Shown: piece after piece, positions 1-64,000 of the stretch
Layout of the letters: every line of letters starts with the position of its first letter
Position numbering within the stretch: the first letter of the stretch is position 1
Source of the DNA: Nocardioides palaemonis
GTDB taxonomy: Bacteria > Actinomycetota > Actinomycetes > Propionibacteriales > Nocardioidaceae
DNA length: 64,000 nt
Assembly: GCF_018275325.1 (NCBI RefSeq)
Contig: NZ_JAGVQR010000004.1
Coordinates: forward strand, 124,001-188,000
Direction of reading: 5' to 3'
Translations under genes and position numbers: made by a program
Notes under the pieces: generated by a model
The model's input: only the letters and a program-made list of their open reading frames with translations
Database searches by the model: none
Told to the model about the DNA's origin: nothing

Positions 1-1018
1 AGTCCCCGAGCCAGGCGACCGGCCGGAAGCCCAGCGCCTCGTTGACCGCGACCATGTGCGCGTTGACCTCCGCGTTGTAGGTGGTCAGGCGCACGATGTC
101 GGGTCGCTCGCGCTGCAGCAGCCGCAGGTTCGCGACCTTGACCGCGATGCCGAGACGGTGACCGCGGTGCGCGGCGTGGACGAGCGTGCCCCACTGGTAG
201 GCGCGGCCGGGCTCGTGGACGGTCGTGGCGAGGTCGGAGTAGGCGACCACCTCACCCGCGTCCGTGACCGCGACCGTGTTCAGCTTGGTCCGCCCCTGCG
301 CCGCGAGGGTGGCCTCGCGCTCGCGTACCGCCTCGGTGCTGACGGCCTCGGGCTCCAGGTCGAGGTCGCCGGTCGGCGCCTCGGTGGCCAGGCTCGAGGT
401 CAGCTCGGCCCACCCCTCGAGCAGGTCGTCCGGGACCGGGCCCACCCACGAGCGGAGGGCGTACGCCGCGTGCGCGGGCGCGGCCGCGTCGGCCAGCTCC
501 TGCAGCCGCGCGTCGTCGACCGGGAGCCACAGCTCGCGCTGCACCTCGGTGAGCGCGAGGTCGTAGCCTCGCGACCGGGCGAAGGCCGGACCAGACGCAC
601 CGTCACCCGAGGGGCCGGCCGACGCCGCCCAGCCACAGAGCCCGTTGAGCACCCGGCGACCGCGGTCGGCCGCCGCCGACTCCAGCACGTCGATCACCGC
701 GGAGCCCACGCCTCGCCGCCGGACGTGCGGCAGGACGTGGACAGCCACCTCGGCGAGCTCGACGTTGTCGAGCAGCGGCACCCGCATCCAGCCGGCCGCC
801 ACGACCTCACCGTCCAGGTGGCCCGCCCATCCCCCGGACCAGCTGTGCGACGCCGTTGCCTGCATCGCGACGCGCAGCTCCTCGACCTGCCACACGGTCG
901 CGAAGTCGCCCAGGTCGTGGCGCTCGGCAGCCGCGTAGACCGCGTGCCAGGCGTCGAAGGCAGCATCGTCGTGGACGTCGAGCTCGCGGACCTCCAGGCC
1001 CGGCAGCGAGGTGCTCAT
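1..1018 (-). CDS. GNAT family N-acetyltransferase with two GNAT domains (3' end outside window)
   Basis: The reading frame is open from ATG at 1018 to the left edge (339 codons), so the C-terminus is missing. Two acetyl-CoA-binding GNAT modules are visible. The N-terminal one (about residues 60-125) has the beta4-alpha3 pattern AVHVLPHVRRRGVGSAV. The C-terminal one (about 245-320) has GTLVHAAHRGHRLG followed by LRLLQRERP. Such double-GNAT proteins of about 350-400 residues are common in actinobacteria, and their substrates are mostly unknown. The start ATG overlaps the stop of the upstream ABC-F gene (ATGA), so the two are probably translationally coupled. The acetylated substrate cannot be told from sequence. 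Confidence 0.85.
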   Translation of the reverse strand, partial: MSTSLPGLEVRELDVHDDAAFDAWHAVYAAAERHDLGDFATVWQVEELRVAMQATASHSWSGGWAGHLDGEVVAAGWMRVPLLDNVELAEVAVHVLPHVRRRGVGSAVIDVLESAAADRGRRVLNGLCGWAASAGPSGDGASGPAFARSRGYDLALTEVQRELWLPVDDARLQELADAAAPAHAAYALRSWVGPVPDDLLEGWAELTSSLATEAPTGDLDLEPEAVSTEAVREREATLAAQGRTKLNTVAVTDAGEVVAYSDLATTVHEPGRAYQWGTLVHAAHRGHRLGIAVKVANLRLLQRERPDIVRLTTYNAEVNAHMVAVNEALGFRPVAWLGD

Positions 1019-2694
1019 CGCGAGCGCGCCACCCGCCCCTCGTCCCAGACCGGGCCGTCGGACTCGTAGACCTCACCGTCGGCGCCGTAGACGAGGAACC
1101 GGTCGAAGCCGCGGGCGAACCAGCGGTCGTGGGTCACCGCGAGCACGGTGCCCTCGAAGGCCTCGAGCCCGGCCTCGAGCGCCTCGGCGGACTGCACGTC
1201 GAGGTTGTCGGTGGGCTCGTCGAGCAGCAGCAGCGTCGCCCCGGACAGCTCGAGCAGCAGGATCTGGAAGCGGGCCTGCTGGCCGCCGCTGAGCAGCTCG
1301 AAGCGCTGCTCGCCGGCGTGCGCGAGCTCGTAGCGGTCGAGCACCCGGCTGGCGGCCTCGCGGCCCATGCCGTCGCGGTGGTCGTCCCCGCGGTGCAGGA
1401 TCTCCAGCAGCGTGCGTCCCACCAGCTCGGGGTGCTCGTGGGTCTGCACGAACCACCCCGGCCGCACGCGCGCGCCGAGCTTGGCCTTGCCCGAGTGCAC
1501 CACCGGCGCGGGCGGCTCCCCCACGGGCTGGTGCTCGACGTCGGGGTCGCTGCCGCCTGCGGCGAGGAGCCGCAGGAAGTGCGACTTCCCCGAGCCGTTG
1601 GAGCCGAGCACGGCGACCCGCTCGCCGTACCAGACCTCGAGATCGAACGGCTTCATCAGCCCGGTCAGCTCGAGGTCGGTGCACACCACCGCGCGCTTGC
1701 CGGTCCGGCCGCCCTTGAGCCGCATCTTCACCTGCTGCTCGCGCGGTTGCTCGGTCGGCGGGCCGGCGTCCTCGAACTTCTTCAGCCGCGTCTGGGCCGC
1801 GCGGTACTGCGAGGACATCCCGTCGTTGTACTCGGACTTGATCTTGAGCCGGAGCACCAGCGCCTTGATCTTCTCGTGCTCCTCGTCCCAGCGCCGACGC
1901 ATCTCCTCCAGCCGCTCGAAGCGGTCGCTGCGCGCCTCGTGGTAGCTCGCGAAGCCTCCCGGGTGGGTCCACACCAGGTTGCCCGCGCTGCCGAGCTCGA
2001 CGGTGACGATGCGGGTCGCGGTGTTGTCGAGCAGCTCACGGTCGTGGCTGATGAAGAGGATCGTCTTGGCCGACTCGCGGATCCGGTCCTCGAGCCAGAT
2101 CTTGCCCGGCACGTCGAGGTAGTTGTCCGGCTCGTCGAGCAGCAGCACCTGGTCGGGGCCGCGCAGCAGGTACTCCAGCACGAGCCGCTTCTGCTCGCCG
2201 CCCGAGAGCGTGCTGAGCAGCCGGTTGCGGGCGCGGTCGAAGGGCAGCGCCATGGCCGACGTGGTGCAGACGTCCCACGTCACCTCGGTGTCGTAGCCGC
2301 CGGCGTCGGCGTACTCCCCCAGCGCCTCGGCGTAGGCCATCTGGGTCTTCTCGTCGTCGGTGTCCATCAGCGCGAGCTCGGCCGCGTCGACGGCCGCGGC
2401 CGCGGTGCGTACGCGCGCCGGCGCCACGCTGAGCAGCAGGTCGTGGACGGTCTCGTCGCCGCCACCGTGGCCGACGAACTGGCGCATCACGCCGAGCCCG
2501 CCGGAGCGGGTGACCACGCCCGCGTGCGGCGTGAGGTCGCCGGTGACGATCCGCAGCAGGGTGGTCTTGCCCGCGCCGTTCGCACCGACCAGGGCGACCT
2601 TCTGGCCGTCACCGACGCGGAAGCTGACGTCGTCGAGCAGCACCCGCCCGTCCGGCAGCTCGTAGCGCACTCCAGCGACGTCGACGTGTCCCAC
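1015..2694 (-). CDS. ABC-F family ATPase (tandem ABC domains, no membrane domain)
   Basis: This soluble protein of 559 residues has two nucleotide-binding domains. The first has Walker A GANGAGKTT, signature LSGGEQKR and Walker B LLLDEPDNYLD; the second has GSNGSGKS, LSGGQQAR and LLLLDEPTDNLD. A charged coiled-coil linker rich in Arg, Glu and Lys joins them, as in ABC-F proteins, which act on the ribosomal E-site in translation control or antibiotic protection. No transmembrane segments are present. The frame is open upstream to 2787, but GTG at 2694 (VGHVDVAGVRYELPDG) is preferred because the conserved fold begins there and a -10-like GACACT lies 6 nt upstream. The exact ABC-F subgroup cannot be assigned by eye. 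Confidence 0.88.
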   Translation of the reverse strand: MGHVDVAGVRYELPDGRVLLDDVSFRVGDGQKVALVGANGAGKTTLLRIVTGDLTPHAGVVTRSGGLGVMRQFVGHGGGDETVHDLLLSVAPARVRTAAAAVDAAELALMDTDDEKTQMAYAEALGEYADAGGYDTEVTWDVCTTSAMALPFDRARNRLLSTLSGGEQKRLVLEYLLRGPDQVLLLDEPDNYLDVPGKIWLEDRIRESAKTILFISHDRELLDNTATRIVTVELGSAGNLVWTHPGGFASYHEARSDRFERLEEMRRRWDEEHEKIKALVLRLKIKSEYNDGMSSQYRAAQTRLKKFEDAGPPTEQPREQQVKMRLKGGRTGKRAVVCTDLELTGLMKPFDLEVWYGERVAVLGSNGSGKSHFLRLLAAGGSDPDVEHQPVGEPPAPVVHSGKAKLGARVRPGWFVQTHEHPELVGRTLLEILHRGDDHRDGMGREAASRVLDRYELAHAGEQRFELLSGGQQARFQILLLELSGATLLLLDEPTDNLDVQSAEALEAGLEAFEGTVLAVTHDRWFARGFDRFLVYGADGEVYESDGPVWDEGRVARSR

Positions 2695-2795
2695 GGGAGA
2701 AGTGTCGCAAGCCCACGCGCCCGGCGTCGCGGGGTTATCCGGGGGCGTACGTCCACCGCTGGTCGAGGAACGACGGAGTCGTGTCACGAGACCGC

Positions 2796-2817
2796 CGGTC
2801 TAGACCGCGGTTAGGGT
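2796..2817 (+). promoter_or_regulatory. Candidate leaderless promoter with 12-bp palindrome upstream of the Nramp-like gene
   Basis: A perfect 12-bp palindrome, CGGTCTAGACCG (2796-2807), sits immediately upstream of a -10-like hexamer TAGGGT (2812-2817). The hexamer lies 7 nt before the ATG at 2825. That spacing fits a leaderless transcript, and the palindrome is well placed to be a repressor operator. The regulator is unknown. Confidence 0.4.
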
Positions 2818-2824
2818 GCAGGGC

Positions 2825-4078
2825 ATGGCGACCACCACAGGAGACCAGCAGACGACCGTCCCCCGATGGCGGGTGATCGGGCCCGGCCTGGTCGTCGCGG
2901 CGACCGGAGTCGGCGCCGCGGACCTCGTCGCGACCCTCATCGCGGGCCAGAAGTTCGGCTACACGCTGCTGTGGTGCGTGGTCGTCGGGTGCGTGATGAA
3001 GATCGTGCTGGTCGAGGGTGCCGGCCGGTACTCGCTCGCCACCGGGCGCACCATCTTCGAGGGCTGGCGCTCGCTCGGCGCGTGGACGACGTGGTACTTC
3101 GCGCCCTACATCGTCGTCTGGGGCTTCGTCTACGGCGCCGCCGCGATGGCCGGCACCGGGCTGGCCCTCCAGGGCCTGCTCGGCGGGCTCTCCACGACGT
3201 GGTGGGGCATCCTGTCGGGCCTCCTCGGGCTGCTGCTCGTGTGGACCGGGCGCTACTCGGTCTTCGAGAAGGTCCTGGCCGCGCTCGTCGGCATCATGTT
3301 CGTGACCATGGTCGGCGCCGCGCTGCTGACGCTGCCCAACCTCGGCGAGCTGCTCACCGGCCTGGCGCCGCGCATCCCCGAGAACGGGCTCGTCAACACC
3401 CTCGCGCTCGCCGGTGGGGTGGGCGGCACCATCACCCTCGCGGCCTACGGCTACTGGCTGCGCGAGAAGGGCTGGAGCACGCCGACCTACATGCGGGTCA
3501 TGCGCATCGACAACACGGTCGCCTACGTCGTCACCGGGATCTTCGTGCTGGCCACCCTCGTCGTGGGCGCCGAGCTGCTCTACTCCACCAGCGTGGCGAT
3601 CGAGAGCGGCGACGCCGGCCTGCTCGACCTCGGCGTGGTGCTCCAGGACCGCTACGGCCCGTGGGCGGGCAAGCTGTTCCTGCTCGGCTTCTGGGCGGCT
3701 GCGATGTCGTCCCTGGTCGGCGTCTGGAACGGCGTGAGCCTGATGTTCGCCGACTTCGCGACCAACATCAGCGGCGGCCCCGCGGAGGACGCCCGCGCCG
3801 GCGGGAAGTGGTACCGCGCGTACATCCTGTGGCTGACCTTCCCGCCGATGGTGATGATGTTCCTCGGCAAGCCGGTCTGGCTGATCCTCGCCTACGGCGT
3901 GCTCGGCGCGTTCTTCATGCCGTTCCTGGCGATCACGCTGCTGTGGCTGCTCAACACCGACCGCACCCCGGCCGAGTGGCGCAACAAGCTCCACTCCAAC
4001 CTGCTGATGGTGGTGATCGCGCTGGCGTTCGTCGCGCTCTGCGTCAACGAGGTGCGCAAGGCGGTCGGCGGCGCCTGA
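2825..4078 (+). CDS. Nramp-like (COG1914-type) integral membrane transporter, atypical
   Basis: The protein has 417 residues and about eleven hydrophobic segments arranged as in Nramp/MntH divalent-metal transporters. TM1 carries GPGLVVAATGVGAADLVATL, where canonical Nramps have the metal-binding DPGN motif. The TM6 counterpart, GGTITLAAYGYWLREKGW, lacks the usual MPH motif. Homologues without these ligands include the Nramp-related magnesium transporters, so Mn2+ specificity should not be assumed. The start is the ATG at 2825, which has a -10-like hexamer 7 nt upstream; an earlier GTG at 2816 is less likely. It converges on the oxidoreductase gene, with strong hairpins between them. Substrate unknown. 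Confidence 0.8.
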   Translation: MATTTGDQQTTVPRWRVIGPGLVVAATGVGAADLVATLIAGQKFGYTLLWCVVVGCVMKIVLVEGAGRYSLATGRTIFEGWRSLGAWTTWYFAPYIVVWGFVYGAAAMAGTGLALQGLLGGLSTTWWGILSGLLGLLLVWTGRYSVFEKVLAALVGIMFVTMVGAALLTLPNLGELLTGLAPRIPENGLVNTLALAGGVGGTITLAAYGYWLREKGWSTPTYMRVMRIDNTVAYVVTGIFVLATLVVGAELLYSTSVAIESGDAGLLDLGVVLQDRYGPWAGKLFLLGFWAAAMSSLVGVWNGVSLMFADFATNISGGPAEDARAGGKWYRAYILWLTFPPMVMMFLGKPVWLILAYGVLGAFFMPFLAITLLWLLNTDRTPAEWRNKLHSNLLMVVIALAFVALCVNEVRKAVGGA

Positions 4079-4097
4079 TCAGCCGTCGCCGCCACCG

Positions 4098-4210
4098 ACT
4101 TGTCAGGCTCTCGCTGAAGTTGTCAGGGCGTGCACGGCCTGACAAGTTCAGCGATCCCCGGCTGACCGGGGATCGCTGAAGGGGCCCTCGGTCAGCCGGG
4201 GATCGCTGAA
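4098..4210. terminator. Nested inverted repeats between convergent genes, probable bidirectional terminator
   Basis: The gap between the Nramp-like gene and the oxidoreductase is full of dyad symmetry. A perfect 15-bp stem with a 4-nt loop occupies 4148-4162 / 4167-4181 (TTCAGCGATCCCCGG and its complement). A near-perfect arm pair lies at about 4112-4127 / 4139-4155, and a further near-copy of the 3' arm at 4194-4210 could form an alternative stem. There is no clear U-tract, as is usual in actinobacterial terminators. Confidence 0.65.
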
Positions 4211-4217
4211 AGGGCCG

Positions 4218-5600
4218 TCACAACCGCTCCGCCACCCGCCGGGCAGCCACCTGCAGCACGTCCCAGGCGGTGGCGAACGGCGGTGCGTACGCCAGGTCCA
4301 TCCACGCCAGGTCGTCGACGGTGCCGCCGTGCCAGAGCACCGCGGCCGCAGCGTCCACCCGCTTGCCCGCCCCGCGCCCGCCGACCAGCTGCACGCCGAG
4401 CAGGCGCCGCGTGCCCCGGTCGGCCATCACCCAGATCGCGACCGGGTCGGCCTCGGGCATGTAGCCGCTGGCGGTCGAGCCCTCGGTCACCAGGACGACG
4501 GGGTCGAGCCCGGCGGACTCCGCGTCCGCCAGCGACAGTCCGGTGCGCGCGATCTCGAGGTACTGCCCGCCGGCGGCGAAGCGGGTGATCGACGTGTCGG
4601 TCATCCCCTCGAAGGCGAGCGACCCGCCGGCCAGGGTGTCGCCGAGCGCGCGGCCGTGCTTGTTGGCGTGGGTGCCGAGCGGCCGGAAGACCCACGCGTC
4701 GTCGATGCGGCGGCGGACCTCGCAGCAGTCCCCCGCGGCCCAGACGTGGTCGGCCACGCGCCCGTGCGGGTCGGGCCGCAGCGCCCCGTCGTCGGTCAGC
4801 GGCACGTCGGTGCCGCGCAGGAAGTCGGTCGCGGGGCTCACGCCGATCGCCACGACGACGAGGTCGGCCGCGCGGGTGCCGCCGTCCCAGCGGACTCCGG
4901 TCACCCGGTCGCCGTCGGTGTCGAGCCCGGTGACGTCCGCGCCGAGCACCAGCTCGACGTCCGCGCGCACCAGCGCCTGGTTGACCCGGTCGGACATCTC
5001 GTCCTCGAGCATCCCCATCCCGCGGGTGCGGGTCAGCACCGTGACGCCGAGCCCCTGGCGCAGCGCGGCCTCGGCGACCTCGACGCCGACGTAGCCGGCC
5101 CCGACCACGACGACGTGCGCACCCGGACCTGCCTCCTCGAAGCGACGCACCCACGCGCCCCCGTCGTCGAGGGTCTTCACCGACCCGACGCCGTCGTACG
5201 GCCTGCCGTCGGCGCGCAGCGCCCAGTCGGGCACGACCGCGGGCGCGCCGGTCGCGACGACGAGCTCGTCGTAGGGCACCACCTCGCCGTGACCGGTGGT
5301 CACCGTGCGCTCCGTGGTGTCGACGGCGACCACCTCGGTGCCCATCCGCAGGTCGAGCCCGCTGGCGAGGTGCTCGTGGGCGCTGCGGGCCACCAGGTCG
5401 CCGGGGTCGTCGACGTCGCCGGCCATCCAGTAGGGGATGCCGCACGCGGAGTACGACGTGTGGTGCCCGCGCTCGAGCACCGTGACCGCGAGCTCGCGAC
5501 CGGTCCTCCGCGCGGTGCGCAGGGCCTGGTGGGCGGCCGACATCCCCGCGGCGTCGGCCCCCACGACGACGACCCGCGTCGGGTCGGCCGCCGCGCTCAC
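4218..5600 (-). CDS. FAD-dependent pyridine nucleotide-disulfide oxidoreductase (CoA-disulfide reductase/NADH oxidase-like)
   Basis: This 460-residue flavoprotein begins VSAAADPTRVVVVGADAAG, an FAD-binding Rossmann motif (GxDxAG variant). A redox-active Cys lies in SACGIPYW at about residue 45, where CoA-disulfide reductases and NADH oxidases carry their single catalytic Cys. A second Rossmann motif, VVVGAGYVGVEVAEA (about 160-175), binds NAD(P)H; VWAAGDCCEV is the C-terminal FAD-ribityl motif, followed by a dimerisation domain. Start GTG at 5600 overlaps the stop of the aldo/keto reductase (GTGA), so the pair should form one operon. The in-frame extension to 5777 is rejected because it runs antisense-like through the neighbour. 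The physiological substrate is uncertain. Confidence 0.85.
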   Translation of the reverse strand: MSAAADPTRVVVVGADAAGMSAAHQALRTARRTGRELAVTVLERGHHTSYSACGIPYWMAGDVDDPGDLVARSAHEHLASGLDLRMGTEVVAVDTTERTVTTGHGEVVPYDELVVATGAPAVVPDWALRADGRPYDGVGSVKTLDDGGAWVRRFEEAGPGAHVVVVGAGYVGVEVAEAALRQGLGVTVLTRTRGMGMLEDEMSDRVNQALVRADVELVLGADVTGLDTDGDRVTGVRWDGGTRAADLVVVAIGVSPATDFLRGTDVPLTDDGALRPDPHGRVADHVWAAGDCCEVRRRIDDAWVFRPLGTHANKHGRALGDTLAGGSLAFEGMTDTSITRFAAGGQYLEIARTGLSLADAESAGLDPVVLVTEGSTASGYMPEADPVAIWVMADRGTRRLLGVQLVGGRGAGKRVDAAAAVLWHGGTVDDLAWMDLAYAPPFATAWDVLQVAARRVAERL

Positions 5601-6649
5601 TCCTCGGTCTGCTTCGCCCAGAGGTTCACGCCCGACTCGACCGCGTGCCGGTCGATCTCGGCGAGCTCCTCGTCGGTCAACGGTGGACCCGACAGCGCGT
5701 CCAGGTTGGTGTCGAGCTGCTCGACGCTCGAGGCGCCGATCACCGCGCTGGTGACCCGCTCGTCGCGCAGCACCCACTGCAGGGCGAGCTGCGCCAGCTT
5801 CTGGCCGCGCTGCTCGGCGACCGCGTTGAGTGCCCGCACCCGGTCGAGCACCGCCTCGTCCAGCCCGGCGACGGTCGAGTCCTCCCGCGCCGCCCGCGAG
5901 TCGGCGGGGACGCCCTCGAGGTAGCGGTCGGTGAGCAGCCCCTGCGCCAGCGCGGTGAAGACGATGCAGCCCATCCCCTGCGCGTCGAGCTCCTCCAGCA
6001 GGCTGGGGCCGTCACCGTCCGGCCCCTCGATCCAGCGGTTGAGCATCGAGTACGACGGCTGGTGGATGAGCAGCGGCGTGCCCAGCTCGCGGGCGATCGT
6101 CGCGGCCTCGCGGGTCCGCGCCGCCGAGTAGGACGAGATGCCCGCATAGAGCGCCCGCCCCGACCGCACCGCCGTGTCGAGCGCCATCATCGTCTCCTCG
6201 ACGGGCGTCTCGGCGTCGAAGCGGTGGCTGTAGAAGATGTCGACGTAGTCGAGGCCCATCCGGCGCAGCGACTGGTCGAGCGAGGCGAGGACGTACTTGC
6301 GCGAGCCCCCGCCCTGGCCGTACGGGCCGGGCCACATGTCGTAGCCGGCCTTCGTGGAGATCACCAGCTCGTCTCGGTAGGGCGCGAAGTCGTCGGCGAG
6401 GTAGCGCCCGAAGTTCTCCTCGGCGCGACCGTAGGGCGGGCCGTAGTTGTTGGCGAGGTCGAAGTGGGTCACGCCCCGGTCGAAGGCGCGCCGCAGGATC
6501 GCGCGCTGGGTCTCCTCGGGCCGGTCGGTGCCGAAGTTCTGCCAGAGGCCGAGCGACAGCGCGGGCAGCTTGAGCCCGCTGCGACCGGTGCGGCGGTAGT
6601 GCATGCCGGTCGCGTCGTCGTACCTGTCGGGGGCTGCGTCGTGGGCCAT
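5597..6649 (-). CDS. Aldo/keto reductase, L-glyceraldehyde-3-phosphate reductase (YghZ/MgrA) type
   Basis: The protein of 350 residues is an NADPH-dependent (beta/alpha)8 oxidoreductase. The motif FDLANNYGPPYGRAEENFG carries the catalytic Asp/Tyr region, STKAGYDM contains the catalytic Lys, and YSHRFD the catalytic His-type position. A C-terminal cofactor motif, VIGASSVEQLDTNL, follows. The signature MHYRRTGRSGLKLPALSLGLWQNFG is split over the first 45 residues and is typical of the YghZ/AKR14 group, which reduces L-glyceraldehyde 3-phosphate and methylglyoxal. Start ATG at 6649 is preferred over longer in-frame extensions because family similarity begins there and a CAGGAT hexamer lies 6 nt upstream. 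It is coupled to the flavoprotein gene downstream. Confidence 0.88.
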   Translation of the reverse strand: MAHDAAPDRYDDATGMHYRRTGRSGLKLPALSLGLWQNFGTDRPEETQRAILRRAFDRGVTHFDLANNYGPPYGRAEENFGRYLADDFAPYRDELVISTKAGYDMWPGPYGQGGGSRKYVLASLDQSLRRMGLDYVDIFYSHRFDAETPVEETMMALDTAVRSGRALYAGISSYSAARTREAATIARELGTPLLIHQPSYSMLNRWIEGPDGDGPSLLEELDAQGMGCIVFTALAQGLLTDRYLEGVPADSRAAREDSTVAGLDEAVLDRVRALNAVAEQRGQKLAQLALQWVLRDERVTSAVIGASSVEQLDTNLDALSGPPLTDEELAEIDRHAVESGVNLWAKQTEE

Positions 6650-6749
6650 GACCCCATCCTGCCCGGTGCGCGGGCGGGCGGGCGTCTCGGGGACACGCCG
6701 GGGTCGATCCCGATCGACTCCGTTCGCGTGCGTGGGATTGACTGGTGAC

Positions 6750-8024
6750 ATGGCTTCCTCGACGGCGTCCACCCTGCGCGGCACGGCGCTGCGCCTGGCG
6801 CTGTCGGGCGTGCGGCGGGTGCCCTACGTGCGGCGGGTGCCCGCCGGCATCCGGTACCCGCTCCAGCGCGACGGCGTCCGCCCCGTGGCGCGGCTGGCGC
6901 AGACCCGCGAGCGCGGCGACGTGGTGCGCTTCGCCAGCCTGCTCGGCACCCGCGTGTGGCTGGTCACCGGCCACGACGTGGCGCGCACGGTCCTGGCCGA
7001 CTCGACCTCGTTCGCCAACGACGTGCGCGACCTCATCGGCCGCCAGGACCGCGCGCCCGCGGAGCGGATCGGCGGGCTGGGCATGACCGACCAGCCCGAC
7101 CACGGCCGGCTGCGCGGCGTGCTCACGCCCTACTTCACCCGACGGCGCCTCACCGACCTCCAGGGCGACGTCGACCGCGTGGTCGCCGCCGCGCTCGACG
7201 ACATGGAGTCCCACGGGCCCGAGGTCGACCTGGTCGAGCGGTTCGGCTTCCAGGTGCCGTTCGGGGTGATCTGCGACCTGCTCGGCATGCCCGACGTGGA
7301 CCGCGCGGAGTTCCGCCGCCACGGCGCTGCCCGGTTCGACCTGCGCGACGCGGGCGCCGGCATCTTCGACACCGCGGCCGGCACCCGCCGGTTCCTCATC
7401 GACCTCGTGGCCTCCGAGCGCCGCGACCCGCACCTGCCCGACGGGCTGGTCGCCCGGATGGTGGCCGAGCACGGCGCCGACCTCGACGACGTCGAGCTCG
7501 GGGGCCTCGCCGACGGCGTCTTCCTCGGGGGCTACGAGACCAGCGCCAGCATGTTGTCCCTGGGCACCTGGGTGCTCCTGCAGCACCCCGCGTCGTGGCG
7601 GGCCCTGCAGGACGGGGACCCGGCGCGGGTGGAGCGGATCGTCGACGAGCTGCTGCGGTTCGTCTGCCCGGTCCAGATGGCGTTCCCCCGCATCGCCCGG
7701 CACGAGGTGGCCGTCGGCGACCAGGTGGTCCGCGCCGGCGACATCGTGCTGGTCTCGCTCACCGGCGCCGGTCGCGACCCGGCCCGCCACGTCGACCCGG
7801 AGGCGTTCGACCCGACCCGCGAGCCGGTCGCCACCCTCGCCTTCGGTCACGGCCTGCACCGCTGCGTCGGCGCCGAGCTGGCGCGGATGGAGCTGCGCAC
7901 GGCGCTGGTCGCCCTCGCCCGTCGCTTCCCCGACCTGTCGCTGGCCTGCGACCCGACCGACCTGCGCTTCACCGAGCTCGCGATCGTGCACGGGGTGGAG
8001 CGCCTGCCCGTACGCCTCGGCTGA
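6750..8024 (+). CDS. Cytochrome P450
   Basis: This soluble 424-residue class I bacterial P450 has the expected motifs in order. The I-helix oxygen-binding motif is GGYETS (about residues 258-263), the K-helix ExxR is ELLR, and the heme loop FGHGLHRCVG carries the axial Cys at about residue 375, followed by the L-helix AELARMELR. Electrons would come from ferredoxin/ferredoxin reductase partners that are not encoded nearby. The N-terminus (VRRVPYVRRVPAGIRYPLQRDG) is short and not membrane-spanning. It is transcribed divergently from the aldo/keto reductase, with 100 bp between the start codons. The substrate cannot be predicted. Confidence 0.93.
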   Translation: MASSTASTLRGTALRLALSGVRRVPYVRRVPAGIRYPLQRDGVRPVARLAQTRERGDVVRFASLLGTRVWLVTGHDVARTVLADSTSFANDVRDLIGRQDRAPAERIGGLGMTDQPDHGRLRGVLTPYFTRRRLTDLQGDVDRVVAAALDDMESHGPEVDLVERFGFQVPFGVICDLLGMPDVDRAEFRRHGAARFDLRDAGAGIFDTAAGTRRFLIDLVASERRDPHLPDGLVARMVAEHGADLDDVELGGLADGVFLGGYETSASMLSLGTWVLLQHPASWRALQDGDPARVERIVDELLRFVCPVQMAFPRIARHEVAVGDQVVRAGDIVLVSLTGAGRDPARHVDPEAFDPTREPVATLAFGHGLHRCVGAELARMELRTALVALARRFPDLSLACDPTDLRFTELAIVHGVERLPVRLG

Positions 8025-8039
8025 CCACCACGCCCGACG

Positions 8040-8045
8040 TACCGT
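8040..8045 (+). promoter_or_regulatory. -10 hexamer TACCGT of a probable leaderless sortase transcript
   Basis: TACCGT lies 7 nt before GTG at 8053. This spacing, seen at many starts in the window, supports 8053 rather than 8044 as the translation start. Confidence 0.45.
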
Positions 8046-8052
8046 GGGGCGG

Positions 8053-8802
8053 GTGGCAGGACGCGCCGTGCTCGCGCTGGCCGCGGTGCTCGCCGCGGTG
8101 ACCACGGCGTGCGCCACCGACGACCCGCGGCGCGAGCGGGCGCCCGGCGCGGGGCGTACGACCTCCGGCTCCTCCAGCCCGTCGGGCCCGGACGGAGCCC
8201 CGGCGTCCCCGACCGCGACCCCCACCGCCGATCCGACCGCCGATCCGACCGCCGATCCGACCGCCGAGCCGACCGCCGAGCCCGCACCGGAGCCGAGGCG
8301 CTCGTTCGTCACCATCGACGCGATCGGCCTGCGCGACTTCCCGGTCGTGCGCTACCGCGGGTCGCCCGACGACGCCCCGGGCACCGCGTTGCAGGACGCC
8401 GGCGAGATGGCCTCGCCCCGCGGGCCGCGCGGTGGCACCGGACCGGGCGAGGTCGGCAACTTCATCGTCACCGGCCACCGGCTCACCGGGGCCGCTCCCC
8501 TGCGGTACTCCCCCAGCCTGGCCCGCGGCGACCGGATCCGGGTGCGCAGCGGCGACACGGTCTTCGTCTACGAGGTGCGCCGCACCCGCTGGACCTCGTT
8601 CCGCGAGCCCGCGTCGCTGCGCGCGCAGCGAGCCGAGGTGCCCGGTCGACCGGGCCGGACCGCGACCCGCCCGATGATCACGCTGTCGACCTGCGCGACC
8701 CTCGAGGACCACGCCGCCGGCAACTACTGGTCCGACGAGTTCTCCAACCCCGAGCACCGCATCGACAAGATCGGCGTCCTCGTCGCCACCCGGCGGGCAT
8801 GA
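8053..8802 (+). CDS. Class E sortase domain protein with disordered Pro/Thr/Asp linker
   Basis: The product has about 249 residues. A hydrophobic N-terminal segment (AVLALAAVLAAVTTAC) acts as a signal anchor or, less likely, a lipoprotein signal, because the lipobox is imperfect. A linker of PTADP/PTAEP repeats (about residues 55-80) leads to a sortase catalytic domain. Visible catalytic elements are TGHRLT (His), TLSTCATLEDHA (Cys) and EHRIDKIGVL (Arg). Sortases of this class attach proteins to the cell wall or pili by transpeptidation. No sorting-signal substrate is encoded in the window, so the target is unknown. It converges with the methyltransferase gene with a 4-bp gap. Start GTG 8053 is chosen from the leaderless -10 box; GTG 8044 is the alternative. 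Confidence 0.85.
   Translation: MAGRAVLALAAVLAAVTTACATDDPRRERAPGAGRTTSGSSSPSGPDGAPASPTATPTADPTADPTADPTAEPTAEPAPEPRRSFVTIDAIGLRDFPVVRYRGSPDDAPGTALQDAGEMASPRGPRGGTGPGEVGNFIVTGHRLTGAAPLRYSPSLARGDRIRVRSGDTVFVYEVRRTRWTSFREPASLRAQRAEVPGRPGRTATRPMITLSTCATLEDHAAGNYWSDEFSNPEHRIDKIGVLVATRRA
8227..8274 (+). repeat. 12-bp tandem repeat in the sortase linker
   Basis: Four consecutive 12-bp units (GCCGATCCGACC, the last with one change) encode the linker repeat ADPT/AEPT, and a fifth degenerate unit follows. Repeat number is likely to vary between strains by slippage. Confidence 0.85.
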
Positions 8803-8806
8803 CCGG

Positions 8807-9403
8807 TCAGGCGCGACGCGTCTCCAGCACCCGGAAGCCCTTGCTGCTCGCGAGCCGCTCGGTCGGCCAGCCCTGCTCGGTCAGCCAGCGCTGGAGGGAG
8901 TCGCCGCCGAGGTTCTTGCCGACCACCATCACCATCCGCCCGCCGGGCGCGAGCCGCGGCAGCCAGGTCAGCAACAGCTCGTGGAGCGCCTCCTTGCCGA
9001 TGCGGATCGGGGGGTTGGACCAGATCTCGTCGAACACCTGGTTGCCCGGCACCTGCTCGGGCAGGCAGGCCACGAAGCGGGAGGACAGGCCGGCCGCGCG
9101 GGCGTTGTCGTTGGCGAGGAGGAGGGCTCGCTCGTTGACGTCGACCCCCGTGACGTTGGCCAGCGGCACCGCCTTCGCCAGGGCGAGCCCGATGACGCCG
9201 TAGCCGCAGCCGAGGTCGAGGAACTGCCCCTGCGGCGGCGCCTCGAGCTCGCGGAACAGCACCGCCGTCGCGTGGTCGAGGTGGCCCCGGCTGAAGACCC
9301 CGGCGCCGGTCTCGAAGGACAGCTCGTGGCCCCACAGGTCGGCGGTGAACGACTCGCGCTCGAACGGGCTCGTCGGGTCTGCGGAGAAGTAGTGCTCAGG
9401 CAT
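8807..9403 (-). CDS. Class I SAM-dependent methyltransferase, RsmC/small-methyltransferase (MTS) type
   Basis: The 198-residue protein carries the SAM-binding motif I FLDLGCGYGVIGLALA, motif II VTGVDVNERAL and the catalytic NPPI motif (EIWSNPPIRIG). NPPI is typical of N-methyltransferases acting on the exocyclic amine of guanine or adenine in rRNA, or on glutamine amides; the MTS domain is that of RsmC/RlmG. Its length equals a single MTS domain without the N-terminal RsmC half, so the substrate (16S rRNA guanine or other) is uncertain. Start ATG 9403 lies upstream of the truA stop, overlapping by 8 bp, which suggests coupling to truA. Confidence 0.82.
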   Translation of the reverse strand: MPEHYFSADPTSPFERESFTADLWGHELSFETGAGVFSRGHLDHATAVLFRELEAPPQGQFLDLGCGYGVIGLALAKAVPLANVTGVDVNERALLLANDNARAAGLSSRFVACLPEQVPGNQVFDEIWSNPPIRIGKEALHELLLTWLPRLAPGGRMVMVVGKNLGGDSLQRWLTEQGWPTERLASSKGFRVLETRRA

Positions 9404-10232
9404 CGATCGCCTCTCGTCGGGCGCGGGCCCGGTCGGCCTGCGCCGCCAGCTCCGCGTCATCGGGGTAGCCGACCTCCTCGAGCGTGAGGCCGTGGGCGTG
9501 GACGACCCGGACGCCGGCGTCGCGCCGCCGCCCGGCCATCACCTCGGCGGGCCAGGTCGTGGGCCTGCGGCCCTCGCCGACCGCGATCAGGCCGCCGACC
9601 AGCGCGCGGACCATGTTGTGGCAGAACGCGTCGGCGCGCACCGTGCCGACCGCGACACCTGCCGCGTCGCGGTGCCAGACGAGGTCGAGGAGCGTGCGGA
9701 CGGTGGTGGCGCCCTCGCGCTGCTTGCAGAACGCGGCGAAGTCGCGCAGCCCGACCAGGGCCGCGGACGCCTCGTTCATCGCGTCGAGGTCGAGGGGTCG
9801 TCCCCACGCCAGGACGTGGCCGCGGGTCAGCGGGTCCACCACGGCGCGGTCGTCGGCGATCCGGTACGCGTAGCGGCGCCACACCGCGGAGAACCGGGCG
9901 TCGAACCCGGTCGGCGCCTCGGTCACCCGGCGTACGCGGAGGTCGGGCGGCAGGATGCCGTCGACGCGGCGCGCGAGAACCTCCAGCGGTGGGTCGGTCG
10001 ACCGGCCGGCGGACGCCTCGACGACGTCACGCCCGACGTCGAGGTGGGCCACCTGTCCCCGGGCGTGCACGCCTGCGTCGGTGCGACCGGCGACCGTGAC
10101 GCGGACGTCCGGCTGCCGCAGGGCGGTCGCGAGGGCGGCCTCGAGGGTGCCCTGCACGGTCCGGCGCGTGGGCTGGACCGCCCAGCCGGAGAAGTCCGTG
10201 CCGTCGTAGGCACAGTCGATCCGCAGGCGCAC
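9396..10232 (-). CDS. truA: tRNA pseudouridine(38-40) synthase TruA
   Basis: This 278-residue enzyme isomerises U38-U40 in tRNA anticodon stems. It begins VRLRIDCAYDGTDFSGWAVQP and has the catalytic motif AGRTDAGVHARGQVAH, whose Asp is the nucleophile (about residue 52). The second conserved block, RDFAAFCKQ, and the RADAFCHNMVRALVG core follow. In many actinobacteria truA directly follows rplQ; here the two are separated by about 3.7 kb of unrelated genes. Start GTG 10232 has a -10-like TAGGAT (10239-10244) 6 nt upstream, so the transcript is probably leaderless. Confidence 0.95.
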   Translation of the reverse strand: MRLRIDCAYDGTDFSGWAVQPTRRTVQGTLEAALATALRQPDVRVTVAGRTDAGVHARGQVAHLDVGRDVVEASAGRSTDPPLEVLARRVDGILPPDLRVRRVTEAPTGFDARFSAVWRRYAYRIADDRAVVDPLTRGHVLAWGRPLDLDAMNEASAALVGLRDFAAFCKQREGATTVRTLLDLVWHRDAAGVAVGTVRADAFCHNMVRALVGGLIAVGEGRRPTTWPAEVMAGRRRDAGVRVVHAHGLTLEEVGYPDDAELAAQADRARARREAIDA

Positions 10233-10238
10233 CCTCCG

Positions 10239-10244
10239 ATCCTA
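10239..10244 (-). promoter_or_regulatory. -10 hexamer TAGGAT of a probable leaderless truA transcript
   Basis: On the minus strand TAGGAT stands exactly 6 nt before the truA GTG. It lies back to back with the -10 box of the divergent secreted-protein gene within a 33-bp intergenic space. Confidence 0.45.
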
Positions 10245-10253
10245 GGTGCCGCG

Positions 10254-10259
10254 TAGTCT
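10254..10259 (+). promoter_or_regulatory. -10 hexamer TAGTCT of a probable leaderless secreted-protein transcript
   Basis: TAGTCT is followed after 6 nt by GTG 10266, which fits a leaderless start. Confidence 0.45.
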
Positions 10260-10265
10260 GGCGGG

Positions 10266-10796
10266 GTGACCCGCCCGCCGCGCACCGGTCCGCTGCTCGC
10301 CGCCCTCGGCCTCGCCCTGGCGCTCGCCGCGCCACCGGCGCTCGCCGCCGGATCGCGCGGAGGGGATCCGCGGCCCGCGACCCCGGCCGGCTGCTCGGCG
10401 GGCGCCGCCTGCCGGGCCGGCACCGACACCGACGGCGACGGCCTCGACGACCTCGTCGACGGCTGCCCCACGGTGGCGTCGGGCAACCCCACCGGGTGCC
10501 CGTCGGCGGACCGGCGCGCCAGGCTCCGGTGGCTCGACACGAAGGGCCGGCTCGAGGCGCGGATCACCTCCCCGGTCCAGGCGTGTGCCTCCCGGGCGCG
10601 GATCAAGCTCTGGCGGGTGCGCGCGGGCGGCGACACCAAGGTCGCGTCCGAGAACGCGTCGTCCAGCGGCCGGCACCGGTTCCGCGTGCCCCGGGGAGCC
10701 CGCTACTACGTGACCGTCTCACCGTCCTACGCCTCCGGCCTCGCCGAGTGCGACAAGGCGGTCTCGCGGAAGGTGCGCGCCCCGCGTCGCAGCTAG
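10266..10796 (+). CDS. Secreted protein with thrombospondin type-3-like Ca2+-binding motif
   Basis: This 176-residue protein has a clear signal peptide (hydrophobic LLAALGLALALAAPPALAA, cleavage near residue 28). About residues 52-72 read DTDGDGLDDLVDGCPTV, the Asp-rich DxDxDG calcium loop of thrombospondin type-3 repeats, followed by a second Cys. The C-terminal half (LDTKGRLEARITSPVQAC... through SYASGLAECDKAV) looks like a small beta-sandwich with two Cys that could pair. No enzymatic motif is recognised. It is divergent from truA. The function is unknown; a calcium-stabilised extracellular protein is the most that can be said. Confidence 0.75.
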   Translation: MTRPPRTGPLLAALGLALALAAPPALAAGSRGGDPRPATPAGCSAGAACRAGTDTDGDGLDDLVDGCPTVASGNPTGCPSADRRARLRWLDTKGRLEARITSPVQACASRARIKLWRVRAGGDTKVASENASSSGRHRFRVPRGARYYVTVSPSYASGLAECDKAVSRKVRAPRRS

Positions 10797-10797
10797 T

Positions 10798-10858
10798 TCA
10801 ACCAGACGGTTGACAACGACCGGAGAGCGACCTACCTTTATTCAACCAATCGGTTGAA
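10798..10858 (+). promoter_or_regulatory. Promoter with two TCAACC-N4-GGTTGA operators for the arsR operon
   Basis: Two inverted repeats flank the promoter: TCAACC-N4-GGTTGA at 10798-10813 and the longer TTCAACC-N4-GGTTGAA at 10841-10858. The -35 TTGACA (10810-10815) overlaps the first operator. A 17-nt spacer leads to -10 TACCTT (10833-10838), and the predicted start falls in the second operator. The arrangement is what autorepression by the adjacent ArsR protein would need. Confidence 0.75.
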
Positions 10859-10869
10859 GAAGGTGCTCC

Positions 10870-11238
10870 GTGACCGACCAGCTCTCCCGCGTCTTCGCCG
10901 CGCTCGCCGATCCGACCCGCCGGGACATGGTGGCCCGCCTCGCCGAGGCCGACCACACCGTGGGCGACCTGGCCGAGCCGTACGACGTCAGCCTCCAGGC
11001 CGTCTCCAAGCACCTCAAGGTGCTCGAGGACGCCGGCCTGGTGACGCGGACACGGGAGGCGCAGCGACGCCCGGTGCACCTGGAAGCCGAGGTGTTCGAC
11101 CTCATGACGAAGTGGATCGAGCGCTACCGCCGGCAGGCCGAGGAGCGGTTCTCCCGCCTCGACGCCGTGCTCGCGCGGATGCAGGACGACGAGAACCCCA
11201 CCGACCGACCCAGCGCCCAGGAAGGGACCGCATCATGA
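10870..11238 (+). CDS. ArsR-family winged-helix transcriptional repressor
   Basis: The 122-residue regulator starts at GTG 10870, with AGAAGG upstream as ribosome-binding site. The winged helix-turn-helix spans about residues 10-85: VFAALADPTRRDMVARL, the recognition helix in VSLQAVSKHLKVLEDAGLV, and a wing TRTREAQRRPVHLE. No metal-binding Cys pair of ArsR/SmtB type is present, so it belongs to the metal-independent group commonly paired with SRPBCC (AHSA1) proteins. It probably represses its own operon through the two palindromes upstream. Its stop overlaps the next start (ATGA). Confidence 0.9.
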   Translation: MTDQLSRVFAALADPTRRDMVARLAEADHTVGDLAEPYDVSLQAVSKHLKVLEDAGLVTRTREAQRRPVHLEAEVFDLMTKWIERYRRQAEERFSRLDAVLARMQDDENPTDRPSAQEGTAS

Positions 11239-11756
11239 CCAGCACGCAGAGCCCCGACACCACCACCCGCTACCCCGAGGCCGCGATCGAGGCGGACCCC
11301 ACGGTCCCGGCGATCCACATCTGGCGCGACTTCGCCGCCACGCCGGCGCAGCTCTTCCGCGCCCACACCGACCGCGAGCTCTTCGCGCAGTGGGTGGGAC
11401 CGGTCGGGGTCGGCGCCGACATCACCCACTGGGACGCGCGCGAGGGCGGCAGCTGGCGCTACACCGCCCACGGCGAGCACGACCGCGAGGGCTTCGAGAC
11501 CTCGTTCCACGGCTGCTTCCACACCGTGCGCGAGGACCGGATCGTGCAGACCTTCACCTGGGACGGGATGCCTGACGGCGTCGCCCTCGAGACGATGACC
11601 TTCGAGGACCTCGGCGACGGCCGCACCCGCCTGCACGCCGTCAGCCTGTGCGACTCCTTCGAGGACCGCGACGCCTGGCTCAGCAGCGGCATGGAGGTCG
11701 GCGTCAACGACGGCTACGCCGCCATCGACCGGCTGCTCGCCGAGGGCGCTCTCTGA
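11235..11756 (+). CDS. SRPBCC/AHSA1-domain protein
   Basis: This 173-residue protein has the helix-grip (START-like) fold of the AHSA1/SRPBCC superfamily. IHIWRDFAATPAQLFRAHTD covers the first strand and helix, and FAQWVGPVG is the conserved W-P element. EGGSWRYTAHGEHD, RIVQTFTWDGMPDG and TMTFEDLGDGRTRLH are the core strands, ending in a long C-terminal helix. Members bind hydrophobic ligands in an internal cavity. Co-transcription with ArsR and a DinB-fold protein is a common actinobacterial arrangement, suggesting response to an organic ligand, but the ligand is unknown. Confidence 0.85.
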   Translation: MTSTQSPDTTTRYPEAAIEADPTVPAIHIWRDFAATPAQLFRAHTDRELFAQWVGPVGVGADITHWDAREGGSWRYTAHGEHDREGFETSFHGCFHTVREDRIVQTFTWDGMPDGVALETMTFEDLGDGRTRLHAVSLCDSFEDRDAWLSSGMEVGVNDGYAAIDRLLAEGAL

Positions 11757-12334
11757 TGGCCCTCCCCGACACCCCGGCCGATCGCCACGCGGCGGTCGCC
11801 GGTGGCTTCGGGCGGCTCGTCGAGCACGCCAGCGACTGGTCGGCCCCCTCTCCCGTCCCCGGGTGGACCGCCCGTGACGTCGTCGGCCACCTCGTCGGGT
11901 GGTTCCGCGCCTTCCTCGCCGCCGGCGGCGTCGACCTGCCGCCCGGCCCGTCCGTCGCCGACGACCCCGACGGCGCCTGGCGCCACCAGGCCGCCGCGGT
12001 GCAGGAGCTCCTCGTGGAGCGCGGCGAGGCGTCGTTCACCCACCCGTTCGCCGGCACCCACCGCCTCGCCGACGCCGTCGACCGGTTCTACACCGCCGAC
12101 GTGTTCATGCACTCGTGGGACCTCGCGCGCGCCACGGGCCAGGACCACGGTCTCGACGAGGACTTCGCCGCCCAGGTGCTCGAGGGCATGCAGCTGATCG
12201 AGGGGATGCTCCGCGAGTCGGGGCAGTACGGCCCGGCCGTCACCGTCGCCGACGACGCGCCGGTCGTCGACCGGCTGATGGGCTTCATCGGCCGCGATCC
12301 CGCCTGGCGGCCCGCGGTCGGGAGGGCGTCATGA
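11756..12334 (+). CDS. TIGR03086-like/mycothiol-dependent maleylpyruvate isomerase N-terminal (DinB-fold) protein
   Basis: The protein has 192 residues. Its four-helix DinB fold is indicated by VPGWTARDVVGHLVGWFRAFL (first metal-site His in GHLVG) and VDRFYTADVFMHSWDLARATG (second His in FMHSWDLA). These elements are typical of actinobacterial TIGR03086 and MDMPI-N proteins, often mycothiol-dependent enzymes. Start ATG overlaps the SRPBCC stop (TGATG), so it is the third gene of the ArsR operon. The reaction is unknown. Confidence 0.82.
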   Translation: MALPDTPADRHAAVAGGFGRLVEHASDWSAPSPVPGWTARDVVGHLVGWFRAFLAAGGVDLPPGPSVADDPDGAWRHQAAAVQELLVERGEASFTHPFAGTHRLADAVDRFYTADVFMHSWDLARATGQDHGLDEDFAAQVLEGMQLIEGMLRESGQYGPAVTVADDAPVVDRLMGFIGRDPAWRPAVGRAS

Positions 12335-12713
12335 GCACGGTCGTGCTGCACAACGTGGTCTCCCTCGACGGCTACGTCGCCCGCCCGGACGACGACCCGG
12401 GCCCGCTGTTCGACATCACCCACGGGTGGGAGGGACGTCCGCCGGCCGGCGACCACGTGGTCGTGGTCTCGCACCGTCCGAAGCCCGGGGGCTGGCACCC
12501 GGAGGCGTCGTACCACTTCGTCGACGACGTGACCTCCGCGGTCGCCACCGCCCGCGAGCTCGCGGGCAACGGACGGTCGCGGTCGCGGCCGGCGACGTCG
12601 GGGGCCAGGCGCTCACCCTCGGGCTCGTCGACGAGGTCGCCATGGACGACGACCCGCACGTCGTGATCCCGGGCGACCGGGTCCTGCACCTGCGGTTCCG
12701 CGTGCGCCGCTGA
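12331..12713 (+). pseudogene. Decayed RibD C-terminal/dihydrofolate-reductase-like gene
   Basis: The start (MSTVVLHNVVSLDGYVARPDDDPG) is the beginning of a RibD_C/DHFR-like oxidoreductase, and the end (DPHVVIPGDRVLHLRFRVRR) is its usual C-terminus. Two internal parts are missing compared with the roughly 190-200-residue family as I recall it: one after GPLFD, where the text jumps to ITHGWEGRPPAG, and one after LVDEVAMD. A frame change also occurs near 12565: ELAG is read in the first frame, whereas RTVAVAAGDVGGQAL continues in another. The start overlaps the preceding stop (ATGA), so it was the fourth operon gene. It is almost certainly non-functional. Confidence 0.8.
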
Positions 12714-12737
12714 CGCGGCCGGCGGCGACCCTCCCCG

Positions 12738-12743
12738 TAGGGT
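12738..12743 (+). promoter_or_regulatory. -10 hexamer TAGGGT of a probable leaderless transcript
   Basis: TAGGGT sits 6 nt before ATG 12750, giving the ketopantoate-reductase-like gene its own promoter independent of the arsR operon. Confidence 0.45.
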
Positions 12744-12749
12744 CGCTGC

Positions 12750-13712
12750 ATGCGCTACGTCGTCCTCGGGGCCGGTGCCGTCGGCGGGGTCGTCGGCGGC
12801 CACCTCCACCTGGCCGGACTGCCCGTCACCCTCGTCGCCCGCGGCGCCCACCTCGCGGCGATTCGCGAGCACGGCCTGGTCCTCGACGCCGGCAGCGGCC
12901 GCCACCGGGTCGACGCCCCCGCGACCGACACCGCGGCGGGGGTGGCGTGGACCGACGACACGGTCGTCCTGCTCGCCGTGAAGTCCCACCAGGCCGCGGC
13001 CGCGCTCGACGACCTGCGCCGCCACGCGCCGGCCGACGTCGCCGTCGTCTGCGCCACCAACGGTGTCGCCACCGAGGTCGCGGCGCTGCGGCACTTCGCC
13101 AGGACCTACGCCGTGTGCGTGATGCTCCCGTCCTCGCACCTCGAGCCGGGCGTGGTCGTCGCGGCCTGCCACCCCACACCGGCGATCCTCGACGTCGGAC
13201 GCGTCCCCGGCGGCACCGACGCGACGACGGCCGCCGTCGCGGCCGACCTCCGCACGGCGGGCATCGCGTCGGAGGAGCGCGACGACATCATGGCGTGGAA
13301 GCGCCGCAAGCTGGTGCTCAACCTCGGCAACGGGGTCGACGCCGCGTTCGCGCCCGGCCCGGCCGCCGACGAGCTCGCCTCGCTCGCGCAGGCCGAGGGC
13401 GAGCGCGTCCTCGCCGCCACCGGCCTGAGCGTGGTCACCGCCGAGGACGACACCGCCCGGCGCGGCGACCTCCTGCGGCGGCGCCCCGACCTCGAGCGAC
13501 GCGGCGGGTCGACCTGGCAGAGCCTCCAGCGCGGCACGGGCGACAGCGAGATCGACTACCTCGCCGGCGAGGTGGTGCTCCAGGGCCGCCTGCTCGGGCT
13601 GCCGACACCCGTCAACGACGCCGTCGTCGCGGCGACCCGCTCCCTCGCGTACGCCGCCGGCGCCCCGCGCAGCCTCGACCCCGCCGCGGTCCTCGCCACC
13701 CTCCCCCGCTGA
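12750..13712 (+). CDS. Ketopantoate reductase (ApbA/PanE) family protein
   Basis: The 320-residue NADPH-dependent oxidoreductase begins MRYVVLGAGAVGGVVGGHL, a Rossmann GxGxxG motif. LAVKSHQ is the conserved lysine motif of PanE, and the catalytic Lys lies in IMAWKRRKLVLNLGN (about residue 190). The C-terminal helical domain ends with EIDYLAGEVVLQGRLLGLPTPVND, matching the conserved E-N/D-yl-G-E pattern. PanE reduces 2-dehydropantoate to pantoate for coenzyme A synthesis, but the family contains paralogues of unknown substrate and no other pantothenate genes are nearby, so panE is not asserted. Confidence 0.85.
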   Translation: MRYVVLGAGAVGGVVGGHLHLAGLPVTLVARGAHLAAIREHGLVLDAGSGRHRVDAPATDTAAGVAWTDDTVVLLAVKSHQAAAALDDLRRHAPADVAVVCATNGVATEVAALRHFARTYAVCVMLPSSHLEPGVVVAACHPTPAILDVGRVPGGTDATTAAVAADLRTAGIASEERDDIMAWKRRKLVLNLGNGVDAAFAPGPAADELASLAQAEGERVLAATGLSVVTAEDDTARRGDLLRRRPDLERRGGSTWQSLQRGTGDSEIDYLAGEVVLQGRLLGLPTPVNDAVVAATRSLAYAAGAPRSLDPAAVLATLPR

Positions 13713-13846
13713 GCGGTGCGCCACCCACCTTCCTGCGCCCGGGAGTGTGGCTCACGCACCGCCAGCTGGCGCGTCGGGGTACGACACTCCCGCAGGCGGT
13801 GCGCCACCCACCCTCCTGCGCCCGGGAGTGTGGCTCACGCACCGCC
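13713..13846. repeat. 51-bp direct repeat (two copies) with internal dyads
   Basis: Copies at 13713-13763 and 13796-13846 differ at one base. Each begins GCGGTGCG and ends CGCACCGCC, so each copy can fold on itself. The 32-bp spacer contains ACACTCCC, complementary to GGGAGTGT inside the repeats. It lies between the convergent ketopantoate-reductase and rplQ ends; no coding potential is evident. Confidence 0.85.
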
Positions 13847-13867
13847 CCACCGGGGCCGGGTACGCGC

Positions 13868-13902
13868 GGAGGCCCGCCACCCCAGCGGGGTGACGGGCCT
13901 CC
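13868..13902 (-). terminator. Terminator hairpin of the rplQ/alpha operon
   Basis: A 16-bp stem with one mismatch (GGAGGCCCG... / ...CGGGCCTCC) and a 3-nt loop begins 25 nt past the rplQ stop codon. It has no U-tract, but its strength and place suit a terminator for the operon. Confidence 0.75.
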
Positions 13903-13927
13903 GTCGTGATCAGGCAGGAGCCGTGGA

Positions 13928-14527
13928 TCAGGCCTTGGCCTCGTCCTCGGTGCCCTCCTCGGCAGCCTCGGCGGCGGCCTCGTGCTCGGCGGCGGCAGCC
14001 TCGTGCTCCTCGGCGGCAGCCTCGTGCTCCTCAGCAGCTGCCTCGTGGGCCTCGGCGGCGGCCTCGTGCTCCTCGGCAGCCGTGGTCTCCTCGACCTCGG
14101 TCTCCTCAGCGGCCGGCGCGGGGGCGGCGGCAGCCTCGGTCTTCTTGGTCGACGGGGCCTTCGGGCTGTAGGCCTCGGTCACCAGCTCGATGACCGCCAT
14201 GGGGGCGTTGTCGCCCTTGCGGGGGCCGATCTTGGTGATGCGGGTGTAGCCACCGGGACGCTCGGCCATGACCGGCGCGATCTCGGTGAACAGGGTGTGC
14301 ACGACCGACTTGTCGCGGACGGTCTTGAGGACCTCGCGACGGTTGTGCAGGTCGCCCCGCTTGGCCTTGGTGATCAGCTTCTCCGCGACCGGGCGCAGCA
14401 GGCGCGCACGGGTCTCGGTGGTGGTGATCCGGCCGTGCTCGAACAGGGCGGTCGCCAGGTTCGAGAGCATGAGGCGCTGGTGGGCCGGGCTACCGCCGAG
14501 GCGGGGACCCTTCTTGGGCTTGGGCAT
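13928..14527 (-). CDS. rplQ: 50S ribosomal protein L17 (bL17) with long acidic heptad tail
   Basis: Residues 1-118 are standard bL17: [20 protein letters not shown], the [17 protein letters not shown] block and [19 protein letters not shown]. The protein continues to 199 residues with an Ala/Glu-rich tail, including five 7-residue repeats of the EEHEAAA type (residues 152-186) that should form an extended helix. Typical bL17 is about 115-130 residues, and Ala/Glu tails occur in some actinobacteria. It is last in rpsM-rpsK-rpsD-rpoA-rplQ and followed by a hairpin. Confidence 0.96.
13970..14074 (-). repeat. 21-bp tandem repeat (five units) in the rplQ tail
   Basis: Five 21-bp units encode the heptads [28 protein letters not shown] and AEHEAAA, a composition able to expand or contract in frame. 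Confidence 0.85.
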
Positions 14528-14593
14528 GTCTTTTCCTTCTCTCGGGCCGTGTCAGGTACCCGGGTAGACGACCGGCGGGCGCCGGTCGGTTTG

Positions 14594-15610
14594 TCAGAGC
14601 TGCTCGTCCTCGATGAACGCGTCGTCGTCGTCGTCGCCGTAGGCGGCGAGGGCGGCGTGCGGGTCGAAGCCGGGCGCGCTGTCCTTGAGCGAGAGGCCCA
14701 TCTCGACGAGCTTGGCCTTGACCTCGTCGATGGACTTCGCGCCGAAGTTGCGGATGTCGAGCAGGTCCTGCTCCGAGCGCGAGATGAGCTCACCCACGGT
14801 GTGGATGCCCTCGCGCTTGAGGCAGTTGTACGAGCGGACCGTGAGCTGCAGGTCCTCGACCGGCAGGGCCAGGTCGGCGGCGAGCTGCTCGTCGACCGGC
14901 GACGGGCCGATGTCGATGCCCTCGGCCTCGACGTTGAGCTCACGGGCCAGGCCGAAGAGCTCGACGAGGGTCTTGCCGGCCGAGGCGATCGCGTCGCGGG
15001 GACGGATCGACGGCTTGGTCTCGACGTCGATGACCAGCTTGTCGAAGTCGGTGCGCTGCTCGACTCGGGTGGCCTCGACCTTGTAGGTCACCTTCAGCAC
15101 GGGGCTGTAGATCGAGTCGACCGGCATCCGGCCGATCTCGTTGTCGGCACCCTTGTTCTGCACCGACGAGACGTAGCCGCGGCCACGCTCGACGACGAGC
15201 TCCATCTCCAGCTTGCCCTTGTCGGACAGGGTGGCGATCTTCAGGTCGGGGTTGTGCACCTCGACACCGGCGGGCGGGGTGATGTCGGCGGCGGTGACGT
15301 CACCGGCACCCGACTTGCGCAGGTACATCACGACCGGCTCGTCGTGCTCGGAGGAGACGACGAGGCCCTTGAGGTTGAGGATGATCTCGGTCATGTCCTC
15401 GGTGACGCCCTCGATGGTCGAGAACTCGTGGAGGACGGAGTCCACCTTGATGCTGGTGACCGACGCGCCCGGGATGGAGCTGAGGAGCGTGCGGCGCAGC
15501 GAGTTGCCGAGCGTGTAGCCGAAGCCCGGCTCGAGGGGCTCGATGACGAACCGCGAGCGGAACTCGTCGACGGTCTCTTCCGTGAGGGTCGGGCGCTGAG
15601 CGATAAGCAC
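14594..15610 (-). CDS. rpoA: DNA-directed RNA polymerase subunit alpha
   Basis: The 338-residue subunit starts the assembly of RNA polymerase and contacts UP elements and activators. The N-terminal dimerisation domain has [20 protein letters not shown] and [10 protein letters not shown]. The C-terminal domain has [18 protein letters not shown], a helix-hairpin-helix DNA-contact region, and ends in an acidic DDDDDAF tail. GTG at 15610 ([12 protein letters not shown]) is chosen over an in-frame ATG 24 nt earlier because family similarity begins there and AAAGGA precedes it. It is followed by rplQ. Confidence 0.97.
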
Positions 15611-15721
15611 GGAGTGTGTCCTTTCCGGATCCACCCGCTATTTGACGGATCCGAACATGGTGAGGAGTGGTGTGGAAGAGGGGCGTCGGTGGCCGCCCCG
15701 GAGGACGGCCACCGACAGAGA

Positions 15722-16330
15722 TCACTTCTTGGAGTAGTACTCCACGATGAGCTGCTCCTGGACCGGGACGTCGATCTGCGCCCGGGTGGGGACCTGGTGG
15801 ACCAGGACGCGCATCCGCGAGGGGATGACCTCCATCCACGCGGGGGTGACGCGCTCGCCGTGGGTCTCACGGGCGACGATCATCGGGGTCATCTCCAGCG
15901 ACTTCTCGCGCACGTCGATGATGTCGTGGTCGGTGACCTGGAAGGACGGGATGTCGACCTTCTTGCCGTTGACCAGGAAGTGGCCGTGCACGACGAGCTG
16001 GCGGGCCTGGCGGCGCGTACGGGCGAACCCGGCGCGGTAGACCACGTTGTCGAGGCGGCACTCGAGCAGCTGCAGGAGGTTGTCGCCGGTCTTGCCCTGG
16101 CGACGGCTGGCCTCCTTGTAGTAGCGGACGAACTGCTTCTCCATCACGCCGTAGGTGAAGCGCGCCTTCTGCTTCTCCCGGAGCTGGAGCAGGTACTCCG
16201 ACTCCTTGATGCGGCCGCGGCCGTGCTGGCCGGGGGCGTAGGGACGCTTCTCGAAGGCGGCGTCGCCGCCAACGAGGTCGACACCGAGACGGCGCGACTT
16301 GCGGGTCATGGGACCGGTGTAGCGGGCCAT
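15722..16330 (-). CDS. rpsD: 30S ribosomal protein S4 (uS4)
   Basis: The 202-residue primary rRNA-binding protein nucleates assembly of the 30S body. MARYTGPMTRKSRRLGVDL opens the protein, and the S4 RNA-binding domain includes RLDNVVYRAGFARTRRQARQ and VVHGHFLVNGKKVDIPS. The zinc-binding Cys cluster of the C+ form is absent, so it is the C- form. It lies between rpsK and rpoA. Confidence 0.98.
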   Translation of the reverse strand: MARYTGPMTRKSRRLGVDLVGGDAAFEKRPYAPGQHGRGRIKESEYLLQLREKQKARFTYGVMEKQFVRYYKEASRRQGKTGDNLLQLLECRLDNVVYRAGFARTRRQARQLVVHGHFLVNGKKVDIPSFQVTDHDIIDVREKSLEMTPMIVARETHGERVTPAWMEVIPSRMRVLVHQVPTRAQIDVPVQEQLIVEYYSKK

Positions 16331-16358
16331 GGTTCAGTCTCTCTTTCTCAGTCTCGGG

Positions 16359-16754
16359 TCAGACGCGGCGACGCTTGGGCGGCCGGCATCCGTTGTGCGG
16401 GGTGGGCGTGACGTCCTGGATGGTGCCGACCTCGAGGCCGATGGCACCCAGCGAACGGATGGCGGTCTCACGACCCGAGCCCGGACCCTTGACGAAGACG
16501 TCGATCTTCTTCATGCCGTGGTCCATGGCGCGACGGCCGGCGGCCTCGGCAGCCATCTGGGCGGCGAAGGGGGTGGACTTGCGCGAGCCCTTGAAGCCGA
16601 CGGTGCCGGCAGAGGCCCACGAGATCACCGCACCGGTCGGGTCGGTGATCGTGACGATGGTGTTGTTGAACGTGCTCTTGATGTGGGCTTCGCCCTGAGC
16701 GATGTTCTTCTTCTCCTTGCGGCGGACCTTGGTCGCGCGGCTCTTGGGAGGCAT
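16359..16754 (-). CDS. rpsK: 30S ribosomal protein S11 (uS11)
   Basis: At 131 residues it is a platform protein near the 3' end of 16S rRNA. A Lys/Arg-rich N-terminus ([17 protein letters not shown]) precedes [20 protein letters not shown] and [14 protein letters not shown], and [10 protein letters not shown] ends it. It lies 73 bp from the rpsM stop and 28 bp before rpsD. Confidence 0.98.
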
Positions 16755-16827
16755 TCACTAACTCCTGATGAGGTCTGGTCTGGAAGCTTCTGGGAAGCAG
16801 GCGTGGATCACTGCGCTCAGGCGCAGG

Positions 16828-17202
16828 TCACTTCGCCTTCTTCTTGCCGGCGACGGTGCGCTTGGGGCCCTTGCGGGTACGCGCGTTGGTCTTGGTGCGC
16901 TGGCCGCGGACCGGGAGGCCCATGCGGTGGCGGCGACCCTGGTAGCTGCCGATCTCGATCTTGCGGCGGATGTCCGCCTGGACCTCACGGCGGAGGTCAC
17001 CCTCGATCTTGAAGTTGGCTTCGATCTCGTCGCGAAGCTTGACCAGCTCCTCGTCACCGAGCGTGTGGACCCGGGCGTTCGGGTCGACGCCGGTGGCGGC
17101 CAGGAGCTGCTGGGCGCGGGTACGGCCGATGCCGTAGATGTAGGTGAGAGCGACCTCGATGCGCTTGTCGCGCGGGAGGTCAACACCAACGAGGCGTGCC
17201 AT
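16828..17202 (-). CDS. rpsM: 30S ribosomal protein S13 (uS13)
   Basis: This 124-residue head protein contacts the P-site tRNA and forms intersubunit bridges. It begins [20 protein letters not shown], has the helix-hairpin-helix segment [19 protein letters not shown], and ends in a basic tail, [21 protein letters not shown] 17202 is preferred over an in-frame ATG 54 nt upstream because family similarity begins with MARL. Confidence 0.97.
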
Positions 17203-17435
17203 GTGGCGGTTTCCTTGTCTGTTCTCGCATCGGTTTCGGTTCGTGTCGCATCCCATCCCGCCTCGGGTGGGCTCCGGCCGGTGCTCCGGAGGTGGTTCGG
17301 TCAGGGAGTCCCTGGCCTAGCGATCACGTTGTGGTGTTTCAGTGGTGGTCGAGCTTCAGGCCCGCTTGCCGCAAGCGGCTGCGCGGCTCGCGATGAGCGC
17401 TCAGCTCCGGCTGCGCCGGATCTGGACGCTCACAC
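17203..17435. other. Intergenic gap between rpmJ and rpsM with a small hairpin
   Basis: The gap of 233 bp is unusually long within this gene string. It contains the hairpin CCGCTTG-CCG-CAAGCGG (17362-17378) and other GC-rich dyads. No open frame of interest was seen; a promoter or attenuator for the rpsM part of the operon is possible but no convincing hexamers were found. Confidence 0.4.
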
Positions 17436-17549
17436 TCAGCCCTGCCGCTGCTTGTGGCGGGGGTTCTCACAGATGACCATGACCCGGCCGTGACGGCGGA
17501 TGACCTTGCACTTGTCACAGATGGGCTTGACGCTGGGGTTGACCTTCAT
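17436..17549 (-). CDS. rpmJ: 50S ribosomal protein L36 (bL36), zinc-ribbon form
   Basis: This 37-residue protein begins [20 protein letters not shown] and ends [10 protein letters not shown]. The zinc ligands C-x2-C, then C and H are all present ([13 protein letters not shown]). It lies 30 bp after infA, in the canonical infA-rpmJ-rpsM order. Actinobacteria often encode a second, Cys-free L36 for zinc limitation; this one is the zinc-binding C+ form. Confidence 0.97.
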
Positions 17550-17579
17550 GTCAACGATCCTTGCTACTCGGCTGGCTGG

Positions 17580-17801
17580 TTACTTGTAGCGGTAGACGAT
17601 CCGACCCCGGGTGAGGTCGTACGGCGAGAGCTCCACCACGACCCGGTCCTCGGGGAGGATCCGGATGTAGTGCTGTCGCATCTTGCCGCTGATGTGCGCG
17701 AGCACCTTGTGCCCGTTGGCCAGCTCCACGCGGAACATGGCGTTGGGAAGGGCCTCCACGACGGTGCCCTCGATCTCGATCACGCCTTCTTTCTTCGGCA
17801 T
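17580..17801 (-). CDS. infA: Translation initiation factor IF-1
   Basis: The 73-residue S1/OB-fold protein occupies the A-site during initiation. [40 protein letters not shown] and [13 protein letters not shown] are the family blocks. Start ATG 17801 is the family start; an in-frame ATG 9 nt upstream is less likely. It heads infA-rpmJ-rpsM-rpsK-rpsD-rpoA-rplQ. Unusually, the gene before it is not map but the TgpA-like gene. Confidence 0.98.
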
Positions 17802-18010
17802 GTCCTCCACAATCTGTTGCAGTGCTGGAACAAGATGCTTGTCTACCGTGGCCCGGGAACCGCCCGGCCGCCTGGATCAGGTGACCGGTGGACCTCGTGG
17901 ACGGCCCGGGGTCCTCATCCCCGGCACGCGCGAACGTCTGGGACGATCGCGAGGTCCGGGCAGCCGCGAGGCACCACGAAGCACAGCCCACGTTGGGCCG
18001 ACGCGCCAGT

Positions 18011-20448
18011 CTAGTCAGGCGTCCTGCGAGAACGCCAATCTGCGAGGCCGCGCAGCCGCTCCCCTGCCGCTGCGAACCGTCCGGACGGGTCCGAGCGCAG
18101 GAACGAGCGCAGGCTGATCGCCGCGCGCCACCGTTGCCAGCGCCCCACCCCGTGCGACATGGCACGCCGCTCGGCGTCGACCTGCTCCCAGTAGGCGGAC
18201 GCGGAGGCGGCCTCGGGGGCGTTCGGCCCGAAGACGTAGCCGTCCGCGCGGCGGGCGAGCCGGCCGGCCTCGCCGGAGGCGATCTGGGCTGACTGCTCGC
18301 GGCGGGTCACCGTCGGTCCCAGCGGGACGACCTGGCCGAGGTCGCGGGCGTGGTCGACGAGCTCGCGCCACGCGCCCACGAACCGGGCGGAGACGACCTC
18401 GGCGGTCCGGCGCCGGCGCCGGCGCAGCGCCTTGAGGCCCACGACCGCGCCGAGCAGGAGGGCGACCACGAGGATCGGCAGCCCGACGTAGGTCAGCACC
18501 GCGCCGACCCACCCGGGGAGACCCGGGATGAGGCCCTCCTCCTCGTCGGCCTTCTTGCGGGCGGTCTTGCGCTCCTTGAGGTCGGCGTCGCTCTGCTCGC
18601 CGGCGTCCGAGGGCGGCGGGATCGGGTTGGGCGGCGGGATGACCGTGCCGGACATCGGCGTGTTGGTCTGGGGCACCTGGTCGGCCGGCGGCGTGTCCGA
18701 CATGAAGCGGTCGGTCGGCAGCGTCTTCCACGAGCCGTCCGCCGCGCGCAGCTCCACCCACGCCTGCACGTCCTTGCCGGTGACCTGCCCGCCCTCCGGG
18801 ACCTCCGCCCCGAGGACGACGCGGGCCGGGACGCCAATGTCGTTGGCGATGAGGGCCATCGTCGCCGCGTACTGCTCGTCGTTGCCGACGATCTGCGGCG
18901 CGTTGACGAACTGGTCGGACAGCCGCCACACGTTGTGCCCGGCCACGTAGATGCGCTGGGTACGCCCCACGCCGTCGGAGTACTTGCCCTCCGTGCGCAG
19001 GTGGTCGGCAGCGGCCAGCACCCGCGCCATCGGGTCGGACCCGGCCTTCTCGGTCCACTTCTCGGTGGGCGCCTGGATGAACGCCGCGCTCCGCGGGAGG
19101 TAGGTCGGCTCGGCCGAGGCGACGGTCTCGTCGGTGAGCTCGTCGTCCGGCTCGATGGCGGTGAAGGAGTAGCGGTCGCCCGCCTGCAGGCCGCTCGGCA
19201 CCACGCCGGTGGAGGTGGCGAGGTTGTAGCGGAAGACCTCGGCCTTGGCCCGGGCGTCGGCGGTGTCGAAGTGCAGCGAGGTGAGCGCGCCGACGGTCGG
19301 CAGCCAGACGCCGTCGTAGCCCTCGTCGAGGGTGATGGTCACCTCGACCTCCCTGCCGTCGACCGGGTTGTCGATGGTCGAGGAGACCCGCTGGAAGGAG
19401 TCGTCGCCCGGACCGGCGAGCGCGTCGTCGGTGGCCCCCACACCATGCCGTCGTAGCGGTCCATGGTGGCGATCCGCACGCGGGTGCCGGGCGCGACCCC
19501 GTCGACGTCGAACAGCGCCTTGTCGTAGACGTTGGAGTTGTTGGTGCGGCCTCGGAGGTCGATGTACTTGCGGAAGCCCGCGAGCGGCGAGGGGTAGCGG
19601 CCGATGTCGAACGGCGGCTCGACCCAGTCCCGGGCGACCGCGCGGTCCCGGTCCTCGGTGAGCCAGGCGCTGGCCGGGACCGCGAGCCCGGCCGCGAGGG
19701 CGAGCATCGCGACCGCTCCGGCGCCCCGGACCCACGACCGGCTGCCGCCCTGGACCGCCGCGCTCGCGCGGCGGGCGCGCACGGCCAGCCAGCTCAGCGC
19801 GAGGCCGGCGAAGAGCGTCCCCTGGAGCAGCAGCGACTGCGGGTGACGCACGCCCAGGAGGATCGCGCCGGACAGCACCAGCGTCATGCCGAGGACCGGC
19901 AGCAGGGCGCTCAGCCACGGACGGCGGACCCGTACGTTCGCCAGGCCGGTGCCGACCAGGCCGGCGAGCATGCCGGCGAGCCACGGCAGGACCAGCAGCG
20001 GTCCGTCCCCGTCCACCGGCGGCAGCGTGGTGAGCAGGTCCTTCCAGCCGAAGACCGCCTGGTCGACGACCTCGGCCAGCGTCGACGGGCCGGGCAGCAG
20101 GCTGGTGTCGCCGAGCGAGCGCAGGCACAGCGGGCCGCCCAGCAGCAGGAACAGCACGAGCGAGATCACCACGGCCGACACGAACGGCCAGCCCGCGGCG
20201 CGGGTGAGGTGGGTGACCAGCACCGCCACGACCGTGCCGAGGACGCCGACGACGAGGTAGGCCGACCCGGTGAAGGAGGAGCCGAACGCGGTGAGGGCGA
20301 CGGTGCTCAGCGCGAGCGCGAAGCCGAGGTCGGTCCACGTGGCCGCGTCGGGCAGCAGCGCGTGCGACCGGACGCGCGTGCGGGTCCCGGTGGCGGCGAC
20401 GTTGCGGCGGCGGCCGCGGGAGCGGGGCGCGGGTCCGGCGGCGCTCAT
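18011..20448 (-). CDS. TgpA-like membrane protein with transglutaminase-fold domain, frameshifted and apparently catalytically dead
   Basis: Two frames join to one product of about 811 residues. The N-terminal part (20448 to about 19437) has six or more transmembrane helices and an extracytoplasmic start (DIGRYPSPLAGFRKYIDLRG). The C-terminal part holds a transglutaminase-like domain, a membrane helix (WVGAVLTYVGLPILVVALLLG) and a cytoplasmic tail. The frame breaks after DRYDGMVWG, where a run of five G would need six to continue as ATDDALAGPGDD. In the domain the nucleophile position reads GNDEQYAA, with Asp replacing Cys, and the catalytic His position reads KDVQAWVEL, with Gln replacing His. 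It is probably a structural pseudoenzyme. Its start overlaps the DUF58 stop (ATGA). The frameshift may be real or a sequence error. Confidence 0.8.
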
Positions 20449-21626
20449 CGCACGCTCCAGCGCAGGAGGCCGCCGAGGTCCTCCTTGACGGCGAGGTGGA
20501 GCACCGGCAGGCCGCCGGTCTCGGTGACTCGGCTGTTGCCGCTGGGGTCCACGACGATGCCGAAGCGGCGCACCTCCGGCGGGAACGCGGCCGCGGCGCG
20601 CAGCAGGTCGGTGAAGTCGGTGGCGCTGCCGCCGACGAGGAACACCACGCTCGTGTCGGGTGCCATCGTGGTGGCCTGCCGGCCGGACTCGACGATGCCC
20701 CGGTCGCCCGTCTCCGAGCGGCACACCGCGTCGAGCGCGAGGTGCCCGTCCGACCCGGTCGAGGCGTGCGCACCGCAGACGTACGACACGTCGAACTCGT
20801 CGAGGACCGCACGGACCGCGATCGAGGCGGCGACCGCCATCGCGGTCTCGAAATCCTCGGGGTCGGCCCAGGACCCGACCCGGTCGTCCACCACGATCGT
20901 CGCGTGGCTGCGCCGGGTGTCGAGGTACTGGCGCACCAGCAGCGCCGACTCGCCGGTCGACGCCATCACCTTCGCCGACGAGCGCCAGTGGATGTGGCGC
21001 AGGTCGTCACCGGGGACGTACTCGCGCAGTGCGTGGAAGGCGAGGTCGCTCTGGCTCACGGCGTCGGTCGACACGCCCTCGAGGTCGCGGAGCAGGCCCG
21101 CGCCGAGGGACTCCATCGGCACGAGGTGCGGGCGCACCAGGACCTCGCGGACCGGCGTCCACACCATGTCGCGGGAGAACAGCCCCACCGGGTCGCCGCG
21201 GCGCGTCATCGCCGGACCGACCGGGATCACCCCGCGGCGCTCGGTGCGGATCGTGAACGACTCCTCGTGGACGCCACCGGGCGCCAGCGAGCTGATGCCG
21301 TAGCGGTGGATCGCCGAGCCGACGGGGACCTCGAGAGTCGTCGGGACCAGGCGCGAGGACGCCCGGTTGACCACGAGCACGCCGGCGGCGACGGACTCCC
21401 CCGCGGCCACCCGCTCGGGCTGCAGCCGGAGGTCGACGCTGACGGCCGTGCTGCCGAGCAGGAACGGCAGCGCGACGACGAGCAGCAGCACGCACGCCGC
21501 GCCGAGGACGGCCAGCTCACGCCACTGCATGAGGCTGGCCACCACCCCCGCTCCGAGGCCGAGCCCGAGGACCAGCCAGCCGATCGGCTTGATGACCTCG
21601 AGCGCGTCGTTCAACCGCTGGCGCAT
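20445..21626 (-). CDS. DUF58 domain protein
   Basis: This 393-residue protein has two N-terminal transmembrane helices (about residues 14-55). A beta-rich domain follows, and then the DUF58 signature REYVPGDDLRHIHWRSSAK (about residues 205-223), which lies within a von Willebrand A-like fold (TIVVDDRVGSW). DUF58 proteins nearly always sit beside MoxR AAA+ ATPases and transglutaminase-like membrane proteins, as here, and are thought to work with them in assembling or activating protein complexes. It is 8 bp downstream of moxR and overlaps the TgpA-like gene. Confidence 0.9.
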   Translation of the reverse strand: MRQRLNDALEVIKPIGWLVLGLGLGAGVVASLMQWRELAVLGAACVLLLVVALPFLLGSTAVSVDLRLQPERVAAGESVAAGVLVVNRASSRLVPTTLEVPVGSAIHRYGISSLAPGGVHEESFTIRTERRGVIPVGPAMTRRGDPVGLFSRDMVWTPVREVLVRPHLVPMESLGAGLLRDLEGVSTDAVSQSDLAFHALREYVPGDDLRHIHWRSSAKVMASTGESALLVRQYLDTRRSHATIVVDDRVGSWADPEDFETAMAVAASIAVRAVLDEFDVSYVCGAHASTGSDGHLALDAVCRSETGDRGIVESGRQATTMAPDTSVVFLVGGSATDFTDLLRAAAAFPPEVRRFGIVVDPSGNSRVTETGGLPVLHLAVKEDLGGLLRWSVR

Positions 21627-21634
21627 GGACGTCG

Positions 21635-22606
21635 TCAGATCCCCACGCGGTCGGTCGGGGGCGCGACGGCGTCGAGCAGCCGGGCGATGACGGTCTGCAC
21701 GTCGACGCCGCTGAACTGCGCCTCGGCGTCGAGCAGCAGGCGGTGCGCGAGCACCGGCTCGGCGAGGTCCTTGATGTCGTCGGGGACCACGTGGTCACGG
21801 CCGTCCGCAGCTGCCCACGTCTTGGCGACGCGGACGAAGGCCAGGCAGCCGCGGGCGGAGAGGCCGAGCTTGACGTGCGGCTGGCGGCGGGACTCCTCGG
21901 CCAGCTCCGCGACGTAGCCGATGACCGCCGGGTCGACGTAGACGTCGTCGGCCAGGCCGCTCATCTGGGCGATCGTCGCCGCCGTGATCACCGGGGTCAC
22001 CAGCGCGGCGCGGTCGCGGACCGCGGCGTTGTTGAGCAGCTCGACGGTCGCCTGGCGGTCGGGGTAGCCGACGGAGGTCTTCATCAGGAAGCGGTCGAGC
22101 TGCGCCTCGGGCAGCCGGTAGGTGCCGGCCTGCTCGATCGGGTTCTGGGTGGCGATGACGAGGAACGGCTTGCCCACGGGGTGCGCGACGCCGTCGACGG
22201 TGACGCGCCCCTCCTCCATCACCTCGAGCAGCGCCGACTGCGTCTTCGGCGACGCGCGGTTGATCTCGTCGGCGAGCACGATGGTGTGGAAGATCGGCCC
22301 GGGGTGGAACTCGAAGGTGCCCTTGTGCTGGTCGTAGACCGTCACGCCGGTGACGTCCGAGGGCAGCAGGTCGGGCGTGAACTGGATCCGGGCGTGGCTG
22401 CCCTGCACCGTGTTGGCGAGCGCGCGGGCGAGCATCGTCTTGCCGGTGCCGGGGAAGTCCTCGAGCAGGATGTGGCCCTCGGAGAGCAGGCAGGTGAGCG
22501 CCAGCCGCACGACGTGCCGCTTGCCGAGGACGGCCTTCTCCATGTTCTCGGTGAGCTGGTCGAAGGTGGACTGGAACCACTCGGCCTGTTCCTGGCTGAT
22601 GGTCAT
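21635..22606 (-). CDS. MoxR-family AAA+ ATPase
   Basis: The 323-residue cytoplasmic ATPase has Walker A FPGTGKTMLARALA (about residues 53-66), Walker B IVLADEINRASPKTQSALLEV, sensor 1 VIATQNPIEQAGTYRLPEAQLDRF, and the C-terminal lid of MoxR proteins (LGLSARGCLAFVR). MoxR ATPases act as chaperones that insert cofactors or mature partner proteins, together with vWA/DUF58 proteins. It lies 28 bp after the giant Ig/FN3 gene, which suggests that protein as client; this is inference. Start ATG 22606. Confidence 0.94.
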   Translation of the reverse strand: MTISQEQAEWFQSTFDQLTENMEKAVLGKRHVVRLALTCLLSEGHILLEDFPGTGKTMLARALANTVQGSHARIQFTPDLLPSDVTGVTVYDQHKGTFEFHPGPIFHTIVLADEINRASPKTQSALLEVMEEGRVTVDGVAHPVGKPFLVIATQNPIEQAGTYRLPEAQLDRFLMKTSVGYPDRQATVELLNNAAVRDRAALVTPVITAATIAQMSGLADDVYVDPAVIGYVAELAEESRRQPHVKLGLSARGCLAFVRVAKTWAAADGRDHVVPDDIKDLAEPVLAHRLLLDAEAQFSGVDVQTVIARLLDAVAPPTDRVGI

Positions 22607-22634
22607 GCTGCTCCTCGCTGGGCTGGTGTCGTGG

Positions 22635-25600
22635 TCATTGCTCGCTGGGCTGCCACGTGACCGTGGAGGTGCCCGTCTGCAGCCCCGTCGTGTCGGTGCA
22701 CGTGACCGTCACGGTGCCGCCCGGTGCATACCACGCGGTCTCGAAGCCGCCTCCCGGGTGGTTGGAGGTCTGCCGGCCCGGATTGCCGCTCTGAGGGTTC
22801 AGCACTGCGCCGCTCACCGTGCAGTCGTAGTTCTCCAGGAAGCCCTCGGTGGCCAGCCTGATCGTGCTGCAGCTGTTGAGGTTGCACGCCGGCGACAGCG
22901 CCGAGGTCTTGCAGGGGCGCGTGGTGTCCGGCCCGTCACCGCAGAGCTGGCCGCGCGCGATGCTGACCGCGGGGGCCGGCGGCAGGCCGGACTTGGTCCG
23001 GTTGTCGCCCGAGTCCTCGCCCCGGCCCGCACGCACCGGGTCGAAGACCGCCACGCTGAGGCGGACGTCCTGGTTGTAGTTCTGCGTGGTGTACGTCTTG
23101 GTCTGGACGCTGAACCGGCCGCTGACGCCGGGCTGGGTCGTGATCGGCTGCTCGCCATCGCCGTCGAGGTCGTAGCGCACCGAGACCGGTGCGCCGTTCG
23201 CGGTTCCGGAGATCACCCAGTAGATGTTCTTGCCGTTGACCACGGGCCGGATCTCGCTGATCGCGTCACCGAGCGGGCCGTAGCTCTGGGCCTGCTTGAC
23301 GCCGCTCAGCGTGCAGCCGGCGGGCGCCTTCTCGTTGCAGACACGGAGCTCGACATTGGAGGGGGTGTCGTTGCCCGGCGTGGACACGGTCACCGTGTTC
23401 TGCCCCGTCTGGTTGGGGAACGACCGGGCCACGCCGTTGACGAGGACGTCGACGTTGCTCACGCTGCCGCGGGCGTCCGGCACGGTGTAGGTCAGCCGCA
23501 GCTCCTGGCTGGTCCCTGTCGGCACCACCGACCAGTCGCTCCACGGTGCCGGTCGGCCGACCAGGGACACCGACGTGCCCTGGCTGGCGGGCGAGCGGTT
23601 GCCGACGTTGGCGGCGGTGACCCGGTAGGTGTAGGTCGCCCCGTCGTAGGACAGTCCCGAGTGGGTGCAGGTCAGGTTGGGCGTCTTCTGGCACCCCGGC
23701 ACCGCGACCTCGGCGCCGCCCGTGGAGTAGGTCACGGTGTAGACGGTCGGCCCGGGTCCCTCGGGCGACACCTCGCCCCAGCTGATCCGCACCGAGGTCT
23801 GGTTGGCGCCGCTGATCAGGTCGGTCACGGCCGGCGCAGCCGGCTGCGGCGGGGTGCCGAGGGGCTGCATCGCAGCGGACTGTCGTCCGTCGGACCACCC
23901 GACGTCGTTCTTCGCCCGGACGGTGAACAGGTACTGCTTGTTGTTGTCGAGGCCACCGATCGGTGCGCTCAGCACGTTGCCCGGCACCTCGACGGTCCCG
24001 CCGCCGCCGGTGATCTCGTACTTCTCGATCTTCGAGGTGTCGGTGTCCGGTGGCTTCCAGCCGATCGTGATGGTGCCGTCGCCGCGCTCGACCATCGTGA
24101 TGTCACGCACGCGTCCGGGCTTGGTGTCGGCCTTCGCGGACTTCGACAGCTCGCTCCACTCGCCCTCGCCGACGCGGTTCGCCGCACGGACCTGGAAGCT
24201 GTAGCGGGCGCCGATCTTCACCCCGCGGAAGACGCACTGGTTGTTGGTCGCGCACCGCTGGACGTCGCCCGACCTGTCCTCGCGCACCTGGTAGTAGAGG
24301 ATCGGCGCGCCTCCGTCGTCGTCCGGCGCCCGCCAGCCCATCTTGACCGTGCCCGCCTCGTCGGACAGCGGGAACGTGAGGGGTGCGCCGGGCGCCGACG
24401 GGGTGCCGATCACCTGGAACTGGATGAGGCCCTCGGCCCGTCGCGAGGCCGGCGGCGAGGACCGGTCCACGTCGCTGACGACCAGCCGGAACCGTGCCTG
24501 CGCGCCCCGCGCGTCCTCCGCCGCGGTGAGCGTGAGCCGGCTGCCGTCGCTGCTGGCCCGGACCGCCGGGTTGCCGACGTTCTCCACCGACACGATGGTC
24601 GGCGACGGGTCGGACACGCCCGAGGTCAGGAAGGTGGACACGTCGATGGTGCGGGAGGTGCCGGCCTCCATCGTCTCCACCTTGATCGGCGAGAGCCGGG
24701 GTGGCGGGGCCTGGTCGAGCTGGAAGCGCACCTGCTGGGTGTTGCTGTCGCCCGCGCGCACGGTGAGGACGGCCTCCCCGCCCTCCGTCGCGGTCTCGTC
24801 GGCGCTGACCCGGACCACCGATCCGTCGGGCGCGCCCAGGCCGAGCCCGTCGAGCGACTGGTCCCACTCCGCGGAGTAGTCCAGTCCCGCGGCGTCGCGC
24901 GGGTCGAGCGTGAACACCGTGCAGTAGCTCGCGATGTCGAGGTCGACCTGACCGCCGGCCGAGATCGGGATCGGGGAGCTCGGGCAGGTGAGCTCGGGGC
25001 GGTCGTCGCCCACCTGCACCGGGATCGACAGCAGGACGGTGGCGCCGTCGGAGGTGGTGGTCGAGTCCTCGTTGCCGCTGCTGTCGGTCGCCGAGGTGAC
25101 CTCGACCAGCAGGGCACCGGGGCCGCGGAAGCCGGGTGCCGCCGACAGGCGGAAGCCGCTGTCGCCCTGCGGGTCGACCGACAGCGGCGACGGGGACGCC
25201 GACCAGGACCCGCGCCCGGACGCGAGCCGGACCTCGGCGTCGCCCGGGGCGGACACGTAGTCGCCGAGCGAGCCCGTGACGTCGCCGCCCTCGTCGAGCT
25301 CGACGAGCGCGCCGTCGACGACGAAGGGCAGCCCGTTGCCCGTGGGGGGCACGTAGACCGAGGCGGACGCGGTGCCGCCGTCGGAGTCGCGCACGACGAA
25401 CGGGAGCACCTTGGGCTCGGCTCCCCGGTTCGCCCGGACCTGGACTTCGTCGACGACGCGGGCCGACTGGTCGCCCAGCACGTCGCTGACCTCGAGCCCG
25501 TCGACCGGGCCGTCGGGGTCGTAGGCACCCTCGAGCACGTCGACGACGACGCTGCCGCTCTCCCGCGCGCTGCCGAACGCGTCGTAGACGACCGGCGGGT

Positions 25601-28600
25601 TGTTGAAGTCCTTCGCGGTCGAGAGCGTCATGGTGCTGCGCGACTCGGTGATCCCGTTGCCGACGGTGTAGACGACCGTCACCGGCGGCTCGGTGAGGTC
25701 GTCGGGAGCCGGCACCGTGACGAGGTTCGTCCTCGGGTCGAGCTGCACGCCCTCCGGCGCGTCGACGAGCTTGACCACCGGGGTGTCGCCGGCCGCGACG
25801 AAGTCGTTGGCGAGCGGGTCGAACGTCGCCGTGCGCCCGGGCTCGACGGTGAGCCGGTCCTCCACCGCGAGGGGCCGCTGCGGCTCGCCGGCGTCGACCA
25901 CCACGACCCGCGCGGTCCCGGTCGCGAACGCCCCCCGGGAGTCGACGACGGAATAGCTGAACTCGTCGGTGCCGGTGGCGCGGGGGTAGGCCTGGTACTG
26001 CAGGAAGTTGCCGCCGTAGGACACGATCCGGCCGAGCCGCGGGGCCGAGGTGATGCCAGTGACGGTGACCGGGTCGCCGTTGCGGTCGACCCCGGCGCCC
26101 GGGACGCGGATCTTGACCTCGTCGCCACCGATCACCCGCGACTCCAGGGTGGGGGGCTCGGGCGGGTCGTTGCCCTCGTCCTTCGGGACGACGGTGACCC
26201 GCACGGTGCCCGGCGCCCGCTTGCCGTCGAGGTTCTGCGCGACGTAGGTGACGCTGAACGACTCACGCTCGGTGATCGTGTCGGGCGCGACGAAGCGAAC
26301 CAGACGGCCGGAGGTGAACGCCTGGCCCTTGTCGCCGGTGAAGTCGACGGGTGCGACGACGTCGAGCTGGCCGCTGGGCCCGCCGGTGGCGAGGTCCTGG
26401 AGCAGCGTGAGCCGGTCACCGGACGGGGACACGTCGTTGTCGAGCACCGGCACCGAGACCGACGAGCCCGCGCGGACGATCGCCTTGTCGGCGACCGTCA
26501 CGGGGGTGTTGTCCGCCGGTGCGGCCCGCTGGGTGACCACGACCTCGCCACGCACGCCGGAGTCGGCGCCGTTGCTGATCGTGTAGGACACGGTCTGCGT
26601 CGCGGGCAGCAGCTCGGGCTGCACCGCGGACAGGCGCAGCCAGCGTCCGTCGACGATCGCCACGTCGAGCTGGCCGGGACGGTCCGCCGTCGCGTTCTGC
26701 ACCGCCAGCAAGCCACCGGCCGGGTCGAGGTCGTTGGCCAGCACGTCGACGATGCCGGGTGCCTGCCCGTAGATCGTCAGGGTGTCCGGCATCGCGATCG
26801 GCTCGGCCGTGCGTCGCGGCCTCGGCTTCACGTCGACCCGGATGGCGCCCTGGTCGAGGTCCGCGTTGCCGTAGCCCGCGTCGTAGGACAGGAAGTAGGT
26901 CCCGGCCCGCTCCCCGGTGACCGTGACCACGCCGGCGTCGACGTCGGAGACGATCTTGAGCCCCTCCTGCGGCGGCACCTTGGCCGCGAGGGCGAGGTCG
27001 GCGTCCGGGCTGGTGGGGTCCGAGCCGGGCAGGTCGTTGAGCAGCGGGCGGATCTTGATCGGCTTGCCGACCTCGCCGCGCACCACGTCGGGCTCCGCCT
27101 TCGGGGCGAACGAGCTCTGGTCGTCGCGTGCCTGCACCTGGAAGCTGATCGACTTCTTGACCGGGGCGGAGCGTCCGTCGGTGACGGCGTAGTCGACGCG
27201 GACGAGGGAGCCGCCGCCCTCGGCCGAGATCGGGGCGGTGAAGCGGATCCGGCCGTCCGGGGTGGTGCGCGCCTGCGCGCCGGACTCCTCCCCGCCGACG
27301 GCGACGGCGGAGTCGAGCAGCAGCGTGTCGCCGTCGCTGTCGTCGCGCCAGTCCGCCAGCACGGGCACGGCGAGGGAGCCGCCGTCGGGCACCTTGTAGG
27401 TGGGCTTCTCGTAGCCCGCCCGCTGCGTCGGCGCCTCGTTCTCGCCGTCCCCGCGGACCGCCACGTCCACCCGGGCGTGGGCCGACACCCCGTCGCGGCC
27501 GTCGTCGATGAAGTACTCGAACGAGGCGTCGCGGCCCTCCTCGGGCATCTGCAGCACCAGGGTCTGGCCGTCCGGGCTGATCTCGACGCGCGCGTCGCCG
27601 CTGGGCTGCTCGACGTCGACGATGCTGAGCAGGCGGCCCTCGGGCGCGGAGTCGTTGTCCAGCGGGTGCAGGACGGTCGTGCGTCCGGCACGGACACCGT
27701 AGGAGTCGGGCTTCGCCTGCGGCGGGCGACGGTCGGCGTCCGTCTGGTTGTCGTTCTCGTCCTCGTCGTCGTCGTTCTTCTTCTTGGAGGTGAAGGCCTC
27801 CCAGTTGTCGATGCGCCGCGCGTCCTCGCGGTCGACGTCCCAGACCGTGCCGGTGAGGGCGTCGTTGAGCACGATCTCGCCGCGGTTGACCCGGTAGGCG
27901 AGGCTGCTCGCGTCGCCGCCGAGCGTGTCGGCCCGGACCTCCGAGGACCCGCACTGGCGGGCGAACGAGCCCACCCCGCCGGACCAGGCGCCGAACACGC
28001 AGGCCCCGAGGCGGACCGGCGCGACCGGGATGCCGCCGGCGGAGGCGACCGTCGTGGTGTCGCCGCTGGCGAGGTCGACCGACAGCAGGGCCTCGGGCGT
28101 GCCGACGAGCACCGATCCGGCGTCCGGCCCGGGCTGCTGGAGCACGCTCCCGGCGGTCACGCTCGCGGACGCGCCGCCGACGACCGTCAGCCGGCCGGAC
28201 TCCGCGTCGAGGGTGACGACGCGCTCGCCCACGGTCGTCACCTGCGAGACCTCGCCCGCCTCCGACGGCAGGTCGGTGGTCGCGGGCTTGCCGAACGCCG
28301 CCCCGGCAGGCTCGATCGTGGTGAGGGTGTCGTCGGCCGCCGACGCAGTCGTGATGGTGCCGTCCAGGCTGACCGCGAGGACCGCTCCCTTCCCGGCCTC
28401 GGCGAGCGCGTCGGCCTGGCGGTCGACCACGCTCATCAGCGGCGCGCCGACCTGGCTGTCGTAGCGGACCGCCCAGACCTTCCCGCTGTCGGGGTCCGCG
28501 CTGGCCAGCGTCCCGCCGCCCATGGCGACCTGGCCGCCGGTGGGGATGGCCGCGGACCCTCCGTCCTGCGCCTCGAGGCGGGTCGTCTCGATGGCCTGGC

Positions 28601-28901
28601 CGCGGCTCGCGTCGAGGTTGACCGTCACCACGGCGGCCCCGTCCTGGACCACGTCGAGCCGGGTCTTGCCGTCCTGGGTGGGCACCACGCCGTCGAGCTG
28701 GTCGATCGGCTTGTTCAGACGTCCCGACCAGCCCTTCTTGCCGTTGACGACCCAGACGCCCCCGTCGTTGAGCTCCGCCTCGTGGGACTTGTAGCCCTCG
28801 GCGGTCACGACGTAGACCAGGATGCCGCTCAGGGCGAGCGCGAGGGCAGCACCGGAGGCGATGCCCGCCCGGTGTCGACGCACGAAGGAGCCTCGCGCCA
28901 C
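22635..28901 (-). CDS. Giant single-pass cell-surface protein: N-terminal propeller-like region, about ten Ig-like and three to four FN3 domains
   Basis: The product has 2088 residues. A single N-terminal membrane helix (GIASGAALALALSGILVYVV, about residues 10-30) anchors it with the bulk outside. Residues of about 40-370 carry short repeated strands (DSGKVWAVRYD, LASGDTTTVASAGG) resembling a beta-propeller. An acidic linker (KKKNDDDEDENDNQTD) leads to about ten Ig-like repeats with the VLxNDxDP pattern (HPLDNDSAPEG, VDVLANDLDPAGG, VPVLDNDVSPSGD, FDPLANDFVAAGD). Fibronectin type III domains follow at about 1505-1890, then a Cys-containing C-terminal region. No LPxTG signal is seen. GTG 28901 is chosen for its AGGGGG ribosome-binding site and anchor. 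It heads the giant-moxR-DUF58-tgpA string. Confidence 0.88.
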   Translation of the reverse strand: MARGSFVRRHRAGIASGAALALALSGILVYVVTAEGYKSHEAELNDGGVWVVNGKKGWSGRLNKPIDQLDGVVPTQDGKTRLDVVQDGAAVVTVNLDASRGQAIETTRLEAQDGGSAAIPTGGQVAMGGGTLASADPDSGKVWAVRYDSQVGAPLMSVVDRQADALAEAGKGAVLAVSLDGTITTASAADDTLTTIEPAGAAFGKPATTDLPSEAGEVSQVTTVGERVVTLDAESGRLTVVGGASASVTAGSVLQQPGPDAGSVLVGTPEALLSVDLASGDTTTVASAGGIPVAPVRLGACVFGAWSGGVGSFARQCGSSEVRADTLGGDASSLAYRVNRGEIVLNDALTGTVWDVDREDARRIDNWEAFTSKKKNDDDEDENDNQTDADRRPPQAKPDSYGVRAGRTTVLHPLDNDSAPEGRLLSIVDVEQPSGDARVEISPDGQTLVLQMPEEGRDASFEYFIDDGRDGVSAHARVDVAVRGDGENEAPTQRAGYEKPTYKVPDGGSLAVPVLADWRDDSDGDTLLLDSAVAVGGEESGAQARTTPDGRIRFTAPISAEGGGSLVRVDYAVTDGRSAPVKKSISFQVQARDDQSSFAPKAEPDVVRGEVGKPIKIRPLLNDLPGSDPTSPDADLALAAKVPPQEGLKIVSDVDAGVVTVTGERAGTYFLSYDAGYGNADLDQGAIRVDVKPRPRRTAEPIAMPDTLTIYGQAPGIVDVLANDLDPAGGLLAVQNATADRPGQLDVAIVDGRWLRLSAVQPELLPATQTVSYTISNGADSGVRGEVVVTQRAAPADNTPVTVADKAIVRAGSSVSVPVLDNDVSPSGDRLTLLQDLATGGPSGQLDVVAPVDFTGDKGQAFTSGRLVRFVAPDTITERESFSVTYVAQNLDGKRAPGTVRVTVVPKDEGNDPPEPPTLESRVIGGDEVKIRVPGAGVDRNGDPVTVTGITSAPRLGRIVSYGGNFLQYQAYPRATGTDEFSYSVVDSRGAFATGTARVVVVDAGEPQRPLAVEDRLTVEPGRTATFDPLANDFVAAGDTPVVKLVDAPEGVQLDPRTNLVTVPAPDDLTEPPVTVVYTVGNGITESRSTMTLSTAKDFNNPPVVYDAFGSARESGSVVVDVLEGAYDPDGPVDGLEVSDVLGDQSARVVDEVQVRANRGAEPKVLPFVVRDSDGGTASASVYVPPTGNGLPFVVDGALVELDEGGDVTGSLGDYVSAPGDAEVRLASGRGSWSASPSPLSVDPQGDSGFRLSAAPGFRGPGALLVEVTSATDSSGNEDSTTTSDGATVLLSIPVQVGDDRPELTCPSSPIPISAGGQVDLDIASYCTVFTLDPRDAAGLDYSAEWDQSLDGLGLGAPDGSVVRVSADETATEGGEAVLTVRAGDSNTQQVRFQLDQAPPPRLSPIKVETMEAGTSRTIDVSTFLTSGVSDPSPTIVSVENVGNPAVRASSDGSRLTLTAAEDARGAQARFRLVVSDVDRSSPPASRRAEGLIQFQVIGTPSAPGAPLTFPLSDEAGTVKMGWRAPDDDGGAPILYYQVREDRSGDVQRCATNNQCVFRGVKIGARYSFQVRAANRVGEGEWSELSKSAKADTKPGRVRDITMVERGDGTITIGWKPPDTDTSKIEKYEITGGGGTVEVPGNVLSAPIGGLDNNKQYLFTVRAKNDVGWSDGRQSAAMQPLGTPPQPAAPAVTDLISGANQTSVRISWGEVSPEGPGPTVYTVTYSTGGAEVAVPGCQKTPNLTCTHSGLSYDGATYTYRVTAANVGNRSPASQGTSVSLVGRPAPWSDWSVVPTGTSQELRLTYTVPDARGSVSNVDVLVNGVARSFPNQTGQNTVTVSTPGNDTPSNVELRVCNEKAPAGCTLSGVKQAQSYGPLGDAISEIRPVVNGKNIYWVISGTANGAPVSVRYDLDGDGEQPITTQPGVSGRFSVQTKTYTTQNYNQDVRLSVAVFDPVRAGRGEDSGDNRTKSGLPPAPAVSIARGQLCGDGPDTTRPCKTSALSPACNLNSCSTIRLATEGFLENYDCTVSGAVLNPQSGNPGRQTSNHPGGGFETAWYAPGGTVTVTCTDTTGLQTGTSTVTWQPSEQ

Positions 28902-28957
28902 GTGTATCCCCCTACACCCCTGGATGACCCCACGCCCGCCGCAGGCATCCCGCATGG

Positions 28958-28987
28958 AGGGTATGTAGACGGTCAAGGATCAGACAA
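28958..28987 (-). promoter_or_regulatory. Candidate promoter of the giant-protein operon
   Basis: On the minus strand TTGTCT (28982-28987) and TACCCT (28958-28963) are separated by 18 nt, upstream of GTG 28901. It lies in the 159-bp space shared with the divergent FHA gene. Confidence 0.3.
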
Positions 28988-29060
28988 GTCACCACCGCGT
29001 GCGCGGACACCGGACCATGGGTGATGATGGGTCCGTGGGCGTGTACGAGGGGAGCCGACG

Positions 29061-30257
29061 TTGATCGTGGAAGCGCGGTACGCCAGCGGGGGCGGCGTGC
29101 TGGTGGGCAGCGGTGCGCACTGGGTGCTGCTCACCGACCCCGGCGACGAGCAGGTCGTCCAGGAGCTCTGGGAGGCCCTCAGCCTGGCCGTCCCGTCGGG
29201 CGCCGGAGTGGCCGAGCGCGTCCTCGCGATCGTCGAGAAGGCCTTCGACGGCGAGCCTCCCGGCCTGGCCCTGGTCGACTTCACCTCGGGCGCCTCGACC
29301 TCGATGTCGCGCGGGTCCGGCCACGTCCGGCTCGCGGGCGCCAGCCGGGTGCTCAGCCTGGACCACGGCGCGGACCCGGACCACCTCGCGCCGCTGCGTC
29401 GCCTCGTCGGCGGCGTGGTCGCGGCGTCACGGGTCGAGCTCGAGCCCGTGTCCACCCGGACCGCTCCCCCGCCGACGCCACGGGCCACCCCCGCTCCGCC
29501 CGCCGCGGCCGCGCTGATCGACGGCATCCCGGCGGCGATCCTCGCCGCACGCGGGCCGGACGGCCCGCCGCCGCGCACCCGCGTGCGCCGACCGGTCGAG
29601 GACACCGGCTCGCTGACCGACACCTCCGAGCCCGACCCGCTCATGGTGCAGCGGATCGAGGAGGGCAGCCACACCACGATCCGGCCGCCGTCGGCACCCC
29701 ACGACGTCCCCGGCGACGCCTCGGCCGACGCTCTCGACGACCACGACGGCTCGACCACGCTGCGGCCCGCCCACCTCACCCACAGCACCGCGCCGACCGT
29801 GCTGGCCGTGAGCTGCCCGCTGGGCCACCTCACCCCGCCGATCGCCCCGCAGTGCCGGGTGTGCCACCAGCGCGTGGCGCCGCAGGAGCCCCGACGCGTC
29901 GACCGCCCCTCGCTCGGCGGGCTGCGTCTGCCGACCGGCGAGGTGGTCCCGCTCGACCGCGGCGTCGTGCTGGGTCGCAAGCCGGCGCCGACGGAGGGCA
30001 GCACCGACTGGCCGCACCTCGTGCACCTGCCGGCGGACCACTCGTTCGTCTCCCGGCGCCACCTGTCGATCGAGCTCGACGGGTGGGACGTGGTGGCGCG
30101 CGACCTCGACAGCCGGGGTGGCACCACCATCGCGCCGCCGGGTCGCGAGCCGCAGCGGATGCGTCCGGGCGATGCGTACGTGCTCGACCCCGGTACGGTC
30201 CTGGACATGGCCCACGTCTACGCCGTCCGGTTCGAGACGGGAGCAGCCGCCCGGTGA
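29061..30257 (+). CDS. FHA-domain protein with zinc ribbon
   Basis: This soluble 398-residue protein starts at TTG 29061 (MIVEARYASGGGVLVGSG), with GGGGAG just upstream. An N-terminal domain of about 115 residues is followed by a Pro/Ala-rich linker and a C-x3-H-x9-C-x2-C zinc-ribbon-like knuckle (CPLGHLTPPIAPQCRVC, about residues 252-268). A C-terminal forkhead-associated domain (about 300-385) has the conserved GRKP, SFVSRRHLSIELDGWDV and DLDSRGGT elements. FHA domains bind phosphothreonine. Its stop overlaps the kinase start (GTGA), so the two should be made together, the FHA protein being a likely substrate or adaptor of the kinase. Confidence 0.87.
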   Translation: MIVEARYASGGGVLVGSGAHWVLLTDPGDEQVVQELWEALSLAVPSGAGVAERVLAIVEKAFDGEPPGLALVDFTSGASTSMSRGSGHVRLAGASRVLSLDHGADPDHLAPLRRLVGGVVAASRVELEPVSTRTAPPPTPRATPAPPAAAALIDGIPAAILAARGPDGPPPRTRVRRPVEDTGSLTDTSEPDPLMVQRIEEGSHTTIRPPSAPHDVPGDASADALDDHDGSTTLRPAHLTHSTAPTVLAVSCPLGHLTPPIAPQCRVCHQRVAPQEPRRVDRPSLGGLRLPTGEVVPLDRGVVLGRKPAPTEGSTDWPHLVHLPADHSFVSRRHLSIELDGWDVVARDLDSRGGTTIAPPGREPQRMRPGDAYVLDPGTVLDMAHVYAVRFETGAAAR

Positions 30258-31666
30258 GCGCGCCGGTCATCCCCGGGTTCACGTTCGTCGAGCACCTGGG
30301 AAGCGGCGGGTTCGCCGACGTCTTCCTCTACGAGCAGCAGTGGCCGCGCCAGCGCGTCGCGGTGAAGGTCGTGCGGCCCGATGTGCCCCTCACCGACCGC
30401 GAGAAGTACCTCTTCACGGCCGAGGCCAACGCGATGGCCCGCCTCGCCGACCACCCCTACATCGTCTCGGTGATCACCGCGGGGGTCACCGCCGAGGGCG
30501 GTCGCCCGTTCCTGGTGATGCGCTACTGCCCGCCCCCGGACCTCGGCGTGCGGGTGCGCTCCAACCCGATGTCACCGATGGACGCGGTGTCGACGGGCAT
30601 CAAGCTCGCGAGCGCGATCGAGACCGCCCACCGCTCTGGCATCCTGCACCGCGACATCAAGCCGAGCAACGTGCTCGTCACGAGCTACCACGAGCCGGCG
30701 CTGACCGACTTCGGCATCGCCGGCCACATGGCCGAGGTCGAGGGCGACGACGACGTCCGGATCTCCTACCCCTGGTCGCCCCCGGAGCTCCTCGACGGCC
30801 GCTCCAACGGGTCGGTCGCCTCCGACGTCTACTCCCTCGGCGCCACCATCTGGCACCTGCTCGTAGGGCGCTCGCCGTTCTCCATCCCGTCCGGCGACAA
30901 CTCCACCCGCGCGCTGAGCGCCCGCATCCTGCACGCAGCGCCCCCGGCCACGCAGCGCCCCGACGTGCCGCCCGCGCTCGACCGGCTGCTCCAGCAGTGC
31001 CTGGCCAAGCGGCCCGAGCACCGGCCCGCCAGCGCGCTCGAGCTCGCCCGCGCCCTCCAGCGCATCGAGTCCGCCGCCGGCTGGGCCCGCACGGCGGTCG
31101 CCGTCGAGGGCGACCGGCCCGACGCCGCGGTCGCGCCCCCGGACGCCGCCGGTGTCCTCGAGTCGCTCGAGGACGCCACCGCGATGAAGCCGGTCACCGT
31201 GATCTCCGCGAGCGGACCACGCCGGATCGCAGCCCAGGACCCCGCACCGGCCCCGGCCGGCGACGAGGACGCGACCCGCGGACCTGCCGGGCTGGTCTGG
31301 GCGGGCGTCGGCGCAGCCGTCCTCGCCGTCGTGGTCGGCGTCCTGGTGCTCGGCGGGCGCGACGAGGACCCGGGCGTGCAGGTGCCGACGTCCTCGATCA
31401 CCCCGTCCGACCCGGTGGCCGACGAGCTGACCAAGGCACCCACCCTCACCGGGCGGCGTACGGCCCGGGGCGTGCTCTTCACCTGGAACGCCCCCGTCGA
31501 GATGCAGGACGGCGACGCCTTCAGCTACCACCGCGACGACACCGACGACTACGGCACCACCACCAAGGAGCAGCTCCTGGTCCGCACCCCGGACCCGATC
31601 TGCCTGGACCTGCGGATGACCCGGGGCTCGGACTCCTCGCCCAGCGCCAGCCAGTGCGTCACCTGA
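30254..31666 (+). CDS. Transmembrane serine/threonine protein kinase
   Basis: The 470-residue kinase has an N-terminal Hanks-type domain (about 8-280): glycine loop LGSGGFADVF, VAVKVV lysine, HRDIKPSNV catalytic loop, DFGIAG, and SPPEL at the APE position. A juxtamembrane linker of about 65 residues precedes one membrane helix (AGVGAAVLAVVVGVLVLGG, about 348-366). The roughly 100-residue outside domain contains LTGRRTARGVLFTWNAP and looks like an FN3-type sandwich; it is not a PASTA sensor. The match of an FN3-like sensor with the FN3/Ig giant protein transcribed divergently nearby is suggestive. Start GTG 30254. Confidence 0.92.
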   Translation: MSAPVIPGFTFVEHLGSGGFADVFLYEQQWPRQRVAVKVVRPDVPLTDREKYLFTAEANAMARLADHPYIVSVITAGVTAEGGRPFLVMRYCPPPDLGVRVRSNPMSPMDAVSTGIKLASAIETAHRSGILHRDIKPSNVLVTSYHEPALTDFGIAGHMAEVEGDDDVRISYPWSPPELLDGRSNGSVASDVYSLGATIWHLLVGRSPFSIPSGDNSTRALSARILHAAPPATQRPDVPPALDRLLQQCLAKRPEHRPASALELARALQRIESAAGWARTAVAVEGDRPDAAVAPPDAAGVLESLEDATAMKPVTVISASGPRRIAAQDPAPAPAGDEDATRGPAGLVWAGVGAAVLAVVVGVLVLGGRDEDPGVQVPTSSITPSDPVADELTKAPTLTGRRTARGVLFTWNAPVEMQDGDAFSYHRDDTDDYGTTTKEQLLVRTPDPICLDLRMTRGSDSSPSASQCVT

Positions 31667-31695
31667 CCCACTCGATCGCCCCGGCACCACGCACG

Positions 31696-31731
31696 ACGAC
31701 GCCTCCCCCGCGGCTGCGAGGGAGGCGTCGT
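31696..31731. terminator. Bidirectional terminator between kinase and terC genes
   Basis: A perfect 12-bp stem, ACGACGCCTCCC (31696-31707) with its complement (31720-31731) and a 12-nt loop, lies between the two convergent genes, 29 bp after the kinase stop and 20 bp from the terC stop. Confidence 0.75.
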
Positions 31732-31751
31732 GGCGTCGCGGGGTGGACCGG

Positions 31752-32777
31752 TCAGTCGTCGTCCCAGTCCCGGCGGGGACCGGTGGCGGCGTCCTGCTGC
31801 TGGGCGTCCATCCGGCTCGAGGCCCAGAGCGACAGCACGGCGGTGACGGCCAGCGTCGCGAGGATCACGACCAGCGAGAGCCAGATCGGGATCTCGGGCG
31901 CCCAGGTGATGTGCTCGCCGCCGTTGACGAACGGCAGCTCGTTCTCGTGCATCGCGTGGAGGATGAGCTTGACGCCGATGAAGGCCAGCAGGAACGCCAG
32001 GCCGTAGGACAGGTAGATCAGGCGCTGGAGCAGGCCGCCGATGAGGAAGTAGAGCTGGCGCAGGCCCATCAGGGCGAAGATGTTCGCCGTCAGGACCAGG
32101 TAGGGCTCCTTGGTGATGCCGAAGATCGCCGGGATCGAGTCGAGCGCGAACAGCAGGTCGGTGGTGCCGAGGGTGATGATCACGATGAACATCGGGGTGA
32201 TCATCCGCTGGGCGCCCTCCTTCACGAAGAACTTCTCGCCGTGCCACTCCGACGTGGCCGGGAACCGCTTCTCGATGAACGCGACGACCCGGTTCTCCTC
32301 GAACTCCTCGTCCTCGTCCTCCGCGCCCTCCTTGGCGAGCTTGACCGCGGTGTAGACCAGGAACAGGCCGAAGAGGTAGAAGACCCAGCTGAAGTTGTTG
32401 ATCGCGGTGGCGCCGACGCCGATGAAGATCGCGCGCATGACCAGCGCCATCACGATGCCGACCATCAGCGCGAACTGCTGGAGCTCCTTGGGCACCGCGA
32501 ACTTCGCCATGATGATGATGAAGATGAACAGGTTGTCGATGGAGAGCGAGTACTCCACCAGCCAGCCCGAGAAGAACTCCAGCGCGGGCGTGCCGCCGGA
32601 GGTCCACCAGACACCCAGCCCGAAGAGGACCGCGAGCCCGACGTAGATCGACAGGTAGGTCGCGCACTCCTTCATGCTCGGCTCGTGCGGCTTGCGGCCG
32701 ATCACGACGAGGTCGAAGGTGAACACGGCGATCGTCACGACGGCGGTGACGATCCAGACCCAGGTGGGGACGTCCAC
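31752..32777 (-). CDS. TerC family membrane protein, probable Mn2+ exporter
   Basis: This 341-residue protein has about nine transmembrane helices. The TerC core motifs include VFTFDLVVIGR, WLVEYSLSIDNLFIFIII, TLGTTDLLFALDSIPAIFGIT and LRQLYFLIGGLL, with the conserved intramembrane acidic residues (the Asp of SIDN and of FALDSIP). Family members Alx (E. coli) and MeeF/MeeY (Bacillus) export or load Mn2+. A yybP-ykoY-type Mn2+ riboswitch lies directly upstream, which strongly supports manganese as substrate. GTG 32777 has AGGAG 7 nt upstream. An acidic cytoplasmic loop, EDEDEEFEEN, follows helix five. Confidence 0.92.
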   Translation of the reverse strand: MDVPTWVWIVTAVVTIAVFTFDLVVIGRKPHEPSMKECATYLSIYVGLAVLFGLGVWWTSGGTPALEFFSGWLVEYSLSIDNLFIFIIIMAKFAVPKELQQFALMVGIVMALVMRAIFIGVGATAINNFSWVFYLFGLFLVYTAVKLAKEGAEDEDEEFEENRVVAFIEKRFPATSEWHGEKFFVKEGAQRMITPMFIVIITLGTTDLLFALDSIPAIFGITKEPYLVLTANIFALMGLRQLYFLIGGLLQRLIYLSYGLAFLLAFIGVKLILHAMHENELPFVNGGEHITWAPEIPIWLSLVVILATLAVTAVLSLWASSRMDAQQQDAATGPRRDWDDD

Positions 32778-32830
32778 GTACTGCTCCTAGGGGTGAGGGT
32801 GGGGCGGTGTCCGCGCACGGCACGGACGCC

Positions 32831-32930
32831 GGAGGTCTCTTCCACCCGCGTCACGCGAGCCGGTGGCACCGGGCCCCGCTCGCGCGGGCGCCGTGCTGAC
32901 GACACCACCACCTGGGGAATACTCCCCTCC
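32831..32930 (-). ncRNA. yybP-ykoY manganese riboswitch upstream of terC
   Basis: Read on the minus strand, the leader contains the family's conserved blocks in order: GGAGGGGAGTA at the 5' side, GTCGTCA, then CACCGGC after a GC-rich hairpin, and GAGACCTCC at the 3' end, which pairs with the 5' GGAGG to close P1. These match the conserved segments of Mn2+-sensing yybP-ykoY RNAs as I remember them from the Lactococcus example. Its 3' end lies 53 nt before the terC GTG. Mn2+ binding would be expected to raise terC expression. Confidence 0.85.
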
Positions 32931-32978
32931 AACCGGGCCAGTCTTCCACGCCCCGGAGGGCGGGAGCGAAACCGGAGG

Positions 32979-33803
32979 TCAGCGTCCGCCGAATGGGACG
33001 CCGAGCTCGGCGAGGCGCGCCGCACCGCCGTCGACGGCGGTCAGCACCCAGGCGCCCTGTGGCGTGACGGTGAACGTGTGCTCGAAGTGGGCCGACATCG
33101 ACCCGTCGACCGTCGCGACGGTCCACTCGTCCTCGAGCAGGTCCGTGTGCTTGCTGCCGAGGGTGACCATCGGCTCGACCGCCAGCGCGAGGCCCTCCAC
33201 GATCACCGGACCGCGCCCCTTGCGACCGTAGTTGGGCACGTTGGGGGCCATGTGCATCTCGGTGCCGATGCCGTGGCCGGTGTAGTCCTCGAGGATGCCG
33301 TAGCGACCCTGCGCGCGGACATAGGTCTCGATCGCGTGGCTGATGTCGGTCACCCGGCCGCCCAGCCGCGCGGCGGCCATGCCGCGCCACAGCGACTCCT
33401 CGGTCACCCGCAGCAGCTCGAGCACGTCCGCCGCGACCTCGCCGACCGGGACGGTCGTGGCCGCGTCGCCGTGCCACCCCTCGACGATCGCGCCGCAGTC
33501 GATGGAGATGACGTCACCCTCGGCCAGCTCGCGCGGGCCGGGGATCCCGTGGACGACCTCGTCGTTGACCGACGCACAGATGGTCGCCGGGAACGGCGGG
33601 GTGCTGTAGCCCTTGAACGAGGGGATGCCGCCGTGGTCGCGGATGTGGGTCTCCGCGAGCGTGTCGAGCTCGAGCGTGGTCACGCCCGGGCGCACCGCCG
33701 CCCGCAGCAGCTCGAGGGTCTCCCCCACGAGCCGTCCGGCCACCCGCATCTTCTCGACCTGCTCGGGGGTCTTGATCTCCAGGCCGCGGTCGCGGAAGCC
33801 CAT
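32979..33803 (-). CDS. map: Methionine aminopeptidase, type I
   Basis: The 274-residue metalloprotease removes initiator Met. All five metal ligands are visible: Asp in VISIDCGA, Asp in WHGDAA, His in YTGHGIGTEMH, Glu in LAVEPMV and Glu in SAHFEHT. The substrate-binding His lies in NDEVVHGIPG. It follows adk by 20 bp in the usual secY-adk-map order. infA, which normally comes next, is displaced by about 15 kb. Confidence 0.97.
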   Translation of the reverse strand: MGFRDRGLEIKTPEQVEKMRVAGRLVGETLELLRAAVRPGVTTLELDTLAETHIRDHGGIPSFKGYSTPPFPATICASVNDEVVHGIPGPRELAEGDVISIDCGAIVEGWHGDAATTVPVGEVAADVLELLRVTEESLWRGMAAARLGGRVTDISHAIETYVRAQGRYGILEDYTGHGIGTEMHMAPNVPNYGRKGRGPVIVEGLALAVEPMVTLGSKHTDLLEDEWTVATVDGSMSAHFEHTFTVTPQGAWVLTAVDGGAARLAELGVPFGGR

Positions 33804-33823
33804 GCGTGCGTGTCCTGCCCCGG

Positions 33824-34399
33824 TCAGCTCTGCGGGACGACGTCGAGAGCGGCGAAGATGCGCTTGGTGACGTCGTCGACCTCGCCCATCCCGTCGACCT
33901 CGACGAGGATCCCGCGCTCGCGGTAGACCTCGATCAGCGGCTCGGTCTGCTCGGCGTAGACCTCCTGGCGGCGCCGGATGACGTCCTCGGTGTCGTCGGC
34001 ACGCCCGTCGGTCACCGCGCGCTGCAGCAGGCGCTGGACGAGCTCCTCGGGGTCGACCGTGAGCACCACGACCGCGTCGAGGCGGTGACCGGTGAAGCCG
34101 ATCATGCCGTCGAGCTCGGTCACCTGCGCCAGGGTGCGGGGGTAGCCGTCGAGCAGGAAGCCCGGCTTCGCGTCCTCCTCGTCGATGCGGTTGCGCACCA
34201 TCTTGTTGGTGACCTCGTCGGGGACGTACTCGCCGGCGTCCATGTAGCGCTTGGCCTCGACGCCCAGCGGCGTGCCTTGCGAGACGTTGGCCCGGAAGAT
34301 GTCGCCGGTCGAGATCGCCGGGATCTCGAAGTGCTGGGCGATGAACGAGGCCTGGGTGCCCTTGCCGGCTCCCGGCGGGCCCATGAGGATGAGACGCAT
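33824..34399 (-). CDS. adk: Adenylate kinase
   Basis: The 191-residue enzyme catalyses AMP + ATP = 2 ADP. It begins [17 protein letters not shown] (P-loop), with the AMP-binding region [11 protein letters not shown] and the DGYPRTLAQ motif. It has a short LID ([18 protein letters not shown]) lacking the zinc Cys cluster. Start ATG 34399 shares one base with the secY stop (TAATG), indicating coupling. Confidence 0.97.
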
Positions 34400-35694
34400 T
34401 AGCGGAGGAATCCTTCGTAGTTGCGCTGCTGGAGCTGGCTCTCGATCTGCTTCACGGTGTCGAGGGCCACGCCGACCATGATCAGGATCGAGGTGCCGCC
34501 GAACGGGAAGTTCTGGTTGGCCTGGATCATCGCGAACGCGACGAGCGGGACCAGCGAGATCAGGCCGAGGTAGAGCGCTCCAGGGAACGTGATGCGGGAC
34601 AGGACGTAGGACAGGTAGTCCTCGGTCGGCTTGCCCGCCCGGATCCCGGGGATGAAGCCGCCGTACTTCTTCATGTTGTCCGCCACCTCGACAGGGTTGA
34701 AGGTGATCGAGACGTAGAAGTACGTGAAGAAGATGATCAGCAGGAAGTACGCCGCCATGTAGAGCGGGTGGTCGCCGCCGACCAGGTAGGTGCCGATGAA
34801 GTCGAGCACGGGGTTCTTGCTGTCGGGGTTGAACTGCACCGCCATCGCCGGCAGGTAGAGCAGCGAGGAGGCGAAGATGACCGGGATGATGCCGGCCTGG
34901 TTGACCTTCAGCGGGATGTAGGTCGAGTTGCCGCCGAACATCTTGCGCCCGACCATCCGCCGGGCGTACTGCACCGGGATGCGGCGCTGGGCCTGCTCGA
35001 TGAAGATGACGGCTGCGACCAGGATCAGGCCGACGACCATCACGATGGAGAAGGTGATCCAGCCCTGGGAGGTCTGCACGCTCCACAGCGACGCGGGGAA
35101 GGTCGCGACGACCTGGGTGAAGATGAGGATCGACATGCCGTTGCCGATGCCGCGGTCGGTGATGAGCTCACCGAGCCACATGATGACGGCGGTGCCCGCG
35201 GTCATGGTGACCACCATGACGAGGAACGTGCCGGTGCCGTCGTCGTGCAGCAGGTCGCGGTCGCAGCCCTGGAGGAGGGCCTTGTTGCGGGCCAGCGCCA
35301 CGATGCCGGTCGCCTGGAGCACGGCGAGGCCGAGCGTGAGGTACCGGGTGTACTGCGTGATCTTCGTCTGGCCGGCCTGGCCCTCCTTCTTCAGCGCCTC
35401 GAGCCGTGGGATCACCACGACGAGCAGCTGCAGGATGATCGAGGCCGTGATGTACGGCATGATCCCGAGCGCGAAGATGGTGAGCTGGAGCAGCGCACCT
35501 CCGGAGAAGAGGTTGATCAGGCTGTAGAGGCCGCCCTGCTCCAGGTCGCTGATGCAGGCCTGGACGTTGGCGACGTGGACGCCCGGGGTGGGAACCTGGG
35601 AGCCGAGCCGGAAGATCGTGACGATCAGCAGGACGAACAGAAGCTTCTTCCGCAGGTCCGGCGTCCGGAAAGCGTTGGCGAAGGCGCCTAGCAC
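34399..35694 (-). CDS. secY: Protein translocase subunit SecY
   Basis: This 431-residue protein has ten transmembrane helices. It starts at GTG 35694 ([20 protein letters not shown]) with AGAGGA upstream. SecY forms the protein-conducting channel. Recognisable elements are the plug region [21 protein letters not shown] and the cytoplasmic-loop arginines in [15 protein letters not shown]. secY is the first gene after a terminator-like hairpin following rplO, so secY-adk-map probably form a sub-operon. Confidence 0.97.
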
Positions 35695-35835
35695 TGGTTC
35701 CTCTTTCGTAAGGGTGCCTGCCTGGTTCAGGCGGGCGGACGAGAGACCCCCACCGGTGTGCGGCGAAGGGCCCGGGGAAGCCTAACAAGTCGCGGACCGC
35801 GCCCGCTCCCCCCCATCAAACAGGTAGAGAACGAC

Positions 35836-35876
35836 GAAGGCCCGGCCGACAGTTCCCACTGTGCGGCCAGGCCTTC
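35836..35876 (-). terminator. Hairpin after rplO, terminator or attenuator before secY
   Basis: A 13-bp stem with one G:U pair (GAAGGCCTGGCCG / CGGCCGGGCCTTC) starts 24 nt past the rplO stop. Its loop holds a smaller ACAGT/ACTGT pair, and TTCTCT-type sequence follows. It divides the spc operon from secY. The 206-bp gap also contains a GC-poor stretch near 35812-35822 but no clear promoter. Confidence 0.7.
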
Positions 35877-35900
35877 ACCGGATGGTGCTGATGTGTGGCC

Positions 35901-36341
35901 TCAGGCCACGGTCGCGGTGCCGCCGGCAGCCTCGATCTTCTCCTTGGCGGAGGCCGAGAACGCGTCGACGCTGACCTGGACGGCGACCGAGATGTCGCCC
36001 TGGCCGAGCACCTTGACGGGCTGGCCCTTGCGGACCGCGCCCTTCGCGACGAGGTCCGCCACGGTGACCTGGCCACCGTCGGGGAACAGCTCGCCGAGAC
36101 GGTCGAGGTTGACGACCTGGAACTCCACGCGGAAGGGGTTCTTGAAGCCCTTCAGCTTGGGCAGGCGCATGTGGATCGGCATCTGGCCACCCTCGAAGGC
36201 GACCGGGACCTGGTAGCGCGCCTTGGTGCCCTTGGTACCGCGGCCGGCCGTCTTGCCCTTGGACGCCTCACCGCGACCCACGCGGGTCTTGGCGGTCTTG
36301 GCGCCCGGAGCGGGACGCAAGTGGTGCAGCTTGAGCGTCAT
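35901..36341 (-). CDS. rplO: 50S ribosomal protein L15 (uL15)
   Basis: At 146 residues it begins [20 protein letters not shown] and has the Gly/Lys-rich tail [17 protein letters not shown]. The core blocks are [17 protein letters not shown] and [16 protein letters not shown]15 assembles late into the 50S subunit. Its start lies 1 bp beyond the rpmD stop. It is the last gene before the secY hairpin. Confidence 0.98.
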
Positions 36342-36342
36342 G

Positions 36343-36525
36343 TCACTCCACCTCCTCGAACGTCACCAGGTGACGGACGGTGTTGATCATGCCCCGGATC
36401 TCCGGGCGGTCTTCCTTCACGACCACGTCGCCGATCCGCTTGAGACCGAGCGAGCGCAGCGTCTCGCGCTGGTTGGCCTTGAGGCCGACCGTTCCGCGCT
36501 TCTGCTGGACCTTGAGCTGTGCCAT
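36343..36525 (-). CDS. rpmD: 50S ribosomal protein L30 (uL30)
   Basis: This 60-residue protein reads [20 protein letters not shown] at the start, followed by [17 protein letters not shown] and [12 protein letters not shown], the standard L30 pattern. Its ATG shares one base with the rpsE stop (TAATG). Confidence 0.97.
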
Positions 36526-37151
36526 TACTGCTGCACCCCCGCCGTCGCCTCGACCTGGCCCTCGGCGCGCGCCTTGAGCAGCGCGGCCGGGGTGACGTCC
36601 TCGACGCGCATGCCACGGCGAGCAGCCACGGCCTCGGGCTCCTCGAGCATCCGCAGCGCCTCGACGGTCGCGTGGACGATGTTGATCTGGTTGGACGAGC
36701 CGAGCGACTTGCTCAGCACGTCGTGGATGCCGGCGCACTCGAGCACCGCACGCACCGGGCCACCGGCGATCACACCGGTACCGGGGGCGGCGGGACGCAG
36801 CAGGACGACGCCCGCGGCCTTCTCGCCCTGCACCGGGTGCGGGATGGTGCCCTGGATGCGCGGGACCTTGAAGAAGTGCTTCTTGGCCTCCTCGACACCC
36901 TTGGCGATCGCCGCGGGAACTTCCTTCGCCTTGCCGTAGCCGACGCCGACCAGACCCTCACCGTCGCCGACGATCACGAGGGCGGTGAAGCTGAAGCGAC
37001 GACCACCCTTCACGACCTTGGCGACCCGGTTGATCGCCACGACGCGCTCGATGTAGGCGGTCTTGTCAGCCTGGTTGCGACCGTTGTCGCGTCCGCGACG
37101 GTCACCACCCTGGCGCTCGCCACCGCGCTGTCCGCGCTGGGCTCCGCTCAT
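36525..37151 (-). CDS. rpsE: 30S ribosomal protein S5 (uS5)
   Basis: The 208-residue protein contributes to decoding fidelity and mRNA unwinding at the entry channel. A Gly/Arg/Gln-rich N-terminal extension (residues 1-30) precedes the double-stranded-RNA-binding S5 domain ([34 protein letters not shown]). The C-terminal domain contains [16 protein letters not shown] and [18 protein letters not shown]. Confidence 0.98.
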
Positions 37152-37189
37152 GAGACTTTCTCCTCTTTCAGAATTCTTCGCGTGGGCGA

Positions 37190-37573
37190 TCAGAACTGGA
37201 GGCCGCCCTCACGGGCGGCGTCGGCCAGGGCCGCGATGCGGCCGTGGTACTTGTTGCCGGCGCGGTCGAAGACGACGTCCTCGATCCCCGCGGCCTTGGC
37301 ACGCGACGCCACCAGCTCGCCGACCTTCTTGGCCTTGGCGGTCTTGTCACCCTCGGTCCCGCGCACGTCGGCCTCCATGGTGGAGGCGTAGGCGAGCGTC
37401 GCACCGGCGAGGTCGTCGACGACCTGCACCGAGAGGTGCTTGGCCGACTTGGTGACGACCAGGCGCGGACGCTCGGCGGTGCCGTTGATGCGCTTGCGAC
37501 CGCGCGCCTGGCGGCGCAGACGGGCACGGACGCGGTTCGCGGTGTGCTTGTTGTTGCTCAGCGAGATCGCCAT
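37190..37573 (-). CDS. rplR: 50S ribosomal protein L18 (uL18)
   Basis: The 127-residue 5S-rRNA-binding protein has a basic start ([18 protein letters not shown]), [20 protein letters not shown], and [20 protein letters not shown] near the end. ATG 37573 follows the rplF stop by 1 bp; the longer in-frame extension into rplF is rejected. Confidence 0.98.
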
Positions 37574-37574
37574 G

Positions 37575-38117
37575 TCACTTACCGGCCTTTCCGACCTTGC
37601 GGCGGATGTGCTCGCCGGCGTAACGGACGCCCTTGCCCTTGTAGGGCTCCGGCTTGCGCAGCTTGCGGATCTTGGCCGCGACCTCGCCGACGAGCTGCTT
37701 GTCGATGCCGACGACGCCGAGCTTGGTCGGGCCCTCGACGGTGAAGGTGATGCCCTCGGGGGCGTCGAAGACGATCGGGTGGGAGTACCCGAGCTGGAAC
37801 TCCAGCTGGGTCGGGCCCTTCGGCAGGACGCGGTAGCCCACGCCGACGATCTCGAGCTTCTTCTCGTAGCCCTCGGTGACACCCACCACCATGTTGTTGA
37901 TGAGCGTGCGGGTGAGGCCGTGCAGCGAGCGGCTCTCGCGCTCGTCGTTCGGGCGCTGCACCTCGAGGACGCCGTCCTCGCCCTTGGCGACCGTGATCGG
38001 CGCCGCGATGGTGTGCGACAGGGTGCCCTTGGGGCCCTTGACGGTCACCAGCGACTCGTCGATCGCGACGTCGACACCGGACGGGACCGCGATGGGGAGC
38101 TTGCCAATGCGCGACAT
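37575..38117 (-). CDS. rplF: 50S ribosomal protein L6 (uL6)
   Basis: The 180-residue protein binds near the factor-binding site. It starts [20 protein letters not shown], has [10 protein letters not shown] and [18 protein letters not shown], and carries the L6 signature [19 protein letters not shown] near the C-terminus. Confidence 0.98.
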
Positions 38118-38151
38118 GCTTCTCTCTCTTCCTGGTCTCAGTTGGTCCGGG

Positions 38152-38571
38152 TCACCAGACGTAGGCGAGGACTTCGCCGCCCACGCCCTTCTGGTTCGCC
38201 TGGCGGTCGGTCAGCAGGCCCTGCGACGTCGAGATGATCGCGACGCCGAGGCCACCGAGGACCTTGGGCAGGTTGGTGTGCTTGGCGTACACGCGCAGGC
38301 CGGGCTTGCTGATGCGGCGGACACCGGCGATCGAGCGCTCCCGGTTGCGGCCGTACTTCAGCGTGACGGTCAGCGTCTTGCCGACGGCGGGCTCGCCCTC
38401 GGCGGACGTGTTGTCCGTGACGTCGTAGGAGGTGATGTAGCCCTCCTGCTTGAGGATCTCCGCGAGGCCGGCCTTCATCTTGCTGTAAGGCATCGACACC
38501 ACGTCGTGGTACGCCTGGTTGGCGTTGCGCAGACGCGTGAGCATGTCTGCGATCGGGTCAGTCATCGTCAT
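38152..38571 (-). CDS. rpsH: 30S ribosomal protein S8 (uS8)
   Basis: This primary 16S-binding protein is 139 residues from ATG 38571 ([20 protein letters not shown]); ATG 38565 is an alternative. [19 protein letters not shown] and the C-terminal signature [20 protein letters not shown] identify it. In E. coli S8 is the autoregulator of the spc operon. Confidence 0.97.
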
Positions 38572-38662
38572 GATGTGGGTTTCTTTCTCGTCGTGGTTTC
38601 CCCAGGCTCGACGGCCTGCGGACCTGCAACGTGTTGAGAGAGGTGATTACCAGGAGAAGTGC

Positions 38663-38848
38663 TTACCAAGAAGACTTGGTGACGCCGGGCAGCTCGCCGC
38701 GGTGGGCCATCTCCCGCAGGCAGATGCGGCACAGGCCGAACTTGCGGTACACGGCCTTCGGCCGGCCGCAGCGCTGGCAGCGGGTGTAGCCGCGGACGGC
38801 GAACTTCGGCTTGCGGGCGGCCTTGACCTTCAGAGCAGTCTTCGCCAT
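38663..38848 (-). CDS. rpsN: 30S ribosomal protein S14, zinc type (uS14, type Z)
   Basis: The short 61-residue form has C-x2-C...C-x2-C zinc ligands ([24 protein letters not shown]) and ends [11 protein letters not shown]. It is one base after rplE. Actinobacteria usually also encode a longer Cys-free paralogue elsewhere for zinc starvation. Confidence 0.98.
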
Positions 38849-38849
38849 G

Positions 38850-39416
38850 TCAGTTCTCCTTGAACGGGAAGCCGAGCTGCTTGAGCAGCGCGCGGCCCTC
38901 GTCGTCGTTGGTGGCGGTGGTCACGACGGTGATGTCCATGCCGCGCGACCGGTCGATCTTGTCCTGGTTGATCTCGTGGAACATGACCTGCTCGGTGAGA
39001 CCGAAGGTGTAGTTGCCACGGCCGTCGAACTGCTTCGGCGAGAGGCCGCGGAAGTCGCGGATGCGGGGCAGCGCCAGGGACAGCAGGCGGTCCAGGAACT
39101 CCCACATGCGGTCGCCGCGCAGCGTGACGTGCGCACCGATCGGCATGCCCTCGCGCAGCTTGAACTGCGCGATCGACTTGCGGGCCTTGGTCACGGCCGG
39201 CTTCTGGCCGGTGATCGCGGTGAGGTCGCGGATCGCGCCCTCGATCAGCTTGGAGTCACGAGCAGCCTCGCCGACACCCATGTTGACCACGATCTTGGTC
39301 AGGCCGGGGACCTGCATGATGTTGGCGATCTCGAACTCGGAGCGCAGCGCGGGGACGATCTCCTCGCGGTAGCGCGCCTTGAGACGCGGAATCTCCGTGG
39401 AGGTGGTCTCGGCCAT
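38850..39416 (-). CDS. rplE: 50S ribosomal protein L5 (uL5)
   Basis: The 188-residue 5S-rRNA-binding protein contacts the P-site tRNA. Family blocks are [56 protein letters not shown] and [22 protein letters not shown] 39416 lies just past the rplX stop; the longer in-frame frame to 39539 runs into rplX and is rejected. Confidence 0.98.
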
Positions 39417-39417
39417 C

Positions 39418-39771
39418 TCAGATCTCCTTGCCGGTCTTGCGGGACACGCGGACCGAGCGGCTGGCGGTGTAGGTCGAGCCGTCGGGACGGCGCTTGGTGA
39501 CCTCGTCGCGACGGAACCCGACGCGGGTGACGCCGTCACCCTCGACCAGCATCACGTTCGAGACGTGGATGGGGGCCTCGCGGGTGATGATGCCGCCGGT
39601 GGTGCCGGTCTGCTGCACGGACTTGGTGTGGCGCTTGACGAGGTTCACGCCCTCGACGATCACGCGCTCCTCCTCGCGGAGGACCGAGATGACCTTGCCC
39701 TGGGCACCCTTGTCCTTGCCAGCGATCACCTTGACGGTGTCGCCCTTCTTGATGTTCATGTTCTTACCCAT
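39418..39771 (-). CDS. rplX: 50S ribosomal protein L24 (uL24)
   Basis: This 117-residue assembly-initiator protein has a KOW motif ([25 protein letters not shown]) and [11 protein letters not shown]. The start is ATG 39771 ([10 protein letters not shown]) or ATG 39759 (MNIKKG). It lies 3 bp from the rplN stop. Confidence 0.97.
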
Positions 39772-39774
39772 CTC

Positions 39775-40143
39775 TCACAGCACCTCCGGGGCGAGCGAGA
39801 TGATCTTCATGAAACGCTTCTCGCGCAGCTCACGGCCCACGGGGCCGAAGATGCGCGTGCCACGGGGCTCGCCGTCGTTCTTGAGGATGACGGCGGCGTT
39901 CTCGTCGAAGCGGATGTAGGAACCGTCGGCGCGGCGACGCTCCTTGACGGTGCGCACGACCACGGCCTTGACGACGTCGCCCTTCTTGACGTTGCCACCG
40001 GGGATCGCGTCCTTGACGGTGGCGACGATGACGTCACCGATGCCGGCGTAGCGACGCCCAGAGCCACCGAGAACACGGATGCAGAGGATCTCCTTCGCAC
40101 CGGTGTTGTCGGCGACCTTGAGTCGCGACTCCTGCTGGATCAT
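39775..40143 (-). CDS. rplN: 50S ribosomal protein L14 (uL14)
   Basis: The 122-residue protein is strongly conserved: [57 protein letters not shown] and [15 protein letters not shown]. It lies at the subunit interface and is the docking site of the silencing factor RsfS. It is preceded by a 121-bp gap after rpsQ. Confidence 0.98.
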
Positions 40144-40264
40144 TGATTTCTCCTGGTTGTCGAGCTGGTTCTCTCGCCCTCACGGGGCTGGAGCCTGGCC
40201 GAACTGGTGGGGTTCTGGGTGGTGCTGGTCCGGTGAGCCGGGCTGGGCCCGACCCACCGGGTGC

Positions 40265-40546
40265 TCACTTGGCCTTCTCGAGGACCTCGACGAGGCGCCA
40301 GCGCTTGGTGGCGGACAGCGGGCGGGTCTCCATGATGAGGACCCGGTCGCCGATGCCGCACTGGTTGGTCTCGTCGTGGGCCTTGAGGCGCGACGTCTTG
40401 CGCAGGACCTTGCCGTAGAGGGCGTGCTTCACGCGGTCCTCGACGGCGACGACGATGGTCTTGTCCATCTTGTCGCTCACGACGAGGCCCTCGCGGACCT
40501 TGCGCTGGTTGCGCTCGCCAGTCTGGGTCGCAGTGTTCTCGCTCAT
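40265..40546 (-). CDS. rpsQ: 30S ribosomal protein S17 (uS17)
   Basis: This 93-residue OB-fold protein has an N-terminal extension ([16 protein letters not shown]) before the core [20 protein letters not shown], and the signature [24 protein letters not shown] 40546 overlaps the rpmC stop (ATGA). Confidence 0.98.
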
Positions 40547-40785
40547 GCCTTCGCCTCTTCGTTCGTGCCCGGGGTGGTGCGGATCCCGAGCTCGCGCTCA
40601 CGGACCACGGTGTAGATCCGGGCGATGTCCTTCTTGACCGTGCGGAGCCGGCTGTTGCTCTCCAGCTGGCCGGTGGCCGCCTGGAAGCGGAGGTTGAACA
40701 GCTCCTCCTTGGCCTCGCGCAGCTTCGCCTCCAGGTCGGTGGCGTTGAGCTCGTCGAGCTCGTGGGCGTTCAGCTTGGTAGCCAT
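40543..40785 (-). CDS. rpmC: 50S ribosomal protein L29 (uL29)
   Basis: This 80-residue helical-hairpin protein near the exit tunnel has [20 protein letters not shown] and [23 protein letters not shown] 40785 abuts the rplP stop, sharing one base. Confidence 0.97.
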
Positions 40786-41204
40786 CAGAATTCACCGGCC
40801 TCACGGGAGATGAACCGGCACTTCATCGGGAGCTTGTGCATCGCGCGGCGCATGGCCTCGCGGGCAACGGTCTCGTCGACGCCGGAGAGTTCGAACATGA
40901 CGCGGCCGGGCTTGACGTTGGCAACCCACCACTCGGGGGAACCCTTACCGGAACCCATGCGGGTCTCGGCAGGCTTCTTGGTCAGCGGGCGGTCCGGGTA
41001 GATGTTGATCCAGACCTTGCCGCCACGCTTGATGTGACGGGTCATGGCGATACGGGCCGACTCGATCTGCCGGTTGGTCACGTAGTGACCCTCGACCGCC
41101 TGGATGCCGAAGTCACCGAAGGCCAGCGAGGTGCCACCCTTGGCAACGCCACGGCGCTTGGGGTGGTGCTGCTTGCGGTGCTTGACGCGACGGGGCATCA
41201 ACAT
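40785..41204 (-). CDS. rplP: 50S ribosomal protein L16 (uL16)
   Basis: The 139-residue protein is needed for A-site tRNA accommodation. [17 protein letters not shown] opens the conserved region, followed by [40 protein letters not shown] and [19 protein letters not shown]. Start ATG 41204 (MLMPRR) is chosen; the longer in-frame ORF is rpsC sequence. Confidence 0.98.
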
Positions 41205-41208
41205 GAGG

Positions 41209-42024
41209 TCAGGCCTCCTGTCCGGTGCTCGGAGCAGCCTCGGCCGGAGCAGCTGAGGTCTCAGCGGTGGCCTCGGCGCGAGGAGCGCGGTCGCCGCGCG
41301 AGCCACGGCTCGGACGGTCGCCGCCACGGGTGTTGGGACGACCACCGCGGCCGGGGGCACCGGCGCGGGCGGCCTGCTGGGCCTGGCGCTCGGCACGGGT
41401 GCCGGCGACCTCGCCCTTGTAGATCCAGACCTTCACGCCGATGCGACCGAAGGTGGTCTTGGCCTCGTAGAAGCCGTAGTCGATGTCGGCACGCAGGGTG
41501 TGCAGGGGCACGCGGCCCTCGCGGTAGAACTCGGTGCGCGACATCTCGGCGCCGTTGAGGCGGCCCGAGCACTGGATCCGGATGCCCTTGGCACCCGAGC
41601 GCATCGAGGTCTGCATGGCCTTGCGCATCGCACGACGGAACTGCACGCGGCCGGCGAGCTGCTCGGCGACGCCCTGGGCGACCAGCTGCGCGTCGACCTC
41701 GGGCTGCTTCACCTCGAGGATGTTGAGCTGGACCTGCTTGCCGGTGAGCTTCTCGAGCTCGCCGCGGATGCGGTCCGCCTCGGCGCCGCGGCGACCGATG
41801 ACGATGCCGGGACGCGCGGTGTGGATGTCCACCCGGACGCGGTCACGGGTGCGCTCGATCTCGACCTTGGCGATGCCGGCCCGCTCCATGCCCTTGGAGA
41901 GCAGCTTGCGGATCGCGACGTCCTCACCGACGTACGACTTGTAGAGCTTGTCGGCGTACCAACGGCTCTTGTGGTCGGTGGAGATGCCCAGGCGGAAGCC
42001 GTTCGGGTTGATCTTCTGGCCCAT
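41209..42024 (-). CDS. rpsC: 30S ribosomal protein S3 (uS3)
   Basis: The 271-residue mRNA-entry protein begins [20 protein letters not shown]. It has a KH domain ([20 protein letters not shown]) and [23 protein letters not shown]-terminal low-complexity tail of about 60 residues, rich in Gly, Arg, Ala and Pro, is usual in actinobacteria. Its ATG shares one base with the rplV stop. Confidence 0.98.
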
Positions 42025-42458
42025 CAGGCACCCTTTCCGTTCTTCTTGGCCTGCGTGGTCAGCGCGTCAGCCGGCTGCACCGCGAGGGTGATGTGGCTGG
42101 TGCGCTTGTTGATGCGGGTCGCACGGCCCTGGGCACGCGGACGCCAACGCTTCATCGTCGGGCCCTCGTCGACCATCGCGACGGAGAGCACCAGGTCGGC
42201 CCGGTTGAGGCCCTCGGTGGTCTCGGCGTTGGCGACGGCGCTCTCCAGCACCTTGTAGACGGTCTCGGAGGCGGCCTGCGGCGCGAACTGCAGCAGGGTG
42301 AGGGCCTCGTCGACGGGGAGGCCGCGGACCATGTCGACGACACGGCGGGCCTTCATCGGGGTGATCCGCACGTAGCGTGCGCTGGCGAACGCGCCCGGCT
42401 GGTCGCCGAGCAGCGACTCGCGGCGCGCACTGGTGCGGCTGCGCTCGGTGGTGCTCAT
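42024..42458 (-). CDS. rplV: 50S ribosomal protein L22 (uL22)
   Basis: The 144-residue protein lines the exit tunnel. [40 protein letters not shown] and the tunnel hairpin [20 protein letters not shown] are conserved. An N-terminal extension of about 25 residues precedes the core. It overlaps rpsS by ATGA. Confidence 0.98.
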
Positions 42459-42736
42459 CGACGGCGTCCCTTCCGGTCTTCCTTGACGTGCCCGCGGTAG
42501 GTGCGGGTCGGTGCGAACTCCCCGAGCTTGTGGCCGACCATCGAGTCGGTCACGAAGACGGGGACGTGCTTGCGACCGTCGTGCACGGCGATGGTGTGAC
42601 CGATCATGTCGGGCACGATCATCGACCGGCGCGACCAGGTCTTGATGACGTTGTGCGAGCCCTTCTCGTTCTCGGCGTCCACCTTCTTCTGGAGGTGGCC
42701 GTCCACGAAGGGGCCCTTCTTGAGGCTACGAGGCAT
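42455..42736 (-). CDS. rpsS: 30S ribosomal protein S19 (uS19)
   Basis: The 93-residue head protein reads [40 protein letters not shown] and [19 protein letters not shown], the family signature. It lies 5 bp after rplB. Confidence 0.98.
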
Positions 42737-42741
42737 GTCGG

Positions 42742-43578
<837 letters not shown>

Positions 43579-43603
43579 ATCAGTTCCTATTCAGCGAGCC
43601 CGG

Positions 43604-43909
43604 TCAGGAGACCGGACCTCCGAAGATGTCGATGCGGTGACCCTCGGCGAGGCTGACGATCGCGCGCTTGGTGTTCGGGCGCTTGCCCATGCCGTAGCGG
43701 GTGCGACGCGTCTTGCCCTGGCGGTTGATCGTGTTGACCGAGGTGACCTTGACGTCGAAGACCTTCTCGACCGCGATCTTGATCTCGGTCTTGTTGGCGT
43801 CCGGGTGGACGATGAAGGTGTACTTGTTGGCGTCGAGCAGGCCGTAGCTCTTCTCCGACACGACCGGCGCGATCAGGACGTCGCGGTGGTCCTTGTGCAG
43901 GGTGCTCAC
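43604..43909 (-). CDS. rplW: 50S ribosomal protein L23 (uL23)
   Basis: The 101-residue protein sits at the tunnel exit and docks trigger factor and [43 protein letters not shown] and [20 protein letters not shown] identify it. Its ATG overlaps the rplD stop (ATGA). Confidence 0.98.
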
Positions 43910-44760
43910 TTGTCGCTCTCCTTCTCGGCACGGGTGAGGCCGGCAGCCTCGGCGTCCTCGACGGACTTGAACCAGAAGTCGCCGCCGGCGGCGTCGTAGT
44001 CGGCGTCGCCCTCGACGAGGTAGACGCCCGACGTCTTGCCGAGGACCTCGAAGCCCTTCGGGTTCTTGCCGCTCTTCAGCGGGGCCTTGGCGCCCGCCGG
44101 GAGCTCCGCGGCCTCGGTGGTCTCGGTGGCAGCAGCCGGCTTCTCGGCCGCAGCGGCCGGGGCGGACGAGCCACCCACGAAGACGTCGTAGGCACCCTTG
44201 GTGAAGACCACGTCGTCAGCGGCCAGCACGTCGTAGGTGTTGAGCTGGTCGACGGCGACGATGTGGACCTCGGGCGCGTTGCGCAGCGAGAGCCAGGTGA
44301 TCGCGTCGGAGCGCTCGAGCACCACGAGGTAGCCCACGCGGTCGGTCAGCGAGGTCAGCGCGGCGAGCGCACCCTTGGTGGAGGGCTTGTCGCCCGACAC
44401 CAGCGAGTCGACCACGTGGACGCGGTCGTTGCGGGCCCGGTCGGAGAGGGCACCGCGCAGGGCGGCGGCCTTCATCTTCTTGGGGGTGCGCTGGGAGTAG
44501 TCGCGCGGCTGCGGGCCGTGGACGGTGCCACCGCCGGCGAACTGCGGGGCGCGGGTCGAGCCCTGGCGGGCGCGGCCGGTGCCCTTCTGCTTGTAGGGCT
44601 TCTTGCCACCACCGCGGACCTCGCCGCGGGTCTTGGTGGCGTGGGTGCCCTGGCGCGCAGCGGCCTGCTGGGCCACGACGACCTGGTGGATCAGGGGGAT
44701 GTTGACCTCGACGTCGAAGATCTCGGCGGGGAGGTCGACCTTGACGGTCTTGACAGCCAT
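43906..44760 (-). CDS. rplD: 50S ribosomal protein L4 (uL4) with C-terminal sunset-like extension
   Basis: Residues 1-205 are standard uL4: [40 protein letters not shown] and [20 protein letters not shown]. The family is usually about 205-220 residues, but this one reaches 284. After an Ala-rich linker, the last 65 residues ([20 protein letters not shown], then [19 protein letters not shown]) resemble the small sunset-type module found at the ends of various actinobacterial proteins. The role of the tail is unknown. Confidence 0.96.
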
Positions 44761-44762
44761 GC

Positions 44763-45428
44763 TCAGGCCTCCTGCGTCTTCTTGGCGGCCGAGCGGAGGA
44801 CCACGAGGCCGTTCTTGGGGCCGGGAACGGCGCCCTTCACGAGGATGAGGCCCTTCTCGGCGTCGACGGCGTGCACCGTCAGGTTCTGGGTGGTCACGGT
44901 GTCGTTGCCCATGCGGCCCGACATCCGGGTGCCCTTGAACACGCGACCCGGCGTGGCGCAGGCGCCGATCGAACCGGGCTTGCGGTGGTTGCGGTGGGCA
45001 CCGTGCGAGGCGGAGACACCGGAGAAGCCGTGACGCTTCATGGTTCCGGCGAAGCCCTTGCCCTTGCTGGTGCCGGTGACGTCGATCTCCTCGCCGGCGG
45101 CGAAGGTGTCGACCCCGAGCTCCTGGCCCACGGTGTAGGCAGCGGCGTCGGCGGTGCGGATCTCCACGACGTGGCGACGGGGGGTGACCCCGGCCTTGGT
45201 GAAGTGACCGGCCTCCGGGGAGTTCACCTTGCGCGCCTCGATCTCGCCGAAGCCGACCTGGATGGCGTTGTAGCCGTCCACCTCGGGCTGGCGGACCTGG
45301 GTCACGACGTTGGTGCTCGCCGCGATGACGGTCACGGGGACGACCTTGTTGTCCTCGTCCCAGAGCTGGGTCATGCCGAGCTTGGTGCCCAGCAGGCCCT
45401 TCACGTTGCGTTCGAAAGTCTTAGCCAT
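44763..45428 (-). CDS. rplC: 50S ribosomal protein L3 (uL3)
   Basis: At 221 residues, this early-assembly protein reaches the peptidyl-transferase centre. It has [40 protein letters not shown] (with an I-D-V variant of the usual start), [20 protein letters not shown] and [14 protein letters not shown]. It lies 8 bp after rpsJ. Confidence 0.98.
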
Positions 45429-45436
45429 GTCGCGCC

Positions 45437-45745
45437 TCAGAGCTTGATCTCGATGTCGACACCGGCGGGCAGGTCGAGACGCATCAGCGAGTCGACGGTC
45501 TTCGGCGTCGGGTCGATGATGTCGATCAGGCGCTTGTGGGTGCGCATCTCGAAGTGCTCGCGGGAGTCCTTGTACTTGTGGGGCGAACGGATGACGCAGT
45601 ACACGTTCTTCTCGGTCGGCAGCGGCACAGGGCCGGCGACCTTCGCACCCGTACGGGTGACGGTGTCCACGATCTTCCGCGCCGAGGTGTCGATCACCTC
45701 GTGGTCATAGGCCTTGAGCCTGATGCGGATCTTCTGTCCCGCCAT
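45437..45745 (-). CDS. rpsJ: 30S ribosomal protein S10 (uS10/NusE)
   Basis: The first gene of the S10 operon encodes a 102-residue protein that also works as NusE in antitermination. [40 protein letters not shown] and [17 protein letters not shown] are diagnostic. GAGGACAGGG precedes the ATG. Confidence 0.98.
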
Positions 45746-46119
45746 AGGTCCCTGTCCTCTTCGATCTCGTACGCCTGGTCTGGTCTCAGCGCCCTGCCCC
45801 GGTGGGCCGGCGCCGCCTGTCTCTCCTCCACCCTCCGACCCCCGCGGTCGGGCGTGTCGCGCATCTTGCTCGTGACACGTCCCCTGCGGGAAGCGATGTT
45901 TCTCTGGGTGGCACCCGCCGGCTGGCGGATCTGGTCGGGTCTCCGATCACTGTCGTGACCTGGTGCGGCGCACGCAGACGACTGCTTCGATCAAGGAGAC
46001 GCGATTCAGAAGTCAAGGTGTGCCGCGCCCCGGCGACCCGCCGGAGCAACCGGAACATCTTGGCAGACTCGGAGAGCCCACGCCAAATCGAGGTCCGGGG
46101 GCGTCCGGTGAGGGGTGCG
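45746..46119. other. Leader/intergenic region upstream of the S10 operon
   Basis: This 374-bp stretch is without a credible gene. It should hold the S10 operon promoter and a long 5' leader. Several GC-rich dyads are present, but no named leader RNA was recognised. The only promoter-like pair noted is reported separately. Confidence 0.6.
46057..46086 (-). promoter_or_regulatory. Candidate promoter for the S10 operon
   Basis: On the minus strand TTGGCG (46081-46086) and CAAGAT (46057-46062) are separated by 18 nt. A start near 46050 would give a leader of about 305 nt before rpsJ. Confidence 0.35.
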
Positions 46120-46956
46120 TCACTCTCGCCCGGTGTCCGCCGCGAGCGCGAACAACCGCCTGCCGATGCGGGTCGGCGTGCCCTCGACGGGGTCGACGAG
46201 GAGCTCCCAGCCGTGCCCCGACCGTCCGGCCACGAAGGGTACCCCGGCGCGACCCGCGAGCTCGCGGGCCGCCGCGAAGATGGCGCGGCCGTCGCTGGGC
46301 GCCATCACCACGAGCCCGTCGGGCACGCCGTCCGACGCGAGGTCCGGGGCCAGGTCGGCGAGGTCGGTGCCCTCCCACGCCGGCGGGCCGGAGACGTCGG
46401 CCCACGCGTCCACGTCCGCCCCCGCGGCGACCGCCATCACCGTGAGCGAGCCACCCATGGACGTGCCGAGCAGCACGACGCGCGTCGCGCCGAGGTCCTC
46501 GCGGGCGAGCGCCACGGCCGGCGCGACCTCGTTGAGCGGGTCGGCGTCGGCGTCGTCGGGGCAGGTCGACTCGCCGTAGCCGCACGGGTTCACCAGCAGG
46601 GAGGTCACGCCCGCCTCGTCCGCGGCCGCCGCCGCCCACCTGCCCCAGCCGCAGAGGCCCCCGATCTGGGGCAGCAGCACCGCGACGGTCGTGCTGGATC
46701 CCGGTCCGACGCGCGCGACCTCGACCTCTCCCCCGGTCCTCCCGTCGAGGGTGAGCGCCTCGAGGTCGGCGGACTCCGGGATCGCGGACAGGCAGCGCTC
46801 GCGCAGCGCGGTGGTCGGGTCGGGTGCCGCGCCGGTCGTCGCGCCGGTCGGCGGGGCGTCGGGGCGGGTGGTGGAGCCGGACGAGCAGCCGGCGAGCAGC
46901 ACGAGCGCGGCGAGCGTCGCCGCGCCCCGCGCTCGTCGGCCCCCGTGTCCCCGCAC
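46120..46956 (-). CDS. Lipoprotein alpha/beta hydrolase
   Basis: The 278-residue product has a lipoprotein signal peptide (ARGAATLAALVLLAGCSSGS, lipobox LAGC with the lipidated Cys at about residue 22). An alpha/beta-hydrolase fold follows: oxyanion/entry segment VLLPQIGGLCGWGRW, nucleophile elbow LLGTSMGGSL (Ser at about 160) and a C-terminal GRSGHGWELL, probably holding the catalytic His. It would act outside the membrane. Substrate unknown. GTG 46956 has a -10-like TATCCT 6 nt upstream. The much longer in-frame extension overlaps the divergent TPR gene and is rejected. Confidence 0.85.
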   Translation of the reverse strand: MRGHGGRRARGAATLAALVLLAGCSSGSTTRPDAPPTGATTGAAPDPTTALRERCLSAIPESADLEALTLDGRTGGEVEVARVGPGSSTTVAVLLPQIGGLCGWGRWAAAAADEAGVTSLLVNPCGYGESTCPDDADADPLNEVAPAVALAREDLGATRVVLLGTSMGGSLTVMAVAAGADVDAWADVSGPPAWEGTDLADLAPDLASDGVPDGLVVMAPSDGRAIFAAARELAGRAGVPFVAGRSGHGWELLVDPVEGTPTRIGRRLFALAADTGRE

Positions 46957-46962
46957 GCCCCG

Positions 46963-46968
46963 AGGATA
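46963..46968 (-). promoter_or_regulatory. -10 hexamer TATCCT of a probable leaderless hydrolase transcript
   Basis: TATCCT on the minus strand ends 6 nt before GTG 46956. It shares a 51-bp intergenic region with the divergent TPR promoter. Confidence 0.45.
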
Positions 46969-46995
46969 GGCAGGCGCGCGGTCCGGGTCGAGGCC

Positions 46996-47001
46996 TACGC
47001 T
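46996..47001 (+). promoter_or_regulatory. -10 hexamer TACGCT of a probable leaderless TPR-protein transcript
   Basis: TACGCT ends 6 nt before ATG 47008. Confidence 0.4.
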
Positions 47002-47007
47002 GCGCCC

Positions 47008-47718
47008 ATGGCGACGCTCCGCGACCTCTGGGACTTCGACGACCCGGCTGCCAGCGAGCAGCGCTTCCGCGAGCTCGCGGCGAGCGCCGACGAGCCACTG
47101 GCGACGTACGCCCGCACCCAGGTCGCGCGGGCGCTCGGCCTGCAGGAGCGCTACGCCGACGGGCACGCGGTGCTCGCCGCCCTCACCACGGCCGACGACG
47201 AGGGGACGGTCCGCGTCACCCTCGAGCGCGGCCGGCTGCTGCGCTCGGCCGGGGACACGGAGGCTGCGCTCCCCTGCTTCGAGGACGCCGCGCGACGCGC
47301 GGGCGGTGCGGGCCTGGAGGAGCTCGAGGTCGACGCCCTGCACATGGTGGCGCTGGTCGTGCCGGCCGACCACGCGCTGGCTGCCACCGAGCGGGCCCTG
47401 CGCCGCGCCCGGCAGGCGTCCGACCCCGTCGCCCGCGACTGGGACGCCTCGCTGCTCAACAACATCGGCATGGTCCACGCCGACGCCGGCGACCACGCCA
47501 CGGCCCTCGTCGCGTTCGAGCAGGCGCTCGCGGCACGCGAGCGGATCGGCGACCCCGCGCGGACGCGGGTCGCGCGCTGGATGGTGGCGTGGTCGCTGCG
47601 CCACCTCGGGCGCACCGACGAGGCACGCGCGGTGCAGCGCGCGCTCAAGGCAGAGCTCGAGTCGGTCGACGAGGTCGACCCGTACGTCGACGAGGAGCTC
47701 GCGCTGCTCGGTGACTGA
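47008..47718 (+). CDS. Tetratricopeptide-repeat protein
   Basis: This soluble 236-residue protein is made almost wholly of helical repeats. SLLNNIGMVHADAGDHATALVAFEQALAARE (split over residues 150-180) is a clear TPR, with weaker copies before it (LERGRLLRSAGDTEAALPCFEDAA) and after it (ARWMVAWSLRHLGRTDEAR). No catalytic domain, signal peptide or membrane segment is seen. TPR arrays bind protein partners; the partner is unknown. It is divergent from the hydrolase gene and converges on trmB with a 9-bp gap. Confidence 0.85.
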   Translation: MATLRDLWDFDDPAASEQRFRELAASADEPLATYARTQVARALGLQERYADGHAVLAALTTADDEGTVRVTLERGRLLRSAGDTEAALPCFEDAARRAGGAGLEELEVDALHMVALVVPADHALAATERALRRARQASDPVARDWDASLLNNIGMVHADAGDHATALVAFEQALAARERIGDPARTRVARWMVAWSLRHLGRTDEARAVQRALKAELESVDEVDPYVDEELALLGD

Positions 47719-47727
47719 GCGGGAGCG

Positions 47728-48462
47728 TCAGGTCGTGCGGCGGTAGCAGAAGTCGACGATGTCGCGGCCGACGTCGACGCCCTTGCGCTCGAAGCGCGTC
47801 ACCGGGCGCTCGGCCCACCGCTCGACCGGCCCGCCCTCGAGCGTCGGCTCTGCGTCGAGCACCTCGCGCATCTGCTCGGCGTAGTCGGCCCAGTCGGTGG
47901 CCAGCCGCCACGCGCCCCCGGGCACCAGGCGCGACGAGGCCAGCGCGGCGTTGGCCGGGTTCACCAGCCGACGCTTGTGGTGCTTGGTCTTGGGCCACGG
48001 GTCGGGGAAGAAGGTCCACAGCTCGGCCAGGCTGCCCGGGGCGAGCAGGTGCTCGAGCGACCACACCGCGTCGACGGAGCAGAACCGCACGTTGTCCGCA
48101 CCGGCCTCGGCGACCCGCCACAGCGAGTCGGCCACGCCGGGACGCCACACCTCGAGCGCCAGCACGTTGTGGTCGGGGCGCGCCGCGGCCAGCACGGCCG
48201 TCGCCTCACCGATGCCCGGCCCGATCTCGACGATCAGCGGCGCCTGCCGGCCGAACCGCTCGGCGAGGTCGAAGTCGGGTCGGTCGACCGCCTCGTCGGG
48301 GATCACCCAGTCGGCCTGGTGGGCCGCCCACGCCTCGGCCTGGCGCGGCGTGAACCGGCTGCCCCGGCGCGAGTAGGTCAGCACCTCGCGCATGCGCCGA
48401 CCGTCCTCGGTGAGCTTGAGGTGCGGTCGGGCGGGGCGTACGACGTCGTTCACGCCGCCCAT
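47728..48462 (-). CDS. trmB: tRNA (guanosine(46)-N7)-methyltransferase TrmB
   Basis: The 244-residue SAM-dependent enzyme makes m7G46 in the tRNA variable loop. The SAM motif is IVEIGPGIGEATAVLA. The family signature is ELWTFFPDPWPKTKHHKRRL (about residues 145-165), and TDWADYAEQM is the downstream conserved block. ATG 48462 (MGGVNDVVRPARPHLKLTED) is preferred to the ATG at 48561, which lies within the upstream palindrome cluster. Confidence 0.94.
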   Translation of the reverse strand: MGGVNDVVRPARPHLKLTEDGRRMREVLTYSRRGSRFTPRQAEAWAAHQADWVIPDEAVDRPDFDLAERFGRQAPLIVEIGPGIGEATAVLAAARPDHNVLALEVWRPGVADSLWRVAEAGADNVRFCSVDAVWSLEHLLAPGSLAELWTFFPDPWPKTKHHKRRLVNPANAALASSRLVPGGAWRLATDWADYAEQMREVLDAEPTLEGGPVERWAERPVTRFERKGVDVGRDIVDFCYRRTT

Positions 48463-48492
48463 GATCCCCGGCCCACCCCGCTCGGCGCACAT

Positions 48493-48609
48493 CGCCGACT
48501 CGGCGCCAATGTCACTCCGGAAAGCGCCGAGTCGGCGCGAATGTCTTGAGGTCCAGGACATTCACGCCGACTCGGCGTCGATACGGCACACATTCGCGCC
48601 GACTCGGCG
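48493..48609. repeat. Cluster of four 13-bp palindromes CGCCGA(C/G)TCGGCG with flanking AATGTC/GACATT
   Basis: Palindromes occur at 48493-48505, 48525-48537, 48565-48577 and 48597-48609, with start-to-start spacing of 32, 40 and 32 bp. The first two are followed by AATGTC; the third is preceded by GACATT and the fourth by CACATT. The block is therefore a larger imperfect inverted repeat centred near 48551. It lies between the aminotransferase stop and the trmB start, all on the minus strand. Confidence 0.9.
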
Positions 48610-48641
48610 TTGATGCGGCGGACCGTCGCGCCCGCTCGGTG

Positions 48642-50033
48642 CTACATGCGCTCGAGGGCCCCGGTCAGCACACCGCGCAGGCGCTGCTCGATGTCGTCGA
48701 ACTCGGTCTGCCCGATGATCAGCGGCGGCGCGAGCTGGATGACCGGGTCGCCGCGGTCGTCGGCGCGGCAGTAGAGGCCGGCGTCGAAGAGCGCCCCGGA
48801 GAGGTAGCCGCGCAGCAGCCGCTCGGACTCCTCCTCGTTGAAGGTCTCCTTGGTCTCGCGGTCCTTCACCAGCTCGATGCCGTAGAAGTAGCCGTGGCCG
48901 CGGACGTCGCCGACGATCGGGATGTCGAGGAGCTTCTCGAGGGTGGCCCGGAACTTCGGGGCGTTCTGCTGGACGTGGTCGACGAGGCCCTCGCGCTCGA
49001 AGATGTCGAGGTTGGCCATCGCGACGGCCGACGACACGGGGTGCCCGCCGAACGTGTAGCCGTGGGCGTAGAGCGTGGTCCCGGACTTGAAGGGCTCGAA
49101 GAGCCGGTCGCTGGCGATCATCGCGCCGATCGGCGAGTAGCCGGAGGTCATGCCCTTGGCGCAGGTGATGATGTCGGGCTGGTAGCCGAACTCGGCCGCC
49201 CCGAACATCTCGCCGACGCGTCCGAAGGCGCAGATGACCTCGTCGGAGACGAGCAGCACGTCGTACTCGTCGCAGATCTCGCGGACCCGCTCGAAGTAGC
49301 CGGGCGGCGGCGGGAAGCAGCCGCCGGCGTTCTGCACCGGCTCGAGGAAGACCGCGGCGACGGTGTCGGGGCCCTCGAACTCGATGGCCTCGGCGATCCG
49401 GTCCGCGGCCCAGCGGCCGAAGGCCTTCTCGTCGTCGCCGACGTAGTCGGGGCGGCGGTAGAAGTTGGTGTTCGGCACCTTGTGGGCGCCGGGGACGAGC
49501 GGCTCGAACATCTCCTTCAGCGGCGGGATACCGGTGATCGAGAGCGCGCCCTGCGGGGTGCCGTGGTAGGCGACGGCGCGGGAGATGACCTTGTGCTTGT
49601 TGGGCTTGCCGGTGAGCTTGTAGTACTGCTTGGCCAGCTTCCACGCCGACTCGACGGCCTCGCCGCCGCCGGTGGTGAAGAAGACGCGGTTGAGGTCGCC
49701 GGGCGCCATCGCGGCGATCCGGTCGGCGAGCTCGACCGCGCGCGGGTGGGCGAACGACCACAGCGGGAAGAACGCCAGCTCCTTGGCCTGTCGCGCCGCG
49801 GCCTCGGCGAGCTCCTCGCGGCCGTGCCCGACCTGGACCACGAACAGGCCGGCGAGGCCGTCGATGTACTCGCGGCCGTGGCTGTCCCAGATCTTGTGCC
49901 CCTCGCCGCGGACGATGAGCGGCATCTCGCCGCCCTTCTCGTAGGTCGAGTGGCGGGTGAAGTGCAACCACAGGTGGTCGCGGCCCGAGGCTTGGTAGTC
50001 GAAGGACTCGTCGAGGGAGGGTTGGTTGCTCAT
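48642..50033 (-). CDS. Class III PLP aminotransferase, putrescine/polyamine:pyruvate type
   Basis: The 463-residue aminotransferase has the PLP-binding region [20 protein letters not shown], the [13 protein letters not shown] motif, the Asp of [15 protein letters not shown] (pyridine-N contact) and the Schiff-base Lys in [13 protein letters not shown] (about residue 290). SpuC-type putrescine- and spermidine-pyruvate transaminases share this layout. It probably turns putrescine into 4-aminobutanal, fitting the aldehyde dehydrogenase, importer and GABA genes transcribed the other way. It is coupled to the Lrp gene by ATGA overlap. Substrate assignment rests on context. Confidence 0.85.
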
Positions 50034-50488
50034 CGCGTACCCCAGTTGTAGTGCTGCTTGTTGAGCTTGAGGTAGACGAAGGTCTCGGAGGAGACCACCC
50101 CCTCGAGCTCCCGGACCTGTCGCATGACCTCGAGGAGGTGCGGGTCGTCCTCGCAGACGACCTCCACGAGGAGGTCGAAGCTGCCGGCCGTGGTGACGAC
50201 GTAGTCGACCTCGTCGATCTCGGCGAGCAGGTCGCCGACCTGCCCCGGGTCGCCCTGCGTGCGGATGCCGATCATCGCCTGCCGGGTGAACCCCACCTGC
50301 GTGGGGTCGGTGACGGCGACGACCTGCATGACGTCGGACTCGAGCAGCTTCTGCACCCGTGCCCGGGCAGCCGCCTCCGAGAGGCCCACGGCCTTGGCGA
50401 TGGCGGCGTAGGAGATACGTCCGTCCTCCTGCAGCAGCTCGATGATCCGCTTGGCGGTGGCATCGAGTCGCACTCCCCCGTCGCTCAT
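50030..50488 (-). CDS. Lrp/AsnC-family transcriptional regulator
   Basis: The 152-residue protein has an N-terminal helix-turn-helix ([37 protein letters not shown]). The C-terminal RAM ligand-binding domain has [16 protein letters not shown] and [20 protein letters not shown]. Regulators of this family respond to amino acids or amines. Its position at the divergent node of the polyamine locus makes it the likely local regulator. ATG 50488 is preferred to the upstream in-frame ATG. It heads a two-gene operon with the aminotransferase. Confidence 0.9.
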
Positions 50489-50583
50489 CGCCGCACCTGC
50501 CCCAGGTGTCGGGCGACTCGCTCGCTGCGCTCGGTCATGCGCCACATCGTGCTGTGCCCAGCGTCTCATCGCAAGTACCGCAG

Positions 50584-50618
50584 CGCGGATTCCGCAATTT
50601 GGCATCAACGAATCCGCG
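50584..50618. promoter_or_regulatory. Candidate operator in the lrp / aldehyde-dehydrogenase divergent region
   Basis: Arms CGCGGATTC (50584-50592) and GAATCCGCG (50610-50618) form a perfect 9-bp inverted repeat with a 17-nt AT-richer spacer. A related direct copy, GATTCCCGCAGTTT, follows at 50618-50631. Lrp proteins often bind such degenerate arrays. The intergenic region (50489-50707) should hold both promoters. Confidence 0.5.
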
Positions 50619-50707
50619 ATTCCCGCAGTTTCTTTCGGACGATCTATGGAGATTGCCCGCGCGTCGTCCTAGTCTCCCTTCACCGCACCCGACCGGGAGG
50701 ACTCGTC

Positions 50708-52153
50708 GTGACCAGCCCACGCACGCTGCGCAACTTCATCGGAGGCACCTACGTCGACGCCCGGGGAGCGGGCACGACGGACGTGGTCGATCCGTCCACG
50801 GGGCAGGTGGTCGCGCAGGCGCCCGTCAGCGGCGCGGAGGACGTCGACGCCGCCTACGAGGCCGCCGACCGCGCGTTCGGCGAGTGGGGCTCCACCACGC
50901 CGAGCGAGCGGCAGCAGGCGCTGCTCAAAATCGCCGACGCGATCGAGTCGCACGCCGAGGAGCTGATCGACCTCGAGTCACGCAACACCGGCAAGATCAA
51001 GGCGCTCACCGCGAGCGAGGAGATCCCGCCGATGGTCGACCAGCTGCGGTTCTTCGCCGGCGCCGCGCGGGTGCTGGAGGGCAAGGCCGCGGGCGAGTAC
51101 ATGGCCGGCCACACGTCCTGGATCCGGCGCGAGCCGATCGGTGTGGTCGGGCAGGTCACGCCGTGGAACTACCCGCTGCTGATGGCGGTGTGGAAGATCG
51201 GCCCGGCGCTCGCGGCCGGCAACACGGTCGTCCTCAAGCCGTCGGACACCACCCCGGAGAGCACCCTCCGCCTCGCCGAGCTGGCCTCGGAGCACCTGCC
51301 GGCCGGCACCCTCAACGTCGTCACCGGCGACCGCGAGACCGGTCGGCTGCTCGTCGAGCACCGCACGCCCGGGCTCGTCGCCATCACCGGGTCCGTACGC
51401 GCCGGCGCGGAGGTGGCCGCGAGCGCGGCCCCGAACCTCAAGCGGGTGCACCTCGAGCTCGGCGGCAAGGCGCCGGTGGTGGTCTTCGACGACGCCGACA
51501 TCGAGGCCGCCGTCGAGGGCATCGCGATCGCCGGCTACTTCAACGCCGGCCAGGACTGCACGGCCGCCACCCGCGTGCTCGTGGCCCCGGGGATCCACGA
51601 CGAGTTCGTCGCGGCGCTCGCCGACTACGCCCGCACCCAGGCGCCCGTCGGCCTCCCCGACGACGAGGACGCCCTGTTCGGACCGGTGAACAACGCCACC
51701 CAGCTGGCGCGTGTCAGCGGGTTCATCGAGAACCTCCCGTCCCACGCCCGCGTGGCGGCCGGCGGCAACCGCCGCACCGACCTCGGTGACGGCTACTACC
51801 TCGAGCCCACCGTCCTCTCCGGCCTGCGCCAGGACGACGAGGCGATCCAGAACGAGATCTTCGGCCCCGTCATCACGGTGCAGCAGTTCGCCGACGAGGC
51901 CGAGGCGGTCCGCTGGGCCAACGGCGTCGACTACGGCCTCGCGTCCTCGGTGTGGACCAGGGACTTCGGGCGCGCGATGCGGATGTCGAAGGCGCTCGAC
52001 TTCGGGTGCGTGTGGATCAACACCCACATTCCGCTCGTCGCCGAGATGCCGCACGGCGGCTACAAGAAGTCCGGCTACGGCAAGGACCTGTCGATGTACG
52101 GCTTCGAGGACTACACGCGCGTCAAGCACGTGATGGCGAACATCGAGAGCTGA
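50708..52153 (+). CDS. Aldehyde dehydrogenase, gamma-aminobutyraldehyde dehydrogenase type
   Basis: This 481-residue NAD(P)-dependent enzyme has the N-terminal aldehyde-dehydrogenase fold, [20 protein letters not shown], the catalytic Glu in [13 protein letters not shown], and the catalytic Cys in [17 protein letters not shown] (about residue 283). The FNAGQDCTA form is characteristic of aminobutyraldehyde dehydrogenases (PatD/YdcW type). The C-terminal motif is NEIFGPVI. It would oxidise 4-aminobutanal to GABA. GTG 50708 has GGGAGGA upstream. It begins a plus-strand run of ten genes with short gaps or overlaps. Confidence 0.88.
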
Positions 52154-52169
52154 CAGGACGGACGAGGAC

Positions 52170-53426
52170 ATGACACCGATCCCCCGCCGGTCACGGCGCC
52201 ACCTCTCGGAGCCGGCCGCCGCGCTGACCCGGGCCGCGTCGGGCGGCCTGAGCCGGCGCGCGCTCCTCGGCACCGGCCTCGCCACCGGCGCCGGCGTGGC
52301 GCTGAGTGCCTGCGCCCCGCCCGAGCCCCCGTCGGGCTCCGGCGGCCTGGCCAGCCTCGACCTGCCGACCGACGTGTCGGACAGCGAGAAGATCCTCAAG
52401 TGGGCCAACTGGACGGCCTACCTCGACCTCAACGGCAAGGAGACCAGCTCCCCGACGCTCACCGCGTTCGAGAAGCAGACCGGCATCAAGGTCAGCTACA
52501 GCGAGGACGTCGACGACAACGACTCCTACTACGCCAAGGTCGCGCCCCAGCTCCGCGCGGACCAGAGCATCGACCGCGACATCTTCACCTTCACCGACTG
52601 GATGGCCGGTCGCGTGATCCGTGACCAGCTGTGCCAGCCGCTGCAGCTGATCGAGATGCCGAACGTCGTGTCGCACCTCCTCCAGCCGCTGAAGGAGGTC
52701 AGCTTCGACCCCGGTCGCAACTACTCCATCACCTGGCAGAGCGGCTTCGCCGGCATCGGCTACAACCGCGACAAGGTCGGGCGCGAGCTCAAGTCGCTCG
52801 ACGACCTGTGGGCCGACGACCTCAAGGGCCGGATCGTGGTGCTCTCGGAGTTCCGCGACACCGCCGGCCTCGTCATGCAGTCGCAGGGCGTCGACATCAG
52901 CAGCGACTGGGGCAAGGCGGAGTTCGAGAAGGCGCTGGACTTCATCGAGCAGAAGATCGAGGAGGGCTACATCCGCAAGGTCAAGGGCAACTCCTACATG
53001 GAGGACCTCACCAGCGGCAACGCCGTCGCCGGGATCACGTGGAGCGGCGACATCTTCGTCCTGGCCGCCGACACCAAGGACCCGGCCTGGACCTTCACCA
53101 TCCCCGAGTCCGGCGGGACGCTGTGGTCGGACAACCTGATGGTGCCGATCACCGCGACGCACCGCAGCAACGCCCAGAAGCTCATGGACTACTACTACGA
53201 GCCGGCGGTCGCGGCGCAGGTCGCCGCCTGGGTGAACTACGTCTGCCCCGTCGACGGGGCGCAGGCGGAGATGGAGAAGATCGACCCGGACCTCGCCGAG
53301 AGCCCGTGGATCTTCCCCACCGCCGACTTCATCTCCGAGTCCAACATCCAGCAGTTCCGTGCGCTCGACGCCGACGAGGAGATCGAGTACGCCGACCTGT
53401 GGTCCACCAAGGTGATGGGGAACTGA
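52170..53426 (+). CDS. Polyamine ABC transporter substrate-binding lipoprotein (PotD/SpuD family)
   Basis: The 418-residue solute-binding protein has a Tat-type signal (GLSRRALLGTGLATGAGVAL) ending in lipobox LSAC, so it is probably exported folded and lipid-anchored. The mature part begins KILKWANWTAYLDL, with ADQSIDRDIFTFTDWMAGRV and WQSGFAGIGYNRDKVG, and ends with SNIQQFRALDADEEIEYADL, all typical of PotD/PotF. It gives polyamines, probably putrescine, to the permease encoded downstream. It lies 16 bp after the aldehyde dehydrogenase gene. Confidence 0.92.
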   Translation: MTPIPRRSRRHLSEPAAALTRAASGGLSRRALLGTGLATGAGVALSACAPPEPPSGSGGLASLDLPTDVSDSEKILKWANWTAYLDLNGKETSSPTLTAFEKQTGIKVSYSEDVDDNDSYYAKVAPQLRADQSIDRDIFTFTDWMAGRVIRDQLCQPLQLIEMPNVVSHLLQPLKEVSFDPGRNYSITWQSGFAGIGYNRDKVGRELKSLDDLWADDLKGRIVVLSEFRDTAGLVMQSQGVDISSDWGKAEFEKALDFIEQKIEEGYIRKVKGNSYMEDLTSGNAVAGITWSGDIFVLAADTKDPAWTFTIPESGGTLWSDNLMVPITATHRSNAQKLMDYYYEPAVAAQVAAWVNYVCPVDGAQAEMEKIDPDLAESPWIFPTADFISESNIQQFRALDADEEIEYADLWSTKVMGN

Positions 53427-53427
53427 C

Positions 53428-54525
53428 ATGGCTGGATTCCGCGAGGCGCGCGGCGACCTCCTGCTCGAGGGCGTGACCAAGTCGTTCGGCGACTTCACCG
53501 CCGTCGACGACATCGACCTGACCGTCCCGCGTGGCTCGTTCTTCGCCCTGCTCGGCCCCTCCGGCTGCGGCAAGACGACGACGCTGCGCATGGTCGCCGG
53601 GCTCGAGCAGCCCACCGTCGGCCGGGTGCGGATCGGCGACACCGACCTCACCGGGTCGCGCCCCTACGAGCGGCCGGTCAACACGGTCTTCCAGTCCTAC
53701 GCGCTCTTCCCGCACCTCACCATCCGCGACAACGTCGCGTTCGGCCCGAAGCGGCGCAAGGACAAGGACGCCAACAAGCGCGCCGACGACGCGCTCGAGC
53801 TGGTGCAGATGACGCAGTTCGCCAGCCGCAAGCCGGCCCAGCTCTCCGGTGGCCAGCAGCAGCGCGTGGCCCTGGCTCGGGCGCTGGTCAACCACCCCGA
53901 GGTGCTGCTGCTCGACGAGCCGCTCGGCGCGCTCGACCTCAAGCTGCGCCGCGAGATGCAGGTCGAGCTCAAGCGGATCCAGACCGAGGTGGGACTCACC
54001 TTCATCCACGTCACCCACGACCAGGAGGAGGCCATGACCATGGCCGACACGGTCGCGGTGATGAACAAGGGCAAGATCGAGCAGATGGGTCCGCCCGCCG
54101 CGCTCTACGACCTGCCCCGCACGCGCTTCGTGGCCAACTTCCTCGGCCAGGCCAACATCGGCGAGGCCACCGTCGAGGGCTCCGACGGCGACAAGGTCGT
54201 CGCCGACGTGCTCGGCACCAAGGTGCAGATCCTCAAGTCCCGCTCGCAGGTCCACGAGGGCAAGCTGCTGTTCGGCGTACGCCCCGAGAAGGTGACCGTC
54301 TCGCGCACGCAGCCCGACGGGGTCGGCAACGACGTCAAGGGCGTCGTGCGCGACGTGTCCTTCCTCGGCGTCGCGACCAGCTACCTCGTCGACATGCCCA
54401 GCGGCGCCACGTGGAGCTGCTACGAGCAGAACCTCGACGTGGAGCCGCTCGACCTCAGGCCCGGCGACGAGGTCTGGCTGACCTGGAACCCGGGACACGC
54501 CTTCGGCGTGCCGGACGCCTCATGA
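53428..54525 (+). CDS. Polyamine ABC transporter ATP-binding protein (PotA family)
   Basis: The 365-residue ATPase has Walker [21 protein letters not shown], the Q-loop [13 protein letters not shown], signature [16 protein letters not shown], Walker [13 protein letters not shown] and the His switch [14 protein letters not shown]-terminal TOBE domain (about 280-365) is typical of PotA/MalK-type ATPases. It starts one base after the PotD stop and overlaps the next gene by ATGA. Confidence 0.95.
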
Positions 54526-55442
54526 GCTCCCTCGCCCAGGTCTCGCAGGTCGCCGGCGACCCGGCCGTCCACCCGACGGCGCCCGCACCGGAGACCGAGA
54601 AGCGCAGCTGGACCGCCTACCTCCTGCTGCTCCCCGGTGTCCTGTGGCTCGGCGTCTTCTTCATCCTGCCGCTGGTCCAGCTCGCCTCGGTCAGCCTGCA
54701 GAGCCGCTTCCCCGGCTTCCCCGGCTACTACTACCGCGACCTCAACTTCCAGAACTACGTCAGCGCCCTCACCGACTACGCCCCGCACTTCGCGCGCTCG
54801 TTCGTCTACGCCGGCCTGGCCACGTTCCTCGCGTTCGTGGTCGCCTACCCGCTGGCCTACGCGATGGCGTTCAAGGCCGGCAAGTGGCGCAACCTGATGA
54901 TGATCTGCGTCGTCGCGCCGTTCTTCACCTCCTTCATCCTGCGCACCTTCGCGTGGTCGCAGATCCTCGCCGACGAGGGGTGGGTGGTGCGCAGCCTCGA
55001 CTTCCTGCACCTGCTGCCCGGCGGCCACATCATCAACACCCCGGTGGCGGTCGTCGCGGGCCTGACCTACAACTTCCTGCCCTTCATGGTGCTGCCGATC
55101 TACGCGTCGCTGGAGCGGGCCGACCCGCGGGTCATCGAGGCCGGCGGTGACCTCTACGCCAACGGCTTCACGACCTTCCGCACCGTGACGCTGCCGATGT
55201 CGATGCCGGGCGTCCTCGCCGGCACGCTGCTGACCTTCATCCCGGCGGCCGGCGACTTCGTCAACATGGAGCTGCTCGGCCCCCAGCGCGGGAAGATGGT
55301 CGGCAACGTCATCAACGACCAGTTCCTCGCGATCCCGGGCGGCTACCCGGTGGCGGCAGCGCTGTCGTTCACCCTGATGGCCGCGATCTTGGTGATGGTC
55401 TTCCTCTACGTCCGCCGCTTCGGCACCGAGGAGCTGGTGTGA
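54522..55442 (+). CDS. Polyamine ABC transporter permease (PotB family)
   Basis: The protein has 306 residues and six membrane helices. The first is TAYLLLLPGVLWLGVFFILP. The EAA loop contacting the ATPase reads VIEAGGDLYANGFTTFRTVTLPMSMPG (split at residue 205). It pairs with the PotC-like permease next door. ATG 54522 is inside the potA stop. Confidence 0.94.
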   Translation: MSSLAQVSQVAGDPAVHPTAPAPETEKRSWTAYLLLLPGVLWLGVFFILPLVQLASVSLQSRFPGFPGYYYRDLNFQNYVSALTDYAPHFARSFVYAGLATFLAFVVAYPLAYAMAFKAGKWRNLMMICVVAPFFTSFILRTFAWSQILADEGWVVRSLDFLHLLPGGHIINTPVAVVAGLTYNFLPFMVLPIYASLERADPRVIEAGGDLYANGFTTFRTVTLPMSMPGVLAGTLLTFIPAAGDFVNMELLGPQRGKMVGNVINDQFLAIPGGYPVAAALSFTLMAAILVMVFLYVRRFGTEELV

Positions 55443-55443
55443 G

Positions 55444-56334
55444 ATGACCGCGACCACGACCCCCCGCACCACGGCGCCGGCCCCCTCGGGCGGCAGCCCG
55501 GCCTACCGGCCCTCCGCGGCGAAGCGGGTCCAGCTGTGGCTGGCCAACCACTTCGCGATGCTGTCGGCGATCCTCGTGCTGCTCTACCTGTTCCTGCCGG
55601 TCGCCTACACCTTCGCGTTCTCCTTCAACGACCACGGCAAGACCAACATCGTGTGGCAGGGGTTCACCTGGAAGCACTGGCAGGACCCGTGCCGCGTGGC
55701 CGGCGCGTGCGAGTCGCTCGTCGTCTCGCTGCAGGTCGGCGCGATCGCCACCTTCGTCGCCACCGTGCTCGGCACCCTGATGGCGCTCGCGATGGTGCGC
55801 TACCGCTTCCGCGGCAAGGCCGCCAGCAACGTGCTGATCTTCGTGCCGATGGCGACCCCCGAGATCGTCATGGGCGCCGCGCTGCTGACGATCTTCGTCC
55901 AGGGCTTCACCAACATCGGCCTCAGCCTGGGCTTCTGGACGATCGTCTTCGCCCACATCATGTTCTGCCTGAGCTTCGTCGTCGTCACGGTGAAGGCCAG
56001 GATCCAGTCGCTCGACCCGCGCATCGAGGAGGCGGCCCAGGACCTCTACGCGGGCCCGATGGAGACCTTCTGGAAGGTCACCTTCCCGCTGATCCTGCCC
56101 GGCATCCTCGGCGCGGCGATGCTGGCGTTCTCCCTGTCCTTCGACGACTTCATCATCACCAACTTCGTCTCCGGCAACGAGAACACCTTCCCCAAGTTCG
56201 TCTACGTCGCGTCGCGGCGTGGCATCCCGGCCGAGGCCAACGTCATCGGCTTCTCGATGTTCGTGATCGCGGTGCTGCTCGTCGTCGGCGCGCAGGTCGT
56301 CAGCTCGCTGCGCGCCTCCCAGACCAAGGAGTGA
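55444..56334 (+). CDS. Polyamine ABC transporter permease (PotC family)
   Basis: The 296-residue second permease has a short disordered N-terminus rich in Thr and Pro, six helices, and the EAA motif IEEAAQDLYAGPMETFWKVT followed by LPLILPG-like text. LSFDDFIITNFVSG near the end is the PotC/PotI signature. It starts one base after the potB stop. Confidence 0.94.
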   Translation: MTATTTPRTTAPAPSGGSPAYRPSAAKRVQLWLANHFAMLSAILVLLYLFLPVAYTFAFSFNDHGKTNIVWQGFTWKHWQDPCRVAGACESLVVSLQVGAIATFVATVLGTLMALAMVRYRFRGKAASNVLIFVPMATPEIVMGAALLTIFVQGFTNIGLSLGFWTIVFAHIMFCLSFVVVTVKARIQSLDPRIEEAAQDLYAGPMETFWKVTFPLILPGILGAAMLAFSLSFDDFIITNFVSGNENTFPKFVYVASRRGIPAEANVIGFSMFVIAVLLVVGAQVVSSLRASQTKE

Positions 56335-56341
56335 ACCCCTG

Positions 56342-57643
56342 ATGGACCGACCGGTGCGCGTGCTCATGGTGGGTGCGGGCGGCGTCGGCGACGCCGCCGC
56401 GCGGATCGCCGTCGAACGTGACTACTTCGAGGCGTGGGTGGTCGCCGACTACGACCTCGCCCGTGCCGACCGCACCGTGGCCGCGGCCGTCGGGCGACGT
56501 CCGGGCGACGAGCGGTTCAGCGCCGCGCAGGTCGACGCCTCCGACGCCGACGCGGTCGCCGCGCTCGCCCGCGAGGTGCGCGCGACCCACGTCTTCAACG
56601 CCGTCGACCCGCGCTTCGTGATGCCGATCTTCACCGGCGCGCTGGCGGCGGACGCCGACTACCTCGACATGGCGATGAGCCTGTCGGTGCGGCACCCCGA
56701 GCGGCCCTACGAGGAGGTCGGGGTCAAGCTCGGCGACGAACAGCTGGCGATGGCCGACCAGTGGGAGTCCGCCGGCCGGCTGGCGCTGCTCGGCATCGGT
56801 GTCGAGCCTGGCCTCTCCGACGTCTTCGCCCGCTACGCCGCCGACGAGCTGTTCGACCACATCGACGAGCTCGGCACCCGGGACGGCGCCAACCTGGTGA
56901 TCCGCGACGACGACGGCAACGAGGTGTTCGCTCCGGGCTTCTCGATGTGGACGATCATCGAGGAGTGCCTCAACCCGCCGGTGGTGTGGGAGCGCGCGCG
57001 GGCCGGCGGCGACGTCGAGCGGGGCTTCTTCACGCTGCCGCCGTTCTCCGAGCCCGAGGTCTTCGACTTCCCCGAGGGCATCGGCCCCGTCGAGTGCGTG
57101 CACGTCGAGCACGAGGAGGTGCTCCTCATGCCGCGCTGGGTCGAGGCCGACCGGGTGACGTTCAAGTACGGCCTGGGCGAGGAGATGATCGGCATCCTGC
57201 GCACGCTGCACACCCTCGGCCTCGACTCGACGGAGCCGGTCACCGTCAAGGGCGTCGAGGTGTCGCCGCGCGACGTGGTCGCGGCCTGCCTCCCCGACCC
57301 CGCGACCATCGGCCCGCGGATGGAGGGCAAGACCTGCGCCGGGCTCTGGGTGACCGGCACCGGCAAGGACGGCGCGCCGCGCGCGACGTACCTCTACCAC
57401 GTGGTCGACAACGCCGACTCGATGCGCGACTACGGCGCGCAGTGCGTGGTCTGGCAGACCGCGATCAACCCCGTCGTCGCGCTCGAGCTGCTCGCCGACG
57501 GCACCTGGTCGGGCACCGGCGTGCTCGGCCCCGAGGCGCTGCCCCCGAAGCCGTTCCTCGACCTGCTCGCCGCACCCAAGCCCGAGGGGTACGGATCCCC
57601 CTGGGGGATGGAGGACCGCCCCTCCGGAAAGGACCAGTCATGA
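56342..57643 (+). CDS. Saccharopine dehydrogenase-like NAD(P)-binding protein
   Basis: This 433-residue protein has the Rossmann start VRVLMVGAGGVGDAAARIA, VADYDLARADR as the nucleotide-ribose Asp element, and AVDPRFVMPIFTGALAADADYLDMAMS as in saccharopine and carboxynorspermidine dehydrogenases. The middle holds LGIGVEPGLSDVFARYAADE; the C-terminal part contains a catalytic-domain-like beta sheet. Homologous reductases join an aldehyde to an amine (saccharopine, carboxyspermidine). In this polyamine catabolic run such a step is unexpected, so the reaction is open. It overlaps gabT by ATGA, so it is co-translated with the GABA enzymes. Confidence 0.8.
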   Translation: MDRPVRVLMVGAGGVGDAAARIAVERDYFEAWVVADYDLARADRTVAAAVGRRPGDERFSAAQVDASDADAVAALAREVRATHVFNAVDPRFVMPIFTGALAADADYLDMAMSLSVRHPERPYEEVGVKLGDEQLAMADQWESAGRLALLGIGVEPGLSDVFARYAADELFDHIDELGTRDGANLVIRDDDGNEVFAPGFSMWTIIEECLNPPVVWERARAGGDVERGFFTLPPFSEPEVFDFPEGIGPVECVHVEHEEVLLMPRWVEADRVTFKYGLGEEMIGILRTLHTLGLDSTEPVTVKGVEVSPRDVVAACLPDPATIGPRMEGKTCAGLWVTGTGKDGAPRATYLYHVVDNADSMRDYGAQCVVWQTAINPVVALELLADGTWSGTGVLGPEALPPKPFLDLLAAPKPEGYGSPWGMEDRPSGKDQS

Positions 57644-58989
57644 CGCTCTCGCAGGAACGGATCCTCGCCACCGAGATCCCCGGCCCGCGCTCGCGCGAGC
57701 TCCAGGCCCGCAAGGTCGCCGCCGTCTCCGCCGGCGTCGGCACGACGCTCCCGGTCTACGTCGAGCAGGCCGGCGGCGGCGTGCTCCGCGACGTCGACGG
57801 CAACCAGCTCATCGACTTCGGCTCGGGCATCGCGGTGACCACCGTCGGCAACGCGGCGCCGCGGGTCGTCGAGGCGGTGCAGCGCCAGGTCGCCGACTTC
57901 ACCCACACCTGCTTCATGGTGACGCCCTACGAGGAGTACGTGCAGGTCTGCGAGAAGCTCGCCGAGCTCACTCCCGGGAGCCACGAGAAGCGCTCGGCCC
58001 TGTTCAACTCCGGCGCCGAGGCGGTCGAGAACGCGGTCAAGGTGGCGCGCCACCACACCGGCCGCGACGCGATCGTCGTCTTCGACCACGCCTACCACGG
58101 TCGCACCAACCTCACGATGGCGCTGACCGCGAAGAACATGCCCTACAAGCACCGCTTCGGGCCGTTCGCCGGCGAGGTCTACCGCGCCCCGATGGCCTAC
58201 CCCTACCGCTGGCCCGGCGGCCCCGAGGCCTGCGCCGAGGAGGCGTTCGACGCCTTCGTCGCGACCGTGCACGCCCAGGTCGGCGAGGACAACACCGCGG
58301 CCGTGCTGATCGAGCCGATCCAGGGCGAGGGCGGCTTCATCGTGCCGCCCCCGGGCTGGCTGCGCCGCGTGTCGGACTGGTGCCGCGAGCACGGGATCCT
58401 GCTGATCGCCGACGAGGTGCAGACCGGCTTCGCGCGCACCGGCGACTGGTTCGCCAGCGACCACGAGGGCGTGGTGCCCGACCTGATGACGACCGCGAAG
58501 GGCATGGCCGGCGGCCTCCCGCTCGCCGCGGTGACCGGGCGGGCCGAGGTGATGGACTCCGTCCACGTCGGTGGTCTCGGCGGCACCTACGGCGGCAACC
58601 CGGTGGCCTGTGTCGCCGCGCTGGCGGCCATCGAGACGATGGAGGCCGAGGACCTCCCGGCCCGGGCCCGCGAGATCGAGAAGGCGTTCGTGCCCCGCCT
58701 CGAGGCACTCGCCGCCCGGCATCCCGACCGGGTCGGCGACATCCGCGGCCGCGGCGCGATGCTGGCGGTGGAGCTGGTCTCCGACGGTGCGGGCCGGACG
58801 CCCGACGCCGCGCTGGCCGGCGCGGTCCACCGCGCCTGCTCGGCCCAGGGCCTGGTCACCCTGACCTGCGGCACCTTCGGCAACGTCTTCCGCTTCCTGC
58901 CGCCGCTCGCCATCGGTGACGACCTGCTGGCCGAGGGCCTCGACATCTTCGAGCAGGCCTTCGACGAGGCTGCTGGCAAGGTGGAGTGA
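57640..58989 (+). CDS. gabT: 4-aminobutyrate aminotransferase
   Basis: The 449-residue class III aminotransferase has the PLP phosphate site ALFNSGAEAVENAVKVARHH, FDHAYHGRTNLTMALTAKNM, EPIQGEGGFIVPP, the Asp of LLIADEVQTGFARTG and the catalytic Lys in LMTTAKGMAGGLPL (about residue 287). FADEVQTGF and HTGR are usual for GabT. It moves the amino group of GABA to 2-oxoglutarate, giving succinate semialdehyde, the substrate of the enzyme encoded next. The stop overlaps the next start. Confidence 0.93.
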   Translation: MTLSQERILATEIPGPRSRELQARKVAAVSAGVGTTLPVYVEQAGGGVLRDVDGNQLIDFGSGIAVTTVGNAAPRVVEAVQRQVADFTHTCFMVTPYEEYVQVCEKLAELTPGSHEKRSALFNSGAEAVENAVKVARHHTGRDAIVVFDHAYHGRTNLTMALTAKNMPYKHRFGPFAGEVYRAPMAYPYRWPGGPEACAEEAFDAFVATVHAQVGEDNTAAVLIEPIQGEGGFIVPPPGWLRRVSDWCREHGILLIADEVQTGFARTGDWFASDHEGVVPDLMTTAKGMAGGLPLAAVTGRAEVMDSVHVGGLGGTYGGNPVACVAALAAIETMEAEDLPARAREIEKAFVPRLEALAARHPDRVGDIRGRGAMLAVELVSDGAGRTPDAALAGAVHRACSAQGLVTLTCGTFGNVFRFLPPLAIGDDLLAEGLDIFEQAFDEAAGKVE

Positions 58990-60446
58990 TGAGCGACCAC
59001 ACGACCCTGATCGAGTCCGTCCCGACCCGGCTGCTGATCGGCGGCGAGTGGGTCGACGCCAGCGGCGGCGCCACCTTCGACGTGGTCAACCCCGCCACCG
59101 GTGACGTCCTCACCCGGATCGCCGACGCCACCCCCGACGACGGCCAGCGCGCGCTGGCCGCCGCCACCGAGGCGCAGCGGGAGTGGCGGGCGACCGAGCC
59201 GCGCGCCCGCGGCGAGATCCTGCGCAGCGCCTTCGAGCTGCTCACCGAGCGGGTCGACGACTTCGCCCGCCTGATGACGCTCGAGATGGGCAAGGCGCTC
59301 GGGGAGGCACGGGGCGAGGTCGCCTACGGCGCCGAGTTCTTCCGGTGGTTCTCCGAGGAGGCCGTCCGCATCCACGGCCGCTACGCCCAGGCCCCGGCCG
59401 GCAGCACGCGCCTGATCACGATGAAGGGCCCGGTCGGCCCGACGCTGATGATCACGCCCTGGAACTTCCCGCTCGCCATGGGCACCCGCAAGATCGGCCC
59501 CGCCATCGCGGCCGGGTGCACGATGGTCGTGAAGCCCGCCGCCGAGACGCCGCTGACGATGCTGGCGCTCGCCGCCCTCCTGGAGGAGGTCGGCCTGCCG
59601 AAGGGCGTGCTCAACGTCGTCACCACGACGGACTCGGGCGGCGTCTGCGAGCCGATCATCACCGACCCGCGCCTGCGCAAGCTGACCTTCACCGGCTCGA
59701 CGGCGGTGGGCAGGAAGCTCGTCGCGCAGGCGTCCGACCAGCTGCTGCGGGTCTCGATGGAGCTCGGCGGCAACGCCCCGTTCATCGTGTTCGACGACGC
59801 CGACCTCGACGCCGCCGTCGACGGCGCGATGCTCGCCAAGATGCGCAACATCGGCGAGGCCTGCACGTCGGCCAACCGGTTCCTCGTGCACACGTCGGTC
59901 GCCGACGAGTTCTCCCGCCGGCTCGCCGAGCGGATGGGTGCGCTGACCGTCGGCGACGGCACGCAGGACGGCGTCGACGTCGGCCCGCTCATCACCGAGA
60001 AGGCACGCGCCGGCGTCCACGAGCTGGTCAGCGACGCGGTCTCCGCCGGGGCGCGTGCGGTGGTCGGCGGCGCGGTGCCGGACGGGCCCGGCTTCTTCTA
60101 CCCGCCGACGGTGCTCGTCGACGTACCGGCCTCGGCGCGGGTGCTCCGCGAGGAGATCTTCGGTCCGGTCGCCCCGGTCACGACGTTCGACGACGAGGAC
60201 GAGGCGGTCGCGCGGGCCAACGACACCGAGTACGGCCTGGTCGCCTACCTCTTCTCCCGGGACCACGCCCGCGTCATCCGGGTCAGCGAGGCGCTGGAGT
60301 TCGGGATGGTCGGGGTCAACACCGGCATCGTCTCCAACCCTGCTGCCCCGTTCGGCGGCGTGAAGCAGTCCGGCTTCGGGCGCGAGGGCGGCTTCGAGGG
60401 CATCGAGGAGTACCTCGAGACCAAGTACGTCGGGAGCGCGCTGTGA
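58989..60446 (+). CDS. gabD: Succinate-semialdehyde dehydrogenase (aldehyde dehydrogenase family)
   Basis: The 485-residue enzyme has ITPWNFPLAMGTRKIGPAIA, the catalytic Glu in SMELGGNAPFIVF and the catalytic Cys in KMRNIGEACTSANRFLVH (about residue 294), in the GEACTSANR style of GabD. NTGIVSNPAAPFGGVKQSGF at the end is a GabD signature. It oxidises succinate semialdehyde to succinate. ATG 58989 overlaps the gabT stop (TGATG); an in-frame GTG lies 3 nt earlier. Confidence 0.93.
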   Translation: MSDHTTLIESVPTRLLIGGEWVDASGGATFDVVNPATGDVLTRIADATPDDGQRALAAATEAQREWRATEPRARGEILRSAFELLTERVDDFARLMTLEMGKALGEARGEVAYGAEFFRWFSEEAVRIHGRYAQAPAGSTRLITMKGPVGPTLMITPWNFPLAMGTRKIGPAIAAGCTMVVKPAAETPLTMLALAALLEEVGLPKGVLNVVTTTDSGGVCEPIITDPRLRKLTFTGSTAVGRKLVAQASDQLLRVSMELGGNAPFIVFDDADLDAAVDGAMLAKMRNIGEACTSANRFLVHTSVADEFSRRLAERMGALTVGDGTQDGVDVGPLITEKARAGVHELVSDAVSAGARAVVGGAVPDGPGFFYPPTVLVDVPASARVLREEIFGPVAPVTTFDDEDEAVARANDTEYGLVAYLFSRDHARVIRVSEALEFGMVGVNTGIVSNPAAPFGGVKQSGFGREGGFEGIEEYLETKYVGSAL

Positions 60447-61816
60447 CCGACGGCGCTCCGGCGGTCGACCGCTCCCGGCTGGCGGCCCTCCACGCCGAGG
60501 AGGAGCAGCGCTTCGTCGACCTGCACCCCACGTCGGCCCGGCTCGCCGGCGAGGCGGGCCAGCACCTGCTCGCCGGGGTGCCGATGCCGTGGATGACCCG
60601 GTGGCCCGGGTCGTTCCCGCTCTTCGTCGAGGCCGCCGGCGGCGGTCGCTTCACCGACGTGGACGGCATCGACTACGTCGACCTCTGCCTCGGCGACACC
60701 GGCTCGATGACCGGGCACTGCCTGCCCGCGGTGGCCGACGCCGTCCGCGAGCGCACCGAGCGCGGCATCACCACGATGCTCCCCTCCACGGACGCGGCGT
60801 GGGTGGCCGGCGAGCTCAGCCGCCGCTTCGGCCTGCCCCGCTGGCAGATGGCGATGACCGCCACCGACGCCAACCGCTTCGTGCTCCGCTTCGCGCGCCA
60901 CCTCACCGGCCGGCCGCGGATCGCGGTGATGGACTGGTGCTACCACGGCACGGTCGACGAGACGCTCGGCGTGCTCGAGCACGGCCGGGCCGGCGACCGC
61001 GTCGTCCCGCGGCCCGGGGCGCTCGGACCCCAGGTCGACGTGTCCGTCACGACCGCGGTCGTCCCGTTCAACGACCTCGACGCGCTCGACCGCCGCCTCG
61101 CCGAGGGTGACGTCGCGTGCCTGCTGATGGAGCCCGCGCTCACCAACATCGGCATCGTCCTGCCCGACGAGGGCTACCTCGCCGGCGTCCGGGAGGTCAC
61201 CCGGCGCCACGGCGTGCTGCTGGTCAACGACGAGACCCACACCATCTGCGCCGGGCCCGGCGGTGCCACCGCTGCGTGGGGGCTCGACCCCGACCTCGTG
61301 GTCATCGGCAAGCCGATCGGCGGTGGCATCCCGGTCGCCGCCTACGGCATGACCGAGGAGGTGGCGTCCCGCCTCGAGGGCCCGATGCTCGGGCACGACA
61401 TCGACGTCGCCGGCGTCGGCGGCACCCTCTCCGGCTCGGCGCTGGCGATGGCCGCGGTCCGCGCGACGCTGTCGACGGCGCTGCGCCAGGAGGACTTCGA
61501 CGTCGCGATCCCGCTCGCCGAGTCCTTCACCACCGGCATCCAGGACGTCATCGACGCCCACGGCCTGCCGTGGCACGTGCAGCGGCTCGGGTGCCGGGCG
61601 GAGTACTGGTTCTGCCCTCCCCCGCGCGCCGGTGCCGAGGCTGCGGCGGCCGTCGACGAGGAGCTCGACGCGTTCTTCCACCTCTGGACCGTCAACCGCG
61701 GGGTGCTGCTCGCGCCGTTCCACAACATGTCGCTCTTCGCGCCGTCGCACACCCAGGCCGACGTCGACGCCCACACCTCCGCGTTCCGCGGCGCCGTGGA
61801 GGCGCTCGTCGGATGA
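60443..61816 (+). CDS. Class III aminotransferase, glutamate-1-semialdehyde mutase-like
   Basis: The 457-residue protein starts at GTG 60443, overlapping gabD. It has DVDGIDYVDLCLGDTGSMTG, a PLP region TATDANRFVLRFARHLTGR, MDWCYHGTVDETLG, the Asp in LLVNDETHTICAGPGG and the Schiff-base Lys in VVIGKPIGGGIPVAAYG (about residue 290). This resembles GSA-aminomutase and related transaminases, but a heme role is unlikely in this operon. It is a second aminotransferase beside GabT, perhaps for another omega-amino acid or polyamine. Substrate unknown. Confidence 0.85.
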   Translation: MTDGAPAVDRSRLAALHAEEEQRFVDLHPTSARLAGEAGQHLLAGVPMPWMTRWPGSFPLFVEAAGGGRFTDVDGIDYVDLCLGDTGSMTGHCLPAVADAVRERTERGITTMLPSTDAAWVAGELSRRFGLPRWQMAMTATDANRFVLRFARHLTGRPRIAVMDWCYHGTVDETLGVLEHGRAGDRVVPRPGALGPQVDVSVTTAVVPFNDLDALDRRLAEGDVACLLMEPALTNIGIVLPDEGYLAGVREVTRRHGVLLVNDETHTICAGPGGATAAWGLDPDLVVIGKPIGGGIPVAAYGMTEEVASRLEGPMLGHDIDVAGVGGTLSGSALAMAAVRATLSTALRQEDFDVAIPLAESFTTGIQDVIDAHGLPWHVQRLGCRAEYWFCPPPRAGAEAAAAVDEELDAFFHLWTVNRGVLLAPFHNMSLFAPSHTQADVDAHTSAFRGAVEALVG

Positions 61817-62271
61817 GCACCGGACGCCGGGTCCCCGGCGACGTGCTGGTCCACCTGCGACGTGCGCGCGACCACCTCGACCGGCACTTCGCCGAACCGT
61901 TCGACCTCGACCACCTCGCCTCCCTGGCCGGGATGAGCCGGTACCACTTCCTGCGGTCGTTCTCGCTGACCTACCGGTCCACCCCGGCGGCCTACCTCGC
62001 GGCGCGACGGGTCGAGCGCGCCCAGGACCTCCTCCGCGGTGCCAACCTGACGGTGACCGAGGTCTGCCACGCGGTCGGCTACAGCAGCCTGGGGTCGTTC
62101 AGCTCGAGGTTCCGCGAGATCGTCGGCGAGACCCCCAGCGACTTCCAGAAGCGGTACGCCGCCCGGGGCGCGCCGCGCATCCCCGGCTGCCACGTCTTCA
62201 TGGCCGGCCTCGTCGAGCGGGACCCGGGCACCGCAACGCAGGAGAAGCGCGACGACCGCGACCCTTCCTAG
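61813..62271 (+). CDS. AraC-family transcriptional regulator (short)
   Basis: At 152 residues it is little more than the two helix-turn-helix DNA-binding domain: LDHLASLAGMSRYHFLRSFS and TVTEVCHAVGYSSLGSFSSR followed by GETPSDFQKR. No N-terminal ligand-binding domain is present. It overlaps the preceding aminotransferase gene (ATGA), and a VOC-family gene follows 10 bp later. Small AraC proteins paired with VOC proteins are common; what it controls is not known. Confidence 0.88.
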   Translation: MSTGRRVPGDVLVHLRRARDHLDRHFAEPFDLDHLASLAGMSRYHFLRSFSLTYRSTPAAYLAARRVERAQDLLRGANLTVTEVCHAVGYSSLGSFSSRFREIVGETPSDFQKRYAARGAPRIPGCHVFMAGLVERDPGTATQEKRDDRDPS

Positions 62272-62274
62272 GGT
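62269..62274 (+). promoter_or_regulatory. -10 hexamer TAGGGT before the VOC gene
   Basis: TAGGGT overlaps the araC stop and ends 6 nt before ATG 62281, suggesting an internal leaderless promoter. Confidence 0.45.
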
Positions 62275-62280
62275 CGTCGC

Positions 62281-62724
62281 ATGATCACCCACATCTCCCT
62301 CGTGTCCGTCTGGGTCAAGGACATCGACGAGTCCCTCGCCTTCTACACCGACGTCCTCGGCTTCGAGGCCGGCGACGACCTCCAGCTCGGCCCGGACTTC
62401 CGCTGGTGCACCGTCGTCCACCCGAAGCAGCCCGAGGTGCACCTCCACCTGACCACCCCGAGCGGCCCGTTGCCCGACCACCTGATCGAGGCCCTGCGCC
62501 GCGCGCAGGACGAAGGTGGGCTGCCCGGCGTCGGCCTCACCGTGGACGACTGCCGCGCGACCTACGAGGACCTGCGGGCGAAGGGCGTGGAGTTCCTCCA
62601 GGAGCCGCAGGAGCGGCCCTACGGCGTGGAGGCCCTCATGCGCGACAACTCGGGCAACTGGATGGTGCTCGTGGAGCCACGGGACTACACGCCCGAGGAC
62701 TTCGAGGGCGTCGACCTCGGCTGA
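62281..62724 (+). CDS. VOC-superfamily (glyoxalase/bleomycin-resistance/dioxygenase fold) protein
   Basis: The 147-residue protein has two beta-alpha-beta-beta-beta modules: MITHISLVSVWVKDIDESLA, FYTDVLGFEAGDDLQLGPDF, then LPGVGLTVDDCRATYEDLRA and VEALMRDNSGNWMVLVEP. Candidate metal ligands are His4, an internal Glu/His (EVHLHLT) and Glu in the last strand. Such proteins bind small molecules or catalyse isomerisations. It immediately follows the AraC-type regulator. Substrate unknown. Confidence 0.87.
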   Translation: MITHISLVSVWVKDIDESLAFYTDVLGFEAGDDLQLGPDFRWCTVVHPKQPEVHLHLTTPSGPLPDHLIEALRRAQDEGGLPGVGLTVDDCRATYEDLRAKGVEFLQEPQERPYGVEALMRDNSGNWMVLVEPRDYTPEDFEGVDLG

Positions 62725-62762
62725 GGGCCTCCAGGGCCGCTGACACGACCGACGTCCGGGCG

Positions 62763-62768
62763 TACCGT
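62763..62768 (+). promoter_or_regulatory. -10 hexamer TACCGT of a probable leaderless transcript
   Basis: TACCGT ends 6 nt before ATG 62775. Confidence 0.45.
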
Positions 62769-62774
62769 GGAGCG

Positions 62775-63194
62775 ATGCGGGACTGGCTCCAGGTCGTCGT
62801 GCTGGCGGTGCTCGCGACCGCGGTGATGCCGGTCGCGATCGCGGCGTGCGCCGGCGAGCTCACCTCGTGGCGCAGCTGGCGCCTCGTGGCCCGGCTCGCG
62901 CGACGCCTGCGCCGCCGCCCGGTCGCCGAGGTGGTGGTGCTGCGACGCCCGATCGAGCAGGTCGGCGCCGACCTCCACCGCCTGCACGCAGCGTTCCACC
63001 GCGGTGACATGCGCTTCGCGAAGTACGAGGGGTGCCGCCTGGCCTACGACCGGGTGCTCGCCGAGGCGGCCGACATGGCGGGGGTGACCCACCTGCTCGG
63101 CCTGCTGGGACCCGGCCCCGAGCTCGACCGCGAGCGCGAGCGGGTCGAGCTCGCCCTGCGGCACCACGGGATGCTGCCCCCGCTGGTCGCCTGA
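62775..63194 (+). CDS. Small membrane-anchored hypothetical protein
   Basis: This 139-residue protein has one N-terminal hydrophobic helix (VVVLAVLATAVMPVAIAACA, residues 7-26). A very basic stretch (RLARRLRRRP) and a helical cytoplasmic domain follow (IEQVGADLHRLHAAFHRGDM, LAYDRVLAEAADMAGVTHLL). It is not assigned to a characterised family by eye; actinobacteria encode many proteins of this layout. The start at ATG 62775 is supported by the -10 hexamer. It converges on the mug gene with a 12-bp gap. Confidence 0.75.
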   Translation: MRDWLQVVVLAVLATAVMPVAIAACAGELTSWRSWRLVARLARRLRRRPVAEVVVLRRPIEQVGADLHRLHAAFHRGDMRFAKYEGCRLAYDRVLAEAADMAGVTHLLGLLGPGPELDRERERVELALRHHGMLPPLVA

Positions 63195-63206
63195 CCCGGT
63201 GGTGCG

Positions 63207-63785
63207 TCAGCCTCCGACGACACCGGCCGCGCGCGCCGCCTCGGCGTACGCGTCCGCCAGCGTGGCGACCGTGTCGTGGGCGTTGAGGCCCGACGGGTTC
63301 GGCACCACGAAGACGCGCGAGCGGCCCCAGCGCTCCGGCTGCTCGCCCGTCCTCGCGCGCCGGTCACCGAACGCCGTGCGGTAGGCCGTGACGCCGGCGA
63401 CGGCGACCACCAGCGGCTCACGCTCGGCCACCAGCCGGCGCAGCCGCTCGCCGCCCGCCCGCAGCTCGTCGGTGGTGAGCTCGTCGGCACGGGCGGTCGC
63501 GCGCGCGACCACGTTGGTGATCCCGATGCCCCGACCGCGCAGGGCCGCACGGTCCTCGTCGGTCATCCCCGCGGACGGGTCGACGGGGTGCTCGATGATG
63601 CCGGCGGCCAGCAGGGCGGGGTAGAACCGGTTGCCGGGGCGGGCGAAGTGGGTCTGGGTGGCCGCGGTCCACAGCCCGGGGTTGATGCCGACGAAGAGCA
63701 GTCGCAGCGGCTCCCCGGGCGCCGGCAGCAGGTCGGGCACCTCGGTGTCGCGGTAGGTCTCGAGCTCCGCCCTGGTGAACCCCAT
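63207..63785 (-). CDS. mug: G/U mismatch-specific DNA glycosylase (Mug/TDG family)
   Basis: The 192-residue uracil-DNA glycosylase superfamily member has the active-site motif FVGINPGLWTAAT (catalytic Asn in GINPG, about residue 34), RPGNRFYPALLAAG, and the second motif VVPNPSGLNAH, which enters the minor groove. Mug removes uracil or thymine mispaired with guanine in base-excision repair. ATG 63785 has CACGAT 6 nt upstream. Confidence 0.93.
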   Translation of the reverse strand: MGFTRAELETYRDTEVPDLLPAPGEPLRLLFVGINPGLWTAATQTHFARPGNRFYPALLAAGIIEHPVDPSAGMTDEDRAALRGRGIGITNVVARATARADELTTDELRAGGERLRRLVAEREPLVVAVAGVTAYRTAFGDRRARTGEQPERWGRSRVFVVPNPSGLNAHDTVATLADAYAEAARAAGVVGG

Positions 63786-63806
63786 GCGCCCATCGTGCCC
63801 GGGACG

Positions 63807-64000
63807 TCAGGCTCGGGAGCCGTCGGGGTCGTCGAGCTCGTCCAGCAGTCGCACCTCGGCGCGCTCCTGCCCGACGAGGGTCCACACGCCGCTGCACAGC
63901 CGGTGCAGCTCCGTGGTGAGGACCGGGGCGTCCGCCGCCGACAGGCTCGGCGCCGACAGCTCGACGACGAGCGCGCGGACCCGCTGCTCGCAGCCGCGGA
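63807..64000 (-). CDS. Hypothetical protein, C-terminal part only (5' end outside window)
   Basis: The frame is open from the right edge to a TGA at 63807-63809, giving about 63 residues, including LVVELSAPSLSAADAPVLTT, ELHRLCSGVWTLVGQERAEV and an acidic end LLDELDDPDGSRA. Codon use matches neighbouring genes (third-position G/C), supporting real coding. No family was recognised from the fragment. It lies 21 bp upstream of the mug start on the same strand. Confidence 0.5.
   Translation of the reverse strand, partial: RGCEQRVRALVVELSAPSLSAADAPVLTTELHRLCSGVWTLVGQERAEVRLLDELDDPDGSRA

Follow-up and report, generated by a model that had tools for sequence, protein, structure and literature searches.

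A conserved TgpA-family pseudoenzyme in an FN3–MoxR–DUF58 operon of Nocardioides and other actinobacteria

We analysed a stretch of 64,000 nucleotides from Nocardioides palaemonis (the window), in which genes for an FN3/Ig giant, a MoxR ATPase, a DUF58 protein and a TgpA-like (tgm-like) membrane protein follow one another on one strand. This is the gene order FN3–MoxR–DUF58–Tgm of the host-signalling PFNA cluster, for which the available text of PMC8430577 and PMC6803598 gives the layout pkb2-fn3-aaa-atp-duf58-tgm in Bifidobacterium. A PFNA-type kinase neighbour is also present in the window together with an FHA-domain protein, although on the opposite strand. The features of the locus are as follows, with the basis of each assignment in brackets where one applies.

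18014-19441, minus strand: C-terminal two thirds of the TgpA-like gene, comprising the ectodomain, the last transmembrane helix and a C-terminal tail (open frame, PF01841)
18563-19441, minus strand: modelled ectodomain, 293 residues, Cys count 0 (AlphaFold, TgpA match)
18716-18718, minus strand: Pro242 codon, replacing the catalytic Asp/Glu (alignment)
18764-18766, minus strand: Gln226 codon, replacing the catalytic His (joint alignment)
18878-18880, minus strand: Asp188 codon, replacing the catalytic Cys (alignment and helix position)
19435-19441, minus strand: -1 frameshift at a run of five G; the relatives' sequence here is GGGGCG or GGGGGG (DNA comparison)
19435-20449, minus strand: N-terminal part of the TgpA-like gene with hydrophobic segments, in another frame (the single open reading frame of relatives maps here in frame -2)
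20445-21626, minus strand: DUF58 protein with two N-terminal hydrophobic segments (PF01882, hydropathy)
21635-22606, minus strand: MoxR AAA+ ATPase with PGTGKT and DEINR motifs intact (PF07726, E 2e-62)
22635-28976, minus strand: FN3/Ig giant with one N-terminal hydrophobic segment and seven Big_9 and three fn3 stretches
29061-30254, plus strand: FHA-domain protein, divergent (PF00498, 28.1 bits, cut-off 20.7)
30260-31663, plus strand: Ser/Thr protein kinase, pkb2-like, divergent (PF00069, E 2e-39)

The PGTGKT of the window MoxR agrees with the Walker A of MoxR proteins, which reads xxPGxGKT. The DUF58 protein scores 20.1 bits against PF01882, slightly below the cut-off of 23.4, and has BLAST relatives in both types of operon described below. 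Several hydrophobic segments precede the window-type domain, as TgpA would have; hydropathy of one orthologue (L025) gave eight segments before the domain and one after it. The active TgpA of the same genome matches the TgpA_N profile (PF11992), and the frame-broken window fragment and the L209 protein give no match to that profile. A check of the TgpA-like proteins against NCBIfam profiles yielded no name. All 49 loci matched by the window protein in named genomes belong to Nocardioides or Nocardioidaceae.

The region 18014-19441 is part of a single open reading frame in orthologues. When six relatives were compared with the window by tblastn, the match broke between two frames at 19435-19441, just upstream of the domain, and at the DNA level the window (GTGTGGGGGCC) has one G fewer than its relatives (GTGTGGGGCGCC or GTCTGGGGGGCC). 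The Nocardioides relatives compared have a single reading frame across the G-run site. The window frameshift is either an assembly or sequencing error or a real, recent mutation, and it leaves the conclusion reached below for the whole clade untouched.

The window domain exceeds the PF01841 cut-off (39.6 bits against 23). Its active site is altered. The minus-strand frame 18014-19441 reads GNDEQYAATMAL at the Cys site and KDVQAWVEL at the His site. An initial annotation had noted Asp in place of Cys and Gln in place of His, and both replacements hold when the protein is aligned with Cys-type relatives and with TgpA. Aligning the protein jointly with 31 relatives of the Cys type, and comparing it with solved TgpA, places Asp188 at the Cys position, Gln226 at the His position and Pro242 at the Asp/Glu position, so that, beyond what had been annotated, the third residue of the triad is also gone. 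The profile of Cys-type proteins pairs with solved TgpA at GYCEQFA/GFCAHYA, HAW/HAW and EPT/DPT, and against this TgpA chain the profile of Cys-less proteins matches along YA...HAWVE...DPT. A phmmer search of PDB sequences with the single window protein missed TgpA; the alignment profile retrieved it.

The ectodomain has no Cys in all 62 dereplicated Cys-less relatives and exactly one in all 31 Cys-type proteins. An intact Cys-His-Asp triad elsewhere in the domain was looked for and is ruled out, the window ectodomain having no Cys at all. With the triad gone, the ectodomain free of Cys and the whole clade alike, the domain is almost certainly inactive as a cysteine transglutaminase or protease, as the initial annotation had suspected. 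Conservation of both replacements among orthologues, which it had also raised, was found for one of them only: the 38 Nocardioides sequences in the codon set all encode Asp (GAC in 37, GAT in 1), which indicates that Asp at the Cys site is not chance, but Gln is not kept, the His position reading S, Q, A, H or E with a freely varying codon.

Structure modelling confirmed a predicted transglutaminase fold that is intact despite the loss of the triad. The AlphaFold model of the ectodomain (62 sequences) has a pLDDT of 89.2 and a pTM of 0.81, and its best full-length solved matches are Pseudomonas TgpA 6g4h (Z 13.1; rmsd 3.9, 198 aligned) and 6g49 (Z 13.0), with a Foldseek E of about 1e-6; the next structural match reaches only Z 9.5. 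Asp188 starts helix 188-202 just as Cys196 starts helix 196-209 in a model built for the active paralogue from the same genome (L147), and Gln226 and, in L147, His239 sit in corresponding strands (E225-233 and E238-246).

The loss of Cys extends far beyond the window. In a first survey of 132 TgpA-like domains, 81 had an upstream FN3 homologue and every one of these was Cys-less, the Cys position being occupied by Asp in most, by Ala, Glu or Gly in others and by Ser in one; four of the 81 loci duplicate named loci, leaving 77. All 35 Cys-type domains (33 loci) had MoxR and DUF58 and none had an FN3 match; the search for FN3 used a single BLAST query, and score rather than random choice decided which Cys-type loci entered the neighbourhood survey. 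A second, order-level survey added 19 further loci, again all FN3-linked and Cys-less. In total, about 96 non-duplicate loci combine an FN3/Ig giant, MoxR, DUF58 and a TgpA-like protein, all Cys-less and including seven Bifidobacteriaceae PFNA operons. The FN3-linked loci, apart from one outlier, fall in one well-supported clade, and because the loss is clade-wide, chance or local mutation is ruled out as its cause.

The FN3 partner is not fixed, since it goes undetected in some members of the clade. Several from Nocardioides (for example L045-L051, L150 and L151) have no detectable FN3 gene, and the Cys-less Nocardioides paralogues at L150:7927-9744 and L151:7881-8798 carry in its stead, upstream of MoxR, a gene of the PorA family (PF11271). 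Outside the FN3 clade, Ser-type TgpA-like proteins (GTSEQFA) occur at L174 (3323-6409 and 7843-10719) and L182. L174 has its own, shorter protein upstream of MoxR, with fn3 domains confirmed, a possible second origin of the FN3 arrangement that was seen once. Another Cys-less group reads GYSEQHA (Ser, with His kept) and GYVEQFA (Val) in L175 and L178, which are independent active-site changes, and proteins at L176:2246-5845 and L183:10944-14513 have tandem transglutaminase domains with Cys and His in both. The DUF58 partner also differs between operon types: the Asp of its LLDxR motif is kept in Cys-type operons and is often Ser or otherwise altered in FN3-linked ones (L114-L226), in which DUF58 may thus have changed a metal-site residue too. 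The window DUF58 reads VVDDR, with the Asp kept.

In a tree for which the three catalytic columns were masked, one branch splits Cys from Cys-less rows (100/98), and the 49 rows of the FN3 clade group together with support of 100/100. A second tree places Bifidobacteriaceae inside the FN3 clade, and the smallest clade that includes both them and the window is without Cys. The FN3 link and the loss of Cys are essentially one old event that was inherited, not many independent ones. The direction of change was from Cys to non-Cys, because the Cys form is widespread in other classes and is found in TgpA itself. Replacement of Cys probably came before that of His and Asp, which followed in Nocardioides, for instance, as L114-L119 and similar members retain His, mostly with Asp or Asn as the third residue.

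Purifying selection is evident in close pairs. The dN/dS ratio is about 0.07-0.2 in the nearest pairs and 0.23-0.34 between the window and its nearest relatives (Nei-Gojobori; values are given for close pairs only, as the method saturates in distant ones, where the median is 0.37). Q190, R207, W228 and E230 show little or no variation in either the Cys or the FN3 clade, whereas G168, H169 and R173 are almost fixed in the FN3 clade and far less so in the Cys clade; these residues near the old site would fit a binding surface that has been kept. Given the invariant flanking residues and the selection in close pairs, the TgpA-like FN3 clade is, judged by sequence, a conserved pseudoenzyme rather than a relic or a case of decay.

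Seven of the 19 order-level loci come from one family (f117), which was assigned to Bifidobacteriaceae by a genus 16S signature that we take to be characteristic of it. The signature occurs in 7/7 f117 genomes of two genera (g361 and g371) and in 0/14 genomes of other families, and is negative in one further f117 genome (g380). By the same signature, the class-level genome sample held no Bifidobacteriaceae; the order-level sample had them. The FN3-type proteins of Bifidobacteriaceae read GDSEQYA, carry FYPT for FDPT and have their His replaced by T, A, Q or E.

The window protein is a multi-pass TgpA-family pseudoenzyme and a standing member of the FN3/Ig giant–MoxR–DUF58–TgpA-like operon. For its function we favour, with a probability of roughly 60%, an adaptor or receptor role tied to the FN3 protein, in which binding is what we infer. 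TgpA topology puts the transglutaminase domain outside the membrane (PMC3507681), and because the window-type domain sits between the eighth and ninth hydrophobic segments it is placed outside too. On this analysis the dead domain and the FN3 giant should lie outside, with MoxR and the body of DUF58 inside. The FN3/Ig stalk, or adjacent wall peptide, would then dock in the old substrate cleft, and docking would be relayed through the membrane to the MoxR–DUF58 chaperone pair, the TgpA-like protein acting as an adaptor or receptor and not as an enzyme.

The FN3/Ig giant is the outside partner encoded in the operon, and its presence tracks the Cys-less state. The conserved fold and the residues kept near the old active site fit binding, and peptide binding by the domain, one of two roles proposed in the initial annotation, appears possible from these sequence features. 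The other role, a scaffold for MoxR–DUF58, is only partly right: it fits poorly as stated, because the domain would be outside whereas MoxR and the soluble part of DUF58 would be inside. Counting against the adaptor or receptor role are the co-occurrence with FN3, which amounts to roughly one clade, the frameshift in the window gene and the Nocardioides members that lack FN3. A wider version, which we hold only tentatively, is a transmembrane receptor module in which the dead ectodomain could read the FN3/Ig stalk or a peptidoglycan peptide and signal to MoxR–DUF58 and the kinase–FHA pair inside, and which could be common to many Actinomycetes, including the bifidobacterial PFNA.

The Cys-less protein could instead be a regulator or decoy of active TgpA, through mixed complexes or by competition for substrate or for the MoxR–DUF58 partners. 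The window genome does have one active TgpA (L001/L147; GYCEQFA, HAW, FEPT) with its own MoxR–DUF58, as well as two further Cys-less paralogues (G000:C4:287009-287821, L128; G000:C1:2178476-2179267, L151), and inactive enzyme copies have been proposed as effectors in other MoxR–vWA systems (PMC7159879). The second of these paralogues reads ATPFQYS at the old active site and has a very long branch. We nevertheless consider such regulation unlikely: of the 18 Bifidobacteriaceae genomes searched, 9 have no TgpA-like match besides the FN3-type protein, which argues that no active partner is needed; a few have a separate Cys-type protein. It is just as unlikely that the domain is a structural remnant, a mere spacer between membrane parts in an operon whose function lies elsewhere. 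A conserved non-catalytic fold requires no ligand, but H169, R173, R207 and E230, near the old cleft, are almost unchanged in distant families, which exceeds the needs of a spacer.

The replacements might also support a different chemistry, with Asp or Ser at the Cys site as an acid, nucleophile or metal ligand alongside His and Asp. Asp occupies the Cys position in 48 of the 62 Cys-less members, His is still found in L114-L119, and Bifidobacteriaceae carry Ser. However, other members have A, G, E or P at the Cys position, the His is missing in 36 of the 62 (26 keep it; Q, S and T occur in 7 each, E in 6 and D in 5), and the third residue is more variable than the majority of columns (ranks 158 and 178 of 273). 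The Ser of Bifidobacteriaceae is paired with Tyr at the Asp site and, in place of His, with T, A, Q or E, and the window protein, with D, Q and P, is left without a catalytic set, which makes a new chemistry very improbable. Least credible is a decaying or dead gene, in which triad loss and frameshift would together mark pseudogenization: the window -1 frameshift was confirmed against six relatives, but it falls in a run of G, a context prone to assembly errors, the adjoining window genes are intact, Nocardioides relatives keep one frame, dN/dS in close pairs is well under 1 with the window divergence in line, and at the level of the clade decay is ruled out by conservation, as many families share the Cys-less state and their flanking columns do not vary.

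If all members of the FN3-linked clade are pseudoenzymes, the search for a substrate becomes a search for a ligand, and the MoxR–DUF58 pair acquires a defined outside partner. The family would also offer a natural series of active-site loss within a conserved operon, from C-H-D/E through D-H-D to D-Q-P or S-T-Y, and a sequence criterion that distinguishes active TgpA from dead proteins given the same name by profile searches. In the full text of the open-licence literature, we found no bacterial transglutaminase pseudoenzyme of a TgpA-like FN3 family, which does not prove priority.

Among known systems, Pseudomonas aeruginosa TgpA (PA2873; PDB 6g49, 6g4h) is likewise a multi-pass protein with an extracytoplasmic transglutaminase fold. 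TgpA has a Cys-His-Asp triad and measured transglutaminase activity (PMC3507681), whereas the window protein has other residues at all three triad positions, gives no Pfam TgpA_N match in its N-terminal part and is encoded in an operon that starts with an FN3 giant. Inactive eukaryotic proteins with the transglutaminase fold, EPB42, FBXO21 and menin, have scaffold or binding roles (PMC10318531) and, like the window protein, have lost the catalytic residues; they are distant in the superfamily, soluble or cytoskeletal, and have no MoxR–DUF58 operon. In ternary MoxR–vWA systems, MoxR, a co-chaperone and inactive enzyme domains recur (PMC7159879), but the effectors there are part of conflict systems and for the most part occur as fused domains, in contrast to a membrane protein with an outside domain.

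The PFNA Tgm of Bifidobacterium resembles the window protein in its operon order (fn3-moxR-duf58-tgm), in its place in the same clade and in the loss of the triad. The available text of PMC8430577 and PMC6803598 treats Tgm as an enzyme (a putative transglutaminase in PMC6803598) and makes no mention of a missing triad; PMC8430577 shows co-transcription of the PFNA genes for B. longum GT15 only. As far as this text goes, the PFNA literature calls Tgm a transglutaminase or cysteine protease, and the residues at its active site argue against both names. The two loci differ in the residue at the Cys site, which is Ser in bifidobacteria, and in the kinase and FHA genes, which are divergent in the window and not in line with the operon.
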